Below, piece by piece: positions 1-64,000 of a stretch of DNA of 64,000 nucleotides (within the stretch, counting starts at the first letter, position 1; every line of letters starts with the position of its first letter). The notes beneath the pieces are model-generated. The model was not told the DNA's origin, made no database searches, and saw only the letters and a program-made list of their open reading frames with translations. Position numbers and translations under genes: made by a program. This DNA is from a virus, in IMG/VR virus record IMGVR_UViG_3300002835_000172, positions 1 to 64,000 of that record. The stretch is one strand, 5' to 3'.

Positions 1-161
1 TGCGACACTTCATCCCGTGTGGATGCCAAGTTGTGAATTGACTCATCGTCCATGCGTCCGTGAATAAGATCGTCCACGATCGCACCAATAACGCCAATAC
101 CCGTTGCGCCGATGCCTAGATAATTCTCTGCAAGGACTTCACTGATAGATACTGTCTCCAT
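1..161 (-). CDS. Hypothetical protein, cut by left edge
   Basis: Open frame of 53 codons that starts with ATG at 161 and runs off the left edge. It begins METVSISEVLAEN and has a glycine/isoleucine-rich stretch (GIGATGIGVIGAIV) that could be a short membrane helix, followed by an acidic segment. The start lies one base after the stop of the upstream gene (163-369), so the two are probably translationally coupled. No family recognised. Confidence 0.55.
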   Translation of the reverse strand, partial: METVSISEVLAENYLGIGATGIGVIGAIVDDLIHGRMDDESIHNLASTRDEVS

Positions 162-162
162 A

Positions 163-369
163 TTATTTGCCACCATTCTCGATACCGTATTCCTGCGTAT
201 TCATAGTTGAATAATCAGTCAATAGGATGAACTCTACAAGTCCGTCATCGTCTGAATGACAACCGATCATTGCGTCGCACCATGCTTGTGCGTCCCCGTA
301 GTCCGCAAACTCGCGGTTGAATATTGACTTATCTGTATCCTTCGCAATTCTTACGCTTGCTAATATCAT
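163..369 (-). CDS. Small hypothetical protein (68 aa)
   Basis: Start placed at ATG 369 because GGAG lies 6 bases upstream; an earlier in-frame ATG at 381 has no ribosome binding site and overlaps that GGAG. The protein (MILASVRIAKDTDKS...) is acidic in the middle (SDDDGLVEF) and has the size and composition of a phage early-operon protein. It is the second last gene of the leftward operon. No family recognised. Confidence 0.6.
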   Translation of the reverse strand: MILASVRIAKDTDKSIFNREFADYGDAQAWCDAMIGCHSDDDGLVEFILLTDYSTMNTQEYGIENGGK

Positions 370-458
370 TGCTGTCTCCATTGTCTAGTAGGTATTTGGT
401 AATCGGCTTGCGCCTTGTGCCTAGTTGGAATTGAATCCCACGCCATATGCGCTAGGCG

Positions 459-473
459 ACTCACCTAGTGAGT
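459..473. repeat. Short perfect inverted repeat after gene 475-915
   Basis: ACTCAC-CTA-GTGAGT, six-base perfect arms, sits just past the stop codon of the leftward gene 475-915. It could be a weak terminator stem or an operator. There is no following T-run, so a factor-independent terminator is unlikely. Confidence 0.35.
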
Positions 474-474
474 G

Positions 475-915
475 TTATGCACTGTGTGTGCCGTCACCGC
501 CCATTGCGATGAGTGTTGCACGATTCCACGCCTCACGCACTGCATCGTTTGCAATTAGTGCCGTGTTGGTGGTGAGTAGTTCAATGACTTGCGCCTCAAA
601 CTGATCTAACGCCTTTGCGCTGTATCGTGCGATCGGTTGCGATGCAACCATGCCGTGTGGGTAGTTCACCGTGTCAAAGATCGTGAACTGCACCGACTCA
701 TAACCACGCGAACGATCGTAATACGCGAACTGAATGAACGCGGTGAATCGCTTGCGGTCTGCATCGTGCGAGATACCGAGTGACACCATCCCACCGACTA
801 GTTCGCCTTCAAACTGAATTGACTGCGAAGGACTGTACCAACGGTAAGAGATCTCACGATCTTTGACTTTGCGTATTGCTTGTGCGAAGTTCGCACTTTG
901 CGTGATAACTGACAT
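475..915 (-). CDS. Hypothetical protein (146 aa)
   Basis: Start chosen at ATG 915 (MSVITQSANFAQAIRK) because GGAG lies 6 bases upstream; the frame stays open to 1071 but those extra codons have no ribosome binding site and cross a palindrome. The protein is a mixed alpha/beta globular type with aromatic strands (RWYSPSQSIQF, FIQFAYYDRSRG) and an Ala/Leu-rich C-terminal helix. No family recognised. It follows a long non-coding stretch, so it probably has its own promoter. Confidence 0.65.
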   Translation of the reverse strand: MSVITQSANFAQAIRKVKDREISYRWYSPSQSIQFEGELVGGMVSLGISHDADRKRFTAFIQFAYYDRSRGYESVQFTIFDTVNYPHGMVASQPIARYSAKALDQFEAQVIELLTTNTALIANDAVREAWNRATLIAMGGDGTHSA

Positions 916-936
916 GTCTAACTCCATTCCTAGTAG

Positions 937-954
937 ATAAGCGATATTGCTTAT
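937..954. promoter_or_regulatory. Palindrome upstream of gene 475-915
   Basis: ATAAGC-GATATT-GCTTAT, a perfect inverted repeat 22-39 bases before the chosen start codon. Its position and symmetry fit an operator for a dimeric repressor. No clear -35/-10 pair was found beside it. Confidence 0.35.
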
Positions 955-1166
955 ACACACACAATACGCAATAGGTGTTACAGAGTGTGACATCGCCACT
1001 GTGCGGTATCGCGTATCCGCTATATCCGTGATCCAATATCTACGATCAGATATACGATCATTCATCGGCATCCCCGACCTTCGATCGAGTACCCGACCAA
1101 CTAATTACCCGACCAAACAACCGACGCACGGCGACGGAGCCCCGCAAGTATTTGTTTACCCGCATC

Positions 1167-1197
1167 AGCCCCGCGTGCATCGTCGCACGGCGGGACT
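1167..1197 (-). repeat. GC hairpin element A (AGTCCCGC...GCGGGGCT)
   Basis: Read on the minus strand the outer arms are AGTCCCGC and GCGGGGCT (one G-U pair in RNA), enclosing an inner CGTGC/GCACG stem. The same paired words occur at 1499-1539 and 3915-3954. On the plus strand the pairing has an A-C mismatch, so the minus-strand RNA is the better fold, matching the direction of the surrounding operon. Confidence 0.5.
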
Positions 1198-1210
1198 ACA
1201 GATATCAAAA

Positions 1211-1443
1211 GTCAAGTTTTTTGGCATGATCGGCTGTTCCCGACGTCATCGGCAATCGGCAAATTGACGTTCACTCGACGTGATCGACAAGAAAGTCAAC
1301 TTTTTGCAAATTGTCGAAAAAAATGCGTTTTTACCGATTCTTCTGGTTTTCTGGAAGCCTTATGTTATAAGGGTTTCATGGAGGTGGGTTTTGTGGAACT
1401 TCCCGAGCCGAGAGAAAACCGTCGAAAAGAACAACTTTTTGCA
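1211..1443 (+). repeat. Iteron-like T-rich direct repeats
   Basis: Three related copies: GTCAAGTTTTTTGGCA (1211-1226), GTCAACTTTTTGCA (1295-1308) and ACAACTTTTTGCA (1431-1443). Copies two and three are accompanied by GTCGAAAA words (from 1313 and 1421). All point the same way. Direct repeats of this size in a non-coding region fit binding sites of an initiator or regulator; which one cannot be told. Confidence 0.4.
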
Positions 1444-1498
1444 CATCCGGCTGCCAGGTCCCATGATTCCGGGTAGGTCCTGCTTCAGGGTGCTTGGA

Positions 1499-1539
1499 AG
1501 CCCCGTTAGGTTACTTGCGCTGAAGTACAGCGCGGGACT
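1499..1539 (-). repeat. GC hairpin element B after gene 1539-1739
   Basis: Minus-strand RNA can pair AGUCCCG with CGGGGCU around an inner GCGCTG/CAGCGC stem with a 5-base loop. It abuts the stop codon of the gene at 1539-1739. It could protect or end that transcript, but no T-run follows. Second of three related elements. Confidence 0.45.
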
Positions 1540-1739
1540 CAGAAGAGAGTGGGCGCATCATCAAATTGGTTGCGCACTTCGGTGCAGATTTTGTGGGCGT
1601 ATCCGAGTGGGGCTGAGGGTTTCTTTGGTGTCCCCAAGTATTTGCCATCTCGGTATTCGATCCATGAAACGATCTTCACGCAGTAGGCGTGGTTCGTTGT
1701 GTCTATTTCTTGTTCACAGATGGAGCAGTTGACTTTCAT
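1539..1739 (-). CDS. Small Cys/His zinc-binding-type protein (66 aa)
   Basis: ATG start at 1739, directly after the stop of the upstream gene. The protein begins MKVNCSICEQEI, giving a CxxC pair at residues 5 and 8, with a HxxC pair (HKIC) near residue 49; this arrangement suggests one bound zinc. No specific family recognised. Last gene of the operon before the non-coding region. Confidence 0.65.
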   Translation of the reverse strand: MKVNCSICEQEIDTTNHAYCVKIVSWIEYRDGKYLGTPKKPSAPLGYAHKICTEVRNQFDDAPTLF

Positions 1740-1964
1740 TTATGCGGTGGCTTCTGCTTTCAGAGGGGCGACGATCACGGAGAGTAGATCTTCTACAGGG
1801 AATTGTAGGTCGCTATGTGACCTGATGTCAAGGAGAAGGTCGATCATTTCTGATGATGACACGAGTTCACGACCTGAGATATGTTTGATCGCATTGTCTA
1901 TGAGGTTAGTAATAGTGCTAATTTGTTGTGCTGTTTCCAAGAGACTTCTTCTTTCTAGGTGCAA
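1740..1964 (-). CDS. Small hypothetical protein (74 aa)
   Basis: Open frame with a TTG start at 1964, or another TTG about ten codons later. It overlaps the 3' end of the upstream gene by 47 bases. The product (MHLERRSLLETAQQ...) is predicted to be mostly helical with a Leu/Ile-rich middle (SEMIDLLLDI). The start is uncertain and no family is recognised. Confidence 0.5.
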   Translation of the reverse strand: MHLERRSLLETAQQISTITNLIDNAIKHISGRELVSSSEMIDLLLDIRSHSDLQFPVEDLLSVIVAPLKAEATA

Positions 1965-2118
1965 TAGTTGGTAGATAGTTTATCGCATAATCGTAGGTAT
2001 GACGCAGACAAACGATGTTGTCGTTGTACAAGGAGAGTGCTGTCGAACAGCCTTCCCATGCACAACGCCGAACACCGTTGCTGTCTTTTTTAGGTATAAG
2101 AACAGGTTTACTCTGCAA
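1918..2118 (-). CDS. Small zinc-finger-like protein (66 aa)
   Basis: Contains RRCAWEGCSTALSL followed by IVCLRH, a Cys-x4-Cys-x12-Cys-x2-His pattern typical of a small zinc ribbon. There is no ATG at the N-terminus. I place the start at TTG 2118, 10 bases after a GAGGAG ribosome binding site inside the end of the upstream gene; a TTG at 2142 has no such site. Real gene likely, exact start uncertain. Confidence 0.55.
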   Translation of the reverse strand: MQSKPVLIPKKDSNGVRRCAWEGCSTALSLYNDNIVCLRHTYDYAINYLPTIAPRKKKSLGNSTTN

Positions 2119-2557
2119 GTTTCGCCCACTCCTCGTCGCCAATGAGTTCTGATGCTTGCAGTATCGCTTCCTCTACATCAAAGTGCACGCAGTTCAACCA
2201 ACCCGCTTCGCCAACTGTGTCGTCGTCTGCGTACAGATCAAACCATGCATTGTTGTCAAACTCAATGCGTTCTTCGTCTATTGCTTTCTGCAACTGTTCA
2301 TCTGTTTCAATGCCTGCTTGCGCGAGACGGTCAGAGTATCTGATCACCTGATGGTTCGCATTGTCGATGCGTGCTTCTTTGCTATCCCAAACATGGAGAC
2401 GCATCTCGCCATCGCAGTAAACGCTGATGGTGCGGTCTTTGTAGGTAACCCGTGCCACAAGTTGGTGTGCATTTGCGTCCCAAACATAGAACGCAGGGTC
2501 TTTGCAGAACTCTCGCTCGTGGGGTGTTTGCTCACGGGTAATGATTAGGTCTTGCAT
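2108..2557 (-). CDS. Hypothetical protein (149 aa)
   Basis: ATG at 2557 preceded by AAGGAG at 5 bases, a strong ribosome binding site. The N-terminal half has beta-strand character (FYVWDANAHQLVARVTY); the C-terminal half is acidic and helical (EAILQASELIGDEEW). Member of the leftward early operon. No family recognised. Confidence 0.75.
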   Translation of the reverse strand: MQDLIITREQTPHEREFCKDPAFYVWDANAHQLVARVTYKDRTISVYCDGEMRLHVWDSKEARIDNANHQVIRYSDRLAQAGIETDEQLQKAIDEERIEFDNNAWFDLYADDDTVGEAGWLNCVHFDVEEAILQASELIGDEEWAKLAE

Positions 2558-2615
2558 TATTTCTCCTTAGTAGTTTTAGTAGTTGTAGAGATAGTAACGC
2601 AGGGGTGTTGTGCGG

Positions 2616-2819
2616 TTATGCGTTTCCTAACAACGCCAATGCTTCGTCTATTTCGATGGTTGTTTTGATGGAGTGATCCCCGTCGTATGCAACGGTGACA
2701 TAGTTTGCACCAACGGACGGGTTCTGTGCTATTTCACAGATAGACCCGTACGCCTGCGCTACTGCATCTAGATGGTTGTCTGCCTCGTAGACCATTTGCC
2801 AAGTGACGATGTACTGCAT
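2616..2819 (-). CDS. Hypothetical protein (67 aa)
   Basis: Start placed at ATG 2819, whose A overlaps the TAA of the upstream gene (TAATG), the coupling arrangement used repeatedly in this operon. The product (MQYIVTWQMVYEAD...) looks like a small alpha/beta protein; its pattern resembles short phage proteins with a TWxMxVEA-type strand. Function unknown. Confidence 0.65.
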   Translation of the reverse strand: MQYIVTWQMVYEADNHLDAVAQAYGSICEIAQNPSVGANYVTVAYDGDHSIKTTIEIDEALALLGNA

Positions 2820-3031
2820 TAGACGGACAGACTTTCCTGCCACGAGAACATTGGGGTAACACCAAACTCGTCTTTTACGGAACGGGTGCTGACCTCAACA
2901 TCAACCTTGTATTGCTCTAACAATGCGAGGATCTCTGCGAGTTCCGCCTTGTCGGTTGCGATGCTGTAACGCAACTCGTGCATACGGGTGTTTAGGGTCT
3001 CGAATGTTTGCTTTTTGTTACGGAGTTTCAT
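2819..3031 (-). CDS. Small coiled-coil-type protein (70 aa)
   Basis: ATG 3031 overlaps the upstream stop as TAATG. Residues about 1-45 are highly charged with heptad-like leucines and isoleucines (ELAEILALLEQYKVD), suggesting a short coiled coil. No family recognised; cotranscribed with its neighbours. Confidence 0.65.
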   Translation of the reverse strand: MKLRNKKQTFETLNTRMHELRYSIATDKAELAEILALLEQYKVDVEVSTRSVKDEFGVTPMFSWQESLSV

Positions 3032-3462
3032 TATTTATCTGCCTTTCGGTCTGCTTGTGGGTCTCTTATTTCATACTGACGACCTTCGCGTTTTACGAAG
3101 ATGTCAGGACGATCTTGAACGATCTTGCGGACGGTTGCTTCTGATATGTCGCCAATTTCTGCAAGTTCTTTTACGGTTATCAACTCAAACACATGGTTCT
3201 TGCACCAAGACATGATGTCTTGTTTGCCGTCTTGTGCCGTGCGCCAACCTTCACTTGGTTGTGCTTGCGCCAAGAGTTCTGCCTTGATGTTGTTTGGTAC
3301 GAGATCACGGACACGCTTAGGTACTTGCGCAACCCAAACAGGTTTACCGTATGTGTTGATCGCTTCGGTAACTTCGCGTATCGCGTCGTCTAGTTGTGTG
3401 TCTACTTCGTTGCTCATAGTACCCACTATACGCAACGGGTGTGACAAAGTGTGTGATGCCAT
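3031..3462 (-). CDS. Winged helix-turn-helix DNA-binding protein
   Basis: The C-terminal part (about residues 95-135) reads ITVKELAEIGDISEATVRKI followed by a short VKREGRQYEI hairpin, the pattern of a helix-turn-helix with a wing. The N-terminal half is a separate region with a KPVWVAQVPKRVRDLVP segment. ATG 3462 overlaps the upstream stop (TAATG); an alternative ATG at 3417 would give 128 aa. Likely an early transcription regulator, possibly of this operon. Confidence 0.7.
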   Translation of the reverse strand: MASHTLSHPLRIVGTMSNEVDTQLDDAIREVTEAINTYGKPVWVAQVPKRVRDLVPNNIKAELLAQAQPSEGWRTAQDGKQDIMSWCKNHVFELITVKELAEIGDISEATVRKIVQDRPDIFVKREGRQYEIRDPQADRKADK

Positions 3463-3767
3463 TAGAACAGTTCGCTTTCATCTAGGAGGAACTCAGGAAC
3501 TCGTAGTCCCATCTGCGCCTCGTCGATTACTATTGCTGTGTCGTCAAGGAGTTCACGGACTTTTCGTACCGCTTCCTTGAATACTGCTGTCTGCTGTGCC
3601 ATGTCTACTCGCAAGAGTTCCCCAAGTATGACCTCGTGGTTTTGGTCTAGTGCCCGTCGGATACGACTAAGACTCAGGTAGTCCTGATCCATGATCTCTC
3701 GCACACTCATTTGTGTTTCTGCCATTATTTTTATTACCTCTTCCAAAGTTCTAGGTTTATCTAACAT
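3462..3767 (-). CDS. First gene of the leftward early operon (101 aa, unknown)
   Basis: Helical protein beginning MLDKPRTLEEVIKI, with an SVREIMDQDYLSLSRIRRAL segment that could be helix-turn-helix-like. Three consecutive ATG codons at 3773-3765 lie on and just after a -10 box (TATAAT at 3777-3772), so translation is probably leaderless or nearly so; I chose the last ATG. No family recognised. Confidence 0.65.
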   Translation of the reverse strand: MLDKPRTLEEVIKIMAETQMSVREIMDQDYLSLSRIRRALDQNHEVILGELLRVDMAQQTAVFKEAVRKVRELLDDTAIVIDEAQMGLRVPEFLLDESELF

Positions 3768-3771
3768 CATC

Positions 3772-3800
3772 ATTATATACACAGCCCCAACAAATAGCAA
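3772..3800 (-). promoter_or_regulatory. Promoter of the leftward early operon
   Basis: Minus strand TTGCTA (3800-3795), 17-base spacer, TATAAT (3777-3772). It faces left, directly in front of the gene 3462-3767, and is divergent to the rightward promoter at 3964-3992. Confidence 0.7.
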
Positions 3801-3914
3801 CCCCGACAACAAACAAATGTTCGCCTCAGAAACCTATATACGCCACCGTTCAAGTTGGTGTATTCGATGTGTATGCCCGACTGTCGGGTAATGACGTCCC
3901 ACTTCTTGCTCGGG

Positions 3915-3954
3915 AGCCCCGCTTCGCTTCTTCGCCTTTCCAGTCGGCGGGACT
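3915..3954 (-). repeat. GC hairpin element C between divergent promoters
   Basis: Third copy of the AGTCCCGC...GCGGGGCT pair (minus strand), with 8-base outer arms and a 24-base interior. It lies between the leftward promoter at 3772-3800 and the rightward one at 3964-3992, and so could be a binding site for a regulator of both rather than an RNA element. Confidence 0.45.
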
Positions 3955-3963
3955 ATAAAAGAC

Positions 3964-3992
3964 TTGCAAATCCCCGACGGCTCAGATAAACT
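3964..3992 (+). promoter_or_regulatory. Rightward promoter for gene 4021-4620
   Basis: TTGCAA (3964-3969), 17-base spacer, TAAACT (3987-3992). The TAAACT box sits in AGATAAACTAAAAG, a context shared with the cassette promoters at 16-20 kb. The start codon at 4021 follows after a 28-base leader containing GAGG. Confidence 0.65.
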
Positions 3993-4020
3993 AAAAGAAA
4001 GTACTAGAAAAAGAGGTTGC

Positions 4021-4620
4021 ATGGTCGAGGAAGAACTAAAAGTTTTAGAAGAAGTCAGTAAACAATGGGTCTTGTGGCGCAAAACCAACAATATCCAAAA
4101 GAACTCGTGCATCTTGGCGTGCAACTTTGCGCATCAAATGCTGATCCGCCTCGGAGTTGAACACGAAGTCCTTCCTGTCGGAACCACAGTATTCAACCGC
4201 AAAGGTTGGGAAATGTTTGGAACCGCAGTCAACCAACTCCCTGATGATGCGTGGACAGTCCATTGTTCAAGCCAAACAGAAGGTTTGGGTTTTGGCGGAC
4301 ACACCGTAATACACACGGAGAACTACTTTCTCGACTTGACGGCGTTGCAGTTTTCTCGACCCGAGCACGAAATCTTTGTCGGCGAAACTTTATTAGTCCC
4401 GTTAGAGAATATGGAAGTTTTTGAGCGGGGCTCACAACCCCATGCGGTGCATCTCGCATTCCGAACCAACAAGTTTTGGACTTTCCCGATCGGGTCGGGG
4501 CTGTATTCGTACTACCTAGAGAAGTGGAACACGATCTACCGTAAGTCACCTGATTGGAACATCTCAGCGAGGGAGTTAGGTATCCCAAGCATCATTGAGG
4601 AACTGCGAAAAGGTAGTTGA
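4021..4620 (+). CDS. Possible Cys-His-Asp hydrolase-fold protein (199 aa)
   Basis: Unknown protein with an ordered Cys/His/Asp triad candidate: Cys in KNSCILACNFAHQML (near residue 29), His in GFGGHTVI (near 97) and Asp in YFLDLTALQF (near 106). This order is that of transglutaminase/papain-like peptidases, but the overall family is not recognised, so activity is an inference. Start chosen at ATG 4021 after GAGG; codons upstream to 3964 are in the promoter. No signal peptide. Confidence 0.65.
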   Translation: MVEEELKVLEEVSKQWVLWRKTNNIQKNSCILACNFAHQMLIRLGVEHEVLPVGTTVFNRKGWEMFGTAVNQLPDDAWTVHCSSQTEGLGFGGHTVIHTENYFLDLTALQFSRPEHEIFVGETLLVPLENMEVFERGSQPHAVHLAFRTNKFWTFPIGSGLYSYYLEKWNTIYRKSPDWNISARELGIPSIIEELRKGS

Positions 4621-4645
4621 CATTGTTATATATATTGGATACACT
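4617..4645 (+). promoter_or_regulatory. Promoter for LysM protein operon
   Basis: TTGACA (4617-4622), 17-base spacer, TACACT (4640-4645). The -35 box overlaps the stop codon of the upstream gene. One of the best sigma70-type promoters in the window. It would drive 4679-5666. Confidence 0.75.
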
Positions 4646-4678
4646 TTTATTACCTACTAGAAATACAAGGAGCAAGAA

Positions 4679-5011
4679 ATGAACGAGAACAGTTATCGAA
4701 CAGCAAAGACCGTGCTCATCACGGCGACAGTAACTATTGCGTCAGTATTCGCATTTAGTTTTCTGAAAGAACAGAACCAACAAGACAACGAGTTCTTTTG
4801 CAACGGAGCACCTATCACCATCAAAGACGGTGACACTCTCTATTGGATTGCACGCACAAACTGTGAAGGCAACACCATGAATGTTGTAGATGAACTTGTA
4901 CGAGTTTATGGAACTGACTTGACGATTGGTGACACGATCTTCCTACCTACGCACCCGAACTGTGAACTACGCATGACGGACGGCGGACAAGTAATGGAAG
5001 ATTGCAAGTAA
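4679..5011 (+). CDS. LysM-domain protein with N-terminal membrane anchor (110 aa)
   Basis: AAGGAG lies 8 bases before ATG 4679. Residues about 9-29 form a hydrophobic helix (TVLITATVTIASVFAFSFL), probably a signal anchor. The rest matches a LysM fold: ITIKDGDTLYWIARTNC at the start and LTIGDTIFLP at the end, about 45 residues. LysM binds peptidoglycan sugars, so the product likely sits at the cell envelope. Two pairs of cysteines outside the cytoplasm may form disulfides. First gene after a strong promoter. Confidence 0.8.
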   Translation: MNENSYRTAKTVLITATVTIASVFAFSFLKEQNQQDNEFFCNGAPITIKDGDTLYWIARTNCEGNTMNVVDELVRVYGTDLTIGDTIFLPTHPNCELRMTDGGQVMEDCK

Positions 5012-5050
5012 TAAACAAAAATATATAACTACTAGACAAGGAGAAAAGTA

Positions 5051-5233
5051 ATGAAAAAATTGTTTCACGACATCAGGCACGCAGAGGCACTTAGTTGGAT
5101 AATGGCTATTGTTTTTATTTTGTGGATTAGTCTTGCATTATCTGTCGGTTCACCTAGTGTCGGCTGTTCTGATGTTTACGCAGGATACGACACGGGTTGG
5201 TCTGATGTTTGCATGGACGATTACAGGGGGTAA
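5051..5233 (+). CDS. Small membrane protein (60 aa)
   Basis: AAGGAG precedes ATG 5051 at a spacing of 8 bases. One clear hydrophobic helix (ALSWIMAIVFILWISLALSV, residues about 13-32) follows a basic N-terminus, and the tail holds two cysteines (VGCSDVY, SDVCMDD). Probably a membrane protein with an external C-terminus. Function unknown; grouped with the LysM protein. Confidence 0.7.
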   Translation: MKKLFHDIRHAEALSWIMAIVFILWISLALSVGSPSVGCSDVYAGYDTGWSDVCMDDYRG

Positions 5234-5236
5234 CTA

Positions 5237-5407
5237 ATGTCCAACGAGAAACTAGATAACCCATACACAACGGAGTGTCTTGACTGTGGGATAAACCTAT
5301 GGTCACAGTACCTTCACTACTTAGGTATGGACAACGACACCGCACAATGTGCGAACTGTCTAACAGCAAACCCTACCAAATACGAAAGATGGAGCGACAT
5401 AGTATGA
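5237..5407 (+). CDS. Small zinc-ribbon protein (56 aa)
   Basis: Begins MSNEKLDNPYTTECLDCG and has a second pair CANC near residue 38, giving a CxxC-x20-CxxC zinc ribbon. It starts 3 bases after the previous stop and ends in an ATGA overlap with the next gene, so it is clearly part of the operon. Target unknown. Confidence 0.65.
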   Translation: MSNEKLDNPYTTECLDCGINLWSQYLHYLGMDNDTAQCANCLTANPTKYERWSDIV

Positions 5408-5529
5408 GCGAACAAAACGGACAACTACCAACCTTTGGCGAATGGTGCGACCTGCATTCATTCAACCCCGACAATGACGACAACTTTAGTCTCTACCTGA
5501 ATTGGTTACAGAGAGAAACGAGCAAGTAA
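5404..5529 (+). CDS. Small hypothetical protein (41 aa)
   Basis: ATG 5404 overlaps the stop of the zinc-ribbon gene (ATGA), and its own stop overlaps the next start (TAATG). The product is short and acidic (TFGEWCDLHSFNPDNDDN). The double coupling is the main reason to believe it. No family recognised. Confidence 0.55.
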   Translation: MSEQNGQLPTFGEWCDLHSFNPDNDDNFSLYLNWLQRETSK

Positions 5530-5666
5530 TGAACACCACAGAACAAGAAACCATTGAAGTAACCCTCGACGCATTAGACGAAACCGTAAACGAACTAGAG
5601 CGTCTAATGGCGTTACTAGCAGAGCGTCTAGGCGCAAAACCTGTCACCCACTACCAAGACAAGTAA
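5529..5666 (+). CDS. Small acidic helical protein (45 aa)
   Basis: ATG overlaps the previous stop codon. The product (MNTTEQETIEVTLDALDE...) is a single amphipathic helix with leucines spaced for a coiled coil (LERLMALLAERLG). Last gene of the LysM operon, ending 25 bases before the SNF2 helicase start. Confidence 0.55.
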   Translation: MNTTEQETIEVTLDALDETVNELERLMALLAERLGAKPVTHYQDK

Positions 5667-5679
5667 CCCCAAGAGGGGC

Positions 5680-5702
5680 TAAACTTATCTAGTGTCAGAT
5701 AA
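5680..5702 (+). promoter_or_regulatory. -10 box and palindrome over the SNF2 start
   Basis: TAAACT (5680-5685) is followed after 6 bases by the GTG start at 5692, a leaderless arrangement. A perfect inverted repeat TTATCT-AGTGTC-AGATAA (5685-5702) covers the start codon, so a bound repressor would block both transcription start and translation. Upstream, CCCC-AAGA-GGGG could form a small hairpin. Confidence 0.5.
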
Positions 5703-7626
5703 ACACCTGTTCCTAGCGGACGACCATTTGGTCTCAACCTCGCCATACGACCGAGAAGAAGTTGAACAAATCAAAGCCATCGACGGCGCAAAGTGGGACA
5801 AAGTTGCAAAAGCGTGGCGTATCCCAATGTCTTCAGTTGTTGAAGCGCGGGACTTCGGCGAACGAAACGGATTCATCATCGATCCACAAGTTCTCACCTT
5901 CGACCTTCCTCGGAAACTCAACCCGACCTTCGGTGTCACCCTAGAAAAAGACTTCATTTATATGTCCTTCGCTTACGACCCCGTGAAAGTCAAAGCAGTC
6001 AAGGCAATCCCAAGCGTAACTTGGCACGCAAAAACTATGGCTTGGAGAGCACCCGTAGGTTCAATCACCGAATGCATCGAGTGGGCGGAGAAGTTCAACC
6101 AACCGATGCCGACCAACCTGATACTTATGGCTTCAAAACTGAAAGAAACACACGACGAGTCCGTACAACAGTCCCGTTCCGTTGATGCCGACATTGAAGT
6201 CGCGGGACTCCCACTTCTTCCCTACCAGAAAGCAGGGGTGAAATACGCGTCGACAGCCAAAAGATGCTTTATCGCCGACGACATGGGACTCGGCAAAACC
6301 TTGCAGGCGATTGCAACTTTAGAAAACTCCAAAGATGCCTACCCTGCTGTGGTTGTTTGCCCACCCAACTTGGTTCTCAATTGGCAAAAAGAGTACGGGA
6401 AGTGGCTACCTGACAGGAAAGTGGTCACCGTTACAGACCGCAAAACATTTCCTGAACATAAAGACTTTGATGTCCTTGTTGTTGGATACTCTAACATTTC
6501 TCATTGGCAAAAGCAAATAACCGAGTTCCGATCATTTGTGTTCGACGAATCACATTACGTCAAGTCGCCGACGTCTCAGCGGACCAAAGCAGCCATCAAG
6601 ATCGCCAGAACAGCCCCGCAGGATGGCATCATTCTCTGCTTGACAGGTACACCAGTAACCAATCGACCAGCCGAATACGCCAGCCAACTCGACATTCTCG
6701 GGAAACTCAACACCTTTGGCGGACTTTGGGGTTTTTATCGAAGATACTGCGGTGCTTTCCGAGACAGATTTGGTCAATGGAACATCAGCGGTAACTCAAA
6801 CCTAGATGAACTCAACGAAAAGTTACGCGGAAACTGTTATATCCGAAGAACAAAAGATCAGGTCCTAAAAGATTTACCCCCAGTCCGACACTCGAACATC
6901 ATTGTTGCTGGTAGCCCCGCGCAGATGGCTGAGTATCGAAAAGCAGAGCGGGACATCGTCGAGTATTTAGTCGAAAGAGCCAGACAAATCGCGTTGGAAC
7001 TCGGCACTTCACCCGGCTCGGCGTCGGTCGTCGCTCGAATAAAAGCAGAATCTAACGAACATTTGGTTCGTATTTCTGTGCTGCGGAAACTTGCTGCGAA
7101 AGCAAAAATGGATGCGGTTATTGGTTTTATTGAAAGCCATATGGAAGCAGGGTTGAAAGTTGTTGTCGCAGCGCACCACCGAGAGATTGTCGACGAACTC
7201 GCCAACAAGTTTGGGGGGCTGAAGATCCAAGGAGGGATGCTGGTCTCAGACGTCGAGGATGCGAAGTCCCGCTTCCAAGAAGAATCAGCCGAAGATGCAC
7301 CCGTGATCGTTTTGTCGATCCAAGCCGCCAAAACTGGGCACACTTTGACGGCTGCACAAGATGTGTTGTTTGTTGAACTTCCTTGGACACCAGCAGATGT
7401 TGACCAAACTTACAGTCGTTGCCATCGTTTGGGTCAGCAGGGTTCGGTAACCGCAACCTATTTGCTGTGTGAAGGAACTGTCGACGAAGAAATTTATAAC
7501 CTGATTTCTCGGAAGAGATCCGTCGTCGACGCGGCAACTGATGGCGGGACTGCTGTGCGAAGAAGCGAATCGGTTGGTCAGATGATCGTCGGCATGTTTG
7601 CTCAGAGGGGACTCGATGGCATATAG
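5692..7626 (+). CDS. SNF2-family helicase, SMARCAL1-like, with tandem HARP-like repeats
   Basis: 644-aa SF2 ATPase. Walker A DDMGLGKT is at 196-203, the DEAH-type box DESH at 285-288, motif III-like LTGTP follows, and the C-terminal lobe holds QTYSRCHRLGQ (572-582). The first 140 residues are two copies of a HARP-like unit (about 15-62 and 88-140) sharing a KAI-W-AKAWR-P pattern; in SMARCAL1 such repeats bind forked DNA and allow strand annealing. I infer a replication-fork remodelling or annealing role. GTG start is 6 bases after a -10 box. No nuclease domain is attached. Confidence 0.9.
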   Translation: MSDKHLFLADDHLVSTSPYDREEVEQIKAIDGAKWDKVAKAWRIPMSSVVEARDFGERNGFIIDPQVLTFDLPRKLNPTFGVTLEKDFIYMSFAYDPVKVKAVKAIPSVTWHAKTMAWRAPVGSITECIEWAEKFNQPMPTNLILMASKLKETHDESVQQSRSVDADIEVAGLPLLPYQKAGVKYASTAKRCFIADDMGLGKTLQAIATLENSKDAYPAVVVCPPNLVLNWQKEYGKWLPDRKVVTVTDRKTFPEHKDFDVLVVGYSNISHWQKQITEFRSFVFDESHYVKSPTSQRTKAAIKIARTAPQDGIILCLTGTPVTNRPAEYASQLDILGKLNTFGGLWGFYRRYCGAFRDRFGQWNISGNSNLDELNEKLRGNCYIRRTKDQVLKDLPPVRHSNIIVAGSPAQMAEYRKAERDIVEYLVERARQIALELGTSPGSASVVARIKAESNEHLVRISVLRKLAAKAKMDAVIGFIESHMEAGLKVVVAAHHREIVDELANKFGGLKIQGGMLVSDVEDAKSRFQEESAEDAPVIVLSIQAAKTGHTLTAAQDVLFVELPWTPADVDQTYSRCHRLGQQGSVTATYLLCEGTVDEEIYNLISRKRSVVDAATDGGTAVRRSESVGQMIVGMFAQRGLDGI

Positions 7627-7636
7627 TTCCGACCTC

Positions 7637-7711
7637 GCCCTCGTATCGGCTCACTCTTATAAGGTGTAGAAACCGTAGTGGTGCACGGTGGTTCAACTCC
7701 ACCCGAGGGCA
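7637..7711 (+). tRNA. tRNA-like element with no clear D arm (anticodon possibly UAU)
   Basis: A perfect 7-bp acceptor (GCCCTCG 7637-7643 with CGAGGGC 7704-7710), A at 7711, and a perfect T arm GGTGG-TTCAACT-CCACC (7687-7703) matching the conserved GGTTCRANYCC. A stem CACT/GGTG with loop CTTATAA (7656-7662) gives U33 and anticodon UAU (Ile AUA codons). But I cannot fold a D arm; instead there is a long region with a small ACC/GGT stem after the anticodon arm. No CCA is encoded. It may be a decayed or unusual tRNA. Confidence 0.4.
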
Positions 7712-7746
7712 CGAAACCCTTACCCAGTAACGAGTTAACCTAATGT

Positions 7747-7776
7747 TTGCGGTTTGGTTACGCAATTTGCTATACT
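7747..7776 (+). promoter_or_regulatory. Promoter for muramidase-like gene
   Basis: TTGCGG (7747-7752), 18-base spacer, TATACT (7771-7776). It points to the secreted protein starting at 7849 and leaves a leader of about 65 bases with a GAAGGA ribosome binding site. Confidence 0.55.
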
Positions 7777-7848
7777 AGAGATACAAGATTACTTGACATA
7801 GACGGGCACAAGAACCCGAAACCTATCCACCAACCGAAGGACAACTTC

Positions 7849-8403
7849 TTGATAACCAAAACAGCAATGATATTGGCGTTTATATATGGGATGATCTTTC
7901 TCACCCCGATAGCCGAAGCAAAAGCCCCAATAGAAACAGGGGTAATTGCACTAGCCCCGCTATCCGTTCTGCCTGAAACACGGGAGGCAAGAGAAGGAAC
8001 AAGCAACGTTTCTGTGTTCAAACACGGCAACATTGACTGGTTACCAGAACTCGCCCTTGCTGCTGGATGGAAACCTGCTCAGTTCAAGAAACTAGGGCAT
8101 ATTATTCTCCGAGAATCAGGTGGATGCCCAAACCGTATTGGCAGTTCAATCGTTGATAAGAACTGCAACATCACGGGGTACACCAAGGCGACCAACAAGT
8201 CAGACTCGGGTCTGCTTCAAATCAACGGTGTCAATTGGGACTTAAGCCGTAATAAGAACGCAATCGCTTGCACCAAACTAGGCTTTTGCACCCAAGAGGA
8301 TCTGCTTGATCCACTGAATAACCTCAAAGTCGGCAGGCTTTTGTTTGAAGCCGCTGGTTGGGAACCGTGGAATGCATGTAATTGGGATCCAACGCGCTGT
8401 TAA
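7849..8403 (+). CDS. Secreted lysozyme / lytic transglycosylase-like protein (184 aa)
   Basis: TTG start at 7849 chosen because GAAGGA lies 7 bases upstream and it gives a clean signal peptide (basic ITKT, then hydrophobic to about residue 22, AEA-type cleavage site). The mature domain has HIILRESGG (Glu 89 as likely catalytic acid), SDSGLLQING and WNACNWDPTRC, as in goose-type lysozyme/transglycosylase folds. It would cut peptidoglycan outside the membrane, in lysis or entry. Four or more cysteines may form disulfides. No holin was identified beside it. Confidence 0.75.
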   Translation: MITKTAMILAFIYGMIFLTPIAEAKAPIETGVIALAPLSVLPETREAREGTSNVSVFKHGNIDWLPELALAAGWKPAQFKKLGHIILRESGGCPNRIGSSIVDKNCNITGYTKATNKSDSGLLQINGVNWDLSRNKNAIACTKLGFCTQEDLLDPLNNLKVGRLLFEAAGWEPWNACNWDPTRC

Positions 8404-8507
8404 GGCGTATTAGCCCCGCTCACAACAACATCCGCCACTTCTGCTGGCACTAAATTTCGCACTAAATTCGGTGCTTTGCTGCTGTCGGGTATTTCTTTTG
8501 AAATAAG

Positions 8508-8536
8508 TTGACATTTAGGGTTGTCTCATATAAACT
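8508..8536 (+). promoter_or_regulatory. Promoter for DUF932 gene
   Basis: TTGACA (8508-8513), exact 17-base spacer, TAAACT (8531-8536). This instance, with a consensus -35, shows that TAAACT works as a -10 box in this phage, which supports reading the other TAAACT sites as promoters. Confidence 0.75.
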
Positions 8537-8575
8537 AATATGCATAAACTAAACAGGAACCAAGGAGGTTGCCGA

Positions 8576-9601
8576 ATGGTAGCAAACATAGAAGTAAACA
8601 AAGACGGGAAAGCAAGGTTTGCGTACGCAGGTACACAAACCCCATGGCACCGTCTAGGACAGTCAATGCAAGGACTTCAAACCATTGACGCAATGTTGGA
8701 AGCATCCCAAGCGGACTACCAAGTCCTACTGACCAAGATCGCAGTAGTAGACGACGAGGGCAACCTTGTGCGCAACCCTGATGGTTCACCCGTGATCGTT
8801 GAGGACAACAAAGCAACCGTCCGCATGAACGACGACGGTTCGTTCTCACCATTAGCAACAGTGGGCAACCGTTACGATGTCTTTCAAAACCGTGAGGTTC
8901 TTGAACGAGCAATGGCAGTAGTTGGTGCATCCAAGGGAGACGCAGTGATTGACACTTGCGGTGTTCTCAAGGGCGGAGCACGATTCTTCGCAGGCATTGA
9001 CCTAGGAACATTGGTTATTGATCCAACGGGCGTTAACGACAAGATCGCACGATACTTGGTTGTATCCCACGGACATGACGGTTACTGGCCGATCCGGTAC
9101 GCAAATACTGATGTTCGAGCAGTATGTCAAAACACTGTGATCATGGGAATCAAGAATGCACAGCGACTATTCACCGCACGACACACCCGTAATGCGGACG
9201 AATATCTAAACACCGCACAAGAAGCATTGCAGATCTCTACGGAGTGGGCAAAGAACTTCAAGATCATGGCAGAATCAATGTTGGCAATCCCTGTTCCGCA
9301 GTCATCACAGCGGGTAGATAAGGTCATCAACACTGTGTTCCCAATCAAAGCAACGGAATCAGACACTCAACGACGCAACCGTGAAGAAATCACGGGAACG
9401 GTCAGAGCACTGTACGCATCACAAAAGAATGCAGGCGGTTACGGTTTCAACGGTTGGAGTATTTACAACTCCGTAGTAGAGTACCTTGACCATCACCGCA
9501 AAGGCGATGCAAGTGACAGAGCGTTGGCAACCATTGAGGAAAACTCGTGGGTGAACAAAGCAAAGATCACTGCACAGCACGCAGTACTTCAATTGGTTTA
9601 A
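8576..9601 (+). CDS. DUF932 / phage-plasmid-like TIGR03299 family protein (341 aa)
   Basis: AAGGAGG lies 7 bases before ATG 8576; an ATG at 8540 sits almost on the -10 box and is unlikely. The N-terminus FAYAGTQTPWHRLGQSM and the later NTDVRAVCQNT segment are typical of the DUF932 family, found widely in phages and plasmids, often near recombination or SSB genes. The biochemical role of the family is not established. Followed by a strong terminator and, after two genes, by SSB. Confidence 0.85.
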   Translation: MVANIEVNKDGKARFAYAGTQTPWHRLGQSMQGLQTIDAMLEASQADYQVLLTKIAVVDDEGNLVRNPDGSPVIVEDNKATVRMNDDGSFSPLATVGNRYDVFQNREVLERAMAVVGASKGDAVIDTCGVLKGGARFFAGIDLGTLVIDPTGVNDKIARYLVVSHGHDGYWPIRYANTDVRAVCQNTVIMGIKNAQRLFTARHTRNADEYLNTAQEALQISTEWAKNFKIMAESMLAIPVPQSSQRVDKVINTVFPIKATESDTQRRNREEITGTVRALYASQKNAGGYGFNGWSIYNSVVEYLDHHRKGDASDRALATIEENSWVNKAKITAQHAVLQLV

Positions 9602-9621
9602 ACAGTTCCTTAGTAGGGAAG

Positions 9622-9653
9622 ATACCACCACCTGAGCAATCGGGTGGTGGTAT
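9622..9653 (+). terminator. Factor-independent terminator after DUF932 gene
   Basis: Perfect 11-bp stem ATACCACCACC / GGTGGTGGTAT with a 10-base loop, followed by TATTTTA. Its T-rich tail also contains the -10 box (TATTAT 9651-9656) of the next gene. Confidence 0.85.
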
Positions 9654-9663
9654 TATTTTATGT

Positions 9664-10113
9664 ATGGATACGCCCGAGTGGGACGACTACAAACCTAAAG
9701 AAATAGAACTGCCTAAGCCAATCATCCCTGAGAACATCCTCAAAGATTTGACAGAGTTCGTACAGAACGCATTGGAGAAGGAAAACAAACTAATGTCAAT
9801 AACATCAGATGTGTTAGACCAACTGTATAGAGAAATAGGCGGTGACGAAGAAACAGCGTCCCTAGTTATCTCATATATTCAACGACGCCACAAGTGGGAT
9901 GTTGAACTATTGGCTGAACGCAGAGATGTAGATGAAGTTCTTTACCGTGAACACGATCTCTTTGACGAACACATGTGGGATAAAGTCATGAACACCAAAG
10001 CCATTTCCGACCTCCATCACGAGGTGTGGAAACTGTCCCAAAAGTACATTTCCCGAGCAATCAACGAAGTGCTTCGGTCGGATAACGGGACTCCCGAAGA
10101 GCCAGCGTTCTAA
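9664..10113 (+). CDS. Hypothetical protein (149 aa)
   Basis: Start ATG 9664 lies 7 bases after TATTAT, so it is probably leaderless. The protein begins MDTPEWDDYKPKEIELPKP and is mainly helical and acidic (ELLAERRDVDEVLYREHD). It converges with, and overlaps by 4 bases, the leftward gene 10110-10364. No family recognised. Confidence 0.7.
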   Translation: MDTPEWDDYKPKEIELPKPIIPENILKDLTEFVQNALEKENKLMSITSDVLDQLYREIGGDEETASLVISYIQRRHKWDVELLAERRDVDEVLYREHDLFDEHMWDKVMNTKAISDLHHEVWKLSQKYISRAINEVLRSDNGTPEEPAF

Positions 10114-10364
10114 AGCAGGTCGTCGTCGGCTAGAGGATCGCCGTCGATCATCTCAAATGTTGCAGTAAAGCGCGTTCCGTCTTCATTATCAACTGAAATA
10201 ACCTTGAACCCAAGCGAATCAAGCATCAAATCAGCCACACCACCCATATCTTCCTCAAAGGTTTCAATTTCTGCGTCGGTTGTTTCATCATCAACTGCCA
10301 AAGAAACAAGAATTTCCATCAGCAGATCTCGAACGTTTAAGTGGACTTCTTCAGGTGTAAGCAT
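10110..10364 (-). CDS. Small acidic hypothetical protein (84 aa)
   Basis: Start MLTPEEVHLNVRDLL at ATG 10364, 6 bases after a minus-strand TATTAT (10376-10371), a leaderless pattern. Strongly acidic with alternating strands near the end (FKVISVDNEDGTRFTATF). It is divergent from SSB and its -10 overlaps the SSB promoter box. Function unknown. Confidence 0.65.
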   Translation of the reverse strand: MLTPEEVHLNVRDLLMEILVSLAVDDETTDAEIETFEEDMGGVADLMLDSLGFKVISVDNEDGTRFTATFEMIDGDPLADDDLL

Positions 10365-10370
10365 GTTGCC

Positions 10371-10395
10371 ATAATAGCCCCGCATCCGCTAGATT
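10371..10395. promoter_or_regulatory. Overlapping divergent promoters (gene 10110-10364 and SSB)
   Basis: Leftward -10 TATTAT is at 10376-10371. Rightward, AGCCCC (10376-10381), 8 bases, TAGATT (10390-10395) matches the AGYCCC-N8-TAnnnT architecture seen at five cassette genes. Use of one may interfere with the other. Confidence 0.5.
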
Positions 10396-10445
10396 GGTGA
10401 CACCTCAGTCAAAAGGGCTGAGGTAAGACACTAGGAGGATCCGAA

Positions 10446-10916
10446 GTGAGTGCATCACCCGTAACATTGGTTGGAAATCTAACCGCTGACCCAGAACTGA
10501 AGTTCTTGCCAACAGGAGTTGGTAAGTTGACTTTCGGTATCGCAGTAAACCATTATTGGACTGACCAAGATGGTGAAAAACAAGAGAAGACTTCGTTCTT
10601 CAATATCATTGCGTGGCGCAACCTCGCAGAAGACTGTGCGAATGTCCTCACCAAGGGCGTTCGTGTTGTTGTAACAGGACGCTTGGAACAGCGTTCGTGG
10701 GACGACAAGGAAACAGGCGCAAAGCGTTCAACTGTTGAAGTTCTTGCTGACAACATTGGTTTGTCTGTTGGGAACATTGAGACATTTGTTCGTAAGCAGA
10801 AGGCTGAAGGACAAAACGGTTCGTATGCCCCGAAGGCTAAAACCGCATCCGCACCAGCACGCACTGCACCGAAGCCGATTGCTCAGGTACAACTCGAAGA
10901 GCAAGAGGCTTGGTAG
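10446..10916 (+). CDS. ssb: Single-stranded DNA-binding protein
   Basis: GTG start at 10446, 7 bases after AGGAGG. Residues about 4-110 are a bacterial-type SSB OB fold (TLVGNLTADPELKFL, FFNIIAWRNLAEDCANVLTK, VVVTGRLEQRSWDDKETGAK). The tail is a Pro/Ala/Lys linker ending LEEQEAW rather than the usual DDDIPF tip, so partner binding through the tail may differ from host SSB. The leader holds an ACCTCAG/CTGAGGT hairpin (10402-10424). It likely coats DNA during phage replication. Confidence 0.92.
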   Translation: MSASPVTLVGNLTADPELKFLPTGVGKLTFGIAVNHYWTDQDGEKQEKTSFFNIIAWRNLAEDCANVLTKGVRVVVTGRLEQRSWDDKETGAKRSTVEVLADNIGLSVGNIETFVRKQKAEGQNGSYAPKAKTASAPARTAPKPIAQVQLEEQEAW

Positions 10917-10947
10917 AAGCAGTTAGCCCCGCTATCTGAAAACCGTT

Positions 10948-10987
10948 CCTCACCAATAAGTGTCACCCGTGAGTGCACTTGGTGAGG
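10948..10987. terminator. Hairpin between convergent genes SSB and DUF3846
   Basis: CCTCACCAA (10948-10956) pairs with TTGGTGAGG (10979-10987), with a further AGTG/CAC pairing inside. It fills the gap between two convergent genes and probably acts in both directions, although the T-run is weak. Confidence 0.55.
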
Positions 10988-11380
10988 TTATTCGGTTGTG
11001 ATTTTCCAGCCCGTATCAACTTTTGTTGCGAATTCGTTGAGTTCTTTTTTCTTTTGTTCGTCTGTGTTGCACTTTTTGTATAGTTCTATTGTCTCTTCAT
11101 CTACTGCGAAATCTGTTTCGTCTCCGCTTGCTGTTGAACGACTGAGAACGATATCTCCAACTAGTAGTTGACCAAACAGGTATGTCATTGCGACATTCGC
11201 TTCCTGTTTGAGTAGTAAACCTTCGTCATGCACATATGCGTGCAAATCTTTACGTAAAGGGTGACGCACGATATCAAACCATCCACCAACCATGTGGTGA
11301 ACCATGATGTGTGCGTCTGTCACGGGAAGGTCTATGTGTCGTACTTCGCCGTTCGCTCTTACGAGTACTGCCGATGTCAT
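10988..11380 (-). CDS. DUF3846-like protein (130 aa)
   Basis: The opening strand VLVRANGEVRHIDLP, the VGGWFDIV segment, DEGLLLKQEANVAM and GQLLVGDIVLS follow the layout of DUF3846, a small phage/plasmid family of unknown function. The C-terminal 35 residues are charged helix. ATG 11380 overlaps the upstream stop (TAATG). Last gene of a leftward four-gene operon led by the metallophosphoesterase. Confidence 0.75.
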   Translation of the reverse strand: MTSAVLVRANGEVRHIDLPVTDAHIMVHHMVGGWFDIVRHPLRKDLHAYVHDEGLLLKQEANVAMTYLFGQLLVGDIVLSRSTASGDETDFAVDEETIELYKKCNTDEQKKKELNEFATKVDTGWKITTE

Positions 11381-11667
11381 TATGACTCCCTAATTGTGTG
11401 GTCGTATTCACGGTCTTGGTTTTCAAGACGGATAGGTAGATAGAAGTCGTTCATTGTGCGCTTGATGTACGGGTTGCGTAGACCAGACCAAGAGACTTTT
11501 ACTCCGTTGGGTACATATGTTGTGAACCATTCAAATGCTTCTGCGCTGTTCTCAAACGGTCCGTAAAACTTTTGTGTTCTGTCGAATGAAAGTGTTGCGA
11601 TAAGTGGTGAGTTGAGATAGTAGGTGTCTAGGTACTCTTGCATCTCGTCAAGTGTTTCAAGAATCAT
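11380..11667 (-). CDS. Hypothetical protein (95 aa)
   Basis: ATG 11667 overlaps the upstream stop (ATGA); its own stop overlaps the next start. Sequence such as TQKFYGPFENSAEAFEWFTTY suggests a small alpha/beta fold. No family recognised. Confidence 0.65.
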   Translation of the reverse strand: MILETLDEMQEYLDTYYLNSPLIATLSFDRTQKFYGPFENSAEAFEWFTTYVPNGVKVSWSGLRNPYIKRTMNDFYLPIRLENQDREYDHTIRES

Positions 11668-11909
11668 GTAGCCTCTTTCGTTGGTACTGCTATTTGGATA
11701 GTTCCTGTTTTTGTGTTGTGTGCTACCACTTTGTCTTCCTGCACGAGCAGTGTGATATCACCTGAATATTCGTAGAAGAAGTCGCCTAGGTCTACTGCAC
11801 CGCATTTTGTATCTGCTACAAATTGTGCGTATGCGAGTAGACGATCGGCTTCTGTTTCGTACTCGTCACGAGGGCGTTCGGGGGGCATTTGTTCTTTAGG
11901 TTTACGCAT
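11664..11909 (-). CDS. Hypothetical protein (81 aa)
   Basis: Starts at ATG 11909 in a TAATG overlap with the phosphoesterase stop. Charged N-terminus (MRKPKEQMPPERPRDEYE), one helix, then beta strands (DITLLVQEDKVVAHN). No family recognised. Confidence 0.65.
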   Translation of the reverse strand: MRKPKEQMPPERPRDEYETEADRLLAYAQFVADTKCGAVDLGDFFYEYSGDITLLVQEDKVVAHNTKTGTIQIAVPTKEAT

Positions 11910-12739
11910 TAGTATGTGTAATTTCCTTCTAACAAACGATTGAACTCCTCGCCGTAATACTTGAATGAATGTGATGACACACTCTCTGCTAGTTCGTTTT
12001 CATCAACGCCTAGTTCAAGGATAAGTACGCTCTCTGCACCCATGGTGTCACGACCAAGGACACTTACTTCTGTGTCTGCGTCCATCCAATCCACCCGTGT
12101 GTGGTGGTGTCCACAGATATGGAACTGTGGTGTCACCTTGTCAAGTATTTCCTTGACGAGATGTCGTTGTGCGATAGACACTTGAATGTCGTCCTTGTAT
12201 GTGATCTTTTCACCATTGTTGTACGGTGCTTCGTGGGTCATGAGGATGTCAACGGGTTCGTTGCTGAGTAGATCAACATCGAATGGGTTGATAAGTTCGC
12301 CTCTCCACCATGAGTCACCTTCTACACGGTCTAACCAATCCACTGAGTACGCACCGCCATAACCCATGAAGGTTGTTTCTCCGATTTGGAAACGACATCC
12401 ACGAGGAATGTATTGCAACCATTCATTAGGTGTTGGGATTGGATTGTTCTTTCCGTACTTGTCAGTTAGGTCACGAAGTAGATCATGATTTTCGTGGTTG
12501 CCGTCAATCCAAAGGAACTTGATTTGTGCGTCTTCTGCGAGTTTCGCTACACGGTTCACAAATTGCTTTCCAAATGGACGGTGCACCCAATACCCAAAGT
12601 CGCCAACTGAGATGATGTGCGTTACTTCGTTCTTTTTTGCATGCGAGATTACCCACTCTGCGTGTCCCATGTTGCCGTGGATGTCACCTGCGAACATGAC
12701 GATCTGTTTGGTTTGTTTAGTGTTTTCTAGTTGTTTCAT
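11909..12739 (-). CDS. Metallophosphoesterase (calcineurin-like)
   Basis: All five metal-binding blocks are present: GDIHG (18-22), GDFGY (46-50), GNHE (80-83), THE and GHHH. These bind a two-metal centre that hydrolyses phosphodiester or phosphomonoester bonds. The substrate cannot be read from sequence: nucleotides, RNA or protein phosphates are all possible. 276 aa, full length for the family, no signal peptide, so cytoplasmic. Starts at ATG 12739, 7 bases after the -10 box TATACT, so leaderless. It leads a four-gene leftward operon. Confidence 0.9.
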   Translation of the reverse strand: MKQLENTKQTKQIVMFAGDIHGNMGHAEWVISHAKKNEVTHIISVGDFGYWVHRPFGKQFVNRVAKLAEDAQIKFLWIDGNHENHDLLRDLTDKYGKNNPIPTPNEWLQYIPRGCRFQIGETTFMGYGGAYSVDWLDRVEGDSWWRGELINPFDVDLLSNEPVDILMTHEAPYNNGEKITYKDDIQVSIAQRHLVKEILDKVTPQFHICGHHHTRVDWMDADTEVSVLGRDTMGAESVLILELGVDENELAESVSSHSFKYYGEEFNRLLEGNYTY

Positions 12740-12746
12740 ATATATA

Positions 12747-12775
12747 AGTATATACCCGTACTGTCATATTGTCAA
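12747..12775 (-). promoter_or_regulatory. Promoter of the metallophosphoesterase operon
   Basis: Minus strand TTGACA (12775-12770), 17-base spacer, TATACT (12752-12747), then 7 bases to the ATG. Near-consensus -35 and -10 with no room for a ribosome binding site: a model case for leaderless starts in this genome. Confidence 0.85.
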
Positions 12776-12840
12776 CCCCATAAATGCCCTAATTCACGGG
12801 CTTTCATGATATATCTAGGGGCGTAAGGTAGTGTATTGGT

Positions 12841-13269
12841 ATGACAGAACCGCTGACATCCGCCACAATCGTCTCCCGCCTACCTGAAGAAATAGTTGAT
12901 TTAGTCGGGAGATTTATCGGCGATAGCGACATCGACACCGACTTAGATGAGGTCAAAGTACTGATGCCTGCTAGTCCCGTCGTGTCGGCAATCGCCTCCT
13001 ATTTGGGCATCTCACAAGAAAGCCCGAGTGGACATGCGCTCGATCAAGCAAAAGCGTGGATCGATGAACAATCATTGTGGCAAGACAGGTCATCAACCAT
13101 TCAACAGAAACTTTCAGAAAAGTTCCCATTCACAGAAGTAGAAGCATCAAAAGGCGAAATCCCTTCATGGATGCACGCCCCCTGGGCTCCAACCCTGCTG
13201 TTCCAATGGTCAGAAGCATTGCGAGACGCAGTTTTACAAGCAGAAGAATATGTGGAGGAAGTTCTATGA
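12841..13269 (+). CDS. Hypothetical protein (142 aa)
   Basis: ATG 12841 is 6 bases after TAGTGT (12829-12834), leaderless type. The product is acidic and helical (TIVSRLPEEIVDLVGRF) with a tryptophan-rich C-terminal half (WMHAPWAPTLLFQWSEAL). It overlaps the next gene as ATGA. No family recognised. Confidence 0.7.
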   Translation: MTEPLTSATIVSRLPEEIVDLVGRFIGDSDIDTDLDEVKVLMPASPVVSAIASYLGISQESPSGHALDQAKAWIDEQSLWQDRSSTIQQKLSEKFPFTEVEASKGEIPSWMHAPWAPTLLFQWSEALRDAVLQAEEYVEEVL

Positions 13270-13643
13270 GTGACGAAACCAACGACAATCTAGAGTTCGC
13301 TATGGGTGAAGTAGCGCGTGACTTGGAGCCGACGCGTTCGAGGAGTGTCGCTAAGAAGAAAAAAGATAAAGACGGGACTGATTTATCTTCCACAGCACAA
13401 GAACAGGTCCTTTTCCGTGCAACCGCCGAAGACAAGCAGAAGTGGGAGGAATGCGCCAAACATTTGGGTATTTCTATGGCTGAGTTCCTTCGTGTTTCGG
13501 CTAACGAAAAGGTTGAATCTGCGATGGCAGGATGCGACCACCCGTTGGCTTTCCGCCGTTCATTTCCGTGGATGGAAGAATGCCTGAAGTGCGGTGTGCG
13601 TTTACGAAACGAACAAACCGCAACTTACACTAATCGCCGATAA
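13266..13643 (+). CDS. Ribbon-helix-helix-like protein with C-terminal zinc ribbon (125 aa)
   Basis: ATG 13266 overlaps the previous stop (ATGA). Residues about 55-85 read VLFRATAEDKQKWEECAKHL followed by GISMAEFLRVSANEKVE, a ribbon-helix-helix/MobC-like DNA-binding pattern. The C-terminus has CDHP...ECLKCG, a likely zinc site. A Lys-rich linker precedes. Probably a small DNA-binding regulator or accessory protein; followed at once by an HNH nuclease. Confidence 0.65.
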   Translation: MSDETNDNLEFAMGEVARDLEPTRSRSVAKKKKDKDGTDLSSTAQEQVLFRATAEDKQKWEECAKHLGISMAEFLRVSANEKVESAMAGCDHPLAFRRSFPWMEECLKCGVRLRNEQTATYTNRR

Positions 13644-13646
13644 GCA

Positions 13647-14000
13647 GTGAAGCCCCGCAAACCGATAAAACGGTCGCCACTCAAACGATCGACAAAGCCG
13701 ATCAAGCAAAAGTCGGCAAAGCGGTTGGTTGCTGATGTGGATAGGCGCATCTTTGTTGCGATGATGCTCAACAAACACCCGTATTGTGTTGCGTGTCCTG
13801 TGTTTGCTGAACATGATGGGCTTGTCACTTATGTGCGTCGCCCGTCGCAGGATATTCATGAACTTATCCGTCGCTCTCAGGGCGGTTCTGTGGTTGATGA
13901 GGGGAACTGTATTGCTGTGTGCCGTCCGTGTCATACACGAATCGGGGAGAACCCGCAGTTAGCCTTTGACTTGGGGCTTGCGAAACATTCGTGGGAATGA
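13647..14000 (+). CDS. HNH endonuclease (117 aa)
   Basis: GTG start at 13647. Lys/Arg-rich N-terminus, then PYCVACP, the histidine-bearing SQDIHELIRRSQGG, an Asn (EGNCIAVC) and CRPCHTRIG, which together give the beta-beta-alpha metal fold of HNH nucleases with two CxxC zinc pairs. Free-standing HNH proteins in phages can be packaging-associated or homing nucleases; no terminase is nearby, so the role is open. Confidence 0.8.
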   Translation: MKPRKPIKRSPLKRSTKPIKQKSAKRLVADVDRRIFVAMMLNKHPYCVACPVFAEHDGLVTYVRRPSQDIHELIRRSQGGSVVDEGNCIAVCRPCHTRIGENPQLAFDLGLAKHSWE

Positions 14001-14010
14001 AAGGGGATTT

Positions 14011-14151
14011 ATGTTTCTACTGTCATGGTTCATGAAACTGATATGGGTTGTATCTATGGTTTCAGTAATCGGTTTACTGTCCGTGCTTGCGATGATACTG
14101 ATATCAGACTTGAAAGGGTCGTGGTATTGGAAGAAGCGTGGTGGTTGGTAA
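14011..14151 (+). CDS. Small membrane protein (46 aa)
   Basis: ATG 14011 with GGGGA just upstream. A single long hydrophobic segment (FMKLIWVVSMVSVIGLLSVL) and a basic, tryptophan-containing tail (WYWKKRGGW) suggest an inner-membrane protein with a cytoplasmic C-terminus. Could be a holin-class or regulatory peptide; no evidence for either. Confidence 0.5.
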   Translation: MFLLSWFMKLIWVVSMVSVIGLLSVLAMILISDLKGSWYWKKRGGW

Positions 14152-14164
14152 CCACCCGTAAGCA

Positions 14165-14266
14165 CTATTTGCGCTTACCGCCATGCCTACGATCGTATTG
14201 AACGCCTCTAAGGTATAGCCATCTACCAACGAGAAAGATTGTTGCGCCGATAAGAAACTGTTTCAT
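14165..14266 (-). CDS. Very small membrane protein (33 aa)
   Basis: ATG 14266 overlaps the TGA of the upstream gene (ATGA). Short hydrophobic segment MKQFLIGATIFLVGRWLYL then a basic tail. The coupling and composition argue it is translated; no family can be assigned at this size. Confidence 0.45.
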   Translation of the reverse strand: MKQFLIGATIFLVGRWLYLRGVQYDRRHGGKRK

Positions 14267-14796
14267 TGTGCTTTGCCTTTCTTGCAGAACTCTATGTACT
14301 TAGTCATTACGAAGTCTACGAACTCTGATCGTATTGTCGCTTCACCATCGTCAATCATAGTGAACTCGGGTAGACCGTTATCGTTGTAAACATATTTAGA
14401 ACACTTACCTGCACTGCCTCCGTTGTACCCGTAGGTCGCTACAGTCAATGCCTCTGATACAGGTGTATTAGGGTTGTTCTTATACTCTTTCTCTAGGTCA
14501 CCTCTCTGATAACCCGTGAGACTGTCTAACTTTTTGATACGAACATAACTATCTACAACGATACTTACAGTGTCAAACTCATCTAAACCGTCATTGTATG
14601 CGTCACTCAACACTGTAGGTAACGACTCAAATGGGTGACCATTGAGACCACTCTGACGACACTCAAATAGGTCGCCCTTCTGAAACACAACGAATGACTG
14701 CATGTCTGTAATACCGTTATCTTCTTTGCATACCTCTGTCTTGCGAAGTTGTGCGATCTTTACGATCTTGTCTGCCTCTATGTCTATGTCCATCAT
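14263..14796 (-). CDS. Hypothetical protein (177 aa)
   Basis: Start at the first of two ATGs (14796), two bases after the stop of the 53-aa gene upstream. Acidic alpha/beta protein (MMDIDIEADKIVKIAQLRKTE), with strands such as FDTVSIVVDSYVRIKKL. No family recognised. Third gene of the leftward operon that starts at 15031. Confidence 0.7.
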   Translation of the reverse strand: MMDIDIEADKIVKIAQLRKTEVCKEDNGITDMQSFVVFQKGDLFECRQSGLNGHPFESLPTVLSDAYNDGLDEFDTVSIVVDSYVRIKKLDSLTGYQRGDLEKEYKNNPNTPVSEALTVATYGYNGGSAGKCSKYVYNDNGLPEFTMIDDGEATIRSEFVDFVMTKYIEFCKKGKAQ

Positions 14797-14798
14797 TG

Positions 14799-14960
14799 TT
14801 ATACCCGTGTGCTTCTTTTGCGTGTGATCGAACGACACTGTGCTAATGCTTGCTCTCTTGTGTCATGTGTAGACAACGGCATATTGTTGTTCGCTGTGTC
14901 TATTACCAACCATTTAGTGGAAGGGTATCTATCAGGTGATATGTCGTATCTGTAGTTCAT
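14799..14960 (-). CDS. Small hypothetical protein (53 aa)
   Basis: Begins MNYRYDISPDRYPSTKWLV at ATG 14960, with AGGAG 4 bases upstream and an ATGA-type overlap with the 24-codon gene before it. Basic C-terminus (SITRKRSTRV). No family recognised. Confidence 0.6.
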   Translation of the reverse strand: MNYRYDISPDRYPSTKWLVIDTANNNMPLSTHDTREQALAQCRSITRKRSTRV

Positions 14961-15031
14961 TGTGCTCCTATGAGTAGGACGATCATGGCTATTGCCATTG
15001 TTGCTATGCCTAGTAATGCATCTGTAGTCAT
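14957..15031 (-). CDS. 24-aa single-helix membrane peptide, leaderless
   Basis: ATG 15031 is 7 bases after a consensus promoter (TTGACA-17-TATAGT), so this is the first codon of the transcript. The peptide is almost only a transmembrane helix (LLGIATMAIAMIVLLIG). Its stop overlaps the next ATG. It may have a function itself or serve to couple translation into the next gene. Confidence 0.5.
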   Translation of the reverse strand: MTTDALLGIATMAIAMIVLLIGAQ

Positions 15032-15038
15032 GTGTCTA

Positions 15039-15067
15039 ACTATATAACAGTAGTGAGTATATGTCAA
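15039..15067 (-). promoter_or_regulatory. Promoter of the 15.03-14.17 kb leftward operon
   Basis: Minus strand TTGACA (15067-15062), 17-base spacer, TATAGT (15044-15039). 7 bases separate it from the first ATG. Confidence 0.8.
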
Positions 15068-15083
15068 GTATCACCCGTAGCCA

Positions 15084-15302
15084 CTATTTCTCAACACGCC
15101 ACCTCATACCATAAGACCTACGCAAAGCATTAGCCTCCAACTTACGAGACCTCTCAGGCTCAGGTAACGACTCATACAGAGCAACACGCTGACGATTCTT
15201 ACGCTCACGCTCATACTCCCTACGCCTCTCACGCTTAGCCCTCGTATCCTCACGATGACAGCGATCCCACTCTCTCTTGTCCTCAATGTTCTTATAAGGC
15301 AT
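15084..15302 (-). CDS. Small Arg/Glu-rich protein (72 aa)
   Basis: Product of alternating Arg and Glu (REDTRAKRERRREYERERKN), predicted to be one long charged helix. ATG 15302 is 3 bases after the stop of the membrane-protein gene upstream. Such proteins may bind nucleic acids; no family recognised. Confidence 0.6.
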   Translation of the reverse strand: MPYKNIEDKREWDRCHREDTRAKRERRREYERERKNRQRVALYESLPEPERSRKLEANALRRSYGMRWRVEK

Positions 15303-15305
15303 TGA

Positions 15306-15467
15306 CTAACGACCTTTAGCAAACAACTTGAACACAAAAAGCACAACAAAAGAAATCACAACAGACGCAACAACCTCCTCGAAATGCACAACAAACACAA
15401 ACCACAAAAACTGCAACAACAAAGACAAACCGATCAACACAAACAACACAGGAACAAGCACACGCAT
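15306..15467 (-). CDS. Small two-helix membrane protein (53 aa)
   Basis: ATG 15467. Two hydrophobic stretches (VLVPVLFVLIGLSLLLQFLW, then VVASVVISFVVLFVFKLF) separated by VVHFEE, ending in a basic KGR. A hairpin membrane protein; holin-like size and topology but no other support. AAGGG, its ribosome binding site, is inside the hairpin at 15476-15496. Confidence 0.55.
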   Translation of the reverse strand: MRVLVPVLFVLIGLSLLLQFLWFVFVVHFEEVVASVVISFVVLFVFKLFAKGR

Positions 15468-15475
15468 TACGATGA

Positions 15476-15496
15476 AACCCTTACAACATAAGGGTT
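15476..15496 (-). promoter_or_regulatory. Hairpin sequestering a ribosome binding site
   Basis: Perfect 8-bp stem AACCCTTA / TAAGGGTT with a 5-base loop. On the minus-strand RNA the 3' arm holds the AAGGG that would serve the start at 15467, so folding could limit translation of the membrane protein. No T-run, so not a terminator. Confidence 0.4.
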
Positions 15497-15551
15497 ACAG
15501 GACATTAGATGCGATGTGGTTGAGTGATTCATAAACGGGACTGCCAACCTT

Positions 15552-15740
15552 TTAGAGCGGTTCGGGCAGGGTGGGGAGTGATGCGATAATTTTTTGTGTC
15601 GCCTTCTTTTTTTTAGGTTTATCTGACACGGGTCTGTTGGGTTTTGGTTTGTAGATGGTTTCTAGTTGTTTGATTTCTTTTTGGAGTTGTTTGATTTCTT
15701 TGTCTAGTTGGGCGAGTTGTTGGTCTAATGTTTTTTTCAT
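15552..15740 (-). CDS. Small coiled-coil protein (62 aa)
   Basis: Starts MKKTLDQQLAQLDKEIKQL and continues with heptads (QKEIKQLETIY), then a Pro/Lys-rich tail. ATG overlaps the stop of the DUF6378-like gene by 4 bases. Probably an oligomerising accessory protein. No family recognised. Confidence 0.6.
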   Translation of the reverse strand: MKKTLDQQLAQLDKEIKQLQKEIKQLETIYKPKPNRPVSDKPKKKKATQKIIASLPTLPEPL

Positions 15741-16057
15741 TTTGTTTCTGTTTCTGTGTGGTGGTGGATCATGTTGAGGCAGGTGAGGTAGCCGATTGTG
15801 TCTAGGAGTGTGTCGTGGTGGAGGTTTCCTGCTTCTAGGTTTGTTCGTAGTCTTGCGAGTTTGACGGAGACCATGAAGAGGATTGCGTCGTTTATGGTGA
15901 GTTCTTTTCCTGTGAGTGTTTGGTAGATGTTGATGACTTTTGTGTAGTCGTCTTTTGGGTGTCCGTATGTGTTTTGGCGGTCTTGGTTTACGATTTTGTA
16001 GGCTTCTTGGAGGATTTCGGTTCCGGGTGTGGGCGTATTTTTTGGTGTGGTGTTCAT
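15737..16057 (-). CDS. DUF6378-like protein (106 aa)
   Basis: Has the layout DRQNTYGHPKDDYTKVINIY, then KELTINDAILFMVSVKLARL, then HHDTLLDTIGYLTCL, which matches the phage family DUF6378, distantly reminiscent of all-alpha NTP pyrophosphatases (MazG-type). Function in phage is not established. Its promoter is the cassette motif at 16066-16085, 8 bases before the ATG. Confidence 0.7.
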   Translation of the reverse strand: MNTTPKNTPTPGTEILQEAYKIVNQDRQNTYGHPKDDYTKVINIYQTLTGKELTINDAILFMVSVKLARLRTNLEAGNLHHDTLLDTIGYLTCLNMIHHHTETETK

Positions 16058-16065
16058 ATCGTTTT

Positions 16066-16085
16066 AGTTTATCTGTCCTGGGACT
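16066..16085 (-). promoter_or_regulatory. Cassette promoter: AGTCCC-N8-TAAACT
   Basis: Minus strand AGTCCC (16085-16080), 8 bases, TAAACT (16071-16066), 8 bases, ATG at 16057. No -35 box at the usual distance; the AGTCCC block takes a fixed position next to the -10 instead. Confidence 0.65.
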
Positions 16086-16150
16086 GTTTGGGGTGGTTTT
16101 TAAAAATTTCGCGCGGCGGTCAGAGGTTTTTTAGAGATGCGCGTTTGGGG

Positions 16151-17131
16151 TCATACCGCTTCTAGTGAGCATATTTGGAGGTATTCACTGAATGTCATTT
16201 CGTTGAATAGGAAATTGTTTTTTGTGCTGATTCCTAGTATTTCGTTTTTAACGGATTCATTGTCGTTGTTGTTCAGATCCATATGCCCAAAATCTATTCT
16301 TGCAATTCTTCTAGGGTATTGTTTCAACATTTGCTTGTATTCGTCACACATTTGGTTACTTGCACCTTCTTCTGAGTGCATAAATGGGTGGCTGTTCATG
16401 TGTTTTACGGTTTGAACTGATGGTCCGACGACGTTGTACCCTTTTGATACTAGTTTCATGGACAATATGGTTTCTTCAAGTAGGACATTGGGTTCTTTTG
16501 TATATATTTCGTGCATTGATCCAGTGGAGAACAAAAATGCTCCAGAAACATGATTGTGCCTATTGTCTAATATGTTTCTGGTTTCGCATTTATCTTCTAG
16601 TGGTCTGATTTGTTTGTCGATTAGTCGTTCAATCCATTTGATGTCGCTTTCGTTGACAATGTTGCTGTTTCTTGGTGGGTGCCACCATCCACCTTCTTTT
16701 TTTTCGTTATAGGTGTATGAATATGGGTATTCGCTGACCGCTATTTTTGTTCGGTAGATATTGGAAAGTTTCTTAAAATCCTCTATGAGTTGTAAGTCCC
16801 AATTGTTCCTGAATTTCATGTGTGAATCTATTTGTAGGTAGAAGTCCTCTCCGTCATAGAAGGAGTTGGCAATTTGTCTTGAAATTGAAGGACCTAGAGC
16901 GGTTGGCGCTTTGTTGAATTCTTTTGATATTTTTGTGTGACTAAATTTTCTGTTTAACACGTTTTCTATGTCTTCTGGTAGTTCGTTGTAATAGTTGAAA
17001 TGAACACCAACATTTACGATGCTTTCTTTTGATGAAAAAAGATTCAAACTGTCTATCGTGTTTATTATTTCATAGTCGTGGTAAGCAGGGATTTGGACAA
17101 AGATTGATGGGGTGGAAGAATTCAGGTTCAT
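16151..17131 (-). CDS. Glycosyltransferase, GlcNAc-transferase (GT60-like) family (326 aa)
   Basis: Start ATG 17131 overlaps the nuclease stop (ATGA). SIFVQIPAYHDYEIINTIDS opens a GT-A fold; DSH at 102-104 (LQIDSHMKF) is the metal-binding DxD-type motif; HVSGAFLFSTG occurs later. This set resembles Skp1-type polypeptide GlcNAc-transferases (PF11397). The acceptor could be a virion or host glycan or protein. AT-richer than its neighbours, hinting at separate acquisition. A paralogue is at 25749-26741. Confidence 0.75.
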   Translation of the reverse strand: MNLNSSTPSIFVQIPAYHDYEIINTIDSLNLFSSKESIVNVGVHFNYYNELPEDIENVLNRKFSHTKISKEFNKAPTALGPSISRQIANSFYDGEDFYLQIDSHMKFRNNWDLQLIEDFKKLSNIYRTKIAVSEYPYSYTYNEKKEGGWWHPPRNSNIVNESDIKWIERLIDKQIRPLEDKCETRNILDNRHNHVSGAFLFSTGSMHEIYTKEPNVLLEETILSMKLVSKGYNVVGPSVQTVKHMNSHPFMHSEEGASNQMCDEYKQMLKQYPRRIARIDFGHMDLNNNDNESVKNEILGISTKNNFLFNEMTFSEYLQICSLEAV

Positions 17132-17661
17132 AGATAGGTCAGTTCTTTTTCGTTTAGTTTTAGTCTTGGACCATAACCGTAGTCGGTTTTTTGGGCTTTT
17201 GCAAAGAAATTTTGGCGGGTTGTTCCACCGATTATTTGGAACTGTGTGTTTGTGCCTATGTTTTCCCATTGGTGTTTAGGCTGGTTGCACCATACGACTA
17301 TGCATTGTTCTGTGTCGGGTTTCCATAAACCGTATTTGCAGTGTTCAGGGTCGTTGATTATAAGGTCTTTTTGTGATGATGTTTTGATCTCAGTTTTTTT
17401 GTTGTTTATGGTGGTGTCGAAGCCGTTGTCTGCGCCGACATAGATTTCCCAATCTATTTCTGTGTTGTAGTAGCGGGAGATGATGACTTCCCCTGCCTTC
17501 CCGAGCATGATGATGCCTTTTTCGGTGGCTCCTGCCGTGTATTTGCGGTCGGTTACTTGGTGTTCGTTTTTGTTTGCTTTACAGAGATCGGTGAATCGGC
17601 GTAGTTGTAGTACTTCACGGGCGGTTAGTCGCATCAACGGATATTTAGTAGCGGTTTCCAT
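17128..17661 (-). CDS. PD-(D/E)XK-type nuclease (177 aa)
   Basis: Contains GKAGEVIISRYY (Glu 58), then GFDTTINNKKTEIKTSSQ giving Asp 82 and Glu 91-x-Lys 93, the D-x(8)-ExK core of restriction-endonuclease-fold nucleases. The specific family is not recognised. It lies two genes from a DNA methyltransferase and next to an HNH nuclease, so a restriction-like role is possible. Own cassette promoter 8 bases before ATG 17661. Confidence 0.65.
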   Translation of the reverse strand: METATKYPLMRLTAREVLQLRRFTDLCKANKNEHQVTDRKYTAGATEKGIIMLGKAGEVIISRYYNTEIDWEIYVGADNGFDTTINNKKTEIKTSSQKDLIINDPEHCKYGLWKPDTEQCIVVWCNQPKHQWENIGTNTQFQIIGGTTRQNFFAKAQKTDYGYGPRLKLNEKELTYL

Positions 17662-17669
17662 TTTGTTTT

Positions 17670-17689
17670 AGTTTATCTAGCGGGGGACT
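17670..17689 (-). promoter_or_regulatory. Cassette promoter of the PD-(D/E)XK nuclease
   Basis: AGTCCC (17689-17684), 8 bases, TAAACT (17675-17670), 8 bases to ATG. The TAA inside TAAACT is also the stop codon of the upstream HNH gene (17675-17673). Confidence 0.65.
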
Positions 17690-18218
17690 GTTTTATTCTA
17701 GAGCGTTGCCAATCCCTTTTTCTTTTTCTATGCGCCTCTAGTTTTTCAGGGTCACTAAGACGTTTTTTGTATGCATTGTTGGAGCATTCTTTACATTTTC
17801 TATAAACTCTTACAGTCATAGTCCCATCAGAATTTTTAATTTCTCCGTATTGGTGCACCCATGTCCCCACTACGGCATATTCGTGCCCTTTTCTACAATG
17901 CGTCTGAAGCCTATTTTGTGGGGGTTGCCTATTTTTTTTGTGCATATCAATTGAATTATCGGAAATAGTGCCAAGCCATAGATGTTCTGGATTCACGCAG
18001 GCAGGAATGTCGCAACTGTGACATACAGATAATCCATCAGGGATCTGACCTTTAAATAAGGTGTACGCACCTCTATGGGCGGAACCAATCCTCTTATTAA
18101 ACCAAAATTTTCCGTAACCTTTTCTATCTTTACATCCAGTCCATAACCAGCAGGTGTCTGTTTTTTCTACTTTTTGCCAAAACCGCTCTTCGTCTGTCAT
18201 TGTTTTTTGGAATGCCAT
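17673..18218 (-). CDS. HNH endonuclease (181 aa)
   Basis: CHSCDIPACVNPEHLWLGT is the characteristic core of the HNH_3-type family, preceded by CWLWTG and a GYGKFWF strand; a second zinc-type region (CRKGHEY ... KCKEC) follows and the C-terminus is a basic helix. Such proteins are common as free-standing homing-type nucleases in phages. ATG 18218 lies 6 bases after a cassette-type -10 box. Confidence 0.85.
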   Translation of the reverse strand: MAFQKTMTDEERFWQKVEKTDTCWLWTGCKDRKGYGKFWFNKRIGSAHRGAYTLFKGQIPDGLSVCHSCDIPACVNPEHLWLGTISDNSIDMHKKNRQPPQNRLQTHCRKGHEYAVVGTWVHQYGEIKNSDGTMTVRVYRKCKECSNNAYKKRLSDPEKLEAHRKRKRDWQRSRIKQSPAR

Positions 18219-18224
18219 TTTTAT

Positions 18225-18244
18225 ACTTTATCTAGTTGCGGACT
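18225..18244 (-). promoter_or_regulatory. Cassette promoter of the HNH gene (variant)
   Basis: AGTCCG (18244-18239), 8 bases, TAAAGT (18230-18225), 6 bases to ATG 18218. The stop codon TAA of the methyltransferase gene (18230-18228) is inside the -10 box. Confidence 0.55.
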
Positions 18245-18947
18245 CTTTTGCTATAGCAATATATTTTTCGTCTATATCGTATCCGATATATCGTCTGCCT
18301 AGTTTGTGGGCTGTTGCTGTGGTTGTTCCTATCCCGTTGAAGGGGTCTAGGACGATGTCGTCGGGCTGTGTGGTGAGTAGGACACAGTTTTCTACTAGTT
18401 GCGCAGGGAATGGTGCGGGATGGATTGTTTGCCGTTGTGGGGAGATGTCCCATATTTCGCCAAGGTATTTGGGGTCTATGTTCCCACGGAATGTTTTCGG
18501 CTTGTTTTTGGATAGCCAATAGACGTGTTCTGTGTTGGGGAGCAGATGGTCTTTACGAATGTTCGGGCTGTTTTTGCGGTTCCAAATGATCAGTTGATAT
18601 ATGTGTGCGTTTGTTTTGTGTATGAATTCTGTTGGTAGCCGTGCTTGGTTGTTGTGTCGGCGCGGTTTATGGTTGAAAAAGATTGAACCGTCTGGTGTGA
18701 TCACTCGGTGTAGTTCGTTGATTACTTCTATTATCCAGTTTTGGTATTCGTTTTCTGGCATGTTGTCGTGGTATTCGTTGTAGTCAATATTGTGTTTTTG
18801 CCAGATTTGGTTGCTGTTTTGTGTTTTGCCGTTTTGGATACCTTTTTTGTTGTATGGCGGTGAGGTGACAACTGTGTTGATTGTGGAATCAGGTAATTTT
18901 TTAAGTTCCTCTAATGCATCACCGCATTTTATAATGTTGGTCTCCAC
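18228..18947 (-). CDS. DNA N4/N6 methyltransferase, beta-type order (239 aa)
   Basis: Catalytic motif TSPPY at 28-32 comes before the AdoMet-binding DPFNGIGTT (201-209), the beta-class order. The serine in SPPY is common in N4-cytosine enzymes but also occurs in N6-adenine ones. A single-domain enzyme of normal size, with GTG start 7 bases after TAAACT. It may protect phage DNA, or pair with the neighbouring nuclease. Confidence 0.9.
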   Translation of the reverse strand: METNIIKCGDALEELKKLPDSTINTVVTSPPYNKKGIQNGKTQNSNQIWQKHNIDYNEYHDNMPENEYQNWIIEVINELHRVITPDGSIFFNHKPRRHNNQARLPTEFIHKTNAHIYQLIIWNRKNSPNIRKDHLLPNTEHVYWLSKNKPKTFRGNIDPKYLGEIWDISPQRQTIHPAPFPAQLVENCVLLTTQPDDIVLDPFNGIGTTTATAHKLGRRYIGYDIDEKYIAIAKESATR

Positions 18948-18954
18948 GCGTTTT

Positions 18955-18974
18955 AGTTTATCCAGCGTGGGACT
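18955..18974 (-). promoter_or_regulatory. Cassette promoter of the methyltransferase
   Basis: AGTCCC (18974-18969), 8 bases, TAAACT (18960-18955), 7 bases to GTG 18947. It begins immediately after the stop codon of the dehydrogenase-like gene. Confidence 0.65.
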
Positions 18975-19493
18975 TTAGAATGGTTCTCTGTTGACTGATT
19001 TAGCGTTTCTGGTTGTTTTCTGTATGCGCCAAATTGTGTTGCTGAAAAGCGTTTCGGCTTGGTCGGCGTTTTCCCCTGACAGGAGCATGATGTGATTTTC
19101 GGATGCTTCTGGAAGTGTTTCAAACGGGTAGCCCTGTAACGCACCTTCCACATATTGGCAGTTGGATGCATCCATCAGGAACCGCCAGTCTTTTTCTTCT
19201 TGTGGGGTATGAAGCGAGTTGAAATCTATGTAGAGACCTTTAAATGATTGGAGCGCTATTTGTGATGCTGTATTGAATGCGATTCCACCTGTCCCAATAC
19301 AAATGATTATGTCGCATTGTTTTTGAAGTGCTGTAATGTCGGGGAGTTCTATGATTCCTGCTTGTTTTGCAAGTTGTACAGTTTCTGATTTTCGGCTTTG
19401 GCTAGAGAAGTAGGTTTTGTGTCCTTTGGCGTTTAGCGACAAGGCAAGCGATCTTCCCATTCTGCCGGGTGAGACGATACCTATGCGGCTCAT
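18975..19493 (-). CDS. NAD(P)-binding beta-hydroxyacid-dehydrogenase-like protein, lacks C-terminal domain (172 aa)
   Basis: Begins MSRIGIVSPGRMGRSLALSL, the Rossmann start of the 6-phosphogluconate / 3-hydroxyisobutyrate dehydrogenase family. Only the NAD-binding domain is present (172 aa against about 290), so the helical dimerisation domain carrying the catalytic lysine is missing. It is either a binding protein or a decayed enzyme. ATG 19493 overlaps the upstream stop (ATGA). Confidence 0.7.
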   Translation of the reverse strand: MSRIGIVSPGRMGRSLALSLNAKGHKTYFSSQSRKSETVQLAKQAGIIELPDITALQKQCDIIICIGTGGIAFNTASQIALQSFKGLYIDFNSLHTPQEEKDWRFLMDASNCQYVEGALQGYPFETLPEASENHIMLLSGENADQAETLFSNTIWRIQKTTRNAKSVNREPF

Positions 19494-19795
19494 CGCCACG
19501 GCGTTGAATTGTCTCGCGTTTTTTGTAGCACTCCGCTGATAGCAAGATTTTTGGCAAATGTGGAGATGGCATGCACTACGCCGAGCGGTTCAGGGAACCC
19601 CAACTTTTCCGCCACGGCATCTAAGGTTTCGTTTTCTATTTCTGTCCAAACGGCAAGTACTGCTTGCGCCCCTGTTGTTTTGTCTGTGTAATAGTTGTTG
19701 GCGATTATGTCTATGCCTTGGATTTCCCATAGTTCAGGGTCATGTTTTTCCAGCAGTGGAACACGATTGAGGTTCGGTTCTGTATTTTCGCTCAT
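19490..19795 (-). CDS. Hypothetical protein (101 aa)
   Basis: ATG 19795 has AAGGAG 11 bases upstream. The sequence (GIDIIANNYYTDKTTGAQ, ETLDAVAEKLGFPEP) suggests a small alpha/beta protein. Coupled to the dehydrogenase-like gene. No family recognised. Confidence 0.65.
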   Translation of the reverse strand: MSENTEPNLNRVPLLEKHDPELWEIQGIDIIANNYYTDKTTGAQAVLAVWTEIENETLDAVAEKLGFPEPLGVVHAISTFAKNLAISGVLQKTRDNSTPWR

Positions 19796-19819
19796 TGTAT
19801 GTTGTTCTCCTTTCTGTCT

Positions 19820-19839
19820 AGTTTATGCAGGCGGGGACT
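19820..19839 (-). promoter_or_regulatory. Cassette promoter of gene 19490-19795
   Basis: AGTCCC (19839-19834), 8 bases, TAAACT (19825-19820). Unlike the others it has a 24-base leader with a real ribosome binding site. The upstream gene's TAG stop overlaps the AGTCCC block by two bases. Confidence 0.6.
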
Positions 19840-20671
19840 ACCAAGTTGTCAAACTACCCAATTCCCTACTTAACACTTTCTCATAAAGGGCTACGGACGG
19901 TGCTAAAAATGAGTTAATTATTGGGTTTTCTTTGAAGAAAAATAAAACATCTTTGTTCACTGATGACTTATTCGGAAATCCCTGGGTTTGATTTGTGGAA
20001 ATTTCTAGTTTATATTTTTCGGAGATTGCTTTCACAATTCTATTTTGATGAATATTGCATTTTTCGTAATCTCTATAAAGTTCAATTATTTGATCAAAAT
20101 TTATCACCCGAGCGGTTGGGTGGTCTAAGATAAATTTCGTCCAATTGTTATAAAAGTTGATGATTCTAGTTAGGTGATAAAAGTTTATTTCTTTAAAAAT
20201 AGAAAATTTTTTCTTTTCGTTTTTGTTTTCTTCTCGCTCTAAATGTTCACTAAAAAGTGAAGCAATAGTTTCAAGAGGGCTTCGTAAGGTAAGTATCACA
20301 ACATCATTATTCAACACCGATTGTTCTGTTGCATCTATATTGTGCAATAAATTCTGCGGAATGTTGATTCTCGGGAATGTGTCTAAAAGTATTTTTCTGA
20401 AAGTCATATTGCCTTGATGCGGGAGACCATCAATATGAAATCCGTATTGGGCATCGTGAATTTCCCGGGTTCCTACAGAATCTTTAATATGACCCATTTG
20501 TTGTTCAGTTTTCAAAACCATTTGCAAATATTCATGCCCTCCATTTTCGCCATGAAGTTCGGTATGCCAAAGTCCACTACTGTCCGAAGGTGCTCTGAAG
20601 CACCATTCGTTTTTGTTTGGTACGAACACCCATAAATTTTCGTGCGCTTTAGAAAAAAATGAGTCTGGCAT
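19838..20671 (-). CDS. Sulfotransferase-like protein (277 aa)
   Basis: The middle reads VVILTLRSPLETIASLFSEH followed by FYNNWTKFILDHPTARVINF, which resembles the 3'-phosphate-binding region of PAPS-dependent sulfotransferases. The N-terminal P-loop-like PAPS site is not obvious, so the assignment is tentative. Low GC and many Asn/Lys codons compared with flanking genes. Suits a glycan-decorating island together with the glycosyltransferase. Confidence 0.5.
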   Translation of the reverse strand: MPDSFFSKAHENLWVFVPNKNEWCFRAPSDSSGLWHTELHGENGGHEYLQMVLKTEQQMGHIKDSVGTREIHDAQYGFHIDGLPHQGNMTFRKILLDTFPRINIPQNLLHNIDATEQSVLNNDVVILTLRSPLETIASLFSEHLEREENKNEKKKFSIFKEINFYHLTRIINFYNNWTKFILDHPTARVINFDQIIELYRDYEKCNIHQNRIVKAISEKYKLEISTNQTQGFPNKSSVNKDVLFFFKENPIINSFLAPSVALYEKVLSRELGSLTTW

Positions 20672-20730
20672 TATTCCCCTAGGTTGGTTTCCGAATTTTT
20701 TAGCCTACATGACGATGGGTTTTATAAATA

Positions 20731-21213
20731 TTAAATACCTTCATTGCTGAGACGTGTTTTCCATCCAAGCCTTCCGTTTTCTCTTAATGTTTTGCGCATT
20801 TTTGCCTCTTCTCGTTCACGGTTTCTCCGCCCTACGAAAAGTAATGCGTGTGATCCGCTCATTGTGATTGCATAAATGTTTTTCGTTTGACGGTTGGGCG
20901 GGTTTGGGTGTTCTGATTTGATGAGGTATCCAAGTCGTGTCAGGTAGCCAAGTGATTCGTTGATGCGTCCTGAGTCTTGTTTTTTGAACAAAAATTCTTG
21001 ATAGTCGGTTGCCGAAAAGTCACGACTTTTTCTGAACTGTGCGTAAGACAGCACCTTGTGTGACAGCGTTCCGTATTTAAGATATTTTGATGGGTTCGTT
21101 AGCGGGGTATCTTCTATACCTAATTGTCTAAGTGATTTCCTGCCTTGCGAAACAGGCTTTTTACGGTTTTTCCGTGTGTCTATTCTTTTCGGTTTTTGCG
21201 GTGTGTTGTTCAT
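20731..21213 (-). CDS. Winged-helix-like DNA-binding protein (160 aa)
   Basis: Basic N-terminal tail (PQKPKRIDTRKNRKKP), then a region where SATDYQEFLFKKQDSGRINE is followed by SLGYLTRLGYLIKSE and a basic turn, consistent with a winged helix. Highly basic C-terminus. ATG 21213 is 7 bases after TAACTT (leaderless type). Probably a transcription or DNA-maintenance protein. Confidence 0.6.
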   Translation of the reverse strand: MNNTPQKPKRIDTRKNRKKPVSQGRKSLRQLGIEDTPLTNPSKYLKYGTLSHKVLSYAQFRKSRDFSATDYQEFLFKKQDSGRINESLGYLTRLGYLIKSEHPNPPNRQTKNIYAITMSGSHALLFVGRRNREREEAKMRKTLRENGRLGWKTRLSNEGI

Positions 21214-21250
21214 CGCCGTCAAGTTATCGCGGTGGTAGGGTTTTCGCTAT

Positions 21251-21517
21251 ATGAAACGACAAAAACCTACGCCTAAAAAAAGAAATCCAAATAGTGCGAA
21301 TGTGAATCAAGTTAGGTTGTCTGGTGAAATAAAATTTCCCAAAGGTTTTGTCCCTTGGCGTGTGGCTAGGGGCACAACGGAGTTTGAGTTGAGAGAAATG
21401 CTTTGTGATGCGCGAGATGAATGCTTAGATCGTGACGCAATCATTCTTTTAGAATTATTGGATAACTATTCTGTTACTGACCTGTATGTTAACGGTCTGA
21501 TTGTTTTAAAAGACTAA
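21251..21517 (+). CDS. Small hypothetical protein (88 aa)
   Basis: ATG 21251, divergent from the winged-helix gene. Basic N-terminal tail (MKRQKPTPKKRNPNSANV), then VRLSGEIKFPKGFVPWRVAR and helices. No family recognised. Confidence 0.65.
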   Translation: MKRQKPTPKKRNPNSANVNQVRLSGEIKFPKGFVPWRVARGTTEFELREMLCDARDECLDRDAIILLELLDNYSVTDLYVNGLIVLKD

Positions 21518-21523
21518 CCGATT

Positions 21524-22300
21524 TCAACTGTTTAGCCATACACTCCCACCGTCTACGACGATCGTTGAGCCAACCACATAGTCACCTGCGTTTGATGCTA
21601 GATATACCGTTGCTCCAATTATGTCATTTTCGTGACCAACACGATTCGCAGGTATTTGTGGGATGACTATTTCTTGTGCATCTCGTGCGGCTGGATGCAT
21701 GTCTGAAGGGAATGCGCCGGGTGCGATTGCGGTTACTGCTATGCCTTCTTTTATTAGTTTTGTTCCGAGGCTTTTTGTGAGGTGAATTAATCCAGCCTTA
21801 CTTGCTGTGTAGGCGAATGCTTCATTGCCGTCTATTGACATGCCACATATTGATGCAATGTTGATTACTTTGGCTAGATGACCTTTTGTTTTGTGCGCGT
21901 TGATCAGTAGTGGGGCTAGTTTTTGTGTGAGAAAGAATGGTGTTCTCATGTTGATATTCACGGTGTAATCCCAACATTCTTCCCCATATTCGCTGAATGG
22001 TGCAGAGCAGTATGCGCCAGCGTTATTTACAAGAATATCTAATGACTTTTCGTTTTTGGATATGTCCAAGAAGAATCTGTCTATTCCTTCTCTTGTGGAT
22101 ACATCCGCAACGCATGGGATGCATTCTCCGTATTCTTTTAGGTTTTCCGAAGTTTCGTATGACTGTTCTGCTGTGCGTGAAACTATGTATACGCGGGAGC
22201 ACCCATTTTGGAGTAGCCCTTTTGTGATCATTTCTCCTATGCCGCGTGATCCACCCGTCACTGCTGCTACACGGTCTTTTAGGGAGAAAAGGTTGTTCAT
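21524..22300 (-). CDS. Short-chain dehydrogenase/reductase, intact active site (258 aa)
   Basis: Classical SDR: cofactor loop TGGSRGIG near residue 16, NNAG near 91, INIAS (catalytic Ser) and YTASK (Tyr-x3-Lys), then VDGGSVW at the end. The basic residue in the loop suggests NADPH. Substrate unknown; homologues include 3-oxoacyl and sugar/steroid reductases. It overlaps its paralogue at 22297 by 4 bases. Confidence 0.88.
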   Translation of the reverse strand: MNNLFSLKDRVAAVTGGSRGIGEMITKGLLQNGCSRVYIVSRTAEQSYETSENLKEYGECIPCVADVSTREGIDRFFLDISKNEKSLDILVNNAGAYCSAPFSEYGEECWDYTVNINMRTPFFLTQKLAPLLINAHKTKGHLAKVINIASICGMSIDGNEAFAYTASKAGLIHLTKSLGTKLIKEGIAVTAIAPGAFPSDMHPAARDAQEIVIPQIPANRVGHENDIIGATVYLASNAGDYVVGSTIVVDGGSVWLNS

Positions 22301-23052
22301 CCCTTCAGTACCGCCACACCGCCGTCCACGACGATGTGTGTGCCTACGCAGTAGTCGCCTGCGCGTGATGCAAGGTATGTAATTGCGGCAACGATGTCAT
22401 CTTTGTGCCCAAGTCGTTTCGCTGGGATCCCCTGTGTGACTGATAGACGGTTTGATTCTGTAACTTGGTCTGGTGTCGTATTGAACAAACCGATAGTTAT
22501 TGATGAGACAACGATTTTGTGTCGGATGTATTGAACGGCGAATGATTTTGATGCGTGAATCATCCCCGCATTTGTTGAACTGAAAGCAAAGTTCGGAACT
22601 TGTGGTGGGTTCACACCATCAACGGTTGTGAGGTTGATTACTTTTCCGAGAACTTGCTCTGTTGAAATGCTTGTTCCTTCTTCTGGGTTGGTGGATGCTT
22701 TGAGAAGGGGAAAGAATTTTTGTGTGAGTTTCACAGGTGCCTCCATGTTGTATTTGACCGTTTCTTCCCAGTCATCCGTGTTTGCCAATGAACTATTGAT
22801 CAGAATGTTCACATATGGCTCTAGAGCGCTAATTTCACAAAAAAGTTTCTCTCGCCCTTCTTCGGTGGTTATGTCTGATTGTATGTAAATTATTTTTTCA
22901 TTTTCAGGCGCATTTTCTGGCAACTCTTTGTCACAAACGTAAACACGGGATGCGCCTTGTTCTGTCAATCCTTCTGCGATCATTGAGCCAATTCCCTCAG
23001 ATCCGCCTGTGATTAGGGCAATTCGGTTATCTAGCGAAAATAGCGAGTTCAT
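22297..23052 (-). CDS. SDR-family protein with lost catalytic residues (251 aa)
   Basis: Same fold and near-identical ends as the downstream SDR (MNSLFSLDNRIALITGG, then VDGGVAVLKG), but NNAG is INSSL and the YxxxK pair reads FSSTN, replacing both Tyr and Lys; the catalytic Ser position is Thr (INLTT). The Rossmann glycines remain. Probably a non-catalytic partner, perhaps forming a heteromer with the active SDR. AGGAG before ATG 23052. Confidence 0.85.
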   Translation of the reverse strand: MNSLFSLDNRIALITGGSEGIGSMIAEGLTEQGASRVYVCDKELPENAPENEKIIYIQSDITTEEGREKLFCEISALEPYVNILINSSLANTDDWEETVKYNMEAPVKLTQKFFPLLKASTNPEEGTSISTEQVLGKVINLTTVDGVNPPQVPNFAFSSTNAGMIHASKSFAVQYIRHKIVVSSITIGLFNTTPDQVTESNRLSVTQGIPAKRLGHKDDIVAAITYLASRAGDYCVGTHIVVDGGVAVLKG

Positions 23053-23127
23053 GTTTTCTCCTGTTTATGTGTTCTTGAATGCTACTTTATTGTTAGTTGG
23101 CGACTTGGTTGGTGATACTGTAACACT

Positions 23128-24090
23128 ATGGAGAATCTCGTTAAATCTCACGAAATTGCACCCAATATTCGTGTTTATACAAACATTTTTCCTGACATTA
23201 AAGAGGTTCTTGAGGTCATCTACGAGCATGAAAAAACTACCACCAAGAACCCTGACGCCACTTCCTATTTTAAACCTTACAGAGATTGGTACACATTCGG
23301 TCGTCTAACCGATTGCGATGGGCAGGAAAACGCAACCCCAAAAGAAATGATTGAACTTGAAAAAAATAAAGATTTTAATTATGTGAATCAAAAAAATCTT
23401 GCCGACAGAATAAAAAATGCAAGAAAATTAGTTATACAAAATTATTGCGAAATTTACGGTATTAACGAAACCAACAGTGCGGATTTCTACATTCAGCCAT
23501 CGGTGAACTTTGCCGAATATGAACCGGGTTTTGAAATGGATCAAAGGCGGATTGAGGATGATGCACAGTGGCTCGGAAATCATAAACCGCTAGCGATGAA
23601 TTATCACACAGATTTTGAAATAAAAAAGATGTGCCGTATGGAAGACAATTTTTTGCTCACATGCAATATCTACTGGAACGATGACTACGAGGGCGGGGAA
23701 ATTGTTTTTTATAGTTCGGCGGGTTTGCTTTCTTATAAGCCAAACGCTGGAGAGGTTATCGTATTCCCTTCAGGATCACCATACTTCCCAGTTGATGGAG
23801 ACTGTTTCTTTCATTGTGCGAATGCAGTAACAAAAAAAAGAAAATATTTTTCGCGCAACTACTTGATGTACAAACATGTGCCAACGGAAGAGATGCTCTC
23901 ATTGGAGGGTGCTTATCCGCGTGGTCACAGTCCACGCGGACCAGATAGTTTTTATGACAGTTTGTTTAATCAACTCATGATTGATTATTCCAAAAAAGAA
24001 GTGCTAGTACACCCTATTGTCAAGAAACTCTACGAGAAGTTTGCCTCCGACGAAAAAGTGGTTGCTCGGGAAATTGATATATTTGACTAA
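23128..24090 (+). CDS. 2OG-Fe(II) oxygenase, prolyl-4-hydroxylase type (320 aa)
   Basis: Jelly-roll core in the C-terminal half: H160-T-D162 (NYHTDFEIK), the NDDYEGGEIVFY strand, and FFHCANAVTKKRKYFSR giving His 229 and a following Arg for 2-oxoglutarate. These ligate iron as in P4H enzymes. The first 130 residues are unassigned. Target may be a protein, nucleobase or glycan. ATG 23128 is 6 bases after TACTGT (leaderless type). Confidence 0.85.
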   Translation: MENLVKSHEIAPNIRVYTNIFPDIKEVLEVIYEHEKTTTKNPDATSYFKPYRDWYTFGRLTDCDGQENATPKEMIELEKNKDFNYVNQKNLADRIKNARKLVIQNYCEIYGINETNSADFYIQPSVNFAEYEPGFEMDQRRIEDDAQWLGNHKPLAMNYHTDFEIKKMCRMEDNFLLTCNIYWNDDYEGGEIVFYSSAGLLSYKPNAGEVIVFPSGSPYFPVDGDCFFHCANAVTKKRKYFSRNYLMYKHVPTEEMLSLEGAYPRGHSPRGPDSFYDSLFNQLMIDYSKKEVLVHPIVKKLYEKFASDEKVVAREIDIFD

Positions 24091-24860
24091 TAGTTGGCGT
24101 GTGCGTCAACAAAATTTAATACTCGTTCGGCTGTTGTCTCGCCGTCTGTGCCGGGGTCGGACTTCAGCCAGCGAATAAAGTCATACCATTTGCGTTGCTG
24201 ATCCGCTGAGTCAAATACGAGCGTATATTGAACGATTGTCTTGCTTCCGTTGGAAACTACTGATGGTGCGCCTTGCGTGACCGCTTGATGTGTGTCTGTT
24301 CCTTGTGGTGCGGTGAGTTTCGTTTCACCGTTATCCATAATTGTTGATACGGCTGTCGGATTATCTGGTTCATCTGATAAGAGCGGGAATATTGGCTGAA
24401 TAACGGGCGCAACATACGGTGCATTGTCTTCATGGAGGTAGTCGCCTTCCATTCCTGCGAGTTCTATTTCATCCCAACCCAAAGCATCAATGAGGTCGTC
24501 GTATTCTTCGCCTACTTCTTCCAAGAGTTCAAATAGCATGTCGCTATCTGTTGTTCCTAGTTCGTTGGTTCGGTTATCCGCAAGAGCGTATGCGATCGCA
24601 CTAGAGGTGTCGCCTTCAAATTTCACGCATGCGATTTTTTCCCAACCAAGTTTTTTAGCCGCTTCGTATTGGTGGTTTCCTGCAATGATCGTTGATGTTC
24701 CGTCAGCATTGTCTTTGATTACGATCGGTTTTACTTGACCAAATTCTCGGTATGACGCAACGATTGCATCAATGTTTCCTTTGCGTGGGTTATTTTCAAG
24801 GTGCACAAGTTTTTCTAACGGTGTCGCTAGATGTTCTATGCTTTTGTGAATACCTGACAT
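24087..24860 (-). CDS. ParB/Srx-domain protein (257 aa)
   Basis: N-terminal ParB-like domain: PLEKLVHLENNPRKGNID, GQVKPIVIKDN, AGNHQYEAAKKLGW and ALADNRTNELG. There is no clear helix-turn-helix of a partitioning ParB after it; instead a linker and a C-terminal helical segment. In phages such domains often sit beside methyltransferases, DNA-modifying or packaging proteins. ATG 24860 directly follows the upstream stop. Confidence 0.85.
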   Translation of the reverse strand: MSGIHKSIEHLATPLEKLVHLENNPRKGNIDAIVASYREFGQVKPIVIKDNADGTSTIIAGNHQYEAAKKLGWEKIACVKFEGDTSSAIAYALADNRTNELGTTDSDMLFELLEEVGEEYDDLIDALGWDEIELAGMEGDYLHEDNAPYVAPVIQPIFPLLSDEPDNPTAVSTIMDNGETKLTAPQGTDTHQAVTQGAPSVVSNGSKTIVQYTLVFDSADQQRKWYDFIRWLKSDPGTDGETTAERVLNFVDAHANY

Positions 24861-25205
24861 TTAGGCTCCTGTTTGTATACGAACATTGGCGTTCAATGTT
24901 CTGAGTGCGTCCAAAGATGTTCGCACGGTGAGCAGTTTTTCTCGTTTGGATTTAACTAACGCTTCGCTGATCTTATACGAATATGCTTCGTCAGAAAGTT
25001 TGTAGTCTGCCCACGCTTCACGCTCTTTTATGCTTCCTTTGGCGGCTAGATATTCTTTAGCCCAGTTGCCCTTCATGAGTGCATCTTTTTTTGCGGCGTC
25101 AACAGCAAGGGTTTCAAAGGCTTCTGTTTCTTCTTCAAGAATGCCAAGTAAGCGCATGATTTCAGATTCAATTTCTACTTGAGATATTGGCTGTGACCTA
25201 CCCAT
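24861..25205 (-). CDS. Helical hypothetical protein (114 aa)
   Basis: All-helical charged protein (EIESEIMRLLGILEEETEAF). AGGAG lies 6 bases before ATG 25205, and the gene overlaps the RuvC gene by 8 bases. Conserved position between ParB-like and RuvC-like genes suggests a DNA-metabolism accessory role, but no family is recognised. Confidence 0.65.
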   Translation of the reverse strand: MGRSQPISQVEIESEIMRLLGILEEETEAFETLAVDAAKKDALMKGNWAKEYLAAKGSIKEREAWADYKLSDEAYSYKISEALVKSKREKLLTVRTSLDALRTLNANVRIQTGA

Positions 25206-25725
25206 GTTGTTCTCCTGTTATCGCCGTGAAATCGCATTTCTTTAACGCTAAAACTTGATCTGCATTCCACTCGTATTGGGATAGTCCCAAGTATGTCAGT
25301 GTCATTTGTTCAAGGATCCAAGCGTCACATCTGTCGTTGCCGTCTCCACCCGACCAGATTATCCCCGTTTTCGCGGAGATTGCTGACATTACTTCTGATT
25401 TACCTGAGTTTCCTTTTCCTGTAGCAAATTTGGCTCTACAGGTTGGGGGTATGACCACTACTGGCACGCCTAGTTCGCGTAACGCGACTCGTACAACGCC
25501 TCCTAGTTCTCCGATTGAGTGGGCTTGTGAATGTCGTGAGGCATATGAGTAGCCCTCTACCGCCACTATTTGGACACCAGCATCTTGGGCTAGTGCCAAG
25601 ATTTCGTTCCTTATCTCTAGGAGTCGTTCTGACCCTTTGTTTTTGGATCGGATGCTCGTTGTCAGTCCGCCAATGCTCACACCTGTGCTTGTCAGGGAAA
25701 GGTCTAAGCCCATTATTTTTGTCAC
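25198..25725 (-). CDS. RuvC-like Holliday junction resolvase (175 aa)
   Basis: GTG 25725 is 7 bases after a minus-strand TAATCT. RNase-H-type acidic residues are in place: Asp 8 (GLDLSLTSTG), Glu 57 (AVEGYSYAS), Asp 131 and Asp 134 (GDGNDRCDAWIL). Length and motif order fit RuvC, which cuts four-way junctions; phage versions trim branched DNA before packaging. The upstream open frame beyond 25725 belongs to the divergent gene's region and is not used. Confidence 0.85.
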   Translation of the reverse strand: MTKIMGLDLSLTSTGVSIGGLTTSIRSKNKGSERLLEIRNEILALAQDAGVQIVAVEGYSYASRHSQAHSIGELGGVVRVALRELGVPVVVIPPTCRAKFATGKGNSGKSEVMSAISAKTGIIWSGGDGNDRCDAWILEQMTLTYLGLSQYEWNADQVLALKKCDFTAITGEQHG

Positions 25726-25732
25726 ATTTTTT

Positions 25733-25742
25733 AGATTACTAT
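25733..25742. promoter_or_regulatory. Overlapping back-to-back -10 boxes (RuvC / glycosyltransferase)
   Basis: Minus strand TAATCT (25738-25733) lies 7 bases before the RuvC GTG; plus strand TACTAT (25737-25742) lies 6 bases before the glycosyltransferase ATG. The two boxes share two bases, so polymerase cannot occupy both at once. Confidence 0.5.
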
Positions 25743-25748
25743 AGTCCG

Positions 25749-26741
25749 ATGCGTAGAATTTTTGTGGTAATTCCATCTTTTCAGGAAGAAGATTTGCGTA
25801 ACACGGTGAACAGCATTTTTGAAAATGCGAAACATCCTGAACGCATTTATGTCGGCATTTGCAATCAGCGCACGGATAACAAGGATTTTGAGACCTTTGA
25901 GGAGTACGGTGACCGTGTTCGGTGTGTGGATGTACGTTCTCCTCGCCCACTCGGTCTTGGTTTTGCTTATTTTTCTGCGTCAAAGTTACTGATGGATGAA
26001 GAGTTCTTTATGCGGATAGACGCGCATACAAGAATGAAAAAAAACTGGGATTCAACTTTGGTCAGTTATTTTAGCAAAATAGAGACGGACACAGGTAGTT
26101 CAAAAATTGTAATAACTCAGTTAACTGGTGGATTTTATAAACAAGACATGAATCTTGCAGGTTTTATAAAACATGAAGATAAAGATGAATGGTTTCATGA
26201 AGGACAGCCACCAAATACAAGTGAATTTATGAATGGTAACTTAAGGCAGTTAAAAGAATACGCCCTAAATATTGAGCATCATCCGAATAATAATTATGAA
26301 TGGGATGATATCTCGTTGGCGAATGGCTACAAGGAAATTCATGGTGTTTCTGGAGCATTCCATTTTGGCGCAAGTCAATTTTTGACTGATTGCAGTCCTG
26401 ATCCAAGAGTATTTTTTTGGGGAGAAGAACATACCTTCGCTATGCGTGCATGGACTCGTGGTTATAGGCTTTATGCAATAGATGTGAACACACAGTTCAC
26501 TGCGGGTAAAACAGAGGAATATCTAGAAACGGTTGGTATTGATGACTGGCGAAATTTTTGGAAATCATATAGGGGGTTTACGGTTAGATATGAATCGGGA
26601 TCTGTGTCAGCGAGTTTTCCAACACATAGCGATCCCGACAACCCAGTTATTGAAATACTTTCAGGTAGGGAACTTGGTTTTTATGGAGCAAAAGATGAAC
26701 AGTCATATGCCGATTGGATGAAAAAACTCGGTATAGCCTAA
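25749..26741 (+). CDS. Glycosyltransferase, GlcNAc-transferase (GT60-like) family (330 aa)
   Basis: RRIFVVIPSFQEEDLRNTVN starts the GT-A fold, DAH at 91-93 (MRIDAHTRM) is the metal motif, HGVSGAFHFG and FFWGEEHTFAMRAWTRGY follow, as in Skp1-type GlcNAc-transferases. More complete than the paralogue at 16151-17131. Likely adds a sugar to a protein or glycan, acceptor unknown. Leaderless-type start at ATG 25749. Confidence 0.8.
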   Translation: MRRIFVVIPSFQEEDLRNTVNSIFENAKHPERIYVGICNQRTDNKDFETFEEYGDRVRCVDVRSPRPLGLGFAYFSASKLLMDEEFFMRIDAHTRMKKNWDSTLVSYFSKIETDTGSSKIVITQLTGGFYKQDMNLAGFIKHEDKDEWFHEGQPPNTSEFMNGNLRQLKEYALNIEHHPNNNYEWDDISLANGYKEIHGVSGAFHFGASQFLTDCSPDPRVFFWGEEHTFAMRAWTRGYRLYAIDVNTQFTAGKTEEYLETVGIDDWRNFWKSYRGFTVRYESGSVSASFPTHSDPDNPVIEILSGRELGFYGAKDEQSYADWMKKLGIA

Positions 26742-26758
26742 ATGTTTCAAGTTATTTT

Positions 26759-27193
26759 GTGATTAACAAAAAATCTGCCCCACAGAAACTGATTGTTTCT
26801 ATTGATAAACAAGGCGCATGGGGTGAAGTTTCCTATTATCACAAACTTGAATGTGGTCATGTTGAAGTCCGAAAAAGGGCATCATCAGCGCCAAGGATTG
26901 CTTGTACTTGGTGCGTGATCGGTGAAGAAAAAGGCAGAGAACTTAAAGCGCTGACTATAGTTCAGCCACCGACCCTTGAAGAGGTCTGGGACTTTTATGA
27001 TGAGACTACATCGGAGGAAGTTGATGTTGCAAAACTTCGGGCAGGGGTGGCGAACGCCGTAGGTTGTGCACAGGAAAGTGTTGAGGTGGTTTCCATCGTT
27101 GACGAAGAGAACATTCTGCGTGTCAGTTATGTTACAGTTTTTCTTGATTTTGAGACAGCAAAAAGAATTGCGGATAAGAGTAGGAATACCTAA
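26759..27193 (+). CDS. Hypothetical protein with Cys/His site (144 aa)
   Basis: Contains KLECGHVEVR and ACTWCV, a CxH...CxxC zinc pattern. The second half has the feel of a small alpha/beta domain (VVSIVDEENILRVSYVTVFL). Start uncertain: GTG 26759 is preferred over a TTG at 26714 that would overlap the glycosyltransferase. No family recognised. Confidence 0.6.
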   Translation: MINKKSAPQKLIVSIDKQGAWGEVSYYHKLECGHVEVRKRASSAPRIACTWCVIGEEKGRELKALTIVQPPTLEEVWDFYDETTSEEVDVAKLRAGVANAVGCAQESVEVVSIVDEENILRVSYVTVFLDFETAKRIADKSRNT

Positions 27194-27206
27194 CCGACTG
27201 CTGATT

Positions 27207-27234
27207 TTGCTTGTATCCTGATGCAAGTTATACA
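27207..27234 (+). promoter_or_regulatory. Promoter for whiB and primase-helicase
   Basis: TTGCTT (27207-27212), 16-base spacer, TATACA (27229-27234), followed by a short leader with GAGGGG before ATG 27253. Confidence 0.55.
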
Positions 27235-27252
27235 TAGTTTGCGAGGGGCAAC

Positions 27253-27624
27253 ATGATTGATGCAAGCAATATAGAAAATTTTTTTGATACGGAAAAAGCA
27301 AATTGCAGGGGTAAGAACATTGTTATGTTTTATCCCAACCACTCGCCGACTGATCGTCTTGGTAGAGAAAATGCCGCTAATGCCATACAGATTTGTTCGG
27401 AATGCGAAGTCCTAGAAGGATGTTTGGATTATGCTTTGCATTATGAGCCGCTCGGGTTTTGGGGTGGGAAGACTGAAGTTGAAAGAGAAGTTTTGAGAAG
27501 AGTTAGAGGTATAAAACTGCCACCAGAGCGTCAACCGTCTGACTCTATTCGTCGTTCTTCTAGGCGTGGTTTCATAAATAGCCAAGTTAGAAAGAGTTTG
27601 AGTTCCATAAAAAATGAGCAATAG
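27253..27624 (+). CDS. whiB: WhiB-family transcription regulator (123 aa)
   Basis: Four conserved cysteines (18, 48, 51, 57; ICSECEVLEGC) bind a 4Fe-4S cluster, and the family signature GFWGG is at 68-72, followed by a basic tail. Wbl proteins occur only in Actinobacteria and their phages and act by binding the housekeeping sigma factor, so this gene points to the host group and is a candidate activator or inhibitor of phage or host promoters. GAGGGG 4 bases before ATG. Confidence 0.92.
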   Translation: MIDASNIENFFDTEKANCRGKNIVMFYPNHSPTDRLGRENAANAIQICSECEVLEGCLDYALHYEPLGFWGGKTEVEREVLRRVRGIKLPPERQPSDSIRRSSRRGFINSQVRKSLSSIKNEQ

Positions 27625-29362
27625 TCACCTTCCGCATGTAGATAATTTTTTGTCTCGCTTGAAAGGTGTTCGTCCAACAAACAATGGGTGGGATGCAAGG
27701 TGCCCATGTCGCAATGACGATGAGAATCCTTCTCTTTCGGTAGGTATCGGCGCAGAAGACAAGGTTTTGGTTTCTTGTCATCGTGGCGAGGGTTGCTCGG
27801 TTGTGGAGATTTGTCAGTCTGTTGGTTTGAAAGTTGTGGACTTGTATCCACCACAAAAAGAGGAACGAAAACTCACCCTTATTGCAACATACGACTACCG
27901 TGACGAAAACGGAATTTTGCTTTTTCAGAAACAGCGTTTCACTGATCAAAGCGGTAAGAAAACTTTTAGACAGAGGCGACCTGATCCAAGCGGGAACGGC
28001 AAATGGATTTTTTCTTTAGATAACACACCGAAAATTCTTTATCGTCTCCCACAAGTTCTTGAAGCAAAACGCAACGGTGAAGTAATTTGGTTGGTTGAGG
28101 GTGAGAAAGACGCTGACGCAGTTTTTGCTCAAGGCATGGTTGCTACAACCCCACCAAACGGTGCGGGTAAATGGCTTGACATTCATTCCCGTGCGCTTGA
28201 GGGTGCAACGGTTTTTATTGTTGCCGACAATGATGAAGTAGGTAGGGAGCACGCGATCAGTGTTGGTGATGTTCTCGCTAAGCATGGATGTGTTATCAGT
28301 TCATTCGTCCCACCTAATGGTTTCAAAGATGTTTCAGACATGATTAACGCTGGCAAGTCTCTTAATGATTTGCTTGAGTTGGATAGAACAGAACCGTCGG
28401 GAGAAGTAACTGTCCACGATGATGAAGAACAAGAAATTGAGGCAGTAGTTCAGGCAACTTCGCCGATTGAATCTTTAACCGAGCAACTTGTAAAAGTTTT
28501 AGCAAATGAAGATTTGAGTGAGTCAACAAGAATTAATAGAGCATCAATGCTTGTTAACTCTTTTGGCGTGGAAGATAGAAGCGACAAGGGGCGACTTGTC
28601 AATTGGGCGCAACTCGTCCTTGAAGACGTTGATGATTCTTATGATTGGGTTATCCCAAATGTTTTGGAACGCGGAGAGCGTGTAATTGTTGTTGCCGCTG
28701 AAGGTGTTGGTAAAACAATGCTTGCGAGACAGATCGCTATCTGTAGTGCGTATGGGATACATCCTTTTACCATGTCTCGGATGAAGCCGATCAGAACTTT
28801 AACGATTGACTTGGAAAACCCTGAAAAGATTATTAAGCGAACATCAGCCAGCATCCATGGAGCGGCAAGACATCTTGGATATTTGGATGGTGAGCCTGAT
28901 TGCCACATCTTGATGAAACCATCGGGTGTTGACCTGATGCGACCAGCCGACAAAGCGTTTATAGAGCAAACTGTGGAAAGAATACGACCTGATTTACTTC
29001 TGCTCGGTCCGATCTACAAGTCATTTATTGATCCCGGTGGCAGGACATCCGAAGCGATCACGGTTGAGATTGCTAAATACTTTGACATGTTGAGGGACTA
29101 TTACAACTGTGCTCTTTGGCTAGAACATCACGCTCCGTTGGGCACATCTACGACAAGCCGTGATCTACGCCCATTTGGTTCTGCTGTTTGGTCACGCTGG
29201 CCGGAGTTTGGCTTGTCTTTGACGCCAGACCCTACTGCTGTTGGTGACTATGTTTATGATGTCCGCCATTTTAGAGGTGCGCGAGATCTGAGAGAGTTTC
29301 CAACTAAGATGAGAAGAGGGAAAGTCTTCCCGTTTGAAGTTATGGAATTCATGAAGGTTTGA
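27614..29362 (+). CDS. Primase-helicase fusion: zinc finger, Toprim and RecA-type ATPase (582 aa)
   Basis: N-terminal zinc-finger-like Cys/His set (C30, C32, C55, H56, C61), Toprim motifs VEGEKD (161-166) and ADNDEVG (204-210), a linker, then a RepA/RAD55-like ATPase with Walker A AEGVGKT (362-368) and DLLLLGP as Walker B. There is no clear RNA-polymerase primase domain, so it may load or act as helicase with Toprim-directed primer functions. It overlaps whiB by 11 bases and is a core replication gene. Confidence 0.85.
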   Translation: MSNSHLPHVDNFLSRLKGVRPTNNGWDARCPCRNDDENPSLSVGIGAEDKVLVSCHRGEGCSVVEICQSVGLKVVDLYPPQKEERKLTLIATYDYRDENGILLFQKQRFTDQSGKKTFRQRRPDPSGNGKWIFSLDNTPKILYRLPQVLEAKRNGEVIWLVEGEKDADAVFAQGMVATTPPNGAGKWLDIHSRALEGATVFIVADNDEVGREHAISVGDVLAKHGCVISSFVPPNGFKDVSDMINAGKSLNDLLELDRTEPSGEVTVHDDEEQEIEAVVQATSPIESLTEQLVKVLANEDLSESTRINRASMLVNSFGVEDRSDKGRLVNWAQLVLEDVDDSYDWVIPNVLERGERVIVVAAEGVGKTMLARQIAICSAYGIHPFTMSRMKPIRTLTIDLENPEKIIKRTSASIHGAARHLGYLDGEPDCHILMKPSGVDLMRPADKAFIEQTVERIRPDLLLLGPIYKSFIDPGGRTSEAITVEIAKYFDMLRDYYNCALWLEHHAPLGTSTTSRDLRPFGSAVWSRWPEFGLSLTPDPTAVGDYVYDVRHFRGARDLREFPTKMRRGKVFPFEVMEFMKV

Positions 29363-29363
29363 A

Positions 29364-30011
29364 ATGGCTGAAAAGGGTTTAACTAGAGAGTTTCTCGCTG
29401 AACGCGATTTGCGTATTTTCAAGATGAGGCAGGCTGGTATCCCTATCGCCGAAATTGCTAGACGGTTTGGAATTGGGTCTACCAATGTTTCCCATTCAAT
29501 TCGTAGGCAGTTGGGCAAGTTGAACCAAGAGGCTTTGCTTGCTTACCCTGAAGTTTTGCAAATGGAACTTGAGCGTTTGGATGCTTTGCAGTCCGCAATC
29601 TGGCCGATGACGCAACACAGAAAACAAAAAATGGATGACGGCACAGAGGTTGCTATTGAACCCGACATTAAGGCTGTTTCAACGGTTCTTTCAATCATTG
29701 ATCGTCGTGCGAAGTTGCTTGGTATGGAGCAAACTAATGTCAATGTGCAGATGGATGTGAGGGATGCTTCCCCTCTTCGCGCTGTACTTGCTGGTGCTCC
29801 CGGAGTTCTTAGCGCTGAGAAGTTTGATTCTGAAGCAGAGGGCAAGAAACTTCTTGCACTTATGGCTGATGCAGGGATCCTTCCAAAAGAGCAGATCAGG
29901 GAACTATTGAATGATTTCCCTGCTCTTGAAGATGGCGACGATATTCAGGATGCTGAGATAGTTGATGCTGAGGACGATGCCGTATCACAAAAAGAGATTG
30001 ACACCATCTAA
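29364..30011 (+). CDS. Helix-turn-helix protein, possible small terminase-like (215 aa)
   Basis: RIFKMRQAGIPIAEIARRFG then GIGSTNVSHSIRR is a clear homeodomain-like helix-turn-helix (residues about 18-50), followed by a long helical region and an acidic tail. Small terminase subunits have this plan, but it lies far from the portal, next to the primase, so a replication or regulatory role is as likely. ATG one base after the previous stop. Confidence 0.7.
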   Translation: MAEKGLTREFLAERDLRIFKMRQAGIPIAEIARRFGIGSTNVSHSIRRQLGKLNQEALLAYPEVLQMELERLDALQSAIWPMTQHRKQKMDDGTEVAIEPDIKAVSTVLSIIDRRAKLLGMEQTNVNVQMDVRDASPLRAVLAGAPGVLSAEKFDSEAEGKKLLALMADAGILPKEQIRELLNDFPALEDGDDIQDAEIVDAEDDAVSQKEIDTI

Positions 30012-30071
30012 TTTCGTAAAACGATAGTTTCTTGCAGTTGATCGCTTGCAGAGATGGCATCATGTATCCCT

Positions 30072-30227
30072 ATGATTATTGCAATTCTTATCACAACGGC
30101 GATCGTTGTATCAACCCACTCATTCCTAATGCATTCTGTTGACAGATTTGACCGCTACGGCGACAGCGGCGGTTCATTCCGTGAATGGACAGAATTTGAA
30201 AAACAGAAAAATCCTTCAAATTTCTAA
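30072..30227 (+). CDS. Small membrane-anchored protein (51 aa)
   Basis: One N-terminal hydrophobic helix (MIIAILITTAIVVSTHSFLM) and a polar tail. Fills the gap between the helix-turn-helix gene and the convergent PhyH gene exactly, ending one base before it. No family recognised. Confidence 0.5.
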   Translation: MIIAILITTAIVVSTHSFLMHSVDRFDRYGDSGGSFREWTEFEKQKNPSNF

Positions 30228-30992
30228 TTACCTTTTTCTGTCGTAGTAATACCCCAAGTTTTTCCATTGTTTAACGCTTGGGTCATCAAGCAATGAGGTC
30301 ATGTTCTTTTCGTATCCTTCGTCAACTGCACCTTCATATTGCTTTGAGTTGCTGTAGTGACCAATAACGGCTTTCCTTGTCGCATTTTTGTCAGCAGACA
30401 CTAGGGCGCGATGAAAGAGATTGCCATGCCAAATCAACAGGTCGCCTTTTTGAGCAAGGAAAGTAAAATGCTCTACTTCTTTATGCTCTTCAACTTGTTT
30501 TTCAAGTTCATAGTTTAACCACCGTCCATCAATCACTTCCCCGCTATTTTCTCCAAAATAAGCCGCATGCTTATCAAAAACCCATTTATGTGATTTGGGT
30601 ATCAGTTGAAATGGTCCTGTTTCGTACAAAACATTTTCTACCGCAACCCAAGCACCTATGTAGTTGTTGAAGGCGACGGGGTTTGAATGTATTGAATCCT
30701 GATGCCAATTTTTTTGGCTACTCATAGACCATGTATCTACACGGTGAAGAGCAACAGCAAGTTTCAGTTCAGTAAAAAAATTTACTATTATTGAACTGCA
30801 CATTATGTCCATTACTTCGGGATGTTCTAGATACTCTTCCTCTTTATCCCACCCAAAATTATTTCCATACTGATCAGTTTTGTTGGAGTTTTCTTTTTCC
30901 CATACAGAATTGTATTCATCTAAAAGACTTTCGCTTATAGCCTTTTTGAATACAACATAACCATTTTCGTGGAAAAAATCTATTGGCTCCAT
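30228..30992 (-). CDS. Phytanoyl-CoA dioxygenase (PhyH)-family 2OG-Fe(II) oxygenase (254 aa)
   Basis: Begins MEPIDFFHENGYVVFKKAIS, the usual PhyH start. Iron ligands are His 97 and Asp 99 (NWHQDS) and the second histidine in WHGNLFHRA; the basic residue for 2-oxoglutarate follows in ATRKAVIGHY. Substrate unknown: family members hydroxylate small molecules and some tRNA or nucleoside-linked groups. Second of three such oxygenases in the window. Confidence 0.88.
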   Translation of the reverse strand: MEPIDFFHENGYVVFKKAISESLLDEYNSVWEKENSNKTDQYGNNFGWDKEEEYLEHPEVMDIMCSSIIVNFFTELKLAVALHRVDTWSMSSQKNWHQDSIHSNPVAFNNYIGAWVAVENVLYETGPFQLIPKSHKWVFDKHAAYFGENSGEVIDGRWLNYELEKQVEEHKEVEHFTFLAQKGDLLIWHGNLFHRALVSADKNATRKAVIGHYSNSKQYEGAVDEGYEKNMTSLLDDPSVKQWKNLGYYYDRKR

Positions 30993-31000
30993 TTTCTTAT

Positions 31001-31633
31001 TTATACATCGTCCCTATAAAATATTTCAAATCCACAATGCATTATCGCAGATGCGAGCGTTCCATAATAAACGTCTCTTTCAACGCTGTCATCTATTGGT
31101 TGTGAATCAATCCTGAGTGATGCTTTCAGTGCAGCGGGGAACGCAATGTCTCGCATGACTCTTCCACCGTTGTACCAATGCGTTTTCCCAAATTCAACTT
31201 TCCTGCCAAGTTTCACTTTGTATGGGAGCGTTACGAAAACATGGTCAGTGGCGGTTAGGTGAGTGAAGGAAATGCACTCCTCAACCGACGACTCGTTATC
31301 TGCATATAACGTTGCCAAGTCTTTTCCTTCAGTATCCGAAGGGGACATTGAGCAGTAGCCCTCGGCTGCGAGTGTGTATTCGTCAATACCCCATCCCTGT
31401 CTCATAATCACTGATGCTTCTATGATCTGCTGAAGTCGTTCGTCTTTGGGTATGCCAAATGTGTTTTTGAGTTGAACTATTGTGACTAATTCATTATCTT
31501 TCCAACCAAAAATATTAATATTTAAATCGGATCCTATTCCGTCTTCATCTATCAAGGCAAGTTTTGCCGTTTTGACAGATTCGGCGCATAGTGCTATTTT
31601 GTCTAAATCGGTTTCGTAGAATCCTGTATACAT
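31001..31633 (-). CDS. Hypothetical protein (210 aa)
   Basis: ATG 31633, upstream of the PhyH gene and 8 bases from it. Mixed alpha/beta protein (LNINIFGWKDNELVTIVQL, TDHVFVTLPYKVKLGRKVEF) without recognised domains. Co-transcription with the PhyH oxygenase hints at a shared pathway. Confidence 0.7.
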   Translation of the reverse strand: MYTGFYETDLDKIALCAESVKTAKLALIDEDGIGSDLNINIFGWKDNELVTIVQLKNTFGIPKDERLQQIIEASVIMRQGWGIDEYTLAAEGYCSMSPSDTEGKDLATLYADNESSVEECISFTHLTATDHVFVTLPYKVKLGRKVEFGKTHWYNGGRVMRDIAFPAALKASLRIDSQPIDDSVERDVYYGTLASAIMHCGFEIFYRDDV

Positions 31634-31659
31634 GTTGACCCAACCTTACTGTATGGTGC

Positions 31660-31676
31660 CCCTCACAAAATGAGGG
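31660..31676. terminator. Small hairpin between divergent genes
   Basis: CCCTCA-CAAAA-TGAGGG, a 6-bp stem lying upstream of both divergent genes (31633 leftward and 31716 rightward). It is more likely a regulatory stem than a terminator, because no gene ends here. Confidence 0.3.
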
Positions 31677-31715
31677 TTGCATTTTGGGGATTTTCTTTGT
31701 ACTAAGGTTTTCTGC

Positions 31716-32015
31716 ATGTCATCAAAATCAAACAAAAAAGCACCAGTCAAGAAAACAGCATCAAAGAAGTCTCCTGCAAAAAAGAAGGCTCCTGCTAAGA
31801 AGCCTGTCTCCAAGAAGGTTTCTGCGACCGCTGAAAAAAGCAACAAAAATGTTTTGGCTGAAATTAAAATTGATACAGCAAAACCACAGTTCGTTAACGC
31901 TGAAAAATTCATGAAGTCATTCGTGGATGAATCTGCTGTTTTGATTAAGGCAAATAACGTAAAATCTTTGCCTCTTCGCAAGAAAATGCTTGCGTGGTTC
32001 AAGATTAGCAAGTAG
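31716..32015 (+). CDS. Histone H1-like lysine/alanine-rich protein (99 aa)
   Basis: The first 40 residues repeat KKAPxKK-type units (SPAKKKAPAKKPVSKK), as in eukaryotic H1 tails and actinobacterial HupB/Lsr2-type tails. The C-terminal half is a short helical domain (NAEKFMKSFVDESAVLIKAN). It probably binds DNA non-specifically, perhaps compacting phage or host DNA. Start ATG 31716 preceded by AAGG. Confidence 0.75.
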   Translation: MSSKSNKKAPVKKTASKKSPAKKKAPAKKPVSKKVSATAEKSNKNVLAEIKIDTAKPQFVNAEKFMKSFVDESAVLIKANNVKSLPLRKKMLAWFKISK

Positions 32016-32019
32016 TCTG

Positions 32020-32035
32020 AACCCCATGAGGGGTT
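32020..32035 (+). terminator. Hairpin after H1-like gene
   Basis: AACCCC-ATGA-GGGGTT followed by TACG. Short stem with weak T content; it may attenuate transcription into the methyltransferase gene. Confidence 0.4.
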
Positions 32036-32048
32036 TACGAGGGGAAAA

Positions 32049-33425
32049 ATGACAACCGAAGAAACAGTGCTGCCGTTTGTTATTGATTCAAACATTCTCT
32101 TAGGTGATGTCCGTGAGACGCTTGCTTCGTTGTCAGATAACAGCATTCATTGTGTTGTTACATCACCTCCGTATTGGGGGCTAAGGGATTACGGAACCGC
32201 AACCTGGATTGGTGGCGACCCTGAGTGCTCGCACAAAAGAGATAGTAAGTTCAGTGAAAGTTGCACAACTGGACAGAAACTTCTTGAAGGTGCAATAGGT
32301 GACGGCATCTATAAAGTCCAATGCCCTCGTTGTGGCGCGATGCGTAAAGATAGTCAACTTGGTTTAGAGCCAACCGTTGATGAATATGTTGAACATATGG
32401 TTGAGGTTTTTCGTGAAGTTCGCAGAGTTTTGCGAGAAGACGGAACTCTATGGTTGAACCTTGGTGACTCTTATGCGGGTAGTAACGGCAACGGATGGAA
32501 GCAGTCAATTGCGTCCACCAATGCATCCAACGCTGGCGGGGAGAATGAAGATTTCAGGGCAAAGATCGGTCGCGATGACGGCGATCTGAAACCAAAAGAT
32601 TTGGTAGGTATTCCGTGGCGCGTTGCTTTTGCCTTGCAGGCAGATGGTTGGTATTTGCGTCAAGACATCATTTGGGCTAAACCTAACCCGATGCCTGAAT
32701 CTGTTCGTGACAGGTGCACCAAAGCACACGAATACATGTTTTTGCTAACCAAAAAGTCACATTATTTTTTTGATAGCGAAGCGATAAAAGAACCAGCAAA
32801 ATATGCTTACGACGATAGGGGATCTCGTGCAGACAGCCGTAAAGACGCAGGTATTTCTAACGCTATGCACGGTTCAACAGGAGCCTTTAGAAACAAGAGG
32901 TCGGTATGGACGGTAACAACGAAACCATTCAAGGGGGCGCACTTCGCGACCTTTCCACAGGATCTGATAGAGCCTTGTATCTCCGCTGGTACGAGCGAAA
33001 TGGGATGTTGTGCTCAATGTGGGTCACCTCTAGTGCGTCAAGTGAACCGCAAGAGGATTGCTCGGAACGAGTTGTCAGTGGACGATCCTCGTTACCGACC
33101 AAACACCTACGAAGGCGCATATGGGGAAATAAACGGCAAGGGCGACGCAGGTTATTCTCAAACCGACACGATCGGGTGGGAAAAGGGCTGTAAGTGTGAA
33201 ACTGTTGAGACGGTTCCGTGTACGGTGCTGGATGTGTTCTTTGGTGCTGGTACTACAGGTGTGGTCGCACAGAAGTTGGGTAGATCATATTTGGGGTGTG
33301 AATTGAACCCTGAGTATGCACAAATAGCGACATTGCGTCTTTCGGATGAAAAGGAAAAATTGAGGGTCGCTGAGGAGATTAATGCAAGCCAGCCTTCACT
33401 TTTTGAGGTTACTTCTGAGGGGTAA
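32049..33425 (+). CDS. DNA N4/N6 methyltransferase with zinc-binding inserts (458 aa)
   Basis: TSPPYWGLRDYG near residue 38 and VFFGAGTTGVVAQKLG near 405 give the beta-class order. Two Cys inserts (CPRCG with an upstream CSH, and CCAQCG) are typical of a large phage methylase group. GAGGGG before ATG 32049. It probably methylates phage DNA against host restriction. Unlike the smaller methylase at 18228 it has no nuclease beside it. Confidence 0.9.
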   Translation: MTTEETVLPFVIDSNILLGDVRETLASLSDNSIHCVVTSPPYWGLRDYGTATWIGGDPECSHKRDSKFSESCTTGQKLLEGAIGDGIYKVQCPRCGAMRKDSQLGLEPTVDEYVEHMVEVFREVRRVLREDGTLWLNLGDSYAGSNGNGWKQSIASTNASNAGGENEDFRAKIGRDDGDLKPKDLVGIPWRVAFALQADGWYLRQDIIWAKPNPMPESVRDRCTKAHEYMFLLTKKSHYFFDSEAIKEPAKYAYDDRGSRADSRKDAGISNAMHGSTGAFRNKRSVWTVTTKPFKGAHFATFPQDLIEPCISAGTSEMGCCAQCGSPLVRQVNRKRIARNELSVDDPRYRPNTYEGAYGEINGKGDAGYSQTDTIGWEKGCKCETVETVPCTVLDVFFGAGTTGVVAQKLGRSYLGCELNPEYAQIATLRLSDEKEKLRVAEEINASQPSLFEVTSEG

Positions 33426-33488
33426 TAAATGTTGTATTATTTACCTACATAGGTATTCCAGTATTTCTCTTTGACTTGGAGGTCAAAA

Positions 33489-33887
33489 ATGTCAGCATCA
33501 GCACCACTTCTTCTCCCAATGACGGTTACAGGCGCATGCGCAACAACTTCAACTGTTGTTGTTCGCACTCCTGTCGCAGGTCGTGTCCGTGCAATCACAG
33601 TTGCAGTTGGTACTGCTCCTGCTGGTTCAGCACTTAGCGGAACTGTTCGCAAGGCAACATCCTCGGGAACGGTTGTCGGAACTTGGTCACTTGCAGCCGC
33701 CGCCACTTCGGCAGAAGCAACAATGTCAACAGTTGATGGTGCGGACGAAATCGCAGAAGATGACTTGTTGCACCTCGTAGTCGCTGCTGTAGGTTCAGGA
33801 ACTGCTGGTTCAAACTTGACCGCTCTTCTTCAAATTGATCAGTCGGCAGACCAAGATGGTGTGAACGCCCTCTACCCTTATTCCTGA
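33489..33887 (+). CDS. Small Ala/Thr/Val-rich beta protein (132 aa)
   Basis: GGAGGT lies 5 bases before ATG 33489. Rich in Ala, Thr, Ser and Val with strand-like repeats (TVVVRTPVAGRVRAITVAV), few charges and no signal peptide. The composition fits a virion decoration or fibre-type protein but there is no direct evidence. It is a single-gene unit closed by a very strong terminator, as abundant structural proteins often are. Confidence 0.6.
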   Translation: MSASAPLLLPMTVTGACATTSTVVVRTPVAGRVRAITVAVGTAPAGSALSGTVRKATSSGTVVGTWSLAAAATSAEATMSTVDGADEIAEDDLLHLVVAAVGSGTAGSNLTALLQIDQSADQDGVNALYPYS

Positions 33888-33914
33888 TCTAAAAATTTAA
33901 ACCCGACAAAATAT

Positions 33915-33954
33915 TTAATCCCCCCACATCCGTGCAGGTCTGTGGGGGGATTAA
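33915..33954. terminator. Strong terminator after gene 33489-33887
   Basis: Perfect 14-bp stem TTAATCCCCCCACA / TGTGGGGGGATTAA with a 12-base loop and T-rich tail (TTATTT). A/T runs on both sides allow action in both directions, between convergent genes. Confidence 0.92.
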
Positions 33955-33971
33955 TTATTTATAGACATAAA

Positions 33972-34334
33972 TTATTTACTAAAAGTTATTGCCACCCTGT
34001 CGCCAGCAAGGCGCAGAAGATTGATCGCTTCTTTTTGGCTGTGTGACGAACACCAGTCCGATATTTCTTTATTCACTATCAGTTCTAGGTATTCGCAGAA
34101 GAATCGCGCCCTACCAGTCATGAATGGCGCAACTCCACACTCCTCTGCTCCTGTTTCTCCTTGTGCAAGGAGTTTTTCTTTACCCCCACAGGCAAGAAGT
34201 ATTGATCCCCAAATATCTACTTCTTTTGTATATGGGTCATATGTCGTGTAGTTGGAGAACCCTTGTTCCTCTATTATTTGCGCAGCCTTGTCGTAGACAT
34301 CATGAGCGCCAAGTTCTTTTAATGTTGGGAACAT
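33972..34334 (-). CDS. DUF6197-like protein (120 aa)
   Basis: Has the plan KAAQIIEEQGF, then DIWGSILLACGG, then a helical end (SQKEAINLLRLAGDRVA), similar to DUF6197, a phage family of unknown role. Last gene of the ribonucleotide reductase operon; ATG overlaps the upstream stop (TAATG). Confidence 0.55.
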   Translation of the reverse strand: MFPTLKELGAHDVYDKAAQIIEEQGFSNYTTYDPYTKEVDIWGSILLACGGKEKLLAQGETGAEECGVAPFMTGRARFFCEYLELIVNKEISDWCSSHSQKEAINLLRLAGDRVAITFSK

Positions 34335-34591
34335 TATTCTGTTTCAATTCCGTTCTTATTGCAAAGATCGGCATACGCATGGTTTGGGCTTTCCCCTATT
34401 CCAACCGTCTGCTTGTACTCATCGGTGAAAAGGTCAACGGCGTCACAGTCATCACCCTCAAAATAGTTGAGCATCGCTTCCGTGAACTCATCGCACTCTG
34501 CGAAGGCAATCCACTTCCCGCCCTCATATATCCCGCCGTACCTTGCCTCTCTTATGACGACGGGATAAATGCGAATCGTTTTTTGAGTCAT
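34334..34591 (-). CDS. Hypothetical protein (85 aa)
   Basis: ATG 34591 sits right after the reductase stop. The segment REARYGGIYEGGKWIAFAE and the acidic YFEGDDCDAVD are typical of small phage proteins; no named family assigned. Possibly coupled to nucleotide metabolism by position only. Confidence 0.6.
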   Translation of the reverse strand: MTQKTIRIYPVVIREARYGGIYEGGKWIAFAECDEFTEAMLNYFEGDDCDAVDLFTDEYKQTVGIGESPNHAYADLCNKNGIETE

Positions 34592-34592
34592 A

Positions 34593-36521
34593 TTATTTGA
34601 TTGGGCAAGCCCCTGTTGCGCAGTCATCAAGCGTTAGATCTAAACCTGTTGCCTGACTAAGGGGAATGCTCATGTCAATTTTCTTTAAGAGCGAACCGTA
34701 CTGTTCTGAAGTAATTTCTTCGTATGGTGGCAACGGGAAGTTGTGGTCAGCATGTAAGAGGAATGACACGGACTTGACACCTGTGTCGTAGTTCTTGGAG
34801 AGCCATTCTTTGATGGATTCAAGTTCTTCCTTTCGGTAGTACACGGTTACCGAAACAGCGTTGTCTGCCCATTCGGTTTGCATTTTGCGCACCCATTCAA
34901 GTTGCTCAACGGCTGTCATGTTTTCTGCGAGAACCGCGTTGTCTGGTGACTTGCATGGGAACTCTACGACATAGCGTGTGTGGTCTTCTCTCCCGTCAAT
35001 ACCAATATCCCAAACAACCTTGTGTCCTCGTTTACGGAGACCGTCAACGAGGGCGTCAGACGCTCCAAAACGCACCCTACGGATGTAGAAAGGTGCAAAT
35101 GCTGGATGTATGCCCGGGGTGATGCCGGGAAGCAATGAGAGCGTGCCAGATGGTTGAACTGTTGTCAACCGCACCGAACGAGGGTATCCGTTTTCTTTGG
35201 AATACTTGACATCAAATTCGTCAAGATTACGGTAAGCCTCATCTAGCCAAGAAACCTGTTCTTCTGAAGCCTGCAACACACCCGAGATGCTTTGACCTAG
35301 GCGTGCATTCTTAGACACGATCGCATTGGTTTTGGCGTACGGGTAACTAAGTCTTGTGATTTGCTTCTGAACGATGTAAAGCAACTCGGATATTTCCTTG
35401 AATTGCTCAATTGAGCAGATGTTGGGGAGAAATATGGTTGAAAGGTTGCATGATTCGCCGTCACCCAAACCAATCTCCGCACAAGGGTTGAACCCCTCAA
35501 TCGTCTTGTCTGCACGCTCTTCTTTGAGTCGCCCGAACTTCCGTGCAAGCCTTCGGTTAACCAAGCCGTACGGTTCACCACCACCCGTATAGCCCTTCCA
35601 TAGTTCTGGCATGATGTGGTCGTAGTAGTCAGCGTAAATGCTGTTATTGCTGTTGGCACGGTAACCCGGAATTTCTCCTGATGCCCAATTCTTCGCACGG
35701 AGGAACAGAACATCGTCAGGGTCACCAATCGCGATTTGTGCTGAACGGCGGGATGAACCCGAAACGACAACACGACCAATGATGTTGCAAATATCTAGGA
35801 CATCAATTGAACGAAGTTTTTTCCCTTCTCGGTTTTGAAGCACCTTAGAAATATCTTCAATCCCATCAATCAGCGCTTGCGGTCCGCTGGCTGTTCCGCC
35901 GAATGTCTTGAGGGGTGCGCCAAATTGGCGAATAAGAATCGTTGAATACGAGAAAGACTTCCCTGTTTCAAAGTACGACTTCAATGTGCTATGTAGCAGT
36001 CGTCTCCAACCCTGTCGTGAGTCAGGGACAATAATGTCCGCATCGTTTGATCGCTCGTGAGTGATTTTTACATTGGTCAAAACTTTTGGAAGGTCATGGA
36101 TTTTTGCTCGCTCCACAGAGAAACCAACTCCGCCACCAAGCATGAGGTGGTCAAAAAGAAATTCAAAATCTTCTACTTTTTCTATGTTTACGAAATAGCA
36201 GTTATTGAGTGATGCCGCGTTGAACTGTTTGATGAGCGGGGTTCCGAGTTGCCATAGTGCGCGACCCGAGAATGATCCTCGTAGGTTGAACACATGGTCG
36301 TAGAGTTTTTCTGCTTGATCTTGTGTTAGTGGTGTCCCAATGTCTATTGCTCCGTTTACACAGCGTTGTACTGTTTCTGCCCAAATTTCGTTTCGGTCTA
36401 GTTCTTCAATTCGTCGTGAGTATGTGCGTAAGTAAACAACTTCACCTAAACCGCTGAATCCCCAAGGCGGAGTCTGTGTCTTGTAGCGGTCAACAAATTC
36501 TTCAGTGATTCTTGCGGTCAT
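34593..36521 (-). CDS. nrdJ: Class II ribonucleotide reductase, adenosylcobalamin-dependent
   Basis: 642 aa. NNCYF (first active-site Cys region) is near residue 106, FNPCAEIGL carries the Asn-Cys-Glu radical core, TVQPSGTLSLLPGITPG matches the substrate loop, and CATGACPIK at the C-terminus gives the redox Cys pair. This is the monomeric ribonucleoside-triphosphate reductase type. It makes dNTPs for phage replication and needs B12 from the host, but no oxygen-dependent subunit. Lead gene of its operon. Confidence 0.95.
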   Translation of the reverse strand: MTARITEEFVDRYKTQTPPWGFSGLGEVVYLRTYSRRIEELDRNEIWAETVQRCVNGAIDIGTPLTQDQAEKLYDHVFNLRGSFSGRALWQLGTPLIKQFNAASLNNCYFVNIEKVEDFEFLFDHLMLGGGVGFSVERAKIHDLPKVLTNVKITHERSNDADIIVPDSRQGWRRLLHSTLKSYFETGKSFSYSTILIRQFGAPLKTFGGTASGPQALIDGIEDISKVLQNREGKKLRSIDVLDICNIIGRVVVSGSSRRSAQIAIGDPDDVLFLRAKNWASGEIPGYRANSNNSIYADYYDHIMPELWKGYTGGGEPYGLVNRRLARKFGRLKEERADKTIEGFNPCAEIGLGDGESCNLSTIFLPNICSIEQFKEISELLYIVQKQITRLSYPYAKTNAIVSKNARLGQSISGVLQASEEQVSWLDEAYRNLDEFDVKYSKENGYPRSVRLTTVQPSGTLSLLPGITPGIHPAFAPFYIRRVRFGASDALVDGLRKRGHKVVWDIGIDGREDHTRYVVEFPCKSPDNAVLAENMTAVEQLEWVRKMQTEWADNAVSVTVYYRKEELESIKEWLSKNYDTGVKSVSFLLHADHNFPLPPYEEITSEQYGSLLKKIDMSIPLSQATGLDLTLDDCATGACPIK

Positions 36522-36594
36522 TTTGTTCTCTTTCGGTGTAGTTGCAATTTAGGCAGAGAACTATATTACAGCACCAAGGGTTTTAAGTAAAATC

Positions 36595-36888
36595 CTAATT
36601 ACTAGTAAGGTTATATTTTCGTGCTTCTTCTAAGGGTATTACTTGACCAACAGCAAATTTTCTCACCTTTGTGAAAACTCCCGGTGATACTTCTTCGGGC
36701 ATAAAAAAATCTTCTTCAACTCTGAATGTTTGTTTACCGTCTAGGGAGTTGAACAGTCCAAGACCAAATATCCTTGTTGGTGGTTTGTGATTATCGGGCA
36801 CACAGTTACCGCTTGGGTCACCGCAAACTATGCATGGTTCAGTGGAAGCCCTCAAGAACTCTATGTCACCATATATATATTCAGGCAT
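36595..36888 (-). CDS. Small protein with Cys cluster (97 aa)
   Basis: PCIVCGDPSGNCVPD near residue 19 offers three Cys, probably zinc-binding. ATG 36888 is 5 bases after TACACT on the minus strand, a leaderless layout. A beta-rich second half (VFTKVRKFAVGQVIPL). No family recognised, though similar zinc-bearing small proteins are frequent in actinophages. Confidence 0.65.
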   Translation of the reverse strand: MPEYIYGDIEFLRASTEPCIVCGDPSGNCVPDNHKPPTRIFGLGLFNSLDGKQTFRVEEDFFMPEEVSPGVFTKVRKFAVGQVIPLEEARKYNLTSN

Positions 36889-36927
36889 AAACAAGTGTAC
36901 CCCGCACCATGCTGACCGTTTACATGA

Positions 36928-36955
36928 AGAAGGAGCGCCTTTCGGCGCTCCTTCT
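36928..36955. terminator. Strong hairpin terminator
   Basis: 12-bp perfect stem AGAAGGAGCGCC / GGCGCTCCTTCT with tetraloop TTTC. It lies downstream of the leftward gene 36993-37235. Confidence 0.8.
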
Positions 36956-36992
36956 CTCTATGCGAGGGGGCATAGACCTGTGACCCATGTAT

Positions 36993-37235
36993 TTAATTTT
37001 TGGGTGCGAACTTGTTCTCCTGTTGTAGAACTTTCATTTCTTCTGCAAAAACTGCATCAAACTCATCCTTGTAGCGAATCTGTAGAACGAACGATGCACG
37101 ACGCTTTGCCTCTAGTTTGCGCTTTGCCTCAACCCTGCGGGCTTCTGCGCGTCGGTTGCGTTCCTCAACGGGTAGTGGCTTCCTTCCTCGGGTTACACCT
37201 AGTTTGTTCTTCATTTGCTCATATGTTGTTGCCAT
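36993..37235 (-). CDS. Basic helical protein (80 aa)
   Basis: AGGAG precedes ATG 37235. After TRGRKPLPVEERNRRAEARR comes a long Arg/Lys/Glu helix; the GRKPLP start is AT-hook-like. Probably nucleic-acid binding. No family recognised. Confidence 0.6.
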   Translation of the reverse strand: MATTYEQMKNKLGVTRGRKPLPVEERNRRAEARRVEAKRKLEAKRRASFVLQIRYKDEFDAVFAEEMKVLQQENKFAPKN

Positions 37236-37373
37236 TGTGGCTCCTATTTGTGTCTAGTGGTTACTTAATTAATAATTAGATAATAACTAAGGCTTCAAGA
37301 TAAAGCAACCCTAATTTCGTAAAAATATACCGTGACATTGTGTATAAATGGGCTCTACGGGTGGGTTGTAATA

Positions 37374-37913
37374 ATGAATGAGGCGCACTACACTTACGGT
37401 ATGGATAATATAAACATACCTAAAACATCACTAATCACCGAATTACCTACCGTAATGAACCTCAAGGAAGCACAGTTGAACTGCCGTGACTTTGACGCAG
37501 TAATTACAGCAGGACCATCTAAACGGGAAGTCAGCGAATTCAGACACCCAATACATAAAGTCGTTGAATTCCACGACACCATGTTTGAAAACAACGGTGG
37601 ACCATCATATGAAAATGTTGCAGAACTCATTGAGTTTGGTGCAGGGGTTCCAAAACTCTTGGTTCACTGCCATGCAGGTATTTCCCGCTCTACGGCAACA
37701 GCATGGGGGGTGGCAATCGCAAACGGTGAAGAACCTTTGGAAGCATTCCTGCAACTACAACAAAATCACCCAAACGAAAGCAGTGTCTTTGGTCATGGAT
37801 TTAAGCGAACATTCGCACCCAACATCCTTATCGTAAAACACCTTGACAAGTATTTCAATCTAGGGACAACCCTTCTTGAAATCCGACAGAAGCACACAGA
37901 GGGTGGCTGGTAA
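37374..37913 (+). CDS. Dual-specificity / tyrosine protein phosphatase (179 aa)
   Basis: HCHAGISRS at 98-106 is the P-loop HC-x5-R with nucleophile Cys 99 and Arg 105. Preceding strands (FDAVITAGPS, HKVVEFHDTM) match the DSP fold; the general acid is not certain. It would remove phosphate from Tyr/Ser/Thr or from nucleotides or lipids. Start at ATG 37374. Next gene is a deacetylase-like protein. Phage-encoded phosphatases of this type are unusual. Confidence 0.85.
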   Translation: MNEAHYTYGMDNINIPKTSLITELPTVMNLKEAQLNCRDFDAVITAGPSKREVSEFRHPIHKVVEFHDTMFENNGGPSYENVAELIEFGAGVPKLLVHCHAGISRSTATAWGVAIANGEEPLEAFLQLQQNHPNESSVFGHGFKRTFAPNILIVKHLDKYFNLGTTLLEIRQKHTEGGW

Positions 37914-37917
37914 GAAT

Positions 37918-38859
37918 ATGAAAGTATTTTGGAACAGCGACTACACAAACATTTCCCACGACTTTGACACATCGCGCAAATCCGACAATATTGTCGCGTT
38001 GATCAAAGAAAACCAAGAAATGCCATCACAGTTAAGACTGCATAAAGATATCCCAAATGTGGAAATCTGCGATCCTTACGCAAAGACCGATGTGGACGTC
38101 ACCGAAGGTTTAATCAATTCTTGGCTAACTAAAAATTACGCTGAAGCACTTAGGACGAACAACAATAGGCTTCTATCTGAAAGTCAAGGTTTCAGATGGT
38201 GCCCCAACACTTACGCTTTCGCTCGTGCCCATGCGCACGGGTTGATCGCTTCGGTTGATGAGGTTAAATCGGGTGGCGGCAGGTGTGGAAGTTTGTCGTC
38301 AGGTCTCCACCATGCTTCTATGGGTTCGGGTGCAGGGTTCTGCACTATCAACGGGATTGCTTTGTCGGCGATCTACGCCCATGAGCAAGGTTTTGAGCCA
38401 ATCATTCTTGACTTTGACGCCCACTGTGGCGGTGGGACAATGAACTTTCTAAACAAGTTCAACAATTCATTGAATGACGAACAAACACCTATTCAGCATA
38501 TTGATATGTCCACAAATCATTTTGATTCCTATGAAAGTGACGCAAAGTGGTCTTATCTCAATGTTCGTGGTATCAACGATGATTATCTTGACTGTATTAA
38601 AGAAGCGCTTGAAATCGCTCGTCCATTAGTGACCGACAAAACCGTGTTCATATACAATGCGGGGATTGACCCAATGGATGCATACGAAATTGATCAAGAA
38701 GTGATCAAACAAAGAGAGAAGTTGGTATCCAATTTCATTGGTGAAAGCAAGGCGATCTTTGCCCTCGCTGGTGGGTACTCTGGTCAAAATACAACACGAG
38801 ACGATGTGGCAAAAACACATCTTTACAATATTTACGGATGGGCATGGAGCCAGAAATAG
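37918..38859 (+). CDS. Histone-deacetylase-superfamily amidohydrolase (313 aa)
   Basis: SSGLHHASMGSGAGFCTING (HH at 131-132), the zinc-binding DFDAHCGGGT (D165, D167, H169) and GIDPMD provide the HDAC/acetylpolyamine amidohydrolase active site, and ALAGGYS ends the fold. Family members remove acetyl groups from lysines, polyamines or other amides. The target here is unknown. Starts 5 bases after the phosphatase stop, so the pair is coexpressed. Confidence 0.88.
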   Translation: MKVFWNSDYTNISHDFDTSRKSDNIVALIKENQEMPSQLRLHKDIPNVEICDPYAKTDVDVTEGLINSWLTKNYAEALRTNNNRLLSESQGFRWCPNTYAFARAHAHGLIASVDEVKSGGGRCGSLSSGLHHASMGSGAGFCTINGIALSAIYAHEQGFEPIILDFDAHCGGGTMNFLNKFNNSLNDEQTPIQHIDMSTNHFDSYESDAKWSYLNVRGINDDYLDCIKEALEIARPLVTDKTVFIYNAGIDPMDAYEIDQEVIKQREKLVSNFIGESKAIFALAGGYSGQNTTRDDVAKTHLYNIYGWAWSQK

Positions 38860-39113
38860 TTCACGGGTTGTACGCAACCTACACAAACATTAAATGCAGG
38901 TGCACGGAGTGCAAGCAAGCAGCCGCTGAATATATGCGTGCCTACAGGAAAACTAGTGCTGGTAAATCTCAGGCTAGGTTTCATCAAGTTGTCGCTAATA
39001 AGCGATCACAGATAGCCATTCAATGGGTGAAAAATAACCATCCGCAAGAGTGGGCTAAAATATGTGAGCAAGCATTACACGGCTTGGATAAAAGAAAGAA
39101 CGGAGACAAATAA
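38838..39113 (+). CDS. Small protein with CxCxxC motif (91 aa)
   Basis: IVHGLYATYTNIKCRCTECK (CxCxxC) then a helical basic region. The start, ATG 38838 or 38844, overlaps the end of the deacetylase-like gene. Resembles short phage proteins with an HGTxxxYxxxxCRCxxC opening, whose function is unknown. Confidence 0.65.
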   Translation: MGMEPEIVHGLYATYTNIKCRCTECKQAAAEYMRAYRKTSAGKSQARFHQVVANKRSQIAIQWVKNNHPQEWAKICEQALHGLDKRKNGDK

Positions 39114-39114
39114 T

Positions 39115-39345
39115 ATGGACTCACAATATGATGAAATATTAGAGAAGTTGGAAGGTTTCATTGAGCAAACCGAAAAAAGGATTAAACAACTTGTCTCTGA
39201 AATACAATCTCTGAAACTTGAGGTTCAAGGTCTTGATCACGGAGTTAAACAGAATCAGATTTCAAATGATCAGATAAAGGGAACTTTGGGCTCTACGCTG
39301 AAGACCGTTGGGGATCATTCTCAGAGGTTTGGCAAGTTGGGGTAA
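39115..39345 (+). CDS. Coiled-coil protein (76 aa)
   Basis: ATG 39115 is one base after the upstream stop. Heptad-like leucines and isoleucines over most of the length (LEGFIEQTEKRIKQLVSEIQ) give a coiled coil. No family recognised; could oligomerise with neighbours. Confidence 0.65.
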   Translation: MDSQYDEILEKLEGFIEQTEKRIKQLVSEIQSLKLEVQGLDHGVKQNQISNDQIKGTLGSTLKTVGDHSQRFGKLG

Positions 39346-39361
39346 ATGCTAGTATTCGTTC

Positions 39362-39946
39362 ATGGAATACAGCGGGAATAGTTCGCAAGAGGCTTTTGTC
39401 CTTGAAATGCTCGGTCACAAAAAGAATGGTTTTTATGTTGAACTTGGAGCGTTCCATTCTTCAGAGGGGAGCAACACATATGAACTTGAGAAAACATATG
39501 ACTGGCAGGGTGTCTCGTTTGAGTTGCTAGAGCAACGAAGGAACGAATTTATTGCCAACAGAACTAACCCTTGCATGGGGGACGCTCTCAACTTTGACTA
39601 CATTGCGTATTTTGAAAACAATCATTTTCCAAAACAAATTGACTATCTACAGGTTGATATTGATACAGGCTACGACAGGGCTACACGCCCAAACGGGAAC
39701 CATTACACAACCCTTCTTGGTTTGATTACCATACCGTTGACTCAATACAGATTCTCGGTTATCACCTTTGAGCATGATGCGAATATGTATTTCAGAAATA
39801 CTGGACAGAGAGACGCACAGCGCGAAATACTTGATTGTCTTGATTACACACTTGTTGCCAGAACAATACATGAAGATTGGTGGGTGGATTCTTCGGTTAT
39901 AAGCCCTGATGTATACAAGAAACAGATGCGATGGGAAACGCTGTAA
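39362..39946 (+). CDS. FkbM-like SAM-dependent methyltransferase (194 aa)
   Basis: GFYVELGAFHSSEGSNTYEL is the Rossmann start of FkbM-type enzymes, with GVSFELLEQRR as the acidic second strand and DYLQVDIDTG as the fourth. These methylate sugars or small molecules. Short for the family, so possibly a minimal version. Its stop overlaps the next start (TAATG). Confidence 0.75.
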   Translation: MEYSGNSSQEAFVLEMLGHKKNGFYVELGAFHSSEGSNTYELEKTYDWQGVSFELLEQRRNEFIANRTNPCMGDALNFDYIAYFENNHFPKQIDYLQVDIDTGYDRATRPNGNHYTTLLGLITIPLTQYRFSVITFEHDANMYFRNTGQRDAQREILDCLDYTLVARTIHEDWWVDSSVISPDVYKKQMRWETL

Positions 39947-40506
39947 TGGCAGATGGGGCATCTCTCCCTTTTGTTTATTTAACAAACTTTCTTTCAGAGT
40001 CAAATTTTCATGCCGTTCTTGGTCAGGCTCTCAGTTCGCATGGTGCAACGAGCGAGCAAACACCTCATTTGGTTAATCTTCAAAACATTGAAACTTGGTC
40101 TATAGGCAAAAATATTGAGAGCCTCTACCCACTTCACTGTCAAAGAAAACTGCTCAAGATAAAAGGTGGGAATATCCTTGATTTTTCTGATAACAGAGGG
40201 ATGGACTATCATCAGGATTCTGTCCCCAATAAAGACTACCCCGATGATCCAGAGATCGGTTTTACGCCAAACGCTTCTGCTGTCTACTACTTGAACGATG
40301 ATTACGAGGGCGGTGAAGTGTGTTTCACTACTGAAAGACCACCGATTCAGCAAGCAACAGTTGACACCAAAGGATTAAAAAATCTATTTACGCTAAAACC
40401 TCAACCAAATTCGTGTGTGTTCTTTGATGCAAACTTGTGGCATTGGGTGAGACCAGTAACCAAGGGAAGAAGGTTCTCTTCAACATACTTTTTGCTAGTT
40501 GAATAA
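39946..40506 (+). CDS. 2OG-Fe(II) oxygenase, prolyl-hydroxylase type (186 aa)
   Basis: His 89 and Asp 91 (DYHQDSVP), His 166 (NLWHWVRPV) and Arg 175 are the iron and 2-oxoglutarate ligands; NDDYEGGEVCFT is the conserved strand also found in the larger oxygenase at 23128. ATG overlaps the methyltransferase stop. Probably acts with it in a modification pathway. Confidence 0.85.
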   Translation: MADGASLPFVYLTNFLSESNFHAVLGQALSSHGATSEQTPHLVNLQNIETWSIGKNIESLYPLHCQRKLLKIKGGNILDFSDNRGMDYHQDSVPNKDYPDDPEIGFTPNASAVYYLNDDYEGGEVCFTTERPPIQQATVDTKGLKNLFTLKPQPNSCVFFDANLWHWVRPVTKGRRFSSTYFLLVE

Positions 40507-40523
40507 AGAACTAATGTGTAGAG

Positions 40524-40682
40524 ATGCTTGAGAAAACCCACTTAGCGGAACAAGGATTTAACCATTTGGTTGATAGCGAATTAGAAAAACTACGTATAGA
40601 GGTAGCGGATCTAAAGAAACAGATTGATTACCTTAAAAGCGACTTGAGGTATTACGAGTTTCAGGCAACAACAAAACTTTAG
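40524..40682 (+). CDS. Small coiled-coil protein (52 aa), leaderless
   Basis: ATG 40524 is 6 bases after TAATGT (40512-40517). The product (MLEKTHLAEQGFNHLVDSEL) continues with heptads EKLRIEVADLKKQIDYL. It converges on the thermonuclease gene, overlapping its end by 4 bases. Confidence 0.5.
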   Translation: MLEKTHLAEQGFNHLVDSELEKLRIEVADLKKQIDYLKSDLRYYEFQATTKL

Positions 40683-41080
40683 TTGTTTTTAAATTCAGCC
40701 CATGTTTTGTCGCCAACACCAAAGTACTCACGAGCGTAACCAGCCTGAATGATGTCTATGTTTAGGCAGGCGGTTTTGGGATCGTTGATCTGATCAGAAC
40801 TGAAGATACGCGCAAGAATGCGACCGTACTTGTCGTTCTTGTCGGGGATTGTATTAACAAAAACCCACTCATGACTTGTCAGCCAATCTTCAGTGAATTT
40901 CTTTGCTTTTAGACCTAATTCTTTTTCCTTCAAATCCTTCGTCCGAGACTCTGGTGTATTTATTCCATACAAACGAACACGCATTTTGTGATGGATATTG
41001 AAACCTAGATCAACCATAAGTTCAACAGTGTCACCGTCAACAACTTTCAATAACTTAGCCCCATACCAAAATCGTTCCAC
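40679..41080 (-). CDS. Staphylococcal-nuclease-like thermonuclease (133 aa)
   Basis: VVDGDTVEL, VRLYGINTPES, a helix with the catalytic-type Glu (ELGLKAKKF), and DKYGRILARIF match the SNase OB fold, a calcium-dependent sugar-non-specific nuclease. No signal peptide is present, so it would act in the cytoplasm, perhaps on host DNA or RNA. GTG start preceded by AAGGA. Confidence 0.85.
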   Translation of the reverse strand: MERFWYGAKLLKVVDGDTVELMVDLGFNIHHKMRVRLYGINTPESRTKDLKEKELGLKAKKFTEDWLTSHEWVFVNTIPDKNDKYGRILARIFSSDQINDPKTACLNIDIIQAGYAREYFGVGDKTWAEFKNN

Positions 41081-41082
41081 AA

Positions 41083-41844
41083 TTAATCCTTTTCTTTAGA
41101 GTTTTTGTATCGTTCAAGCATTCGTTTGCCTTTAGCGGCAAGCATCCTCGCATCGTCTGCGTTTTGTGGAACTGGCTCGCCCCAAGCGGCTGCCGATAAA
41201 GCAAGCCGTGTTGGTTTACCTTTTTCATCTTTCATTGGTCCTGAAGGATTAGTGAAAAACCTAGTTAGGAATGAACCTTTTCTCCGCATCTTTTCTGGTG
41301 TGTCGGCTCTGCCTTTAACACCGGGCTTCAGGTTAGATCCTTCTGTTCTATTGAAGTGCGCACGACCAGCGGCAGTTAAACCACCCTTTGGATCACGCAA
41401 CGGTTTAGCAGACTTCTCTTCAACGATCGGACCACCAGTAACCCATGCGCGACAAGTCCTCTTTGATGCACACTTGAAATCAAACGCTTCGCAATATCCA
41501 AGTTCGCCAGCGCTATCAATTGCTTCCCATTCATCTTTGCGCTCACCGCCAGTAACACCCTTTTCCATGCAATCTTTCATAGACGGGGTTTGTATAAACA
41601 AAGCGCAATTTCCGCACAGTTGTTTTTTTGCTGACGCAGTATCAACATCCCATTCTTTTGCTATCTTGCCCCAATAATCGTTATTAGGTTCAGAAGGATT
41701 TAGCGGACCATACATTGCTGTCTTAATTGCCTTGCCACGGTTGCTCAGGTTCGTCGCAATATCCTGAGTCGCTTTAGGGCATTTCTTTTCTGCTTTTACC
41801 CGAACATGTATTTGTTGTTCAGCAATGATGTCAGTGAATTTCAT
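41083..41844 (-). CDS. DUF6321-like protein with Cys-rich N-terminal region (253 aa)
   Basis: The C-terminal half reads GGLTAAGRAHFNRTEGSNLK, TPEKMRRKGSFLTRFF, PTRLALSAAAWGEP, which strongly resembles DUF6321, a conserved phage family of unknown function. The N-terminal half has seven Cys (QLCGNCALF, MKDCME, YCEAF, KCASKRTC) suggesting one or two metal sites. Last rightmost gene before the capsid operon terminator. Confidence 0.75.
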   Translation of the reverse strand: MKFTDIIAEQQIHVRVKAEKKCPKATQDIATNLSNRGKAIKTAMYGPLNPSEPNNDYWGKIAKEWDVDTASAKKQLCGNCALFIQTPSMKDCMEKGVTGGERKDEWEAIDSAGELGYCEAFDFKCASKRTCRAWVTGGPIVEEKSAKPLRDPKGGLTAAGRAHFNRTEGSNLKPGVKGRADTPEKMRRKGSFLTRFFTNPSGPMKDEKGKPTRLALSAAAWGEPVPQNADDARMLAAKGKRMLERYKNSKEKD

Positions 41845-41869
41845 ATGTTCTCATTATCCCACAAAAAGC

Positions 41870-41911
41870 AAAAAACCCCGCCCCAACCTTGCGGTCAGAG
41901 CGGGGTTTTTT
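41870..41911. terminator. Strong terminator of the late structural operon
   Basis: AAAAAACCCCGC / GCGGGGTTTTTT stem with an 18-base loop. A- and T-runs on both sides give a bidirectional factor-independent terminator just after the major capsid gene. Confidence 0.95.
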
Positions 41912-41922
41912 AATTGCTTAGA

Positions 41923-43236
41923 TTATGCTGATGGAGCCGCGTTGAACGAAACCTTCACGAAGGATTCTGGGCGCTTAACTGCAAGAGCCAAACGCTGTTC
42001 AGCAAGGATCACAATTGCGTTACGCACGAAGAAGTCTGCATGCTGTTCGCTGATGCGAATGCTTGCTGACTCACGGTCGTAAATCTGTGCTCCCGTACCG
42101 AATGCTCCGATAAGTGCAGTGCCTTCAGTCATTGCAGGAGTGTCCACAACAGGGATCCTCCACAACTTCTGCTCGCCACCCATTGCAACCGAGACTGCTA
42201 CGACATAAGCGCCGTTGCCGTCCTTGGTCAATTCAATGTCTTCCCAATCGTTCGGGTGCAATACAACGCCCGATGGCTCGTAGTAAGCCAAGAATGAGAG
42301 GGTAGCGGCACGACGGAGTGCGTCTGCCTTGGTGTCGGTCATACCTGCGGTTGCCGAGTAGAAACCCGACGACCAGTTGTAGGTCTGAATGCCACTGGTG
42401 TTCAAGATACCTGTAAGGTTCTCGCCCGTTCCTGAACCGTTAAGGATCTGTGCATCTTCCTGCAAGCGGAGACCGTACATCAACTCGTTGTCAATGATTG
42501 AGCGCAGTTGTGGCTCATCAGCAAGAACATTGCGGTGTGCGGCTTCCCAGTGAGCCAAAGTGCGAACAGGAGCCTGCTCACCAACGAAGGTGAAAGACGA
42601 CTGTGGCTTGGCTGCAAATGCGGAACCATTACGCTCAGCAACAGGTGCCGCGTTGTTGGTGAATCCGGTCATGCGGAAGTATTCAATGATTGCAGCAGTT
42701 GTGGTGCGACTTGGGAACAAGTCACGAACACGCTTGGTGCGCATTGGAGGAACAACAAGGGCATCGCGTTGGATTGTTCCAAACGAACCTGGGGTACCAG
42801 TTGGAAGTGCCGAGTACAAGTCTTTCTGACTGTAAACTTCACTGCTTGACTTGTATGGTGCTGGCATGTTTGCCGAACCACTTGCCAAAAGGGACTTGAA
42901 CTCTGCTGAAGCAAGGAATGCCTCACCAATGCTCTTGCGACCAAATGACTGTACTACTTGTTGCATTTCCTGCGAAGCGAAAGCCGAAGCCTGTGCTACT
43001 GAGTCCTGTGGTTGTGAAGCCCATTGGTCAGCATCGCGCATTGCCTCAAGACCCTCAACTAGGCTCTTGATTTCGCGGATGTCTGCCATGTTCTTATCAA
43101 ACGCGGTCTTTTGTTCTGCGGATACTACTACGGTGCCGTCTTCAATTTTGAAGTTGTCGGCGATGGTCTTGTTTTCTGCCATCTTGGTGCGCATTGCACC
43201 TTGAAGTTCAGTTAAACGGCTGTTGTCAAATGACAT
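41923..43236 (-). CDS. Major capsid protein, HK97 fold (437 aa)
   Basis: AGGAG 8 bases before ATG 43236. The N-terminal 115 residues are helical (ELQGAMRTKMAENKTIADNF), like the scaffolding delta domain removed on maturation. The shell domain includes PPMRTKRVRDLFPSRTT, EYFRMTGFTNNAAPVAERN, ELMYGLRLQEDAQILNGSGT, GVVLHPNDWEDIE and VRNAIVILAEQRLALAVKRP, matching Phage_capsid (PF05065) proteins. It forms the icosahedral head. Confidence 0.95.
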   Translation of the reverse strand: MSFDNSRLTELQGAMRTKMAENKTIADNFKIEDGTVVVSAEQKTAFDKNMADIREIKSLVEGLEAMRDADQWASQPQDSVAQASAFASQEMQQVVQSFGRKSIGEAFLASAEFKSLLASGSANMPAPYKSSSEVYSQKDLYSALPTGTPGSFGTIQRDALVVPPMRTKRVRDLFPSRTTTAAIIEYFRMTGFTNNAAPVAERNGSAFAAKPQSSFTFVGEQAPVRTLAHWEAAHRNVLADEPQLRSIIDNELMYGLRLQEDAQILNGSGTGENLTGILNTSGIQTYNWSSGFYSATAGMTDTKADALRRAATLSFLAYYEPSGVVLHPNDWEDIELTKDGNGAYVVAVSVAMGGEQKLWRIPVVDTPAMTEGTALIGAFGTGAQIYDRESASIRISEQHADFFVRNAIVILAEQRLALAVKRPESFVKVSFNAAPSA

Positions 43237-43319
43237 GTTGTTCACTCCTAGTGAATTGGATTTGGTTGGTGATTACTTATGTTTTTATTGCAGACTTCGG
43301 TAAGCACCTAGTCCAGTTA

Positions 43320-43348
43320 CTATTACTGTAATACGAGAATAACATCAA
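43320..43348 (-). promoter_or_regulatory. Possible promoter for the capsid gene
   Basis: Minus strand TTGATG (43348-43343), 17-base spacer, TAATAG (43325-43320), in the only sizeable gap of this operon, upstream of the capsid ribosome binding site. An internal promoter would raise capsid yield. Confidence 0.4.
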
Positions 43349-43370
43349 AGTAGTATTAAAAATGCAACCC

Positions 43371-44510
43371 CTAAAAAGTTAGGGAATTTGAGTAGTGTCG
43401 TTTCACTACTCGTGGGCAACAGCCTTTGGAATATTTGACGCCGTATTCGCCTTCTTGGAATCCAGCCCACTTTTTGCTTGTTTTGCGGTTTCTCCATGGG
43501 TGATCCAACGGGAGTAGGTCGTTGTCATCAAAGTATTTTACATCGGCAGGTTTGTCTGAGTTCAGCAACGCCAAAAACTTGTAGACGCGCTTCTTGGCAA
43601 TCTCTTTTGAACCATCTTCCAAGCCTCGCATGAAAACTATTTTGAGGTCACGAAGGTTGGTTTTTGCTGTTGTTTTTGCTTTAGCGTTGTTGTTTCTTAC
43701 TCGTACAGCCAAATCATTGATATCGCCACTTGTCACGGTTGGTGGTTTCTTTTTAGGTTTCGGTACACCCTTGAAAGACACCAGACCAGTCTGAGCCATT
43801 GAACCCTGATCATCCTTTTTACCAAAACCCGCCCCCTTTCGGCGAGGTTTATTCCTAGGGCTGTTATCCCCTCGGATACCTGTGACGCGGTTGTAGTCAG
43901 ACACATTAGAACATGGAAGCCAAACAAGTTTCCCATCCCGTGCCGTATAACGGCGAATACCGATACAGCCAAGATTCCTTGAACGGATACGAGCAGAATC
44001 AGGATCGCTGAACGTATCAGGGTCTGTTGAACGGCTAACAAAGTTAACGAAACCCTTTTCTTCTAAAGACTTACCAGAAAACGAGCCTGTTACAAGTCCG
44101 CCACCCGGCAAGGTTGCGATACCGGAAATAGGTTTCTCATCAAGGTTCTCCCAACCCCGTTTAGGTGCCTTGTGGTTACAAACCGCATAATACTTTTTCC
44201 CTGCAAGAAGGATGGTTCGCACACCACCACAACCACGAGCCTTAGAAATAGCGACAGCATCAGCACGATTCTCGTAATATGCATCAGACTTTGTTTCTAA
44301 ACGCTTTGTCCGTTGAACCATTTTCGGCAACGGCTTCTTCTTCTTAGAAGCACGAACTTTCAAGTATTCGTCTTTGCCTTTTTTGATGGCTTCATATTCT
44401 TCACGCGAGGCGCAAGGCATCCAACCTTTGCCGTCTTCGTATACGCCTTGGCATCCAAGCATGCGTGCAACACGAAGAGCCTGATCTCGCGTTGTTTTAG
44501 GATCGGTCAT
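43371..44510 (-). CDS. Protein with three LGCxG...PC repeats (379 aa)
   Basis: Three copies of one unit: residues about 9-40 (VARMLGCQGVYEDGKGWMPC), 85-117 (ARGCGGVRTILLAGKKYYAVC) and 176-214 (RNLGCIGIRRYTARDG ... WLPC). The rest is basic and Pro/Lys-rich, ending in an HPWRNRK segment. No named family. Lying between the capsid gene and the giant modular proteins, it is probably a virion or assembly protein. Confidence 0.65.
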   Translation of the reverse strand: MTDPKTTRDQALRVARMLGCQGVYEDGKGWMPCASREEYEAIKKGKDEYLKVRASKKKKPLPKMVQRTKRLETKSDAYYENRADAVAISKARGCGGVRTILLAGKKYYAVCNHKAPKRGWENLDEKPISGIATLPGGGLVTGSFSGKSLEEKGFVNFVSRSTDPDTFSDPDSARIRSRNLGCIGIRRYTARDGKLVWLPCSNVSDYNRVTGIRGDNSPRNKPRRKGAGFGKKDDQGSMAQTGLVSFKGVPKPKKKPPTVTSGDINDLAVRVRNNNAKAKTTAKTNLRDLKIVFMRGLEDGSKEIAKKRVYKFLALLNSDKPADVKYFDDNDLLPLDHPWRNRKTSKKWAGFQEGEYGVKYSKGCCPRVVKRHYSNSLTF

Positions 44511-44517
44511 TTATTTA

Positions 44518-44751
44518 TTATTCCGCCGTGTAAGGCATAGACATACCGTATTGTTCAAATAGTTCATCAATCTTTGAAGAATTCTCGCTATCCATCAAAA
44601 ACAATACCATTGATTCAAGATCTCCATCTTCACCAGTTTCGTCAGCGTATCCAGTAGCAATTGAAATAATCTTTGAACGCGTCTCCGAATTTTTGATAGT
44701 TGACAACAATTGGTCTTTTATTGAATTTTTTTGTTCTTCTGAAAGTTTCAC
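44518..44751 (-). CDS. Small acidic protein (77 aa)
   Basis: Helical and acidic (MKLSEEQKNSIKDQLLSTIK, then DETGEDGDLESMVLF). ATG overlaps the stop of the 990-aa gene by 4 bases (ATGA). Could be a chaperone or antitoxin-like partner of it; this is only positional inference. Confidence 0.65.
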   Translation of the reverse strand: MKLSEEQKNSIKDQLLSTIKNSETRSKIISIATGYADETGEDGDLESMVLFLMDSENSSKIDELFEQYGMSMPYTAE

Positions 44752-47720
44752 GCGTTGCCCCTTGGTATTGCTCGTGCTCTTTGTCTCCGTGGAGCAGTTC
44801 CACCTATCTTGTTTTTAGCAAAAGAGAAAGTTCCACTACTAAACGGAAGATTGCTCTTGAACCAATGCTTAACAAACTCCCTGCGGACTTTGTCATTAGC
44901 GGGATCATCAATAGCAAAAATCCAATCTTGGTGAATAAACTTTTTACCGCCACGAGTTTGAGCAATCATTGATTTGATTCTAAAATACTCCGCTTCAGAG
45001 TTAATCAAACCACCCGCACCAAAGTTTTCATAAAAAGATAGCGCTTTTTTGAATCCCCCTAGTCTGTTTTCGGGTATATTGCCACCATTAAAACCAACTC
45101 TCGCCCAAACATATTGACCGTCATCAACTGCACCAACTTTTGCTTTACTGATACCAATCTGCTTTAAGAAAAGAAACGCATGCTGATTATAGATTGTCTG
45201 TATGTCAGCGCCTCTGTCCATTTTGCTTCTCACGAACATGGTTGATTGTTTTACATATCCACTATTTACGCTCACGAGGCGACCGGAATCACCAATTGCT
45301 GCACGAACAATATTCCCGTTTGCATCAATTTCATTGAATACGACACTCACGCTGTGCTGATCGTTGTTCCCTATTCGCACCGTTGCTACCGCATTGTAAA
45401 GTTTTCCATTTGCACCCTCAATACGAGAATGACCATACGCTTCTTCTAAATACTTCTTTTTCCCCGCAAAGTCAAGCGAGCGCCATTTTTCTGGCGTCAT
45501 ATCCTCAAATGGTTTCTTTCCAGTACCGTAACGCTTTTCCATATACTTAGCAAGTTTTCCGCTACGACGCTTTATGGCATCGTCAATTTGTGATTTGATC
45601 TTCTTCACAACATCTTCGTCTAGTGGTTTCACAACACCAGTTGCGTCAGGGTTGAAATTCAATCCTCTTTGAATTCTTTTTACTGCTTTGTCAACTTCAG
45701 GTTCAAAACGATCATAATTCTTCAGCATCTGCTCGTATCGTCCAATACTTTCTTTCATTTTGGCAATATCTTTTGCCTTGCTGACGCGTAGTTCTTCCAT
45801 TTGCGTTGGACTGAGATTTCCTGTTGGGTTCTTTATTAAAGCCCAAGCACTATCAACAGCGGCTTTGTCCCTGTTCAAAGCCTCACTGAGTTTGAGTCTG
45901 TTTAAAGCAATTCTTCGCACATAGGATGCTTGTGCTTCTTCAATTGTTTTTTTCAAATCAATTTGAGGATTGGCTTTATATTTCTCAATTATTGATTGAA
46001 GCAAATCTTGAAAATCTCTTTCAGCAGCCATTCGACCCTGATTGTCATTAAATATCATTTCGTCAATATGCCGCCCAAAGTTTTGTAGATTTTTAGGGTC
46101 TTTGATTTGGAGCAATACATCTTCTACGATTTTTTCGTTTGCCGTAGAAAGGTTCGCTACGTCTATTTTTGCTGGTTTGAATACAAGTTCAGATGGTGAT
46201 TCATCACCAATGTTTGGAGGATTTGGTTTAACTCGTTTTGGTGTTTTGAATGGTGCGTCAATCGGGTCAATCGCAGGTACGGGAGCGGCGACTTCATCTT
46301 TGTTGGCATCAAGAATTTCCTGCCACGAATCGCGGTAATCCTTAATGTATGTCTTGACTCGTGCGATATTGATTTTTTCACCATTTCGTTCAATGAAGTC
46401 ATTGTCTGAAAGTTCGCCTCTGTCAATTGCTTGTTGTAGACGCTCCAACCTTGCGTTTGATGCAGTAATTTTTGCGCTTGCTTCATCCCTTTTATCTCTT
46501 TTTCTGGCAGGAGTTTGCGGAAAATTGGCTGGATCATTAACAATCATTATTCGGTCATTTGGAATGACGTCACGAACAACATATTCTTGAAAATTGTCGT
46601 CGTTCAACGCTTGATTCAAGTCAACTTTTCGTGCAGCCTTCCTTGCTCGTTTTCTTTTTTGTGCGTCAGCGATGGCAGCCAGAGCCATCGCCTCACGGTT
46701 TCGCCTCATCTCCTCTGAACGAGCCGCGTTGTCGCTATCTCCGCGAGGTGCTGGTTTTGGAACCCTTCGCTGTTCTGATTCAGCGTTGAGCATCGCGCCT
46801 ATGTCACCTTCAGGGTTTTTCCTAGGGCGACGAGGTTTAACAATCTTTGGCTCAACTATAGGTTTTTCAACAGCATTTTCTTTTTCTTGTTTTGGTGCTT
46901 TTGGCTTCTTTGTTGCTTCAACAACTGCACGGCGACGACGGCGAGCAGGTGCTTCGCCAGTACGCGGTGCACCGGGTTGTTCAATTTCACGATCCATGCG
47001 TCGTTGTTCTGATTCGCGTAGATTACCTTCACCCCTTGGCTGTACTGCACGCCGTCTGCGGGCAGGACGAGCAACAGCATTGCGTCGTTTCAATTCCGCA
47101 ATTACACGCTTGTAATCGTCGCTGTCTCTTCCGCCAGTAGCGTTTTCTAATTCGTCACGCATTTCTTGCAGAACATTTAGTGGTTCAGCCGCGAGGAGAT
47201 TCCTATTGTTACGAGGCGGACGAGCAGGGGCTAATTCTCGTGGTGTGTCAGGTGCATCAACCGATGGTGGTCGAGCAACAACAGTTCGCCTACGATCACC
47301 ACGAGGGCTAGGTGCGTCTCCGCCGTCCAATCGTTCGGCAACGCCACGCAAACCTTGCTCAAGACGACCAGCGCCACCACCATTGGGATTAAGTCTTGCA
47401 AGTATCCGTCGTTCACGGCGAGCAATACGACGACCCCTACGAGCATCATCAACATTTTCCAAGCGTTGACCAATGTCAGATATTTGGTTTGCAATCCGAC
47501 GGGCTACACCCCATCCACAGGATCTACCAAAACGATCAGTTATTTGTCCACCGTAACGAGTACCAACTGGACAACGCCATCCACCGCGACGGTTGGTTCC
47601 CGGTATGGAAAGACTCGGATCCCACATAGCACGGACAGCCTTAACTTCGTAAGCCATCGTTGACGTGTTTCTTTCACTAAGGAAAGATTTTGCTTTAAAG
47701 TCAACAATGTTCTGAAGCAT
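44748..47720 (-). CDS. Giant modular virion-type protein with shared N-terminal module (990 aa)
   Basis: N-terminus FKAKSFLSER, then the conserved module at residues 33-88 (WDPSLSIPGTNRRGG ...). Residues about 90-330 are Arg/Pro-rich and disordered, with a GNLRESEQRRMDREIEQPG block shared with the 890-aa protein; 400-700 is helical. The C-terminal 200 residues are a different domain from the kinase-like paralogues, with NQHAFLFLKQIGISKAKVG and YVWARVGFNGG; a toxin- or acyltransferase-like fold is possible but not shown. Likely a late virion or ejected protein. Confidence 0.7.
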   Translation of the reverse strand: MLQNIVDFKAKSFLSERNTSTMAYEVKAVRAMWDPSLSIPGTNRRGGWRCPVGTRYGGQITDRFGRSCGWGVARRIANQISDIGQRLENVDDARRGRRIARRERRILARLNPNGGGAGRLEQGLRGVAERLDGGDAPSPRGDRRRTVVARPPSVDAPDTPRELAPARPPRNNRNLLAAEPLNVLQEMRDELENATGGRDSDDYKRVIAELKRRNAVARPARRRRAVQPRGEGNLRESEQRRMDREIEQPGAPRTGEAPARRRRRAVVEATKKPKAPKQEKENAVEKPIVEPKIVKPRRPRKNPEGDIGAMLNAESEQRRVPKPAPRGDSDNAARSEEMRRNREAMALAAIADAQKRKRARKAARKVDLNQALNDDNFQEYVVRDVIPNDRIMIVNDPANFPQTPARKRDKRDEASAKITASNARLERLQQAIDRGELSDNDFIERNGEKINIARVKTYIKDYRDSWQEILDANKDEVAAPVPAIDPIDAPFKTPKRVKPNPPNIGDESPSELVFKPAKIDVANLSTANEKIVEDVLLQIKDPKNLQNFGRHIDEMIFNDNQGRMAAERDFQDLLQSIIEKYKANPQIDLKKTIEEAQASYVRRIALNRLKLSEALNRDKAAVDSAWALIKNPTGNLSPTQMEELRVSKAKDIAKMKESIGRYEQMLKNYDRFEPEVDKAVKRIQRGLNFNPDATGVVKPLDEDVVKKIKSQIDDAIKRRSGKLAKYMEKRYGTGKKPFEDMTPEKWRSLDFAGKKKYLEEAYGHSRIEGANGKLYNAVATVRIGNNDQHSVSVVFNEIDANGNIVRAAIGDSGRLVSVNSGYVKQSTMFVRSKMDRGADIQTIYNQHAFLFLKQIGISKAKVGAVDDGQYVWARVGFNGGNIPENRLGGFKKALSFYENFGAGGLINSEAEYFRIKSMIAQTRGGKKFIHQDWIFAIDDPANDKVRREFVKHWFKSNLPFSSGTFSFAKNKIGGTAPRRQRARAIPRGNA
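47457..47624 (-). repeat. Conserved 56-residue module, copy 1
   Basis: Codes residues 33-88 of the 990-aa protein. Protein sequence is nearly identical to copies at 50317-50484 and 53747-53914 while third codon positions differ at many sites, which points to selection on the protein rather than recent duplication. Confidence 0.85.
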
Positions 47721-48041
47721 TTATTTCCATTTTCCTATAAGGGTGTCGTACTTGCCGTCATACTGATTTGGTTCAATGAAATCTGAAGGATTTGGCGTAT
47801 AGCCATTCCAATCCCAAAAACTCTCAAGTGATAATGCTTCGTATTCATACTTCTTTTTGTCATTTTCAACTTTTGACAATCTCTCCTTAAGAGAAGATAA
47901 CCAATTCTTGTCGTTTTCATTTTCTTTTGGATTTACATATATAGAAACTTTTCCGTTTTTGATTACAACGATGTTGCGTGGTTCCTGTTTCTTTGCTTCA
48001 TCATCAGAAAAGAAACTTACAAAATATCCATCTTCAATCAT
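47721..48041 (-). CDS. Hypothetical protein (106 aa)
   Basis: AGGGAG 6 bases before ATG 48041 (MIEDGYFVSFFSDDEAK). Mixed alpha/beta with a charged coiled segment and an aromatic C-terminus (FWDWNGYTPNPSDF). Sits between two giant modular genes, a place also taken by other small genes in this operon (51036, 55722), suggesting small partners of the large proteins. Confidence 0.65.
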   Translation of the reverse strand: MIEDGYFVSFFSDDEAKKQEPRNIVVIKNGKVSIYVNPKENENDKNWLSSLKERLSKVENDKKKYEYEALSLESFWDWNGYTPNPSDFIEPNQYDGKYDTLIGKWK

Positions 48042-48051
48042 TTGTTTCTCC

Positions 48052-50913
48052 CTATGGTCTTGCAAGACGAATCTCGTCCGCAGCCTCTTTCAGATTTTTG
48101 AGATTGACTCGTATTGCTTGAATTGAGGCATCTATCTTGATTTTATCTGCTGGCGTAGCGGCATCCAATGAACCCCAAGCCTCTTTCATGTTTTCAACAA
48201 TCAGATCAATTTGCTGTACTGTGAGTTTTGAAATTGAGTCTTGTATTTGCGCTAGTGCTGGTGCATCCTGTCGGTTGAACTGATCAACTGCGAGCATTCT
48301 TTTTGCATCCGCCTTGGATAGTTCTCTGATTTTTCCTACGCCGTTGTTGTAGATGCCATGGTCAATTGGGATTTGCTCATTTCCAACCCAGAGGTAGTTG
48401 CCTGCATGCCTATCGGGATTGCCCATAACGCGATCCAAAACTCGCACCATTCCTTGCGCTACTGGATCTATCTGATTTGGACGATTCCGTCCAGCCTTTA
48501 TGTCACCGTCAACTACATCACCATAATGCTCTACAAGAATTGCCGCATTCCTAGTTATATTTCGGTGACCACGAATACTAACCATGTCTCCAGCAATTCT
48601 CACTCTAGACATCGGTCTGCCAAATGCTTGACCAAGCACCGCTGCGTATTGTTCACCAATAAATTCATTTTCAACAAAAGACGGGCTCTTTAGGATATAT
48701 TTTTTACCAGAAACAGCATCTTCCACTACATATGTTTTGTTCTTTTTGCTTCGTGACGCCCTGTTGTTGATTCCGTTACCCGGATCAGCCAACAACTTAA
48801 ATCGTTTTGAGATCTGACCAGCAGGCTCGTTCGGATAGTTTCCATTGGCAAGAATCGCATCTTTCAGGAAAGCATCTGGGACATCATCAAGATCTCCGCC
48901 ATTTTTCACAAACTGATTTGCTTTTGCTTGTGTTGAAATGTTTGCGTTGCCCTTTTTCACTGCCTTGGGGACAAGTATTCCATCTATTTCAACGTGACCA
49001 TGGTTTTTATTGAACCGTGACGCTTTGCTTTTCTTTATCCCTGCAACGTTTCGGTCATTGACTCTCTTCGCGGCTTCTTCGTCAAGTGAAACAACATTAT
49101 TTTTTGGTGCGTTTCTTACTCTCGGCGCTCTTGGGGGAGTTGGTGGTGTTGGAGGTTCTGGTGGTGTTGGCGAACCATCCCCCTGTGATGGTGGGGTAGG
49201 GGCGTTTAATTGTGCATTTATCCTGTTGCGAAGAGCGGTCAATCCTCCAGCAGGAACACCAAATTCTTCTCTGACCATTCTACGGTCTTGGAGTTGTTGG
49301 TTTCCTCTAACTGCCATCATCTGATCATCGTCTAATACATAATACGCATCACGACCAGAGGATTTTCCATTTTGCGTATATGCAACAACATGGAATTGAC
49401 GGTTCTCAAGTCTTGCGAGGCGGTTAGCCTTTTCTTTGGCATCTTCAAATCGGCTATAAGCAACACCAGTGTGGTCAAAATCTTGTGTTGGTTCAAGACG
49501 AGGATTCCTTGCCGCAGGGCGCACAGGTTTTACTGGTGCTGGTTCAGGTACATCATCAGGTGCGGGTTTCCGAGTTGCGCTACGGGCGGCGCCTGCTGTC
49601 GTTGCCTTCTTGCGACGACCACGGTTATTCCTTGGACGACGAGCCTGCGGTGTCGGTGGTTCAAAATCTTGTGGTGCGCTACGACCGTGAGCATCTTTCC
49701 AAGCGTCACGAAGATTAGGTTTGTTGATTGCATACCATTCGCGGCGTGTCAACATTCCAGCATTTCCACCACCTGCACGGATTTCACGAACACGCTTAGC
49801 GTATTCGTTGTATTTTCTTAATACATATGGGCTGAAATCTTCTGATGCTCCTGCGTCTGATGCTTCGCGTGCTGTCAGTACATCAACATTGGCTGGTTGT
49901 GGTGCAACGCGTGGGCGTGGCTGTGGTCGTCGTTGTCCTGCTGGTGCAGGTCGGCGTGTAGGACGAGGTTTTGGCGCAGGTGTTGGCGCTGTTTCTGGAA
50001 TAACATCGCGTCTCCTGTTTTGTGGTCGGCGAGCAGACGGTGCATCCACTTCTGCCTGTTCATTACCTTGCTGTCTTTCACCTCTAACAGCGTTCACAAC
50101 TCTGCCAACATTGCTTGCATTCCAAACTTCGGCAGCGAATTCTCTACCTCCACCACGAGCCCTTCGTGGTTTCGGTTTGTCACCACCTTCAAGACGATCA
50201 GCAATTCCTCTTAAACCACCTTCAACGCGACCAGTCTCGGGAACCCCACCAAGCCGTCTCATCATTCGTGCGTTACGACGGTCAAGGCGACGCTTTCGTT
50301 TGTCGTCATCTCGTTGTTCTAAGCGTTCACCAATGTCAGCGATTTGGTTGGCGATACGGCGTGCTACGCCCCAACCACACGAACGACCAAAGCGATCGGT
50401 GATCTGTCCGCCATATCGTGTCCCTACAGGGCATCGGAAACCACCACGACGGTTAGTGCCGGGAATAGAAAGACTCGGATCCCAAATTGCTCGCACACCT
50501 TTGATTTCAAAGTTGAAAGATGATTGGGTTTGATCAGAGATAAATGATGAAGCCTTAAAACTCAGAACATTTCGGAATTCTTCGTTTGAAAACTCAGAAA
50601 GTAAAACCTCAGATATTGACAGAACAGGAAGGTTTTTGGTTTCTACAATTTCCTGTTTAAGGAATGCAAGGTTTGCAACCTTTTTCTCTATCGCTGATCC
50701 TGATGGGCTTGGACCTTCAATAATTTTTGATGAGTCCATTGTTTGAACTAGTTCAGGTTTTGTTATAGGTGTTTTGCCATATTCTTGACGGAGAAATTTG
50801 GCAACTTCTTTAGCGGCTTCGGTCATTGGCTTGAAGGTGGATCCTTCAGGGGTCGTTGAGACGACCATAAATGGTGTGTTGTCGCGATTTTTGATAATGA
50901 AAACTAGGTTCAT
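48052..50913 (-). CDS. Giant modular protein with kinase-like C-terminal domain (953 aa)
   Basis: Unique 110-residue N-terminus, then FKASSFISD and the conserved module at 144-199, a long Pro/Arg-rich disordered region, and from about 650 a kinase-like domain: GGDLDDVPDAFLKDAI, a candidate ATP-binding Lys 742 (KYILKS), catalytic loop NPDRHAGN at 832-839 (Asp 834, Asn 839) and metal-binding PIDHG (Asp 851). The signature is that of PI3K/HipA-type kinases. Likely phosphorylates a host or virion protein or lipid. Substrate unknown. Confidence 0.75.
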   Translation of the reverse strand: MNLVFIIKNRDNTPFMVVSTTPEGSTFKPMTEAAKEVAKFLRQEYGKTPITKPELVQTMDSSKIIEGPSPSGSAIEKKVANLAFLKQEIVETKNLPVLSISEVLLSEFSNEEFRNVLSFKASSFISDQTQSSFNFEIKGVRAIWDPSLSIPGTNRRGGFRCPVGTRYGGQITDRFGRSCGWGVARRIANQIADIGERLEQRDDDKRKRRLDRRNARMMRRLGGVPETGRVEGGLRGIADRLEGGDKPKPRRARGGGREFAAEVWNASNVGRVVNAVRGERQQGNEQAEVDAPSARRPQNRRRDVIPETAPTPAPKPRPTRRPAPAGQRRPQPRPRVAPQPANVDVLTAREASDAGASEDFSPYVLRKYNEYAKRVREIRAGGGNAGMLTRREWYAINKPNLRDAWKDAHGRSAPQDFEPPTPQARRPRNNRGRRKKATTAGAARSATRKPAPDDVPEPAPVKPVRPAARNPRLEPTQDFDHTGVAYSRFEDAKEKANRLARLENRQFHVVAYTQNGKSSGRDAYYVLDDDQMMAVRGNQQLQDRRMVREEFGVPAGGLTALRNRINAQLNAPTPPSQGDGSPTPPEPPTPPTPPRAPRVRNAPKNNVVSLDEEAAKRVNDRNVAGIKKSKASRFNKNHGHVEIDGILVPKAVKKGNANISTQAKANQFVKNGGDLDDVPDAFLKDAILANGNYPNEPAGQISKRFKLLADPGNGINNRASRSKKNKTYVVEDAVSGKKYILKSPSFVENEFIGEQYAAVLGQAFGRPMSRVRIAGDMVSIRGHRNITRNAAILVEHYGDVVDGDIKAGRNRPNQIDPVAQGMVRVLDRVMGNPDRHAGNYLWVGNEQIPIDHGIYNNGVGKIRELSKADAKRMLAVDQFNRQDAPALAQIQDSISKLTVQQIDLIVENMKEAWGSLDAATPADKIKIDASIQAIRVNLKNLKEAADEIRLARP
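50317..50484 (-). repeat. Conserved 56-residue module, copy 2
   Basis: Codes residues 144-199 of the 953-aa protein; identical to copy 1 except about four positions (e.g. GGF for GGW, ADIGE for SDIGQ). Here it is internal, after an extra N-terminal domain, so it is not simply a start-proximal signal. Confidence 0.85.
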
Positions 50914-50916
50914 TGT

Positions 50917-50997
50917 TTACTTTCCACATTCGTGAAGATATTCAGCAAGCCATGCAAATCTTGAGGTTGCATTATCGCTACCGTAAAATGGTATCAC
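50917..50997 (-). CDS. Possible 26-aa peptide gene
   Basis: GTG 50997 opens a short frame (MIPFYGSDNATSRFAWLAEY) that ends 3 bases before the ATG of the 953-aa gene. It looks protein-like rather than random and fills the only gap there, but it has no ribosome binding site or family. Alternatively this is just leader sequence. Confidence 0.3.
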   Translation of the reverse strand: MIPFYGSDNATSRFAWLAEYLHECGK

Positions 50998-51035
50998 TAA
51001 GTGGGTGATATTAATTTTAGGTTGATGTCAATATA

Positions 51036-51332
51036 TTATTTGTTATCTAATTTTTTGTGACCCAAGGCAACTAGGAAATTATTAATTTTATCCTTATTTG
51101 AACCCTTGTACTCAAGTATTTCTGCATGACGGTATGAGTACCCATGCAACATACTCTCAAGGTCAGCCTTATCCGACGAGCCTTTCTTGACCGCCAAAAA
51201 GTGTTCATTATCCTTTTTGTCGGAATCTTTATCCTTTGAGTAATACTTAATAATCCCTTTATCGTCCTCAACTATGACGAGTGGATCCACCTGAACTAGT
51301 GGGTCTTTGGAGGTGATGATCGCTGCTCTCAT
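51036..51332 (-). CDS. Hypothetical protein (98 aa)
   Basis: AGGA close before ATG 51332. N-terminal strands (AAIITSKDPLVQVDPLVIVE) then a charged Lys/Asp-rich region and a C-terminal helix. Similar placement and opening to the small gene at 55722 (both begin with a strand and mention of a value-like VDP/LVTP), perhaps related partners. No family recognised. Confidence 0.6.
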   Translation of the reverse strand: MRAAIITSKDPLVQVDPLVIVEDDKGIIKYYSKDKDSDKKDNEHFLAVKKGSSDKADLESMLHGYSYRHAEILEYKGSNKDKINNFLVALGHKKLDNK

Positions 51333-51337
51333 GGTTC

Positions 51338-54010
51338 CTATGATCCTATAATCAAATCAGCAAGTCTGCCGGGGTCAACATCTGTTATATATTTCATTTT
51401 TCTTTGCGGTTTTACGCCAACCCTCAAAAGAGCCTGATCCCCACCCCTAGGGTTAGCGGTTCCATCCCCACCGGCTTTCAGTACATCTTCAACAACATTC
51501 ATATACGGGTTTTTACGCTCTGCCTCACGGATGGACTTCTGAACCTCTTCAACGGCTAAGAGTATCTCGCGCCGACTTATTTGCCTATCTTTGAATTGCT
51601 GTCTCAATGTTGCAAGCATCTCGTTTCTTCTACCACCAACATCGTTGCCTAAAAAGCCTCGTAATCCTTCGTCGTTACCATCATAATTTTCGTGAGCCCG
51701 CCCACCCCAGTTGACATCAAACCCAAGAGAAGGATCAATTGGGACGAACCGCTTCTTACCACTGGAGTCAGTCGCTACAAAGAAGTTCCCTCCATGGCGG
51801 TCTCTGTTGACCATGATGTAGTCCAAAAGTGTCGCTCTAACACGATCGGCGGGTTTTATTTGCGACACGGCTACTTGATTTCTTCCGTCTGTCAGCGCCC
51901 CATCAACGTAGTTCCCTGCGTGTTCATAAACAATAGCCCTACCAGCGCTGTTAGGGGCACCCGGTCCACCTTTTTGTTTTCCATCCATTCGCACACCACC
52001 GATAGGCATGCCAAGTCTACCAGCAAGATTATTGCCAATCACTTCATGAATGTCTTCGTTTTCTGCATGGGCACCACTTTGGTATTTTAAGAAAAACTTG
52101 TTTCCAGTGATGGCGTCGGTAAACATATGCATATTGTTGGGAATGTTGCCGTTAACACCACCACCAGCATCTGATTTAGAGAATCTTGTTGTTGCACCGT
52201 GTAGCGCTTCACCCAATAACTCATCAGGGACATCAGCCAAATCTCCACCTTTTTCTAGGTGGTCAATTGCTTGCTCCTTGGTATCCATACCTTTGTTCCC
52301 CAATGGAACGCTTTTCACATCAGGCAAACCGTCTTCACCTAATTTGTTCAGTTTTTCTGGTGCATGACCATCTTTTGCTTTTGGTGGTGAGACATCCCAT
52401 CCACCTTCTGGTTCTGGTATGTCTGCTGGTCGTTGTGGTGGTTGCGCTGGTTGCTGTACGCGTGGAGCGTTCTGGTCGTTGACATTATTATTTGGTACAA
52501 CAACTTGATTTCGTTGCCTAAATTCAATAGCAGCATCAATTTCGGCAAGTCTTAATTCGGCAGCGGAAACTCCGTCTTTTATTTTTTCTTTTTGTCCCCA
52601 CATTCGCAATAAATTATCTCTGGCTTCGTCTCTTTCCCGTTCGCTACCATTCTTTTTACTCTGCCAGTCTTCAAAGGCTCTATCAAATCCTGCTTGAGCC
52701 TCTTTGAGAAGTTCTTGATCTCTAATTTTCTTTCCCAAAACTTCTTCTTTGGACATGTTGCGCAAATTATTGTAAGCGTTCGGCTTGTATCTTTCAATTT
52801 CCCCTTCTACTGCTTTGACTAAAGCCTCGTCTCTTTGCTGGTCAAACTCCCTGCGGGGGTTTATGTCTCTTGCTGGCAGTGGCGGTGGACCTGCTCGTCG
52901 TGCAGGTGCTTCAGGTTCAGGCTGTGGCGCTCCTGCTTGTTGCCCAAATATTTGTTGGTTAACAAAATTGCCACGAGCATTACGCTTATTGTTGTCATCG
53001 TAATACCGACCAAACCTTCTCTCTAGTTCGGCTTTTTCTTCGCCTTCAGGGAAGTCTGGTTTACGCCAATACGCATCTTCGGGTAGTCCGCGAAGATCGC
53101 CAAATCGGTTAACAACATTACGGATAGAACGATCGTCCGGTATGCTCCCTCCCAACTCGTCTGCTGTTGGGTTCCATGCGGGTGGTGGTGGAATTGGTGA
53201 TGATTGTTCCGCTGGTCGTTCTGGTGGTTTTGGTGCGGGTTTTCTGCGTGGCACCTTTGTCGGTACAGGTTTTGAACCGTCAACAAAATCTGCTTCAGGT
53301 TTTCTTCTAACAGTTCTTTTTGCGCCTTGTTGTGTAGCGTTTCGTCGGCGTCGTCGTGGAGCATTTGGTGCGGGTGGTTCACCTGTGCGTGGTGCGCCGG
53401 GTTGAACTATTTCTCTGTCCATTCTTCGTGCTTCTGATTCACGGAGATTTCCTCTTCTCCGAGGTGCCCGTGCTGGTTCTCTTGCTGGTTGTTCAGCATC
53501 TCCGCCAACAGGGATTCTTGGACGAGCAGGAGGTTCTATGCGTGCAGGATTTTGAACAGCGATTCGTGGACGAGCAGGAGCGCGTGGAGTAGTTACTGGT
53601 TTTCCAGTTGCTCCACCATCTAACGCGTCTGCCAAACCGCGAGCGCCACGCTCAAGTAAGCCGGGTTTATCTTGACGAGCCAAAAACCGTTGCACACGCG
53701 CATTCCGTTTTGCCAAACGAGCATTTCGTTTACGGTCGTCAACATTTTCTAGCCGTTCACCAATATCTGCTATCTGGTTTGCGATTCTCCGAGCAACACC
53801 CCACCCGCAAGACCTTCCGTAACGGTCAGTGATTTGACCGCCATATCTTGTACCAACAGGGCAACGCCAACCACCACGGCGATTGGTGCCCGGAATAGAC
53901 AAACTTGGATCCCAGAGAGCGCGAGCGCCTTTAACATCATAATTAAAAGTACTTGCAGTTTGCTCAGCGAGAAACGCGAGCGCCTTGTAATTCACTTCAT
54001 TCTTGAGCAT
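51338..54010 (-). CDS. Giant modular protein with kinase-like C-terminal domain (890 aa)
   Basis: Conserved module at residues 33-88 after YKALAFLAEQ; Arg/Pro-rich region with GNLRESEARRMDREIVQPG; charged helices at about 400-520; then GGDLADVPDELLGEAL and a kinase-like domain with Lys 642 (KFFLKY), NRDRHGGN at 735-742 (Asp 737, Asn 742) and PIDPS (Asp 759). Paralogue of the 953-aa protein but with a different middle. Probably a structural or injected effector kinase; activity not shown. Confidence 0.75.
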   Translation of the reverse strand: MLKNEVNYKALAFLAEQTASTFNYDVKGARALWDPSLSIPGTNRRGGWRCPVGTRYGGQITDRYGRSCGWGVARRIANQIADIGERLENVDDRKRNARLAKRNARVQRFLARQDKPGLLERGARGLADALDGGATGKPVTTPRAPARPRIAVQNPARIEPPARPRIPVGGDAEQPAREPARAPRRRGNLRESEARRMDREIVQPGAPRTGEPPAPNAPRRRRRNATQQGAKRTVRRKPEADFVDGSKPVPTKVPRRKPAPKPPERPAEQSSPIPPPPAWNPTADELGGSIPDDRSIRNVVNRFGDLRGLPEDAYWRKPDFPEGEEKAELERRFGRYYDDNNKRNARGNFVNQQIFGQQAGAPQPEPEAPARRAGPPPLPARDINPRREFDQQRDEALVKAVEGEIERYKPNAYNNLRNMSKEEVLGKKIRDQELLKEAQAGFDRAFEDWQSKKNGSERERDEARDNLLRMWGQKEKIKDGVSAAELRLAEIDAAIEFRQRNQVVVPNNNVNDQNAPRVQQPAQPPQRPADIPEPEGGWDVSPPKAKDGHAPEKLNKLGEDGLPDVKSVPLGNKGMDTKEQAIDHLEKGGDLADVPDELLGEALHGATTRFSKSDAGGGVNGNIPNNMHMFTDAITGNKFFLKYQSGAHAENEDIHEVIGNNLAGRLGMPIGGVRMDGKQKGGPGAPNSAGRAIVYEHAGNYVDGALTDGRNQVAVSQIKPADRVRATLLDYIMVNRDRHGGNFFVATDSSGKKRFVPIDPSLGFDVNWGGRAHENYDGNDEGLRGFLGNDVGGRRNEMLATLRQQFKDRQISRREILLAVEEVQKSIREAERKNPYMNVVEDVLKAGGDGTANPRGGDQALLRVGVKPQRKMKYITDVDPGRLADLIIGS
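53747..53914 (-). repeat. Conserved 56-residue module, copy 3
   Basis: Codes residues 33-88 of the 890-aa protein. Same module as at 47457 and 50317. The six conserved features are WDPSLSIPG, NRRGG, RCPVGTRYGG, TDR, SCGWG and ARRIANQI. Confidence 0.85.
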
Positions 54011-55729
54011 TTATTTTTTCTTCTTTGCGCTAACCAAGTCTGGTTTGATGAAGGTTTCGTACTGCCAACGAGGTGCTGTTCTTTCAATACCGTCAAGACC
54101 TGTGTAAGTAACGAGTTCTAGAGGCTTTGGAAGCCTACCAGTATCAGCGATGAACTTGAATGCGCCTTCGGATTTTTTGGCGAAATCCTCAATGTTAGAA
54201 ATGATGTTGTCTTTAGTGCTTGATTCTGCAAGAGAGTTAATCATTCGTGGGAACTTGCGCTTCTCGCCGATGGTAAATGGTCGTGAACGCTCAATGCTTA
54301 CGACTACTCCGTTCGGCGCAACGAACGAGATTCTGCTCATAGATGGTCCACCAAGAAGGGCAAGATCATCAGCACCTATGTCGGATGGGAGTTGCACTGC
54401 ACGAACCATAGCACCGTCAACCATGTCAGGGTTCTCACTAAATGAACGAAGAACAGAAGATGGAACAACTGGTCGTAGAACAACACCATCTCGTCGGATC
54501 ATTCGTCCTTCGCCTGCTGGTGCACCTTTGAGTGTTGATATTGATTGCTGTACGGAAGCGTTGAACTTATCTTTTTGGAAAGCGCCAGTTCGCGGGATTT
54601 GTGCCATACGACTAATTTGGATTGTGCGCGTGTTGCTTGGGTTACCTTCTAGAACTTCTGAAAGATTTTCTGCTCGTGCTGTTGGCAATTTTGGTGGTGC
54701 AAGTCTTCGGGCTGCTCGTGCGAGCAACGCTAGTGGTCCTGGTATTTCAAACAACTGCGCTCCACATGTTGAGAAACGGTTGTCTGTGAAACGACCACCA
54801 TATTCAAAACCGCTCGGGCATCGTGCTTGACGCCTGCGATTAGGCTTGAGCCTGCTGAGCGCCCCACCGCCACCGCCGGGAATAAGTGCGCCATAAAGTC
54901 TTGAGCGAATAGGTGCGCTGAATGGGGATATGTTGCCCGGTGTTACTACTGAACCAACCGCCTGAGCGGCTCTACCAAGTCCACTTGAAGAACCAACAAG
55001 ACCTGCTTTGATTTCCATGTCTTCAGCGTCATCTTTTTCAACACGGTATCCACCGCCACGCTTCTTGTATTCGCGAACAAGCCAAGCGTTTGCGTATGCG
55101 GACGGGTATACATTGAATTTCTTTTTTGCTTCGGCTTTTACTCGCGCATAAAGTTCTTTGTCCGTTGGGATATTCGCACCTTTTAATGTGGTCTCATCAG
55201 ATTTGAATGTGGACACATTGATCGGCTTGTTTTCTTCTCGGTTACCCGCTGTTTCTGCACGACGCTTTCTGCGAACAGCGGAATCAATTTCTTCTGCGGA
55301 CATTCTCATCGCTGTAGATTTCTTTACACACTTAGGGTATTTACCTGAATCTGCGTCTCCGCGACCACATGACTCAAATCCGCCACCTTTTTTCGGGCGT
55401 GAAATATCAACCCATTCTTCTTCAAACCATTTCCCTAATCCACCGCGCTTGGATTCATCACCGATAAAGGTTTCCGCACCTAGTTTTGATGTACGAGACT
55501 TTAGGTAAAGTTTTGCTTTAAAGTTTAGAAGAGCCCTACTTCCGTCAAGCGGAGTTTTACGAACATCTGATCCTTTAGTGAAAAGGAATTTTGTTTTTGC
55601 ATTATCTGGGTTAAAATAAATTTCCTCACCAGAGACAATATTCGTCCGTTTCATAGCAGTTTTCATACGCATAGACATACGGAGTTTCCGTGCGAAATAC
55701 TCAAAGTCTTGGTTGAGATAACTACTCAT
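54011..55729 (-). CDS. Structural-region protein with DUF5872-like segments and variant Cys motif (572 aa)
   Basis: Residues about 95-160 (KWFEEEWVDISRPKKGGGFE, YPKCVKKSTAMRMSAEEID) and 204-222 (KKFNVYPSAYANAWLVREYK) match conserved phage segments of DUF5872 type. Residues 303-322 (RCPSGFEYGGRFTDNRFSTC) are a diverged form of the module core in the giant proteins, and the N-terminal NFKAKLYLKSR recalls their FKAxxFL start. C-terminal 250 residues are an unassigned domain. Probably virion-associated. Confidence 0.7.
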   Translation of the reverse strand: MSSYLNQDFEYFARKLRMSMRMKTAMKRTNIVSGEEIYFNPDNAKTKFLFTKGSDVRKTPLDGSRALLNFKAKLYLKSRTSKLGAETFIGDESKRGGLGKWFEEEWVDISRPKKGGGFESCGRGDADSGKYPKCVKKSTAMRMSAEEIDSAVRRKRRAETAGNREENKPINVSTFKSDETTLKGANIPTDKELYARVKAEAKKKFNVYPSAYANAWLVREYKKRGGGYRVEKDDAEDMEIKAGLVGSSSGLGRAAQAVGSVVTPGNISPFSAPIRSRLYGALIPGGGGGALSRLKPNRRRQARCPSGFEYGGRFTDNRFSTCGAQLFEIPGPLALLARAARRLAPPKLPTARAENLSEVLEGNPSNTRTIQISRMAQIPRTGAFQKDKFNASVQQSISTLKGAPAGEGRMIRRDGVVLRPVVPSSVLRSFSENPDMVDGAMVRAVQLPSDIGADDLALLGGPSMSRISFVAPNGVVVSIERSRPFTIGEKRKFPRMINSLAESSTKDNIISNIEDFAKKSEGAFKFIADTGRLPKPLELVTYTGLDGIERTAPRWQYETFIKPDLVSAKKKK

Positions 55730-56039
55730 TTTTTGCCGATTCTTTCGGTTCTTCAGGTTCCGCTATTTCTGCGGGCAAGGTTGTCTTCCACTTTTTAGCC
55801 AACTGCCTTAAAAGTGTAATATTTTTTTCATCCAGCACATTAGTACTAACACTATGATACGACATTCCCGAGGTTGCTTTTTCAATAGTGTCCCTTTGGG
55901 ACAGAAACAATTCGTTTGTCAAACTTGATGCGAACTTCGGGTCAGGGGCTACCACACCAAAAATGCCGTAATCTCCTTCCAGTAGGACATATGGGTTTCC
56001 CGAAACATCGGTGCTTGGGGTTACAAGGGCGTATCTCAT
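55722..56039 (-). CDS. Hypothetical protein (105 aa)
   Basis: ATG 56039 overlaps the kinase-like gene's end by 4 bases (ATGA). Begins with strands (MRYALVTPSTDVSGNPYVLL) and ends in an acidic Pro/Glu tail. Position between large modular genes parallels the small genes at 47721 and 51036. No family recognised. Confidence 0.65.
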   Translation of the reverse strand: MRYALVTPSTDVSGNPYVLLEGDYGIFGVVAPDPKFASSLTNELFLSQRDTIEKATSGMSYHSVSTNVLDEKNITLLRQLAKKWKTTLPAEIAEPEEPKESAKNE

Positions 56040-57877
56040 ACAACACTCGCTACAAGATCTTCTAATGCCGAATCCGCTTTAGGGGCAGGTGGTACAACAA
56101 TGATGTCTGCCAACTGTTTTGGGGTCATCCCTTGCATTTCTCTTAGGCGTGACGCTGACTTTCTGATATCTGACTGCAACGTTTCTAGTTGCTCCAACTG
56201 CTCAGGGTTCATCGCAAATTCGCCTATCAAATTGCGATCCTTGACCATCTCGTCAAGTTGGCTCAAAAGGCGATCTTCCAATGAATCTGCGTCAATTTTC
56301 TGTATATCTTGTAGAACCTTTTCGGCTTCCCCAACTAGTTCGCCATGGCTTTCGGCTGATCTACCATGACGCAAAGTAAGTTCGTTGCCGACTGGATGAT
56401 TACGAATACCTGAAGAAAATTTTTCTGCTGTATCACTAAATTCGTAAACGCTCATCACAAAACTATGGTCAATAGGGATGGCGTCAACACCATCGGAGTT
56501 TTCCGCGAACAGAATGTTCCCACTATGCCTATCTCCATTAGCCAAAACAATATCCATCACATGCATATGAACCAATTTTCGGCTATCAACTTTTTTCATC
56601 ACTTCCGGATCAGAAGAAAGAATCTTCCCTTCGTATGAGTTATGAACCAGATCCGTAACAACACCCATAGCCGCCCTAGTTGGTGCTGCTTGAACCACGC
56701 GAAGCGAAGACGATGGATAGCCAAACTCCTCAGTTATTGACACAGCAAGAACCTCATTCACAGGTTCAAACCATCGGGATGCTCCACCCTTGGTCAGGGG
56801 TGCTTTGCTATGCGGAACATTCTCATCCCACATGGACTGCCGTGAAGCGTATTTGACACCAAACATTTGACCTGTTGACCTATCTCGGAAGCGATTCATC
56901 CCTACGACACCGCCACCAGTGCCAAGTAACTCAAATCGCTTTATTTCTGAAACATTGCCTTCAGAGTCGTAAACATCAATATTTTCTAGAATCGCGTCAA
57001 GTACCAAAGCATCACTTATTTCATTTAGTTTTCCGCCATTGGCAATATGCTGTGAAGCCTTCTCAACTGTGTCAATGTCTTTTTTGACAGTAGGGAGATC
57101 TCTTGAAATATTTCTTCCGTTTGCATCAGCAATACCTATAACAGGATCAAAATCTTTTGCCTTCGCAATAGTGCTATTGCCTTTCTTGAAACCGCTAGGC
57201 GATTTGACCACGGGTGGATCAGCCTTCGGATCCTCTTTTTTATCTTTGCGACGCTTTAATGTCGCTAGGAGGAAATTCTTTGCATCAACGGTGGCGTCTC
57301 GTTTAATCTTCCCCGCTACTGCTTCCAACTGTTCTTTTTTCTTGTCAGATATTTTCCCGCGCCTATGAAGCGAGTCAGTAGCAAAGTCCAATAGTTGCGC
57401 ACCGCCAGACTTCAATAAAACCATACCGAAAAGCGTAGATTGTGTCATTGAATCTGAACCATCTGCGTACATGTAATCCATTGTTTGCAGGGCAATCATC
57501 GCCGCTGCTTTTGAACCATTTTTTACTTTTTCAGATTTGAAAATTACCCGAGCGCCATCAATCAATTTCCCAGCCATGGAAGCCGCCCCGCGTGCTGCTG
57601 ATTCAGCAGAAGGGGTGAGGCAGTTGGACATCTGCATGTCGGTGAACTGATTTGCGTTAGGTGTACCGGGTGGGCATCGCAACTTACCCAAAGAATCAAC
57701 TATCACCCCCGCAGCGCGCGCCGCTCTATGACCGACGGAGGTTAACTCTGGTCGGTCTTTTACAGTAGGTCCAAGGAAACCTTTGAACAGCAAAACATTC
57801 TCTTGAACAGCAGCAACAGATTTGCGGTATTCTGCAACTCTCTCGTTTGCGTCAAAAGCGCGAGACGATTTGATCAT
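56036..57877 (-). CDS. Kinase-like protein with reduced Cys motif (613 aa)
   Basis: Start at ATG 57877; a TTG at 57889 is possible. RCPPGTPNANQFTDMQMSNC (67-86) is a short relative of the giant proteins' module core. Helical middle, then GGKLNEISDALVLDAI, candidate Lys 342 (FGVKYAS), catalytic NGDRHSGN at 447-454 (Asp 449, Asn 454) and PIDHS (Asp 470). This is the clearest PI3K-like signature of the three. Ends in a coiled coil. Third kinase-like gene in the late operon. Confidence 0.75.
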   Translation of the reverse strand: MIKSSRAFDANERVAEYRKSVAAVQENVLLFKGFLGPTVKDRPELTSVGHRAARAAGVIVDSLGKLRCPPGTPNANQFTDMQMSNCLTPSAESAARGAASMAGKLIDGARVIFKSEKVKNGSKAAAMIALQTMDYMYADGSDSMTQSTLFGMVLLKSGGAQLLDFATDSLHRRGKISDKKKEQLEAVAGKIKRDATVDAKNFLLATLKRRKDKKEDPKADPPVVKSPSGFKKGNSTIAKAKDFDPVIGIADANGRNISRDLPTVKKDIDTVEKASQHIANGGKLNEISDALVLDAILENIDVYDSEGNVSEIKRFELLGTGGGVVGMNRFRDRSTGQMFGVKYASRQSMWDENVPHSKAPLTKGGASRWFEPVNEVLAVSITEEFGYPSSSLRVVQAAPTRAAMGVVTDLVHNSYEGKILSSDPEVMKKVDSRKLVHMHVMDIVLANGDRHSGNILFAENSDGVDAIPIDHSFVMSVYEFSDTAEKFSSGIRNHPVGNELTLRHGRSAESHGELVGEAEKVLQDIQKIDADSLEDRLLSQLDEMVKDRNLIGEFAMNPEQLEQLETLQSDIRKSASRLREMQGMTPKQLADIIVVPPAPKADSALEDLVASVV

Positions 57878-57889
57878 CGCCTCAACCAA

Positions 57890-58219
57890 CTATTTGTCGC
57901 TAGATTCTGACGCTTTGTTAAAGAAAGAAAGTGGAACAACATCATCATCCTCTGCATCTTTTTTCTTAGAAGGCTTTTTCGTTTCCACTTTGGTTTCTTG
58001 TGCATCCTCAACAGGTTCATCAACGCTGATCTCTACTGATGCAGGTGTTTCAACTTCCAACACTGCTTCTTCAACGACAACTACTTCCTCTTTGACTTCA
58101 ACCTCAACAACAGAAATCTGAACTTCAGGCGTCTCAACTACGGGCACTTGTTCTTGTTTTGTGTCAAAAGCAAGACCAGAAGTGTTCACTGAGTCAAAAG
58201 GTTGGTTTTCTTTTTTCAT
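57890..58219 (-). CDS. Acidic Val/Glu-rich protein, possible scaffold (109 aa)
   Basis: Low-complexity Val/Glu repeats (VVEVEVKEEVVVVEEAVLEV) followed by a Lys-rich patch (KKPSKKKDAEDDD). ATG overlaps the upstream stop (TAATG). Acidic low-complexity proteins between protease and capsid genes are often scaffolds, but this is short and only compositional evidence exists. Confidence 0.6.
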   Translation of the reverse strand: MKKENQPFDSVNTSGLAFDTKQEQVPVVETPEVQISVVEVEVKEEVVVVEEAVLEVETPASVEISVDEPVEDAQETKVETKKPSKKKDAEDDDVVPLSFFNKASESSDK

Positions 58220-59547
58220 TAAATGTCGCCAAGACCTGTTTCAATTTCAAGCATTTCAAGTTCCATCAAACTGCTTAGGAACTCTTTCGCTTCGTCATCC
58301 AAAAGAGTCTTTTCTTCCGACCATTCGGCAGGAATCATGTCTTCTTTGTCAAGTTCCATTGCACGCTTCTTGATATGTGCTTTTGCTTTTTCTTTATCTT
58401 TTGCGCGACCGTAAGACATGATTGCGTTCTTCAAGTCTTCTTCATCCTTGATTGGGTATGAGCCGTCTGGCAAAGCCATTCCGCCCTTAGCCATTTCGTC
58501 ACGCTCATCTTCGCTGTACATTGCCTTAAGGGCAACGTCGGCTACTTCTGCATCAATGTCTGCGGCTTCTTCGGGATCGTATTCATCAAATCCGAGGATC
58601 TCACCGTCAACACCAACATAAACATCGTATGACTTTCCGTCTACGCCTTCAATTTCTACAGCGTAAGCGTCGTAACCGTCAAACATGTCGGCATCAACAG
58701 AAACAACTTCGCCTTCAATTGACTTGGTTGCAATATCTGAAGCCTCGCTGAACGAGATTACTTTTTGTCCGGGTACGGTTGCTACTTCACCAATCAAATC
58801 TTCATTCAAAAGGTGCCAGCCCATGCACTCGCCTGACGAACCATCAAAGTAAGCCTCAACTGGCTTTCCATCTTTGCGTTGAACATCAACAACAAAAACA
58901 TCAACTTCGTCTGCGTAGCCAGAGTCAAGAACTTTTCCTGCGAACATGCTTTCTGCCATGCCTTCAATTTCAAGCAGGCTTGGCATTGTGTCTTGTTGTT
59001 CACATCCACCTGGGCATGATGCACAGATTTCTGAACCGCCCGCATAGACGCGACGCTCAATGGCGCAAACAAAAGCAAGATCGTCATAGTCGGCAGACTT
59101 GACGCCCATTGTTTCCATGCGCTTAGCGCGAGCCTTCTTGCGTTGCTCCATCATCTTTTCAATCTCGCTGTACATCTTCTCTTCTTCATCATCAAGATCT
59201 TCGGGCATGTCTTCTTCGTCGTCTTCTTCTTCCATATCTACGACTTCAGTAGGCTTCTTTTTCTTTTTTGCAGGAGCAGGGGTCATTCCCTCTTCCATCA
59301 TTGCGAGATCTTCTTCCATCTTTGCTCCCTTTTCGTCTGAAGCGGAAACCCACTCAGATTTTTCGGTTGCTACTTCTGGTGCTGCGTCAGCAGGTACGGC
59401 TTCTTCCGTTTGCGTGACAGCCTTTGCTCCACACTTGCCACAAACTTTTGCTCCCGGCTTGTAGCCACATTCTGCTAACTCCAAACCTTTGGCGCATTCA
59501 ATTCCGCCGTCTGCAAGAAGTTTTACTGTTGGTGTTTCGCTAGCCAT
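58219..59547 (-). CDS. PepSY-like protein with Cys pairs (442 aa)
   Basis: Start at ATG 59547 with AAGGAG 9 bases upstream; the same frame stays open to 59697 and those 50 codons contain a Cys-x2-Cys-x5-Cys string, so a longer form is possible. Residues about 25-45 have CGKCG. Acidic low-complexity middle, PepSY-like repeats (ISFSEASDIATKSIEGEVVS, YDVYVGVDGEILGFDEY), and a C-terminal DGSYPIKDEEDLKNAIMSYG segment common in phage structural regions. Role probably in head assembly. Confidence 0.65.
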   Translation of the reverse strand: MASETPTVKLLADGGIECAKGLELAECGYKPGAKVCGKCGAKAVTQTEEAVPADAAPEVATEKSEWVSASDEKGAKMEEDLAMMEEGMTPAPAKKKKKPTEVVDMEEEDDEEDMPEDLDDEEEKMYSEIEKMMEQRKKARAKRMETMGVKSADYDDLAFVCAIERRVYAGGSEICASCPGGCEQQDTMPSLLEIEGMAESMFAGKVLDSGYADEVDVFVVDVQRKDGKPVEAYFDGSSGECMGWHLLNEDLIGEVATVPGQKVISFSEASDIATKSIEGEVVSVDADMFDGYDAYAVEIEGVDGKSYDVYVGVDGEILGFDEYDPEEAADIDAEVADVALKAMYSEDERDEMAKGGMALPDGSYPIKDEEDLKNAIMSYGRAKDKEKAKAHIKKRAMELDKEDMIPAEWSEEKTLLDDEAKEFLSSLMELEMLEIETGLGDI

Positions 59548-59684
59548 GTTCGTGGACTCCTTGTAGTGCATTGTTTTTGCAATACACTTTGTTGGATTAG
59601 AGCAAACAGAGCATGGCGTCAAGCGTTTATCGCCTGACATCAGACACTGATATTTTGCTGTTTTTTGTGGTAAACCTGTTATTG

Positions 59685-59695
59685 AAGTATAACCC
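59685..59695 (-). promoter_or_regulatory. Possible late promoter motif GGGTTATACTT, copy 1
   Basis: Minus strand GGGTTATACTT, with TATACT as -10, upstream of the 442-aa gene. The same 11 bases recur upstream of the protease gene (61921-61931). No -35 box is evident at either. Confidence 0.4.
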
Positions 59696-59751
59696 ATATT
59701 AGTGTTTTGTTTTTGTTACAAATGGAACAGTCTTAAAAACCGTTTTTTTAT

Positions 59752-61854
59752 TTACATTGAGTCCATGATGTTGAGCAACGCATCAAATGCTTCGTCCTCT
59801 ACACCATCAATCTCAACGATCACTCCGTCCTCGGTGACTTCTGATTTGATTTGATAATAATCCAGAATTGGATCCAAAAGTTCTTTGACTTCGTACAGTG
59901 ACCGTTCAGCAGAAGAAACCATGAGAGTTTCTTTCTCATCCAACGACAATGACTTAGCCTCAATCTCTGAAGCCACACCACCCGAACTCAACACTTCCTT
60001 GAGAAGGTTGAAAGCGTTCTGTAGTTTTGTCATATTCCGTGAACTGATAACCCGTCCTGCTTTGACTTCAATGTCTTCATCGGCGTCTTTGCCCATGAGT
60101 TCAGCAATAGCCGCCATCAGCATGCCCATCATCTGCTTAGGGTCTTTGCCTCCGCCACCGCAACCACAGTCATCATCGTCGTCAGAGTCTTTGTAGTAAG
60201 GCATTTCCATAACTCCGCCGTTATCATCATCGCCTTCCATGACCCAGTTTTTCTTATCTGCCATGTAGTTGATGAAATCGGGCTCATCATTCATGAATTG
60301 TTTCAGAGCCTCATAAGCCTTTTCGTTGCCTTCGTCTTCGTTCTCAAACTCAACATCTTCCATTTTCATGGTTTCTTCTGTTTCATCTGATTCTGCCAAA
60401 CGGTCAGCCATAGCCTCCATCATTTCGTAACCCTTTTCCTCAGAGTCAAGGAAGTCAAATATTGACTTAATTTCTTCTTCGGTCATGGTTTCAAGCGATT
60501 TGCCGGGCTTGAGTACTCCCCTAAGACGGTTATTGAATTCGTTGTCGTCCCAGTTCAACTTGCGTAGTTTGCCACGACAGTTCTTCATGCCCGGATGATG
60601 ACATCCTTCGTTCGGCCAGAGACCAGTTGTTTCATGGTGAAGCCAAGCGCAAATATTGCTCAACGGGTAAAGTTCAGGGTGGTTGGCGAGAATTACGCGA
60701 CAACGACGGAATCCACCCGGCTTTTTCATAATTGGGCGCCAGTAGCGGAGCAGTTTTTCAAGGTTTCCACGACGCGGACCGTATCCACGGGTACGGGCGG
60801 TAACAATTTCTTGTGGAATGATGCCACCAAGTGGGTCAGCCTTTTCAGGTGACTTTGGTTTCACGCCTGCTGGTACTTGAGGATCCGCGTCAAGGTTGTA
60901 TCGGTCTTCGTACCTGCGTTCAGCGTCAGAACCGCTTGGCTTATCTCCATCAACATTGATGTAAACAACCTGTGGCTTTACCCTTGTGGCTTCGCCAATC
61001 ATGAATTGTCCATCTTCGTAATGGTATGAAACGCGCATCGTCATGATGCCTTGACCTTCTACACGGTGGTCAAAAATTGCGCTATTTGCATCTGATTCAC
61101 GAATCCTTACCGCGCCACCAAACTTCTTTGCCAAGGCAAGGGGAAGGTTTTCTTCACGACTGCGGTTTGGCATAGGTGCATCAATTGCGTCATCGTCTTG
61201 TTCTGGCTTCGCTTCTGCCTGTGGCTTATTGCGTTGCATGTTGCTCGCCATGAAGCGTGCAAGAAGCGAACGACCCGCTTCAGTAATGTTGCCATTTTCT
61301 TCACGCATGTAACCTTTTTGGTCATTGCCTTCAAATGACTTGATTGAGATTGTTCCCGTAAGTTGGTTTGCGCCGTGAAGAACAGGGCTTGCTTCGTACA
61401 GTTCAACCTTCTTCAATACGTTTGCTTGGCGCTGTGGGTCAAAATCAGCATCAAGGGTTTTGTAGCCGATTGACCACTCTTGCTCTTCGCCGAAGAAAGC
61501 AACATCAGCAAAAGCCTGACGACCGCGTTCTGATTTCAGATTGAACTGAACTTTGGCATATAGACCGCCAATACCAGCGGCACGCATCTTCATTGGAAGT
61601 CGTGGATCCGATGGTGGAACTTCGTACATTTCAAGAACTTTGCCGATTGGCTCATTCCAGTTGTGACCCCAAACAACACGGGGTTTGCGCCTCTTGAGGC
61701 TGTCTGTGAAAGCGCCCGGAACGATGATGTCGCCGACACTGTCCTTGTTGCCAATTCCCGCAACGAAACATTCAACTACGCCTTGCGCTTCGTCAATGTT
61801 GAACTGACCTTGTAGCGCCTTGTATTGCTGTGTTTCGGTCATCGTCGTAGACAT
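59752..61854 (-). CDS. Prohead protease fused to a long acidic C-terminal region (700 aa)
   Basis: Residues 20-140 are the HK97 prohead (S78) protease: VVECFVAGIGNKDSVGDII, GHNW with His 64, and EWSIGY with Ser 128. After a disordered stretch there is a conserved segment with a Cys/His cluster (FRRCRVILANHPELYPLSNI, CAWLHHE, CHHPGMKNC) and then an acidic helical tail with CGCGGGG. At 700 aa it is far above the usual 200; the tail may be a fused scaffold. GGAG before ATG 61854. Confidence 0.85.
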   Translation of the reverse strand: MSTTMTETQQYKALQGQFNIDEAQGVVECFVAGIGNKDSVGDIIVPGAFTDSLKRRKPRVVWGHNWNEPIGKVLEMYEVPPSDPRLPMKMRAAGIGGLYAKVQFNLKSERGRQAFADVAFFGEEQEWSIGYKTLDADFDPQRQANVLKKVELYEASPVLHGANQLTGTISIKSFEGNDQKGYMREENGNITEAGRSLLARFMASNMQRNKPQAEAKPEQDDDAIDAPMPNRSREENLPLALAKKFGGAVRIRESDANSAIFDHRVEGQGIMTMRVSYHYEDGQFMIGEATRVKPQVVYINVDGDKPSGSDAERRYEDRYNLDADPQVPAGVKPKSPEKADPLGGIIPQEIVTARTRGYGPRRGNLEKLLRYWRPIMKKPGGFRRCRVILANHPELYPLSNICAWLHHETTGLWPNEGCHHPGMKNCRGKLRKLNWDDNEFNNRLRGVLKPGKSLETMTEEEIKSIFDFLDSEEKGYEMMEAMADRLAESDETEETMKMEDVEFENEDEGNEKAYEALKQFMNDEPDFINYMADKKNWVMEGDDDNGGVMEMPYYKDSDDDDDCGCGGGGKDPKQMMGMLMAAIAELMGKDADEDIEVKAGRVISSRNMTKLQNAFNLLKEVLSSGGVASEIEAKSLSLDEKETLMVSSAERSLYEVKELLDPILDYYQIKSEVTEDGVIVEIDGVEDEAFDALLNIMDSM

Positions 61855-61920
61855 GGTTCTCCAATTAAAAGTTGTTTATTAAACAATAAACTATTTGGAG
61901 TCCCAAAACGGGAACACTTT

Positions 61921-61931
61921 AAGTATAACCC
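61921..61931 (-). promoter_or_regulatory. Possible late promoter motif GGGTTATACTT, copy 2
   Basis: Identical 11-base word to that at 59685-59695, here in the 96-base gap between portal and protease genes. The gap also holds a palindrome TTGTTTA-T-TAAACAA. Confidence 0.4.
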
Positions 61932-61950
61932 CTGTATTTTACTGAAAATA

Positions 61951-64000
61951 CTATTCAGTGAAACCAAAACGCAAACGGCAACGACAATTGAAAGTCAATG
62001 CAGGCGGAGCAACTGGATCACCGGGAAAGCGCAATGCAAGACCATCAACGATGAACCCGTCACCGAACTCAACCGTTTTGCCTTCAAGGAATTTGTGAGC
62101 ATTACGCACACGCGAATCTTTGCGAGTAATCCAAGTTTTTGTCATACCAACATTGTTTTCCTTGCCAGCCAAGAAGACACCGCCGTTGTATGAAGCCTGA
62201 GCCTCATGTTCGGCAATATCCCTGCGACGCTTGGAAATTAGTTTCAAGAAAATGGCGATCAAAGCCAAGCGCAAAAGCACCGAACGCTCTTCTTCGTCTT
62301 CTTCCATCAGCGCAATGGCTATAGCCGCTGCAATTTCTTCTGCCGTTGTGGTGTTCGCCTGTTGTATACGCTCTATTTGTTGCTGAGCAAGTTTCTCAAC
62401 CTCTTGTGGCTCCATCACTACATTGCTACTAGTGCGGGAGGCGACATACTCTTTGGCATCAGTGTAGATAGCCAAAATGATTGGCTCTAGATCTTCTGCT
62501 AGTTGCTTGTCCCAAATCTCGCGATCAAAAATCATGTCAACTGTTAGCACACCGCTAGATATTGACTTCACTCCTCGTTTGCCAAAAGCCTTCTCCAAAA
62601 CAACTCGTTGCTGTCTTTCAAAGATGCGCTCAAGAGCACGGTCAAGTATTTCCGTCCATCTGTCTGTATCTGTGTCGGCTTTTGTTTCTAGTTCTTGTAC
62701 AAACTTCAGTTGCATTTCATGCTGAATTTTTTCAAACTCAGAAAGTTGCTGATCTGGTGTTAGTGCCGCCGTATCCGTAGGTTGAGCAGGCATATCAGGC
62801 GCTGGAACTGGTGTTGGTGGTGCAGGAACAGGCATCTCCATCGCGCCTTCCTGTGGAGGCAGACCCGGAGGCGCGGCGTTTGGATCAACACCCGCCATGT
62901 CAACTGGCTGTTGTTCTTCAGGCTTAAACGGCTTCTCTGTGTTCGCAATTGGCGTAAGGTTCGGGTTGGAAAGCAAACTGTCAGCAAGTTCAGAATCAAC
63001 TTTTTTACGACCAGTAGCAGTACGGTATTCATTCAAACTGATGAGACCCTGTTGGAACTCGTCCATCACATATCGTTCGCGTTCTTGTTTTGCGAGAATC
63101 AGAATTGGAATGTCTTCGGTGTCAAAGTCAACATAGTATTTATCGTCAAGTTCATCAAGTGCTCGCGCCAACGTGTGAAGGTGTGGAGCCATTGTCTCCA
63201 TCCAAAATACACGGAGTTCTTCAGAAGCATTAGAGAAAGTTCTCCCCGAGGCGTTACCGATTACAGATTCAGGAACACCAAAGGCGGCGAAGATTTCGTT
63301 CTTCTGTATTTCTCGCATCTGCGTGTAAGCCGCATCTCGTGGTGAAGCAGAAGTGTCCACATAATCAACACCAGACTCTGAAGCGATCACTGTTGTTGAT
63401 CCTGTTCGTGAAATGTTTCCACGGAACCTGTTCTTCAACTCTTGCTTGTCATCGTCTTCCATGTCGCCTCTAACAACGAGAAGACCGCCCGGGCGTCCGT
63501 CGTTGATGAGATAGTTGCGGTTATAAAGTTTTGACAGGTTCTCTAACTCAATAGCGATACCAGCAGACTCCATTGGGGTCATTGAAAGATATGGATCAAG
63601 CGGGTGTGGTCTGCGAATCCAACACACATCTTCAGGCTTTAGAACAAACTTTGTTCCGTTACGCATATCAACTTCAAAACCTTGCACGAACTTCTTTGCA
63701 TCAGGAATCGGTGCTGTGTACTGTGGCGGGAGAAGTTGAAGGGCGATAATTTTTCCGTCTCGCGAACGAACCTTCTCAATGAATACGCCTCTTGTGCTCA
63801 TCAAGAGTTGAGCAGAAACGCGGTATCTGAAAGCAAAAGAGTTTTCGCCTTCGTTTGACTTGGAGTTAAAAATCTCTAGTAGGGGCTTGTTGTCTTTTGT
63901 TTGCTCGCCTCGCTGATCGTTGCCTTTACGAAGAATTACGGGGAGTCTTGCTTGGTTTCCTGCGATTGCATCTATGCAACGAAACACCCAAGTAACTTTT
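61951..64000 (-). CDS. Portal protein fused to a MuF-like C-terminal domain, cut by right edge
   Basis: The frame is open through the right edge, so the N-terminus is missing. HK97-type portal features: LLMSTRGVFIEKVRSRDGK, DVCWIRRPHPLDPYLSMTPM, FAAFGVPESVIGNASGRTFS. A Pro/Ala linker and helical stretch follow, then at the end ITRKDSRVRNAHKFLEGKTV ... PPALTFNCRCRLRFG, the signature of SPP1 gp7/MuF head proteins. Portal-MuF fusions are known in actinophages. It forms the DNA entry ring at the head vertex. Confidence 0.92.
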   Translation of the reverse strand, partial: KVTWVFRCIDAIAGNQARLPVILRKGNDQRGEQTKDNKPLLEIFNSKSNEGENSFAFRYRVSAQLLMSTRGVFIEKVRSRDGKIIALQLLPPQYTAPIPDAKKFVQGFEVDMRNGTKFVLKPEDVCWIRRPHPLDPYLSMTPMESAGIAIELENLSKLYNRNYLINDGRPGGLLVVRGDMEDDDKQELKNRFRGNISRTGSTTVIASESGVDYVDTSASPRDAAYTQMREIQKNEIFAAFGVPESVIGNASGRTFSNASEELRVFWMETMAPHLHTLARALDELDDKYYVDFDTEDIPILILAKQERERYVMDEFQQGLISLNEYRTATGRKKVDSELADSLLSNPNLTPIANTEKPFKPEEQQPVDMAGVDPNAAPPGLPPQEGAMEMPVPAPPTPVPAPDMPAQPTDTAALTPDQQLSEFEKIQHEMQLKFVQELETKADTDTDRWTEILDRALERIFERQQRVVLEKAFGKRGVKSISSGVLTVDMIFDREIWDKQLAEDLEPIILAIYTDAKEYVASRTSSNVVMEPQEVEKLAQQQIERIQQANTTTAEEIAAAIAIALMEEDEEERSVLLRLALIAIFLKLISKRRRDIAEHEAQASYNGGVFLAGKENNVGMTKTWITRKDSRVRNAHKFLEGKTVEFGDGFIVDGLALRFPGDPVAPPALTFNCRCRLRFGFTE

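What the first reader, a model, noticed from the sequence alone, without database searches (positions are those of the whole stretch)
16066..19839. Cassette promoter AGTCCC-N8-TAAACT before five successive genes
Five leftward genes or gene pairs (16057, 17661, 18218, 18947, 19795) are preceded by AGTCC(C/G), exactly 8 bases, then TAAA(C/G)T; four of the five start codons follow 6-8 bases later. Two stop codons of upstream genes (TAA at 17675 and 18230) are inside the -10 box. A sixth copy (AGCCCC-N8-TAGATT, 10376-10395) precedes ssb. No -35 box fits. The fixed block next to -10 suggests binding of a phage activator or repressor, comparable to start-associated sequences of some mycobacteriophages but with another sequence.
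Basis: seen in the sequence. Interest (0 to 1): 0.75.

Follow-up and report, generated by a model that had tools for sequence, protein, structure and literature searches.

The report
Repeated AGTCCC-box promoters in actinophages
A family of freshwater phages, probably of Actinobacteria, places the same compact switch (the letters AGTCCC exactly eight bases before a start-of-transcription signal) in front of each swappable accessory gene and of the DNA-binding gene ssb, which points to a lineage-specific promoter type.

Summary
Five exact copies of AGTCC(C/G)-N8-TAAA(C/G)T lie in front of five leftward genes (0.03 expected). The sixth copy, at ssb, looks like chance in this window alone but is real: in relatives ssb is preceded by AGTCCC-N8-TATAGT or TATAAT, usually inside the spacer of a -35/-10 promoter. 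All 9 distinct ssb upstream regions with SSB at least 80% identical have AG(T/C)CCC-N8-TANNNT; none of the more distant ones does.

In IMG/VR the correctly spaced motif occurs in 33 stretches; one base less gives 3, one more gives 0. It precedes about ten unrelated gene families. Boxes are conserved while spacer and flanks drift. Starts follow 6-9 bases after TAAACT, or 24 or more, mostly with a Shine-Dalgarno. That fits a promoter fixed to the transcription start and mostly leaderless mRNAs, not a translation signal.

Genes between copies differ between relatives, and some junctions fall inside the motif, so it also marks cassette boundaries. The factor that reads AGTCCC is unknown; an array-linked winged-helix protein (20731-21222) is a candidate, weakened because two very different versions accompany the same motif.

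New variant of a known kind: repeated start-proximal motifs of actinobacteriophages.

The parts
16066..16085 (-). motif AGTCCCAGGACAGATAAACT, start codon 8 bases downstream (ORF 15737-16057, DUF6378)
   Evidence: conserved in 15 unique orthologous upstream regions
17670..17689 (-). motif AGTCCCCCGCTAGATAAACT, start codon 8 bases downstream (ORF 17128-17661, 177 aa); contains the stop of the upstream HNH gene
18225..18244 (-). motif AGTCCGCAACTAGATAAAGT, start codon 6 bases downstream (ORF 17673-18218, HNH endonuclease); contains the stop of the upstream methylase
18955..18974 (-). motif AGTCCCACGCTGGATAAACT, GTG start 7 bases downstream (ORF 18228-18947, DNA methylase)
19820..19839 (-). motif AGTCCCCGCCTGCATAAACT, start codon 24 bases downstream with Shine-Dalgarno AAAGGAG (ORF 19490-19795, 101 aa)
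10376..10395 (+). ssb copy AGCCCC-N8-TAGATT; in relatives AGTCCC-N8-TATAGT or TATAAT
10366..10371 (+). -35 hexamer TTGCCA of the ssb promoter, spacer 18 (TTGACA in one relative)
10446..10916 (+). ssb gene, GTG start 50 bases after the -10, Shine-Dalgarno AGGAGG
15616..15635 (-). terminal degenerate copy AGACCCGTGTCAGATAAACC, no start codon nearby; conserved at the end of the array in relatives
15737..16057 (-). DUF6378 gene (106 aa)
16151..17131 (-). glycosyltransferase (GlcNAc family), second gene of the 177-aa cassette
17128..17661 (-). 177-aa protein of unknown function, recurrent cassette gene
17673..18218 (-). HNH endonuclease
18228..18947 (-). N6/N4 DNA methylase
18975..19499 (-). NAD-binding-like protein (174 aa), second gene of the first cassette
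19490..19795 (-). 101-aa protein, first gene of the first cassette
20731..21222 (-). winged-helix (PadR/MarR-like) protein linked to the array; candidate regulator
27253..27624 (+). WhiB-like protein; alternative candidate regulator

Best explanation
The motif is a lineage-specific promoter module of a family of freshwater phages whose hosts are probably Actinobacteria. TAAACT (TATAGT or TATAAT at ssb) is the -10 element read by the host housekeeping RNA polymerase. AGTCCC, held exactly 8 bp upstream (about -26 to -21, in the -35/-10 spacer), is a protein-binding box that sets when these genes are transcribed. In the accessory array it stands without a -35, so initiation there probably depends on the protein bound at the box. 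Transcription starts about 7 bases after the -10, which gives leaderless mRNAs for most cassettes and short Shine-Dalgarno leaders for the rest. Each accessory cassette (methylase, HNH endonuclease, DUF6378, 177-aa protein and others) carries its own copy, so exchanged genes arrive with regulation shared with ssb. Shown by sequence: motif, spacing, conservation, -10 identity at ssb, cassette context. Inferred: transcription start, leaderless translation, a box-binding protein and its sign (activator slightly preferred), timing.
For: Fixed spacing in 2.9 million viral contigs: N6 form 33 stretches, N7 0, N5 3, and these 3 resemble chance. In all 14 records with two or more copies, every copy is on one strand. 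About ten non-homologous gene families follow the motif. Among 58 unique copies the gap to the start is 6-9 in 51 and 24-28 in 7; the 24-base copies (AAAGGAG or ATGGAG) and the 28-base copy (CGGAG) have a Shine-Dalgarno. In orthologous upstream regions the two boxes are 89-100% identical, the free spacer bases 42-64%, the upstream flank 34-57%. At ssb, AG(T/C)CCC-N8-TA(T/G)(A/G)NT is present in 9 of 9 distinct upstream regions with SSB at least 80% identical, often with TTGNNA 18 bp upstream, while a 61% homologue (L194) shows a TTGACA-type promoter without the box. Only the 8-bp spacing recurs in window and relatives. A TANNNT -10 without a -35 and abundant leaderless mRNAs are documented for M. 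tuberculosis (PMC3898074).
Against: No RNA 5' ends are at hand for these phages. Three DUF6378 copies (L045/L096, L049/L163, L070) read TAAACC and one 177-aa copy (L162) TAAATC, losing the last -10 T. The conserved terminal copy has no start codon close by. Copies with gaps of 41 and 47 bases have at best a weak Shine-Dalgarno. Conservation of AAAAC after the -10 is more than a simple -10 requires. No regulator is proven, and no sigma region 2 is found in the records.
Confidence: 0.72

Rival explanations
1. The motif is a translation start signal (start-associated sequence) acting in the mRNA, as proposed for cluster K mycobacteriophages.
For: It lies within 6-9 bases of most start codons and is directional; cluster K and EF phages have comparable elements (PMC3203893; PMC7302621).
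Against: It has no Shine-Dalgarno core. Copies 24-28 bases away keep the same motif and usually have a separate Shine-Dalgarno. At ssb it is 50 bases from the start with its own AGGAGG and sits on a -10. No common RNA fold is evident around it.
Confidence: 0.08
2. The motif is an operator: a phage repressor, for instance the array-linked winged-helix protein, binds AGTCCC and silences an ordinary promoter until a later stage. (A variant of the best explanation that differs in the sign of control.)
For: The box lies between -35 and -10 at ssb, a classic repression position. The winged-helix protein resembles PadR and MarR folds, often repressors. It is found in every motif-bearing locus that extends far enough upstream. 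The ends AGT and ACT of the motif form a weak dyad.
Against: Array copies have no -35, so without an activator they would be weak promoters. The winged-helix protein exists in two versions (about 22% identity) with the same motif, and one of them occurs in relatives without the motif.
Confidence: 0.3
3. The motif is mainly a recombination junction: short repeated homology at cassette boundaries, conserved by gene exchange rather than by a function in transcription.
For: Gene content between copies differs between relatives. Stops of unrelated upstream genes end inside the motif. Junctions such as methylase-HNH change partners within it.
Against: Spacer bases vary while the boxes do not. ssb, which lies outside the array and has different flanks, keeps box and spacing with another -10 sequence.
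Confidence: 0.12
4. Chance similarity or simple shared ancestry of upstream regions.
For: The ssb copy in this window alone is within chance.
Confidence: 0.01

Closest known systems
Start-associated sequences (SAS/ESAS) of cluster K mycobacteriophages and the similar motifs of Microbacterium cluster EF phages
   Same: Short conserved directional motif next to start codons of several unrelated non-structural genes; may contain the upstream stop codon; very rare in host genomes; ESAS contain putative promoters (PMC3203893, PMC11373665, PMC7302621).
   Different: SAS is a 13-bp block with AGGAG at the ribosome-binding site, 3-7 bases from the start. Here two boxes with a fixed spacer, no Shine-Dalgarno, tied to a -10 and found up to 50 bases from a start.
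T4 middle promoters (MotA box plus -10, sigma appropriation)
   Same: A host -10 combined with a phage box at fixed distance in place of a -35 (PMC2988021).
   Different: MotA box is (a/t)(a/t)(a/t)TGCTTtA, 12 +/- 1 bp from the -10, centred at -30. Here AGTCCC at 8 bp, centred near -23. No MotA or AsiA homologue was detected, but that search had no positive control.
Promoter-early stem-loops (PeSLs) of T4-like phages
   Same: Regulatory elements repeated between genes in exchange-rich regions, proposed to mediate modular shuffling (cited in PMC4503421; the original papers were not held).
   Different: PeSLs join an early promoter to a terminator stem-loop. No consistent stem-loop accompanies the motif here.
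Cluster O 17-bp repeats and Microbacterium cluster EC, EG and EI intergenic repeats
   Same: Repeated intergenic motifs in actinobacteriophages; some deletions between copies (PMC4351075, PMC7302621).
   Different: The cluster O repeat is a dyad mostly away from promoters; the present element is asymmetric and part of a promoter.

Membership tests
SAS (cluster K type) | 13-bp consensus GGGATAGGAGCCC containing AGGAG in the ribosome-binding position | tested here: not met
   Consensus is AACAGTCCC-N4-TRGATAAACTAAAAC, no Shine-Dalgarno core
SAS (cluster K type) | Located within a few bases of the start codon | tested here: inconclusive
   51 of 58 unique copies at 6-9 bases, 7 at 24-28; ssb at 50
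T4-type middle promoter | Good match to a host -10 | tested here: met
   TAAACT in the array, TATAGT/TATAAT at ssb
T4-type middle promoter | MotA box sequence 12 +/- 1 bp from the -10 | tested here: not met
   AGTCCC at exactly 8 bp
T4-type middle promoter | MotA and AsiA genes in the phage | tested here: inconclusive
   No hit in ten records, but the control genomes did not ring either, and records may be partial
T4-type middle promoter | Sigma region 4 remodelled, box contacted by the activator | not testable with these tools
   needs biochemistry
Conventional sigma-A promoter | -35 and -10 hexamers 16-18 bp apart | tested here: inconclusive
   A -35-like hexamer at 18 bp is present at ssb in 6 of 9 distinct regions; none fits at the array copies
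Phage sigma-factor promoter | Phage-encoded sigma factor | tested here: not met
   No sigma region 2 in ten records, controls positive; the weak region-4 match is a general helix-turn-helix protein. Records may be partial
PeSL | Promoter joined to a terminator stem-loop between genes | tested here: not met
   Folding of the 80 bases upstream of, and the 60 bases from the start of, five copies shows no common hairpin

The most novel reading that the evidence does not exclude
A phage-encoded factor that binds AGTCCC in the promoter spacer takes over the role of the -35 element in leaderless promoters, and these 28-bp modules travel with, and recombine between, accessory gene cassettes, so that any captured gene joins the ssb regulon at once.
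Probability: 0.25. Interest if true: 0.72.

Novelty: new variant of a known kind. Interest (0 to 1): 0.52.

Why it matters
Promoters of phages of uncultured freshwater bacteria are essentially unknown, and the function of start-proximal repeats in actinobacteriophages has remained open since 2011. Here comparative data tie such a repeat to a -10 element and to a second, conventional promoter (ssb), which makes a specific model directly testable. It also suggests how phages can keep exchangeable accessory genes, including a DNA methylase and an HNH nuclease, under one common control.

Tried and rejected
The ssb copy was first set aside as chance and then reinstated from relatives. The 215-aa protein at 29364-30011 with a sigma region 4 match was rejected as a sigma factor: sub-threshold, and other helix-turn-helix models score as well or better. 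A single-subunit phage RNA polymerase was sought with PF00940 without hits, but the control genomes did not ring, so this is uninformative. DNA similarity to isolated phages shows only a cyanophage methylase, and a short motif query gives only chance hits. The genome-collection scan gave nine scattered hits in unrelated taxa without the gene-start context. Shine-Dalgarno absence in the window does not by itself separate motif genes from others (26 of 77 other genes have one at the first start). One alignment was too diverse for a relative search. Secondary structure gave nothing.
Full report
Observation. The window is part of a 64,812-base viral record. Most of its genes have close homologues in a 144,873-base relative (often above 90% identity), so it is probably a fragment of a genome of about 140 kb. 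A search without prior motif over all gene upstream regions also finds AGTCC-N8-ATAAA as the most frequent pair in the window and, together with overlapping variants, in the 145-kb relative. Four starts follow at 6-8 bases; the fifth gene has a 24-base gap containing AAAGGAG.

Spread. Scanning IMG/VR for AGTCCC-N6-GATAAACTAAA gives 33 stretches. Adding one base between the boxes gives none and removing one gives three without context. Two of the 33 (L020, L037) also look like chance. The same pattern in 84,980 bacterial and archaeal genomes gives nine hits in unrelated taxa, none with the gene-start context. The element therefore belongs to one phage clade. In all 14 records with two or more copies they lie on one strand. 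A weight-matrix scan of long stretches of relatives finds about 2-5 good copies per record of up to 145 kb, all or nearly all in one cluster, with zero or one match in shuffled sequence.

What follows the motif. Downstream proteins fall into about ten unrelated families: DUF6378, DNA methylase, a 177-aa protein, HNH endonucleases, a secreted-type 249-aa protein, 101-, 166-, 103-, 66- and 47-aa proteins. Gene order differs between relatives while the flanking genes stay the same, so the region is an array of exchangeable cassettes, most headed by a copy. The methylase is followed by motif plus HNH in the window, by motif plus the 177-aa gene in L045 and L049, and by an ordinary-looking promoter in L050 and L017. 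Because CAGTCCCCCGCTAGATAA reads Q-S-P-A-R-stop, unrelated upstream proteins (window HNH, the methylase of L049, the winged-helix protein of L021) share the C-terminus QSPAR.

Selection on the boxes. In orthologous upstream regions of three genes, pairwise identity is 89-92% in AGTCCC and 94-100% in TAAACT, but 42-64% in the four free spacer bases and 34-57% in the 5' flank. Repeated exchange alone would not spare two boxes and release the bases between them.

Why a promoter. Among 58 unique copies the start codon is 6-9 bases from TAAACT in 51 and 24-28 in 7. The copies with 24 and 28 bases carry a separate Shine-Dalgarno; copies with 41 and 47 bases have at best a weak one. This is what a fixed transcription start about 7 bases after a -10 would produce, with leaderless transcripts in the first group. 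M. tuberculosis has a TANNNT -10 without a conserved -35 at most promoters and about a quarter of its genes leaderless (PMC3898074).

The ssb copy. With three mismatches the window copy is not distinguishable from chance. Relatives settle it: the ssb upstream region reads AGTCCCGCGTCGGCTATAGT, AGTCCCGTCTTGACTATAAT or AGTCCCGCATCCGCTAGGAT. All nine distinct regions with SSB at least 80% identical have the box at 8 bp; none of the more distant ones listed does. Six of the nine also have a -35-like hexamer 18 bp upstream, TTGACA in L191, and the distant homologue L194 has TTGACA and a -10 without the box. Here the second box is plainly a -10 and AGTCCC sits in the promoter spacer. The same spacing to a different -10 sequence, in front of a different gene with a 50-base leader, argues against a translation signal and for a protein-binding box.

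Who reads the box. No sigma region 2 is found in ten records. A WhiB-like protein is present in all ten, also in the two relatives without the motif, so it is not diagnostic; it does support an actinobacterial host, as reported for freshwater actinophages (PMC10202952). A gene beside or within the array (window 20731-21222) is found in every motif-bearing locus that extends far enough upstream. Its model is confident in the core (mean pLDDT 81) and matches PadR/MarR winged-helix regulators weakly (best E 1.4e-3). Against it, two versions with about 22% identity accompany the same motif, and one version also occurs without the motif. It is a candidate only.

Difficulties. Three DUF6378 copies have TAAACC and one copy TAAATC. 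A terminal copy at the end of the array (window 15616-15635) is conserved, usually with TAAACC, without a nearby start codon; in most relatives it is also coding sequence, but in L045 and L049 it seems to be kept without that reading frame. It may be a leadered promoter for the next genes, a binding site only, or a remnant.

Comparison. Start-associated sequences of cluster K and the EF, EC, EG and EI motifs of Microbacterium phages are the nearest relatives in kind (PMC3203893, PMC7302621, PMC11373665), but the SAS sequence and ribosome-binding position are not met. T4 middle promoters are the nearest in presumed working (PMC2988021), but the box and its distance differ. PeSLs of T4-like phages are the nearest in their link to gene exchange (cited in PMC4503421), but no stem-loop is present. 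I found no description of this element in the held literature (seven searches), which does not cover subscription journals. Verdict: a real, lineage-specific promoter class, new variant of a known kind.

Noticed in passing
15616-15635 (-) and L006, L013, L019, L045, L049 and others: A degenerate extra motif copy at the downstream end of the array, nearly always TAAACC, without a start codon, conserved in position in relatives.
   Followed up: partly
15536-15553 (-): Conserved element AAAAGGTTG(A/G)CAG(T/C)CCCG about 80 bases after the terminal copy in 15 relatives, upstream of a small membrane-protein gene; function unknown.
   Followed up: no
17670-17689 and 18225-18244; L021, L045, L049: The motif doubles as C-terminal codons, giving unrelated proteins the shared ending QSPAR.
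   Followed up: partly
L006, L026: A 66-aa cassette gene begins with the first nine codons of the DUF6378 gene and then differs, which suggests a crossover just inside the reading frame.
   Followed up: no
L017, L050, L051-L055 downstream of the methylase: Instead of the motif there is an ordinary-looking promoter (TTGCTT, about 17 bases, TACGCT or TAGGAT) with a Shine-Dalgarno leader.
   Followed up: no
20731-21222 (-): Winged-helix protein linked to the array, with two highly diverged versions in relatives.
   Followed up: partly
L160, L161, L162, L011 upstream of the methylase: Motif variant AGTCCCCGCTTATTTAAATCTAAACGG, in which the upstream winged-helix gene ends inside the motif (QSPLI).
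   Followed up: no
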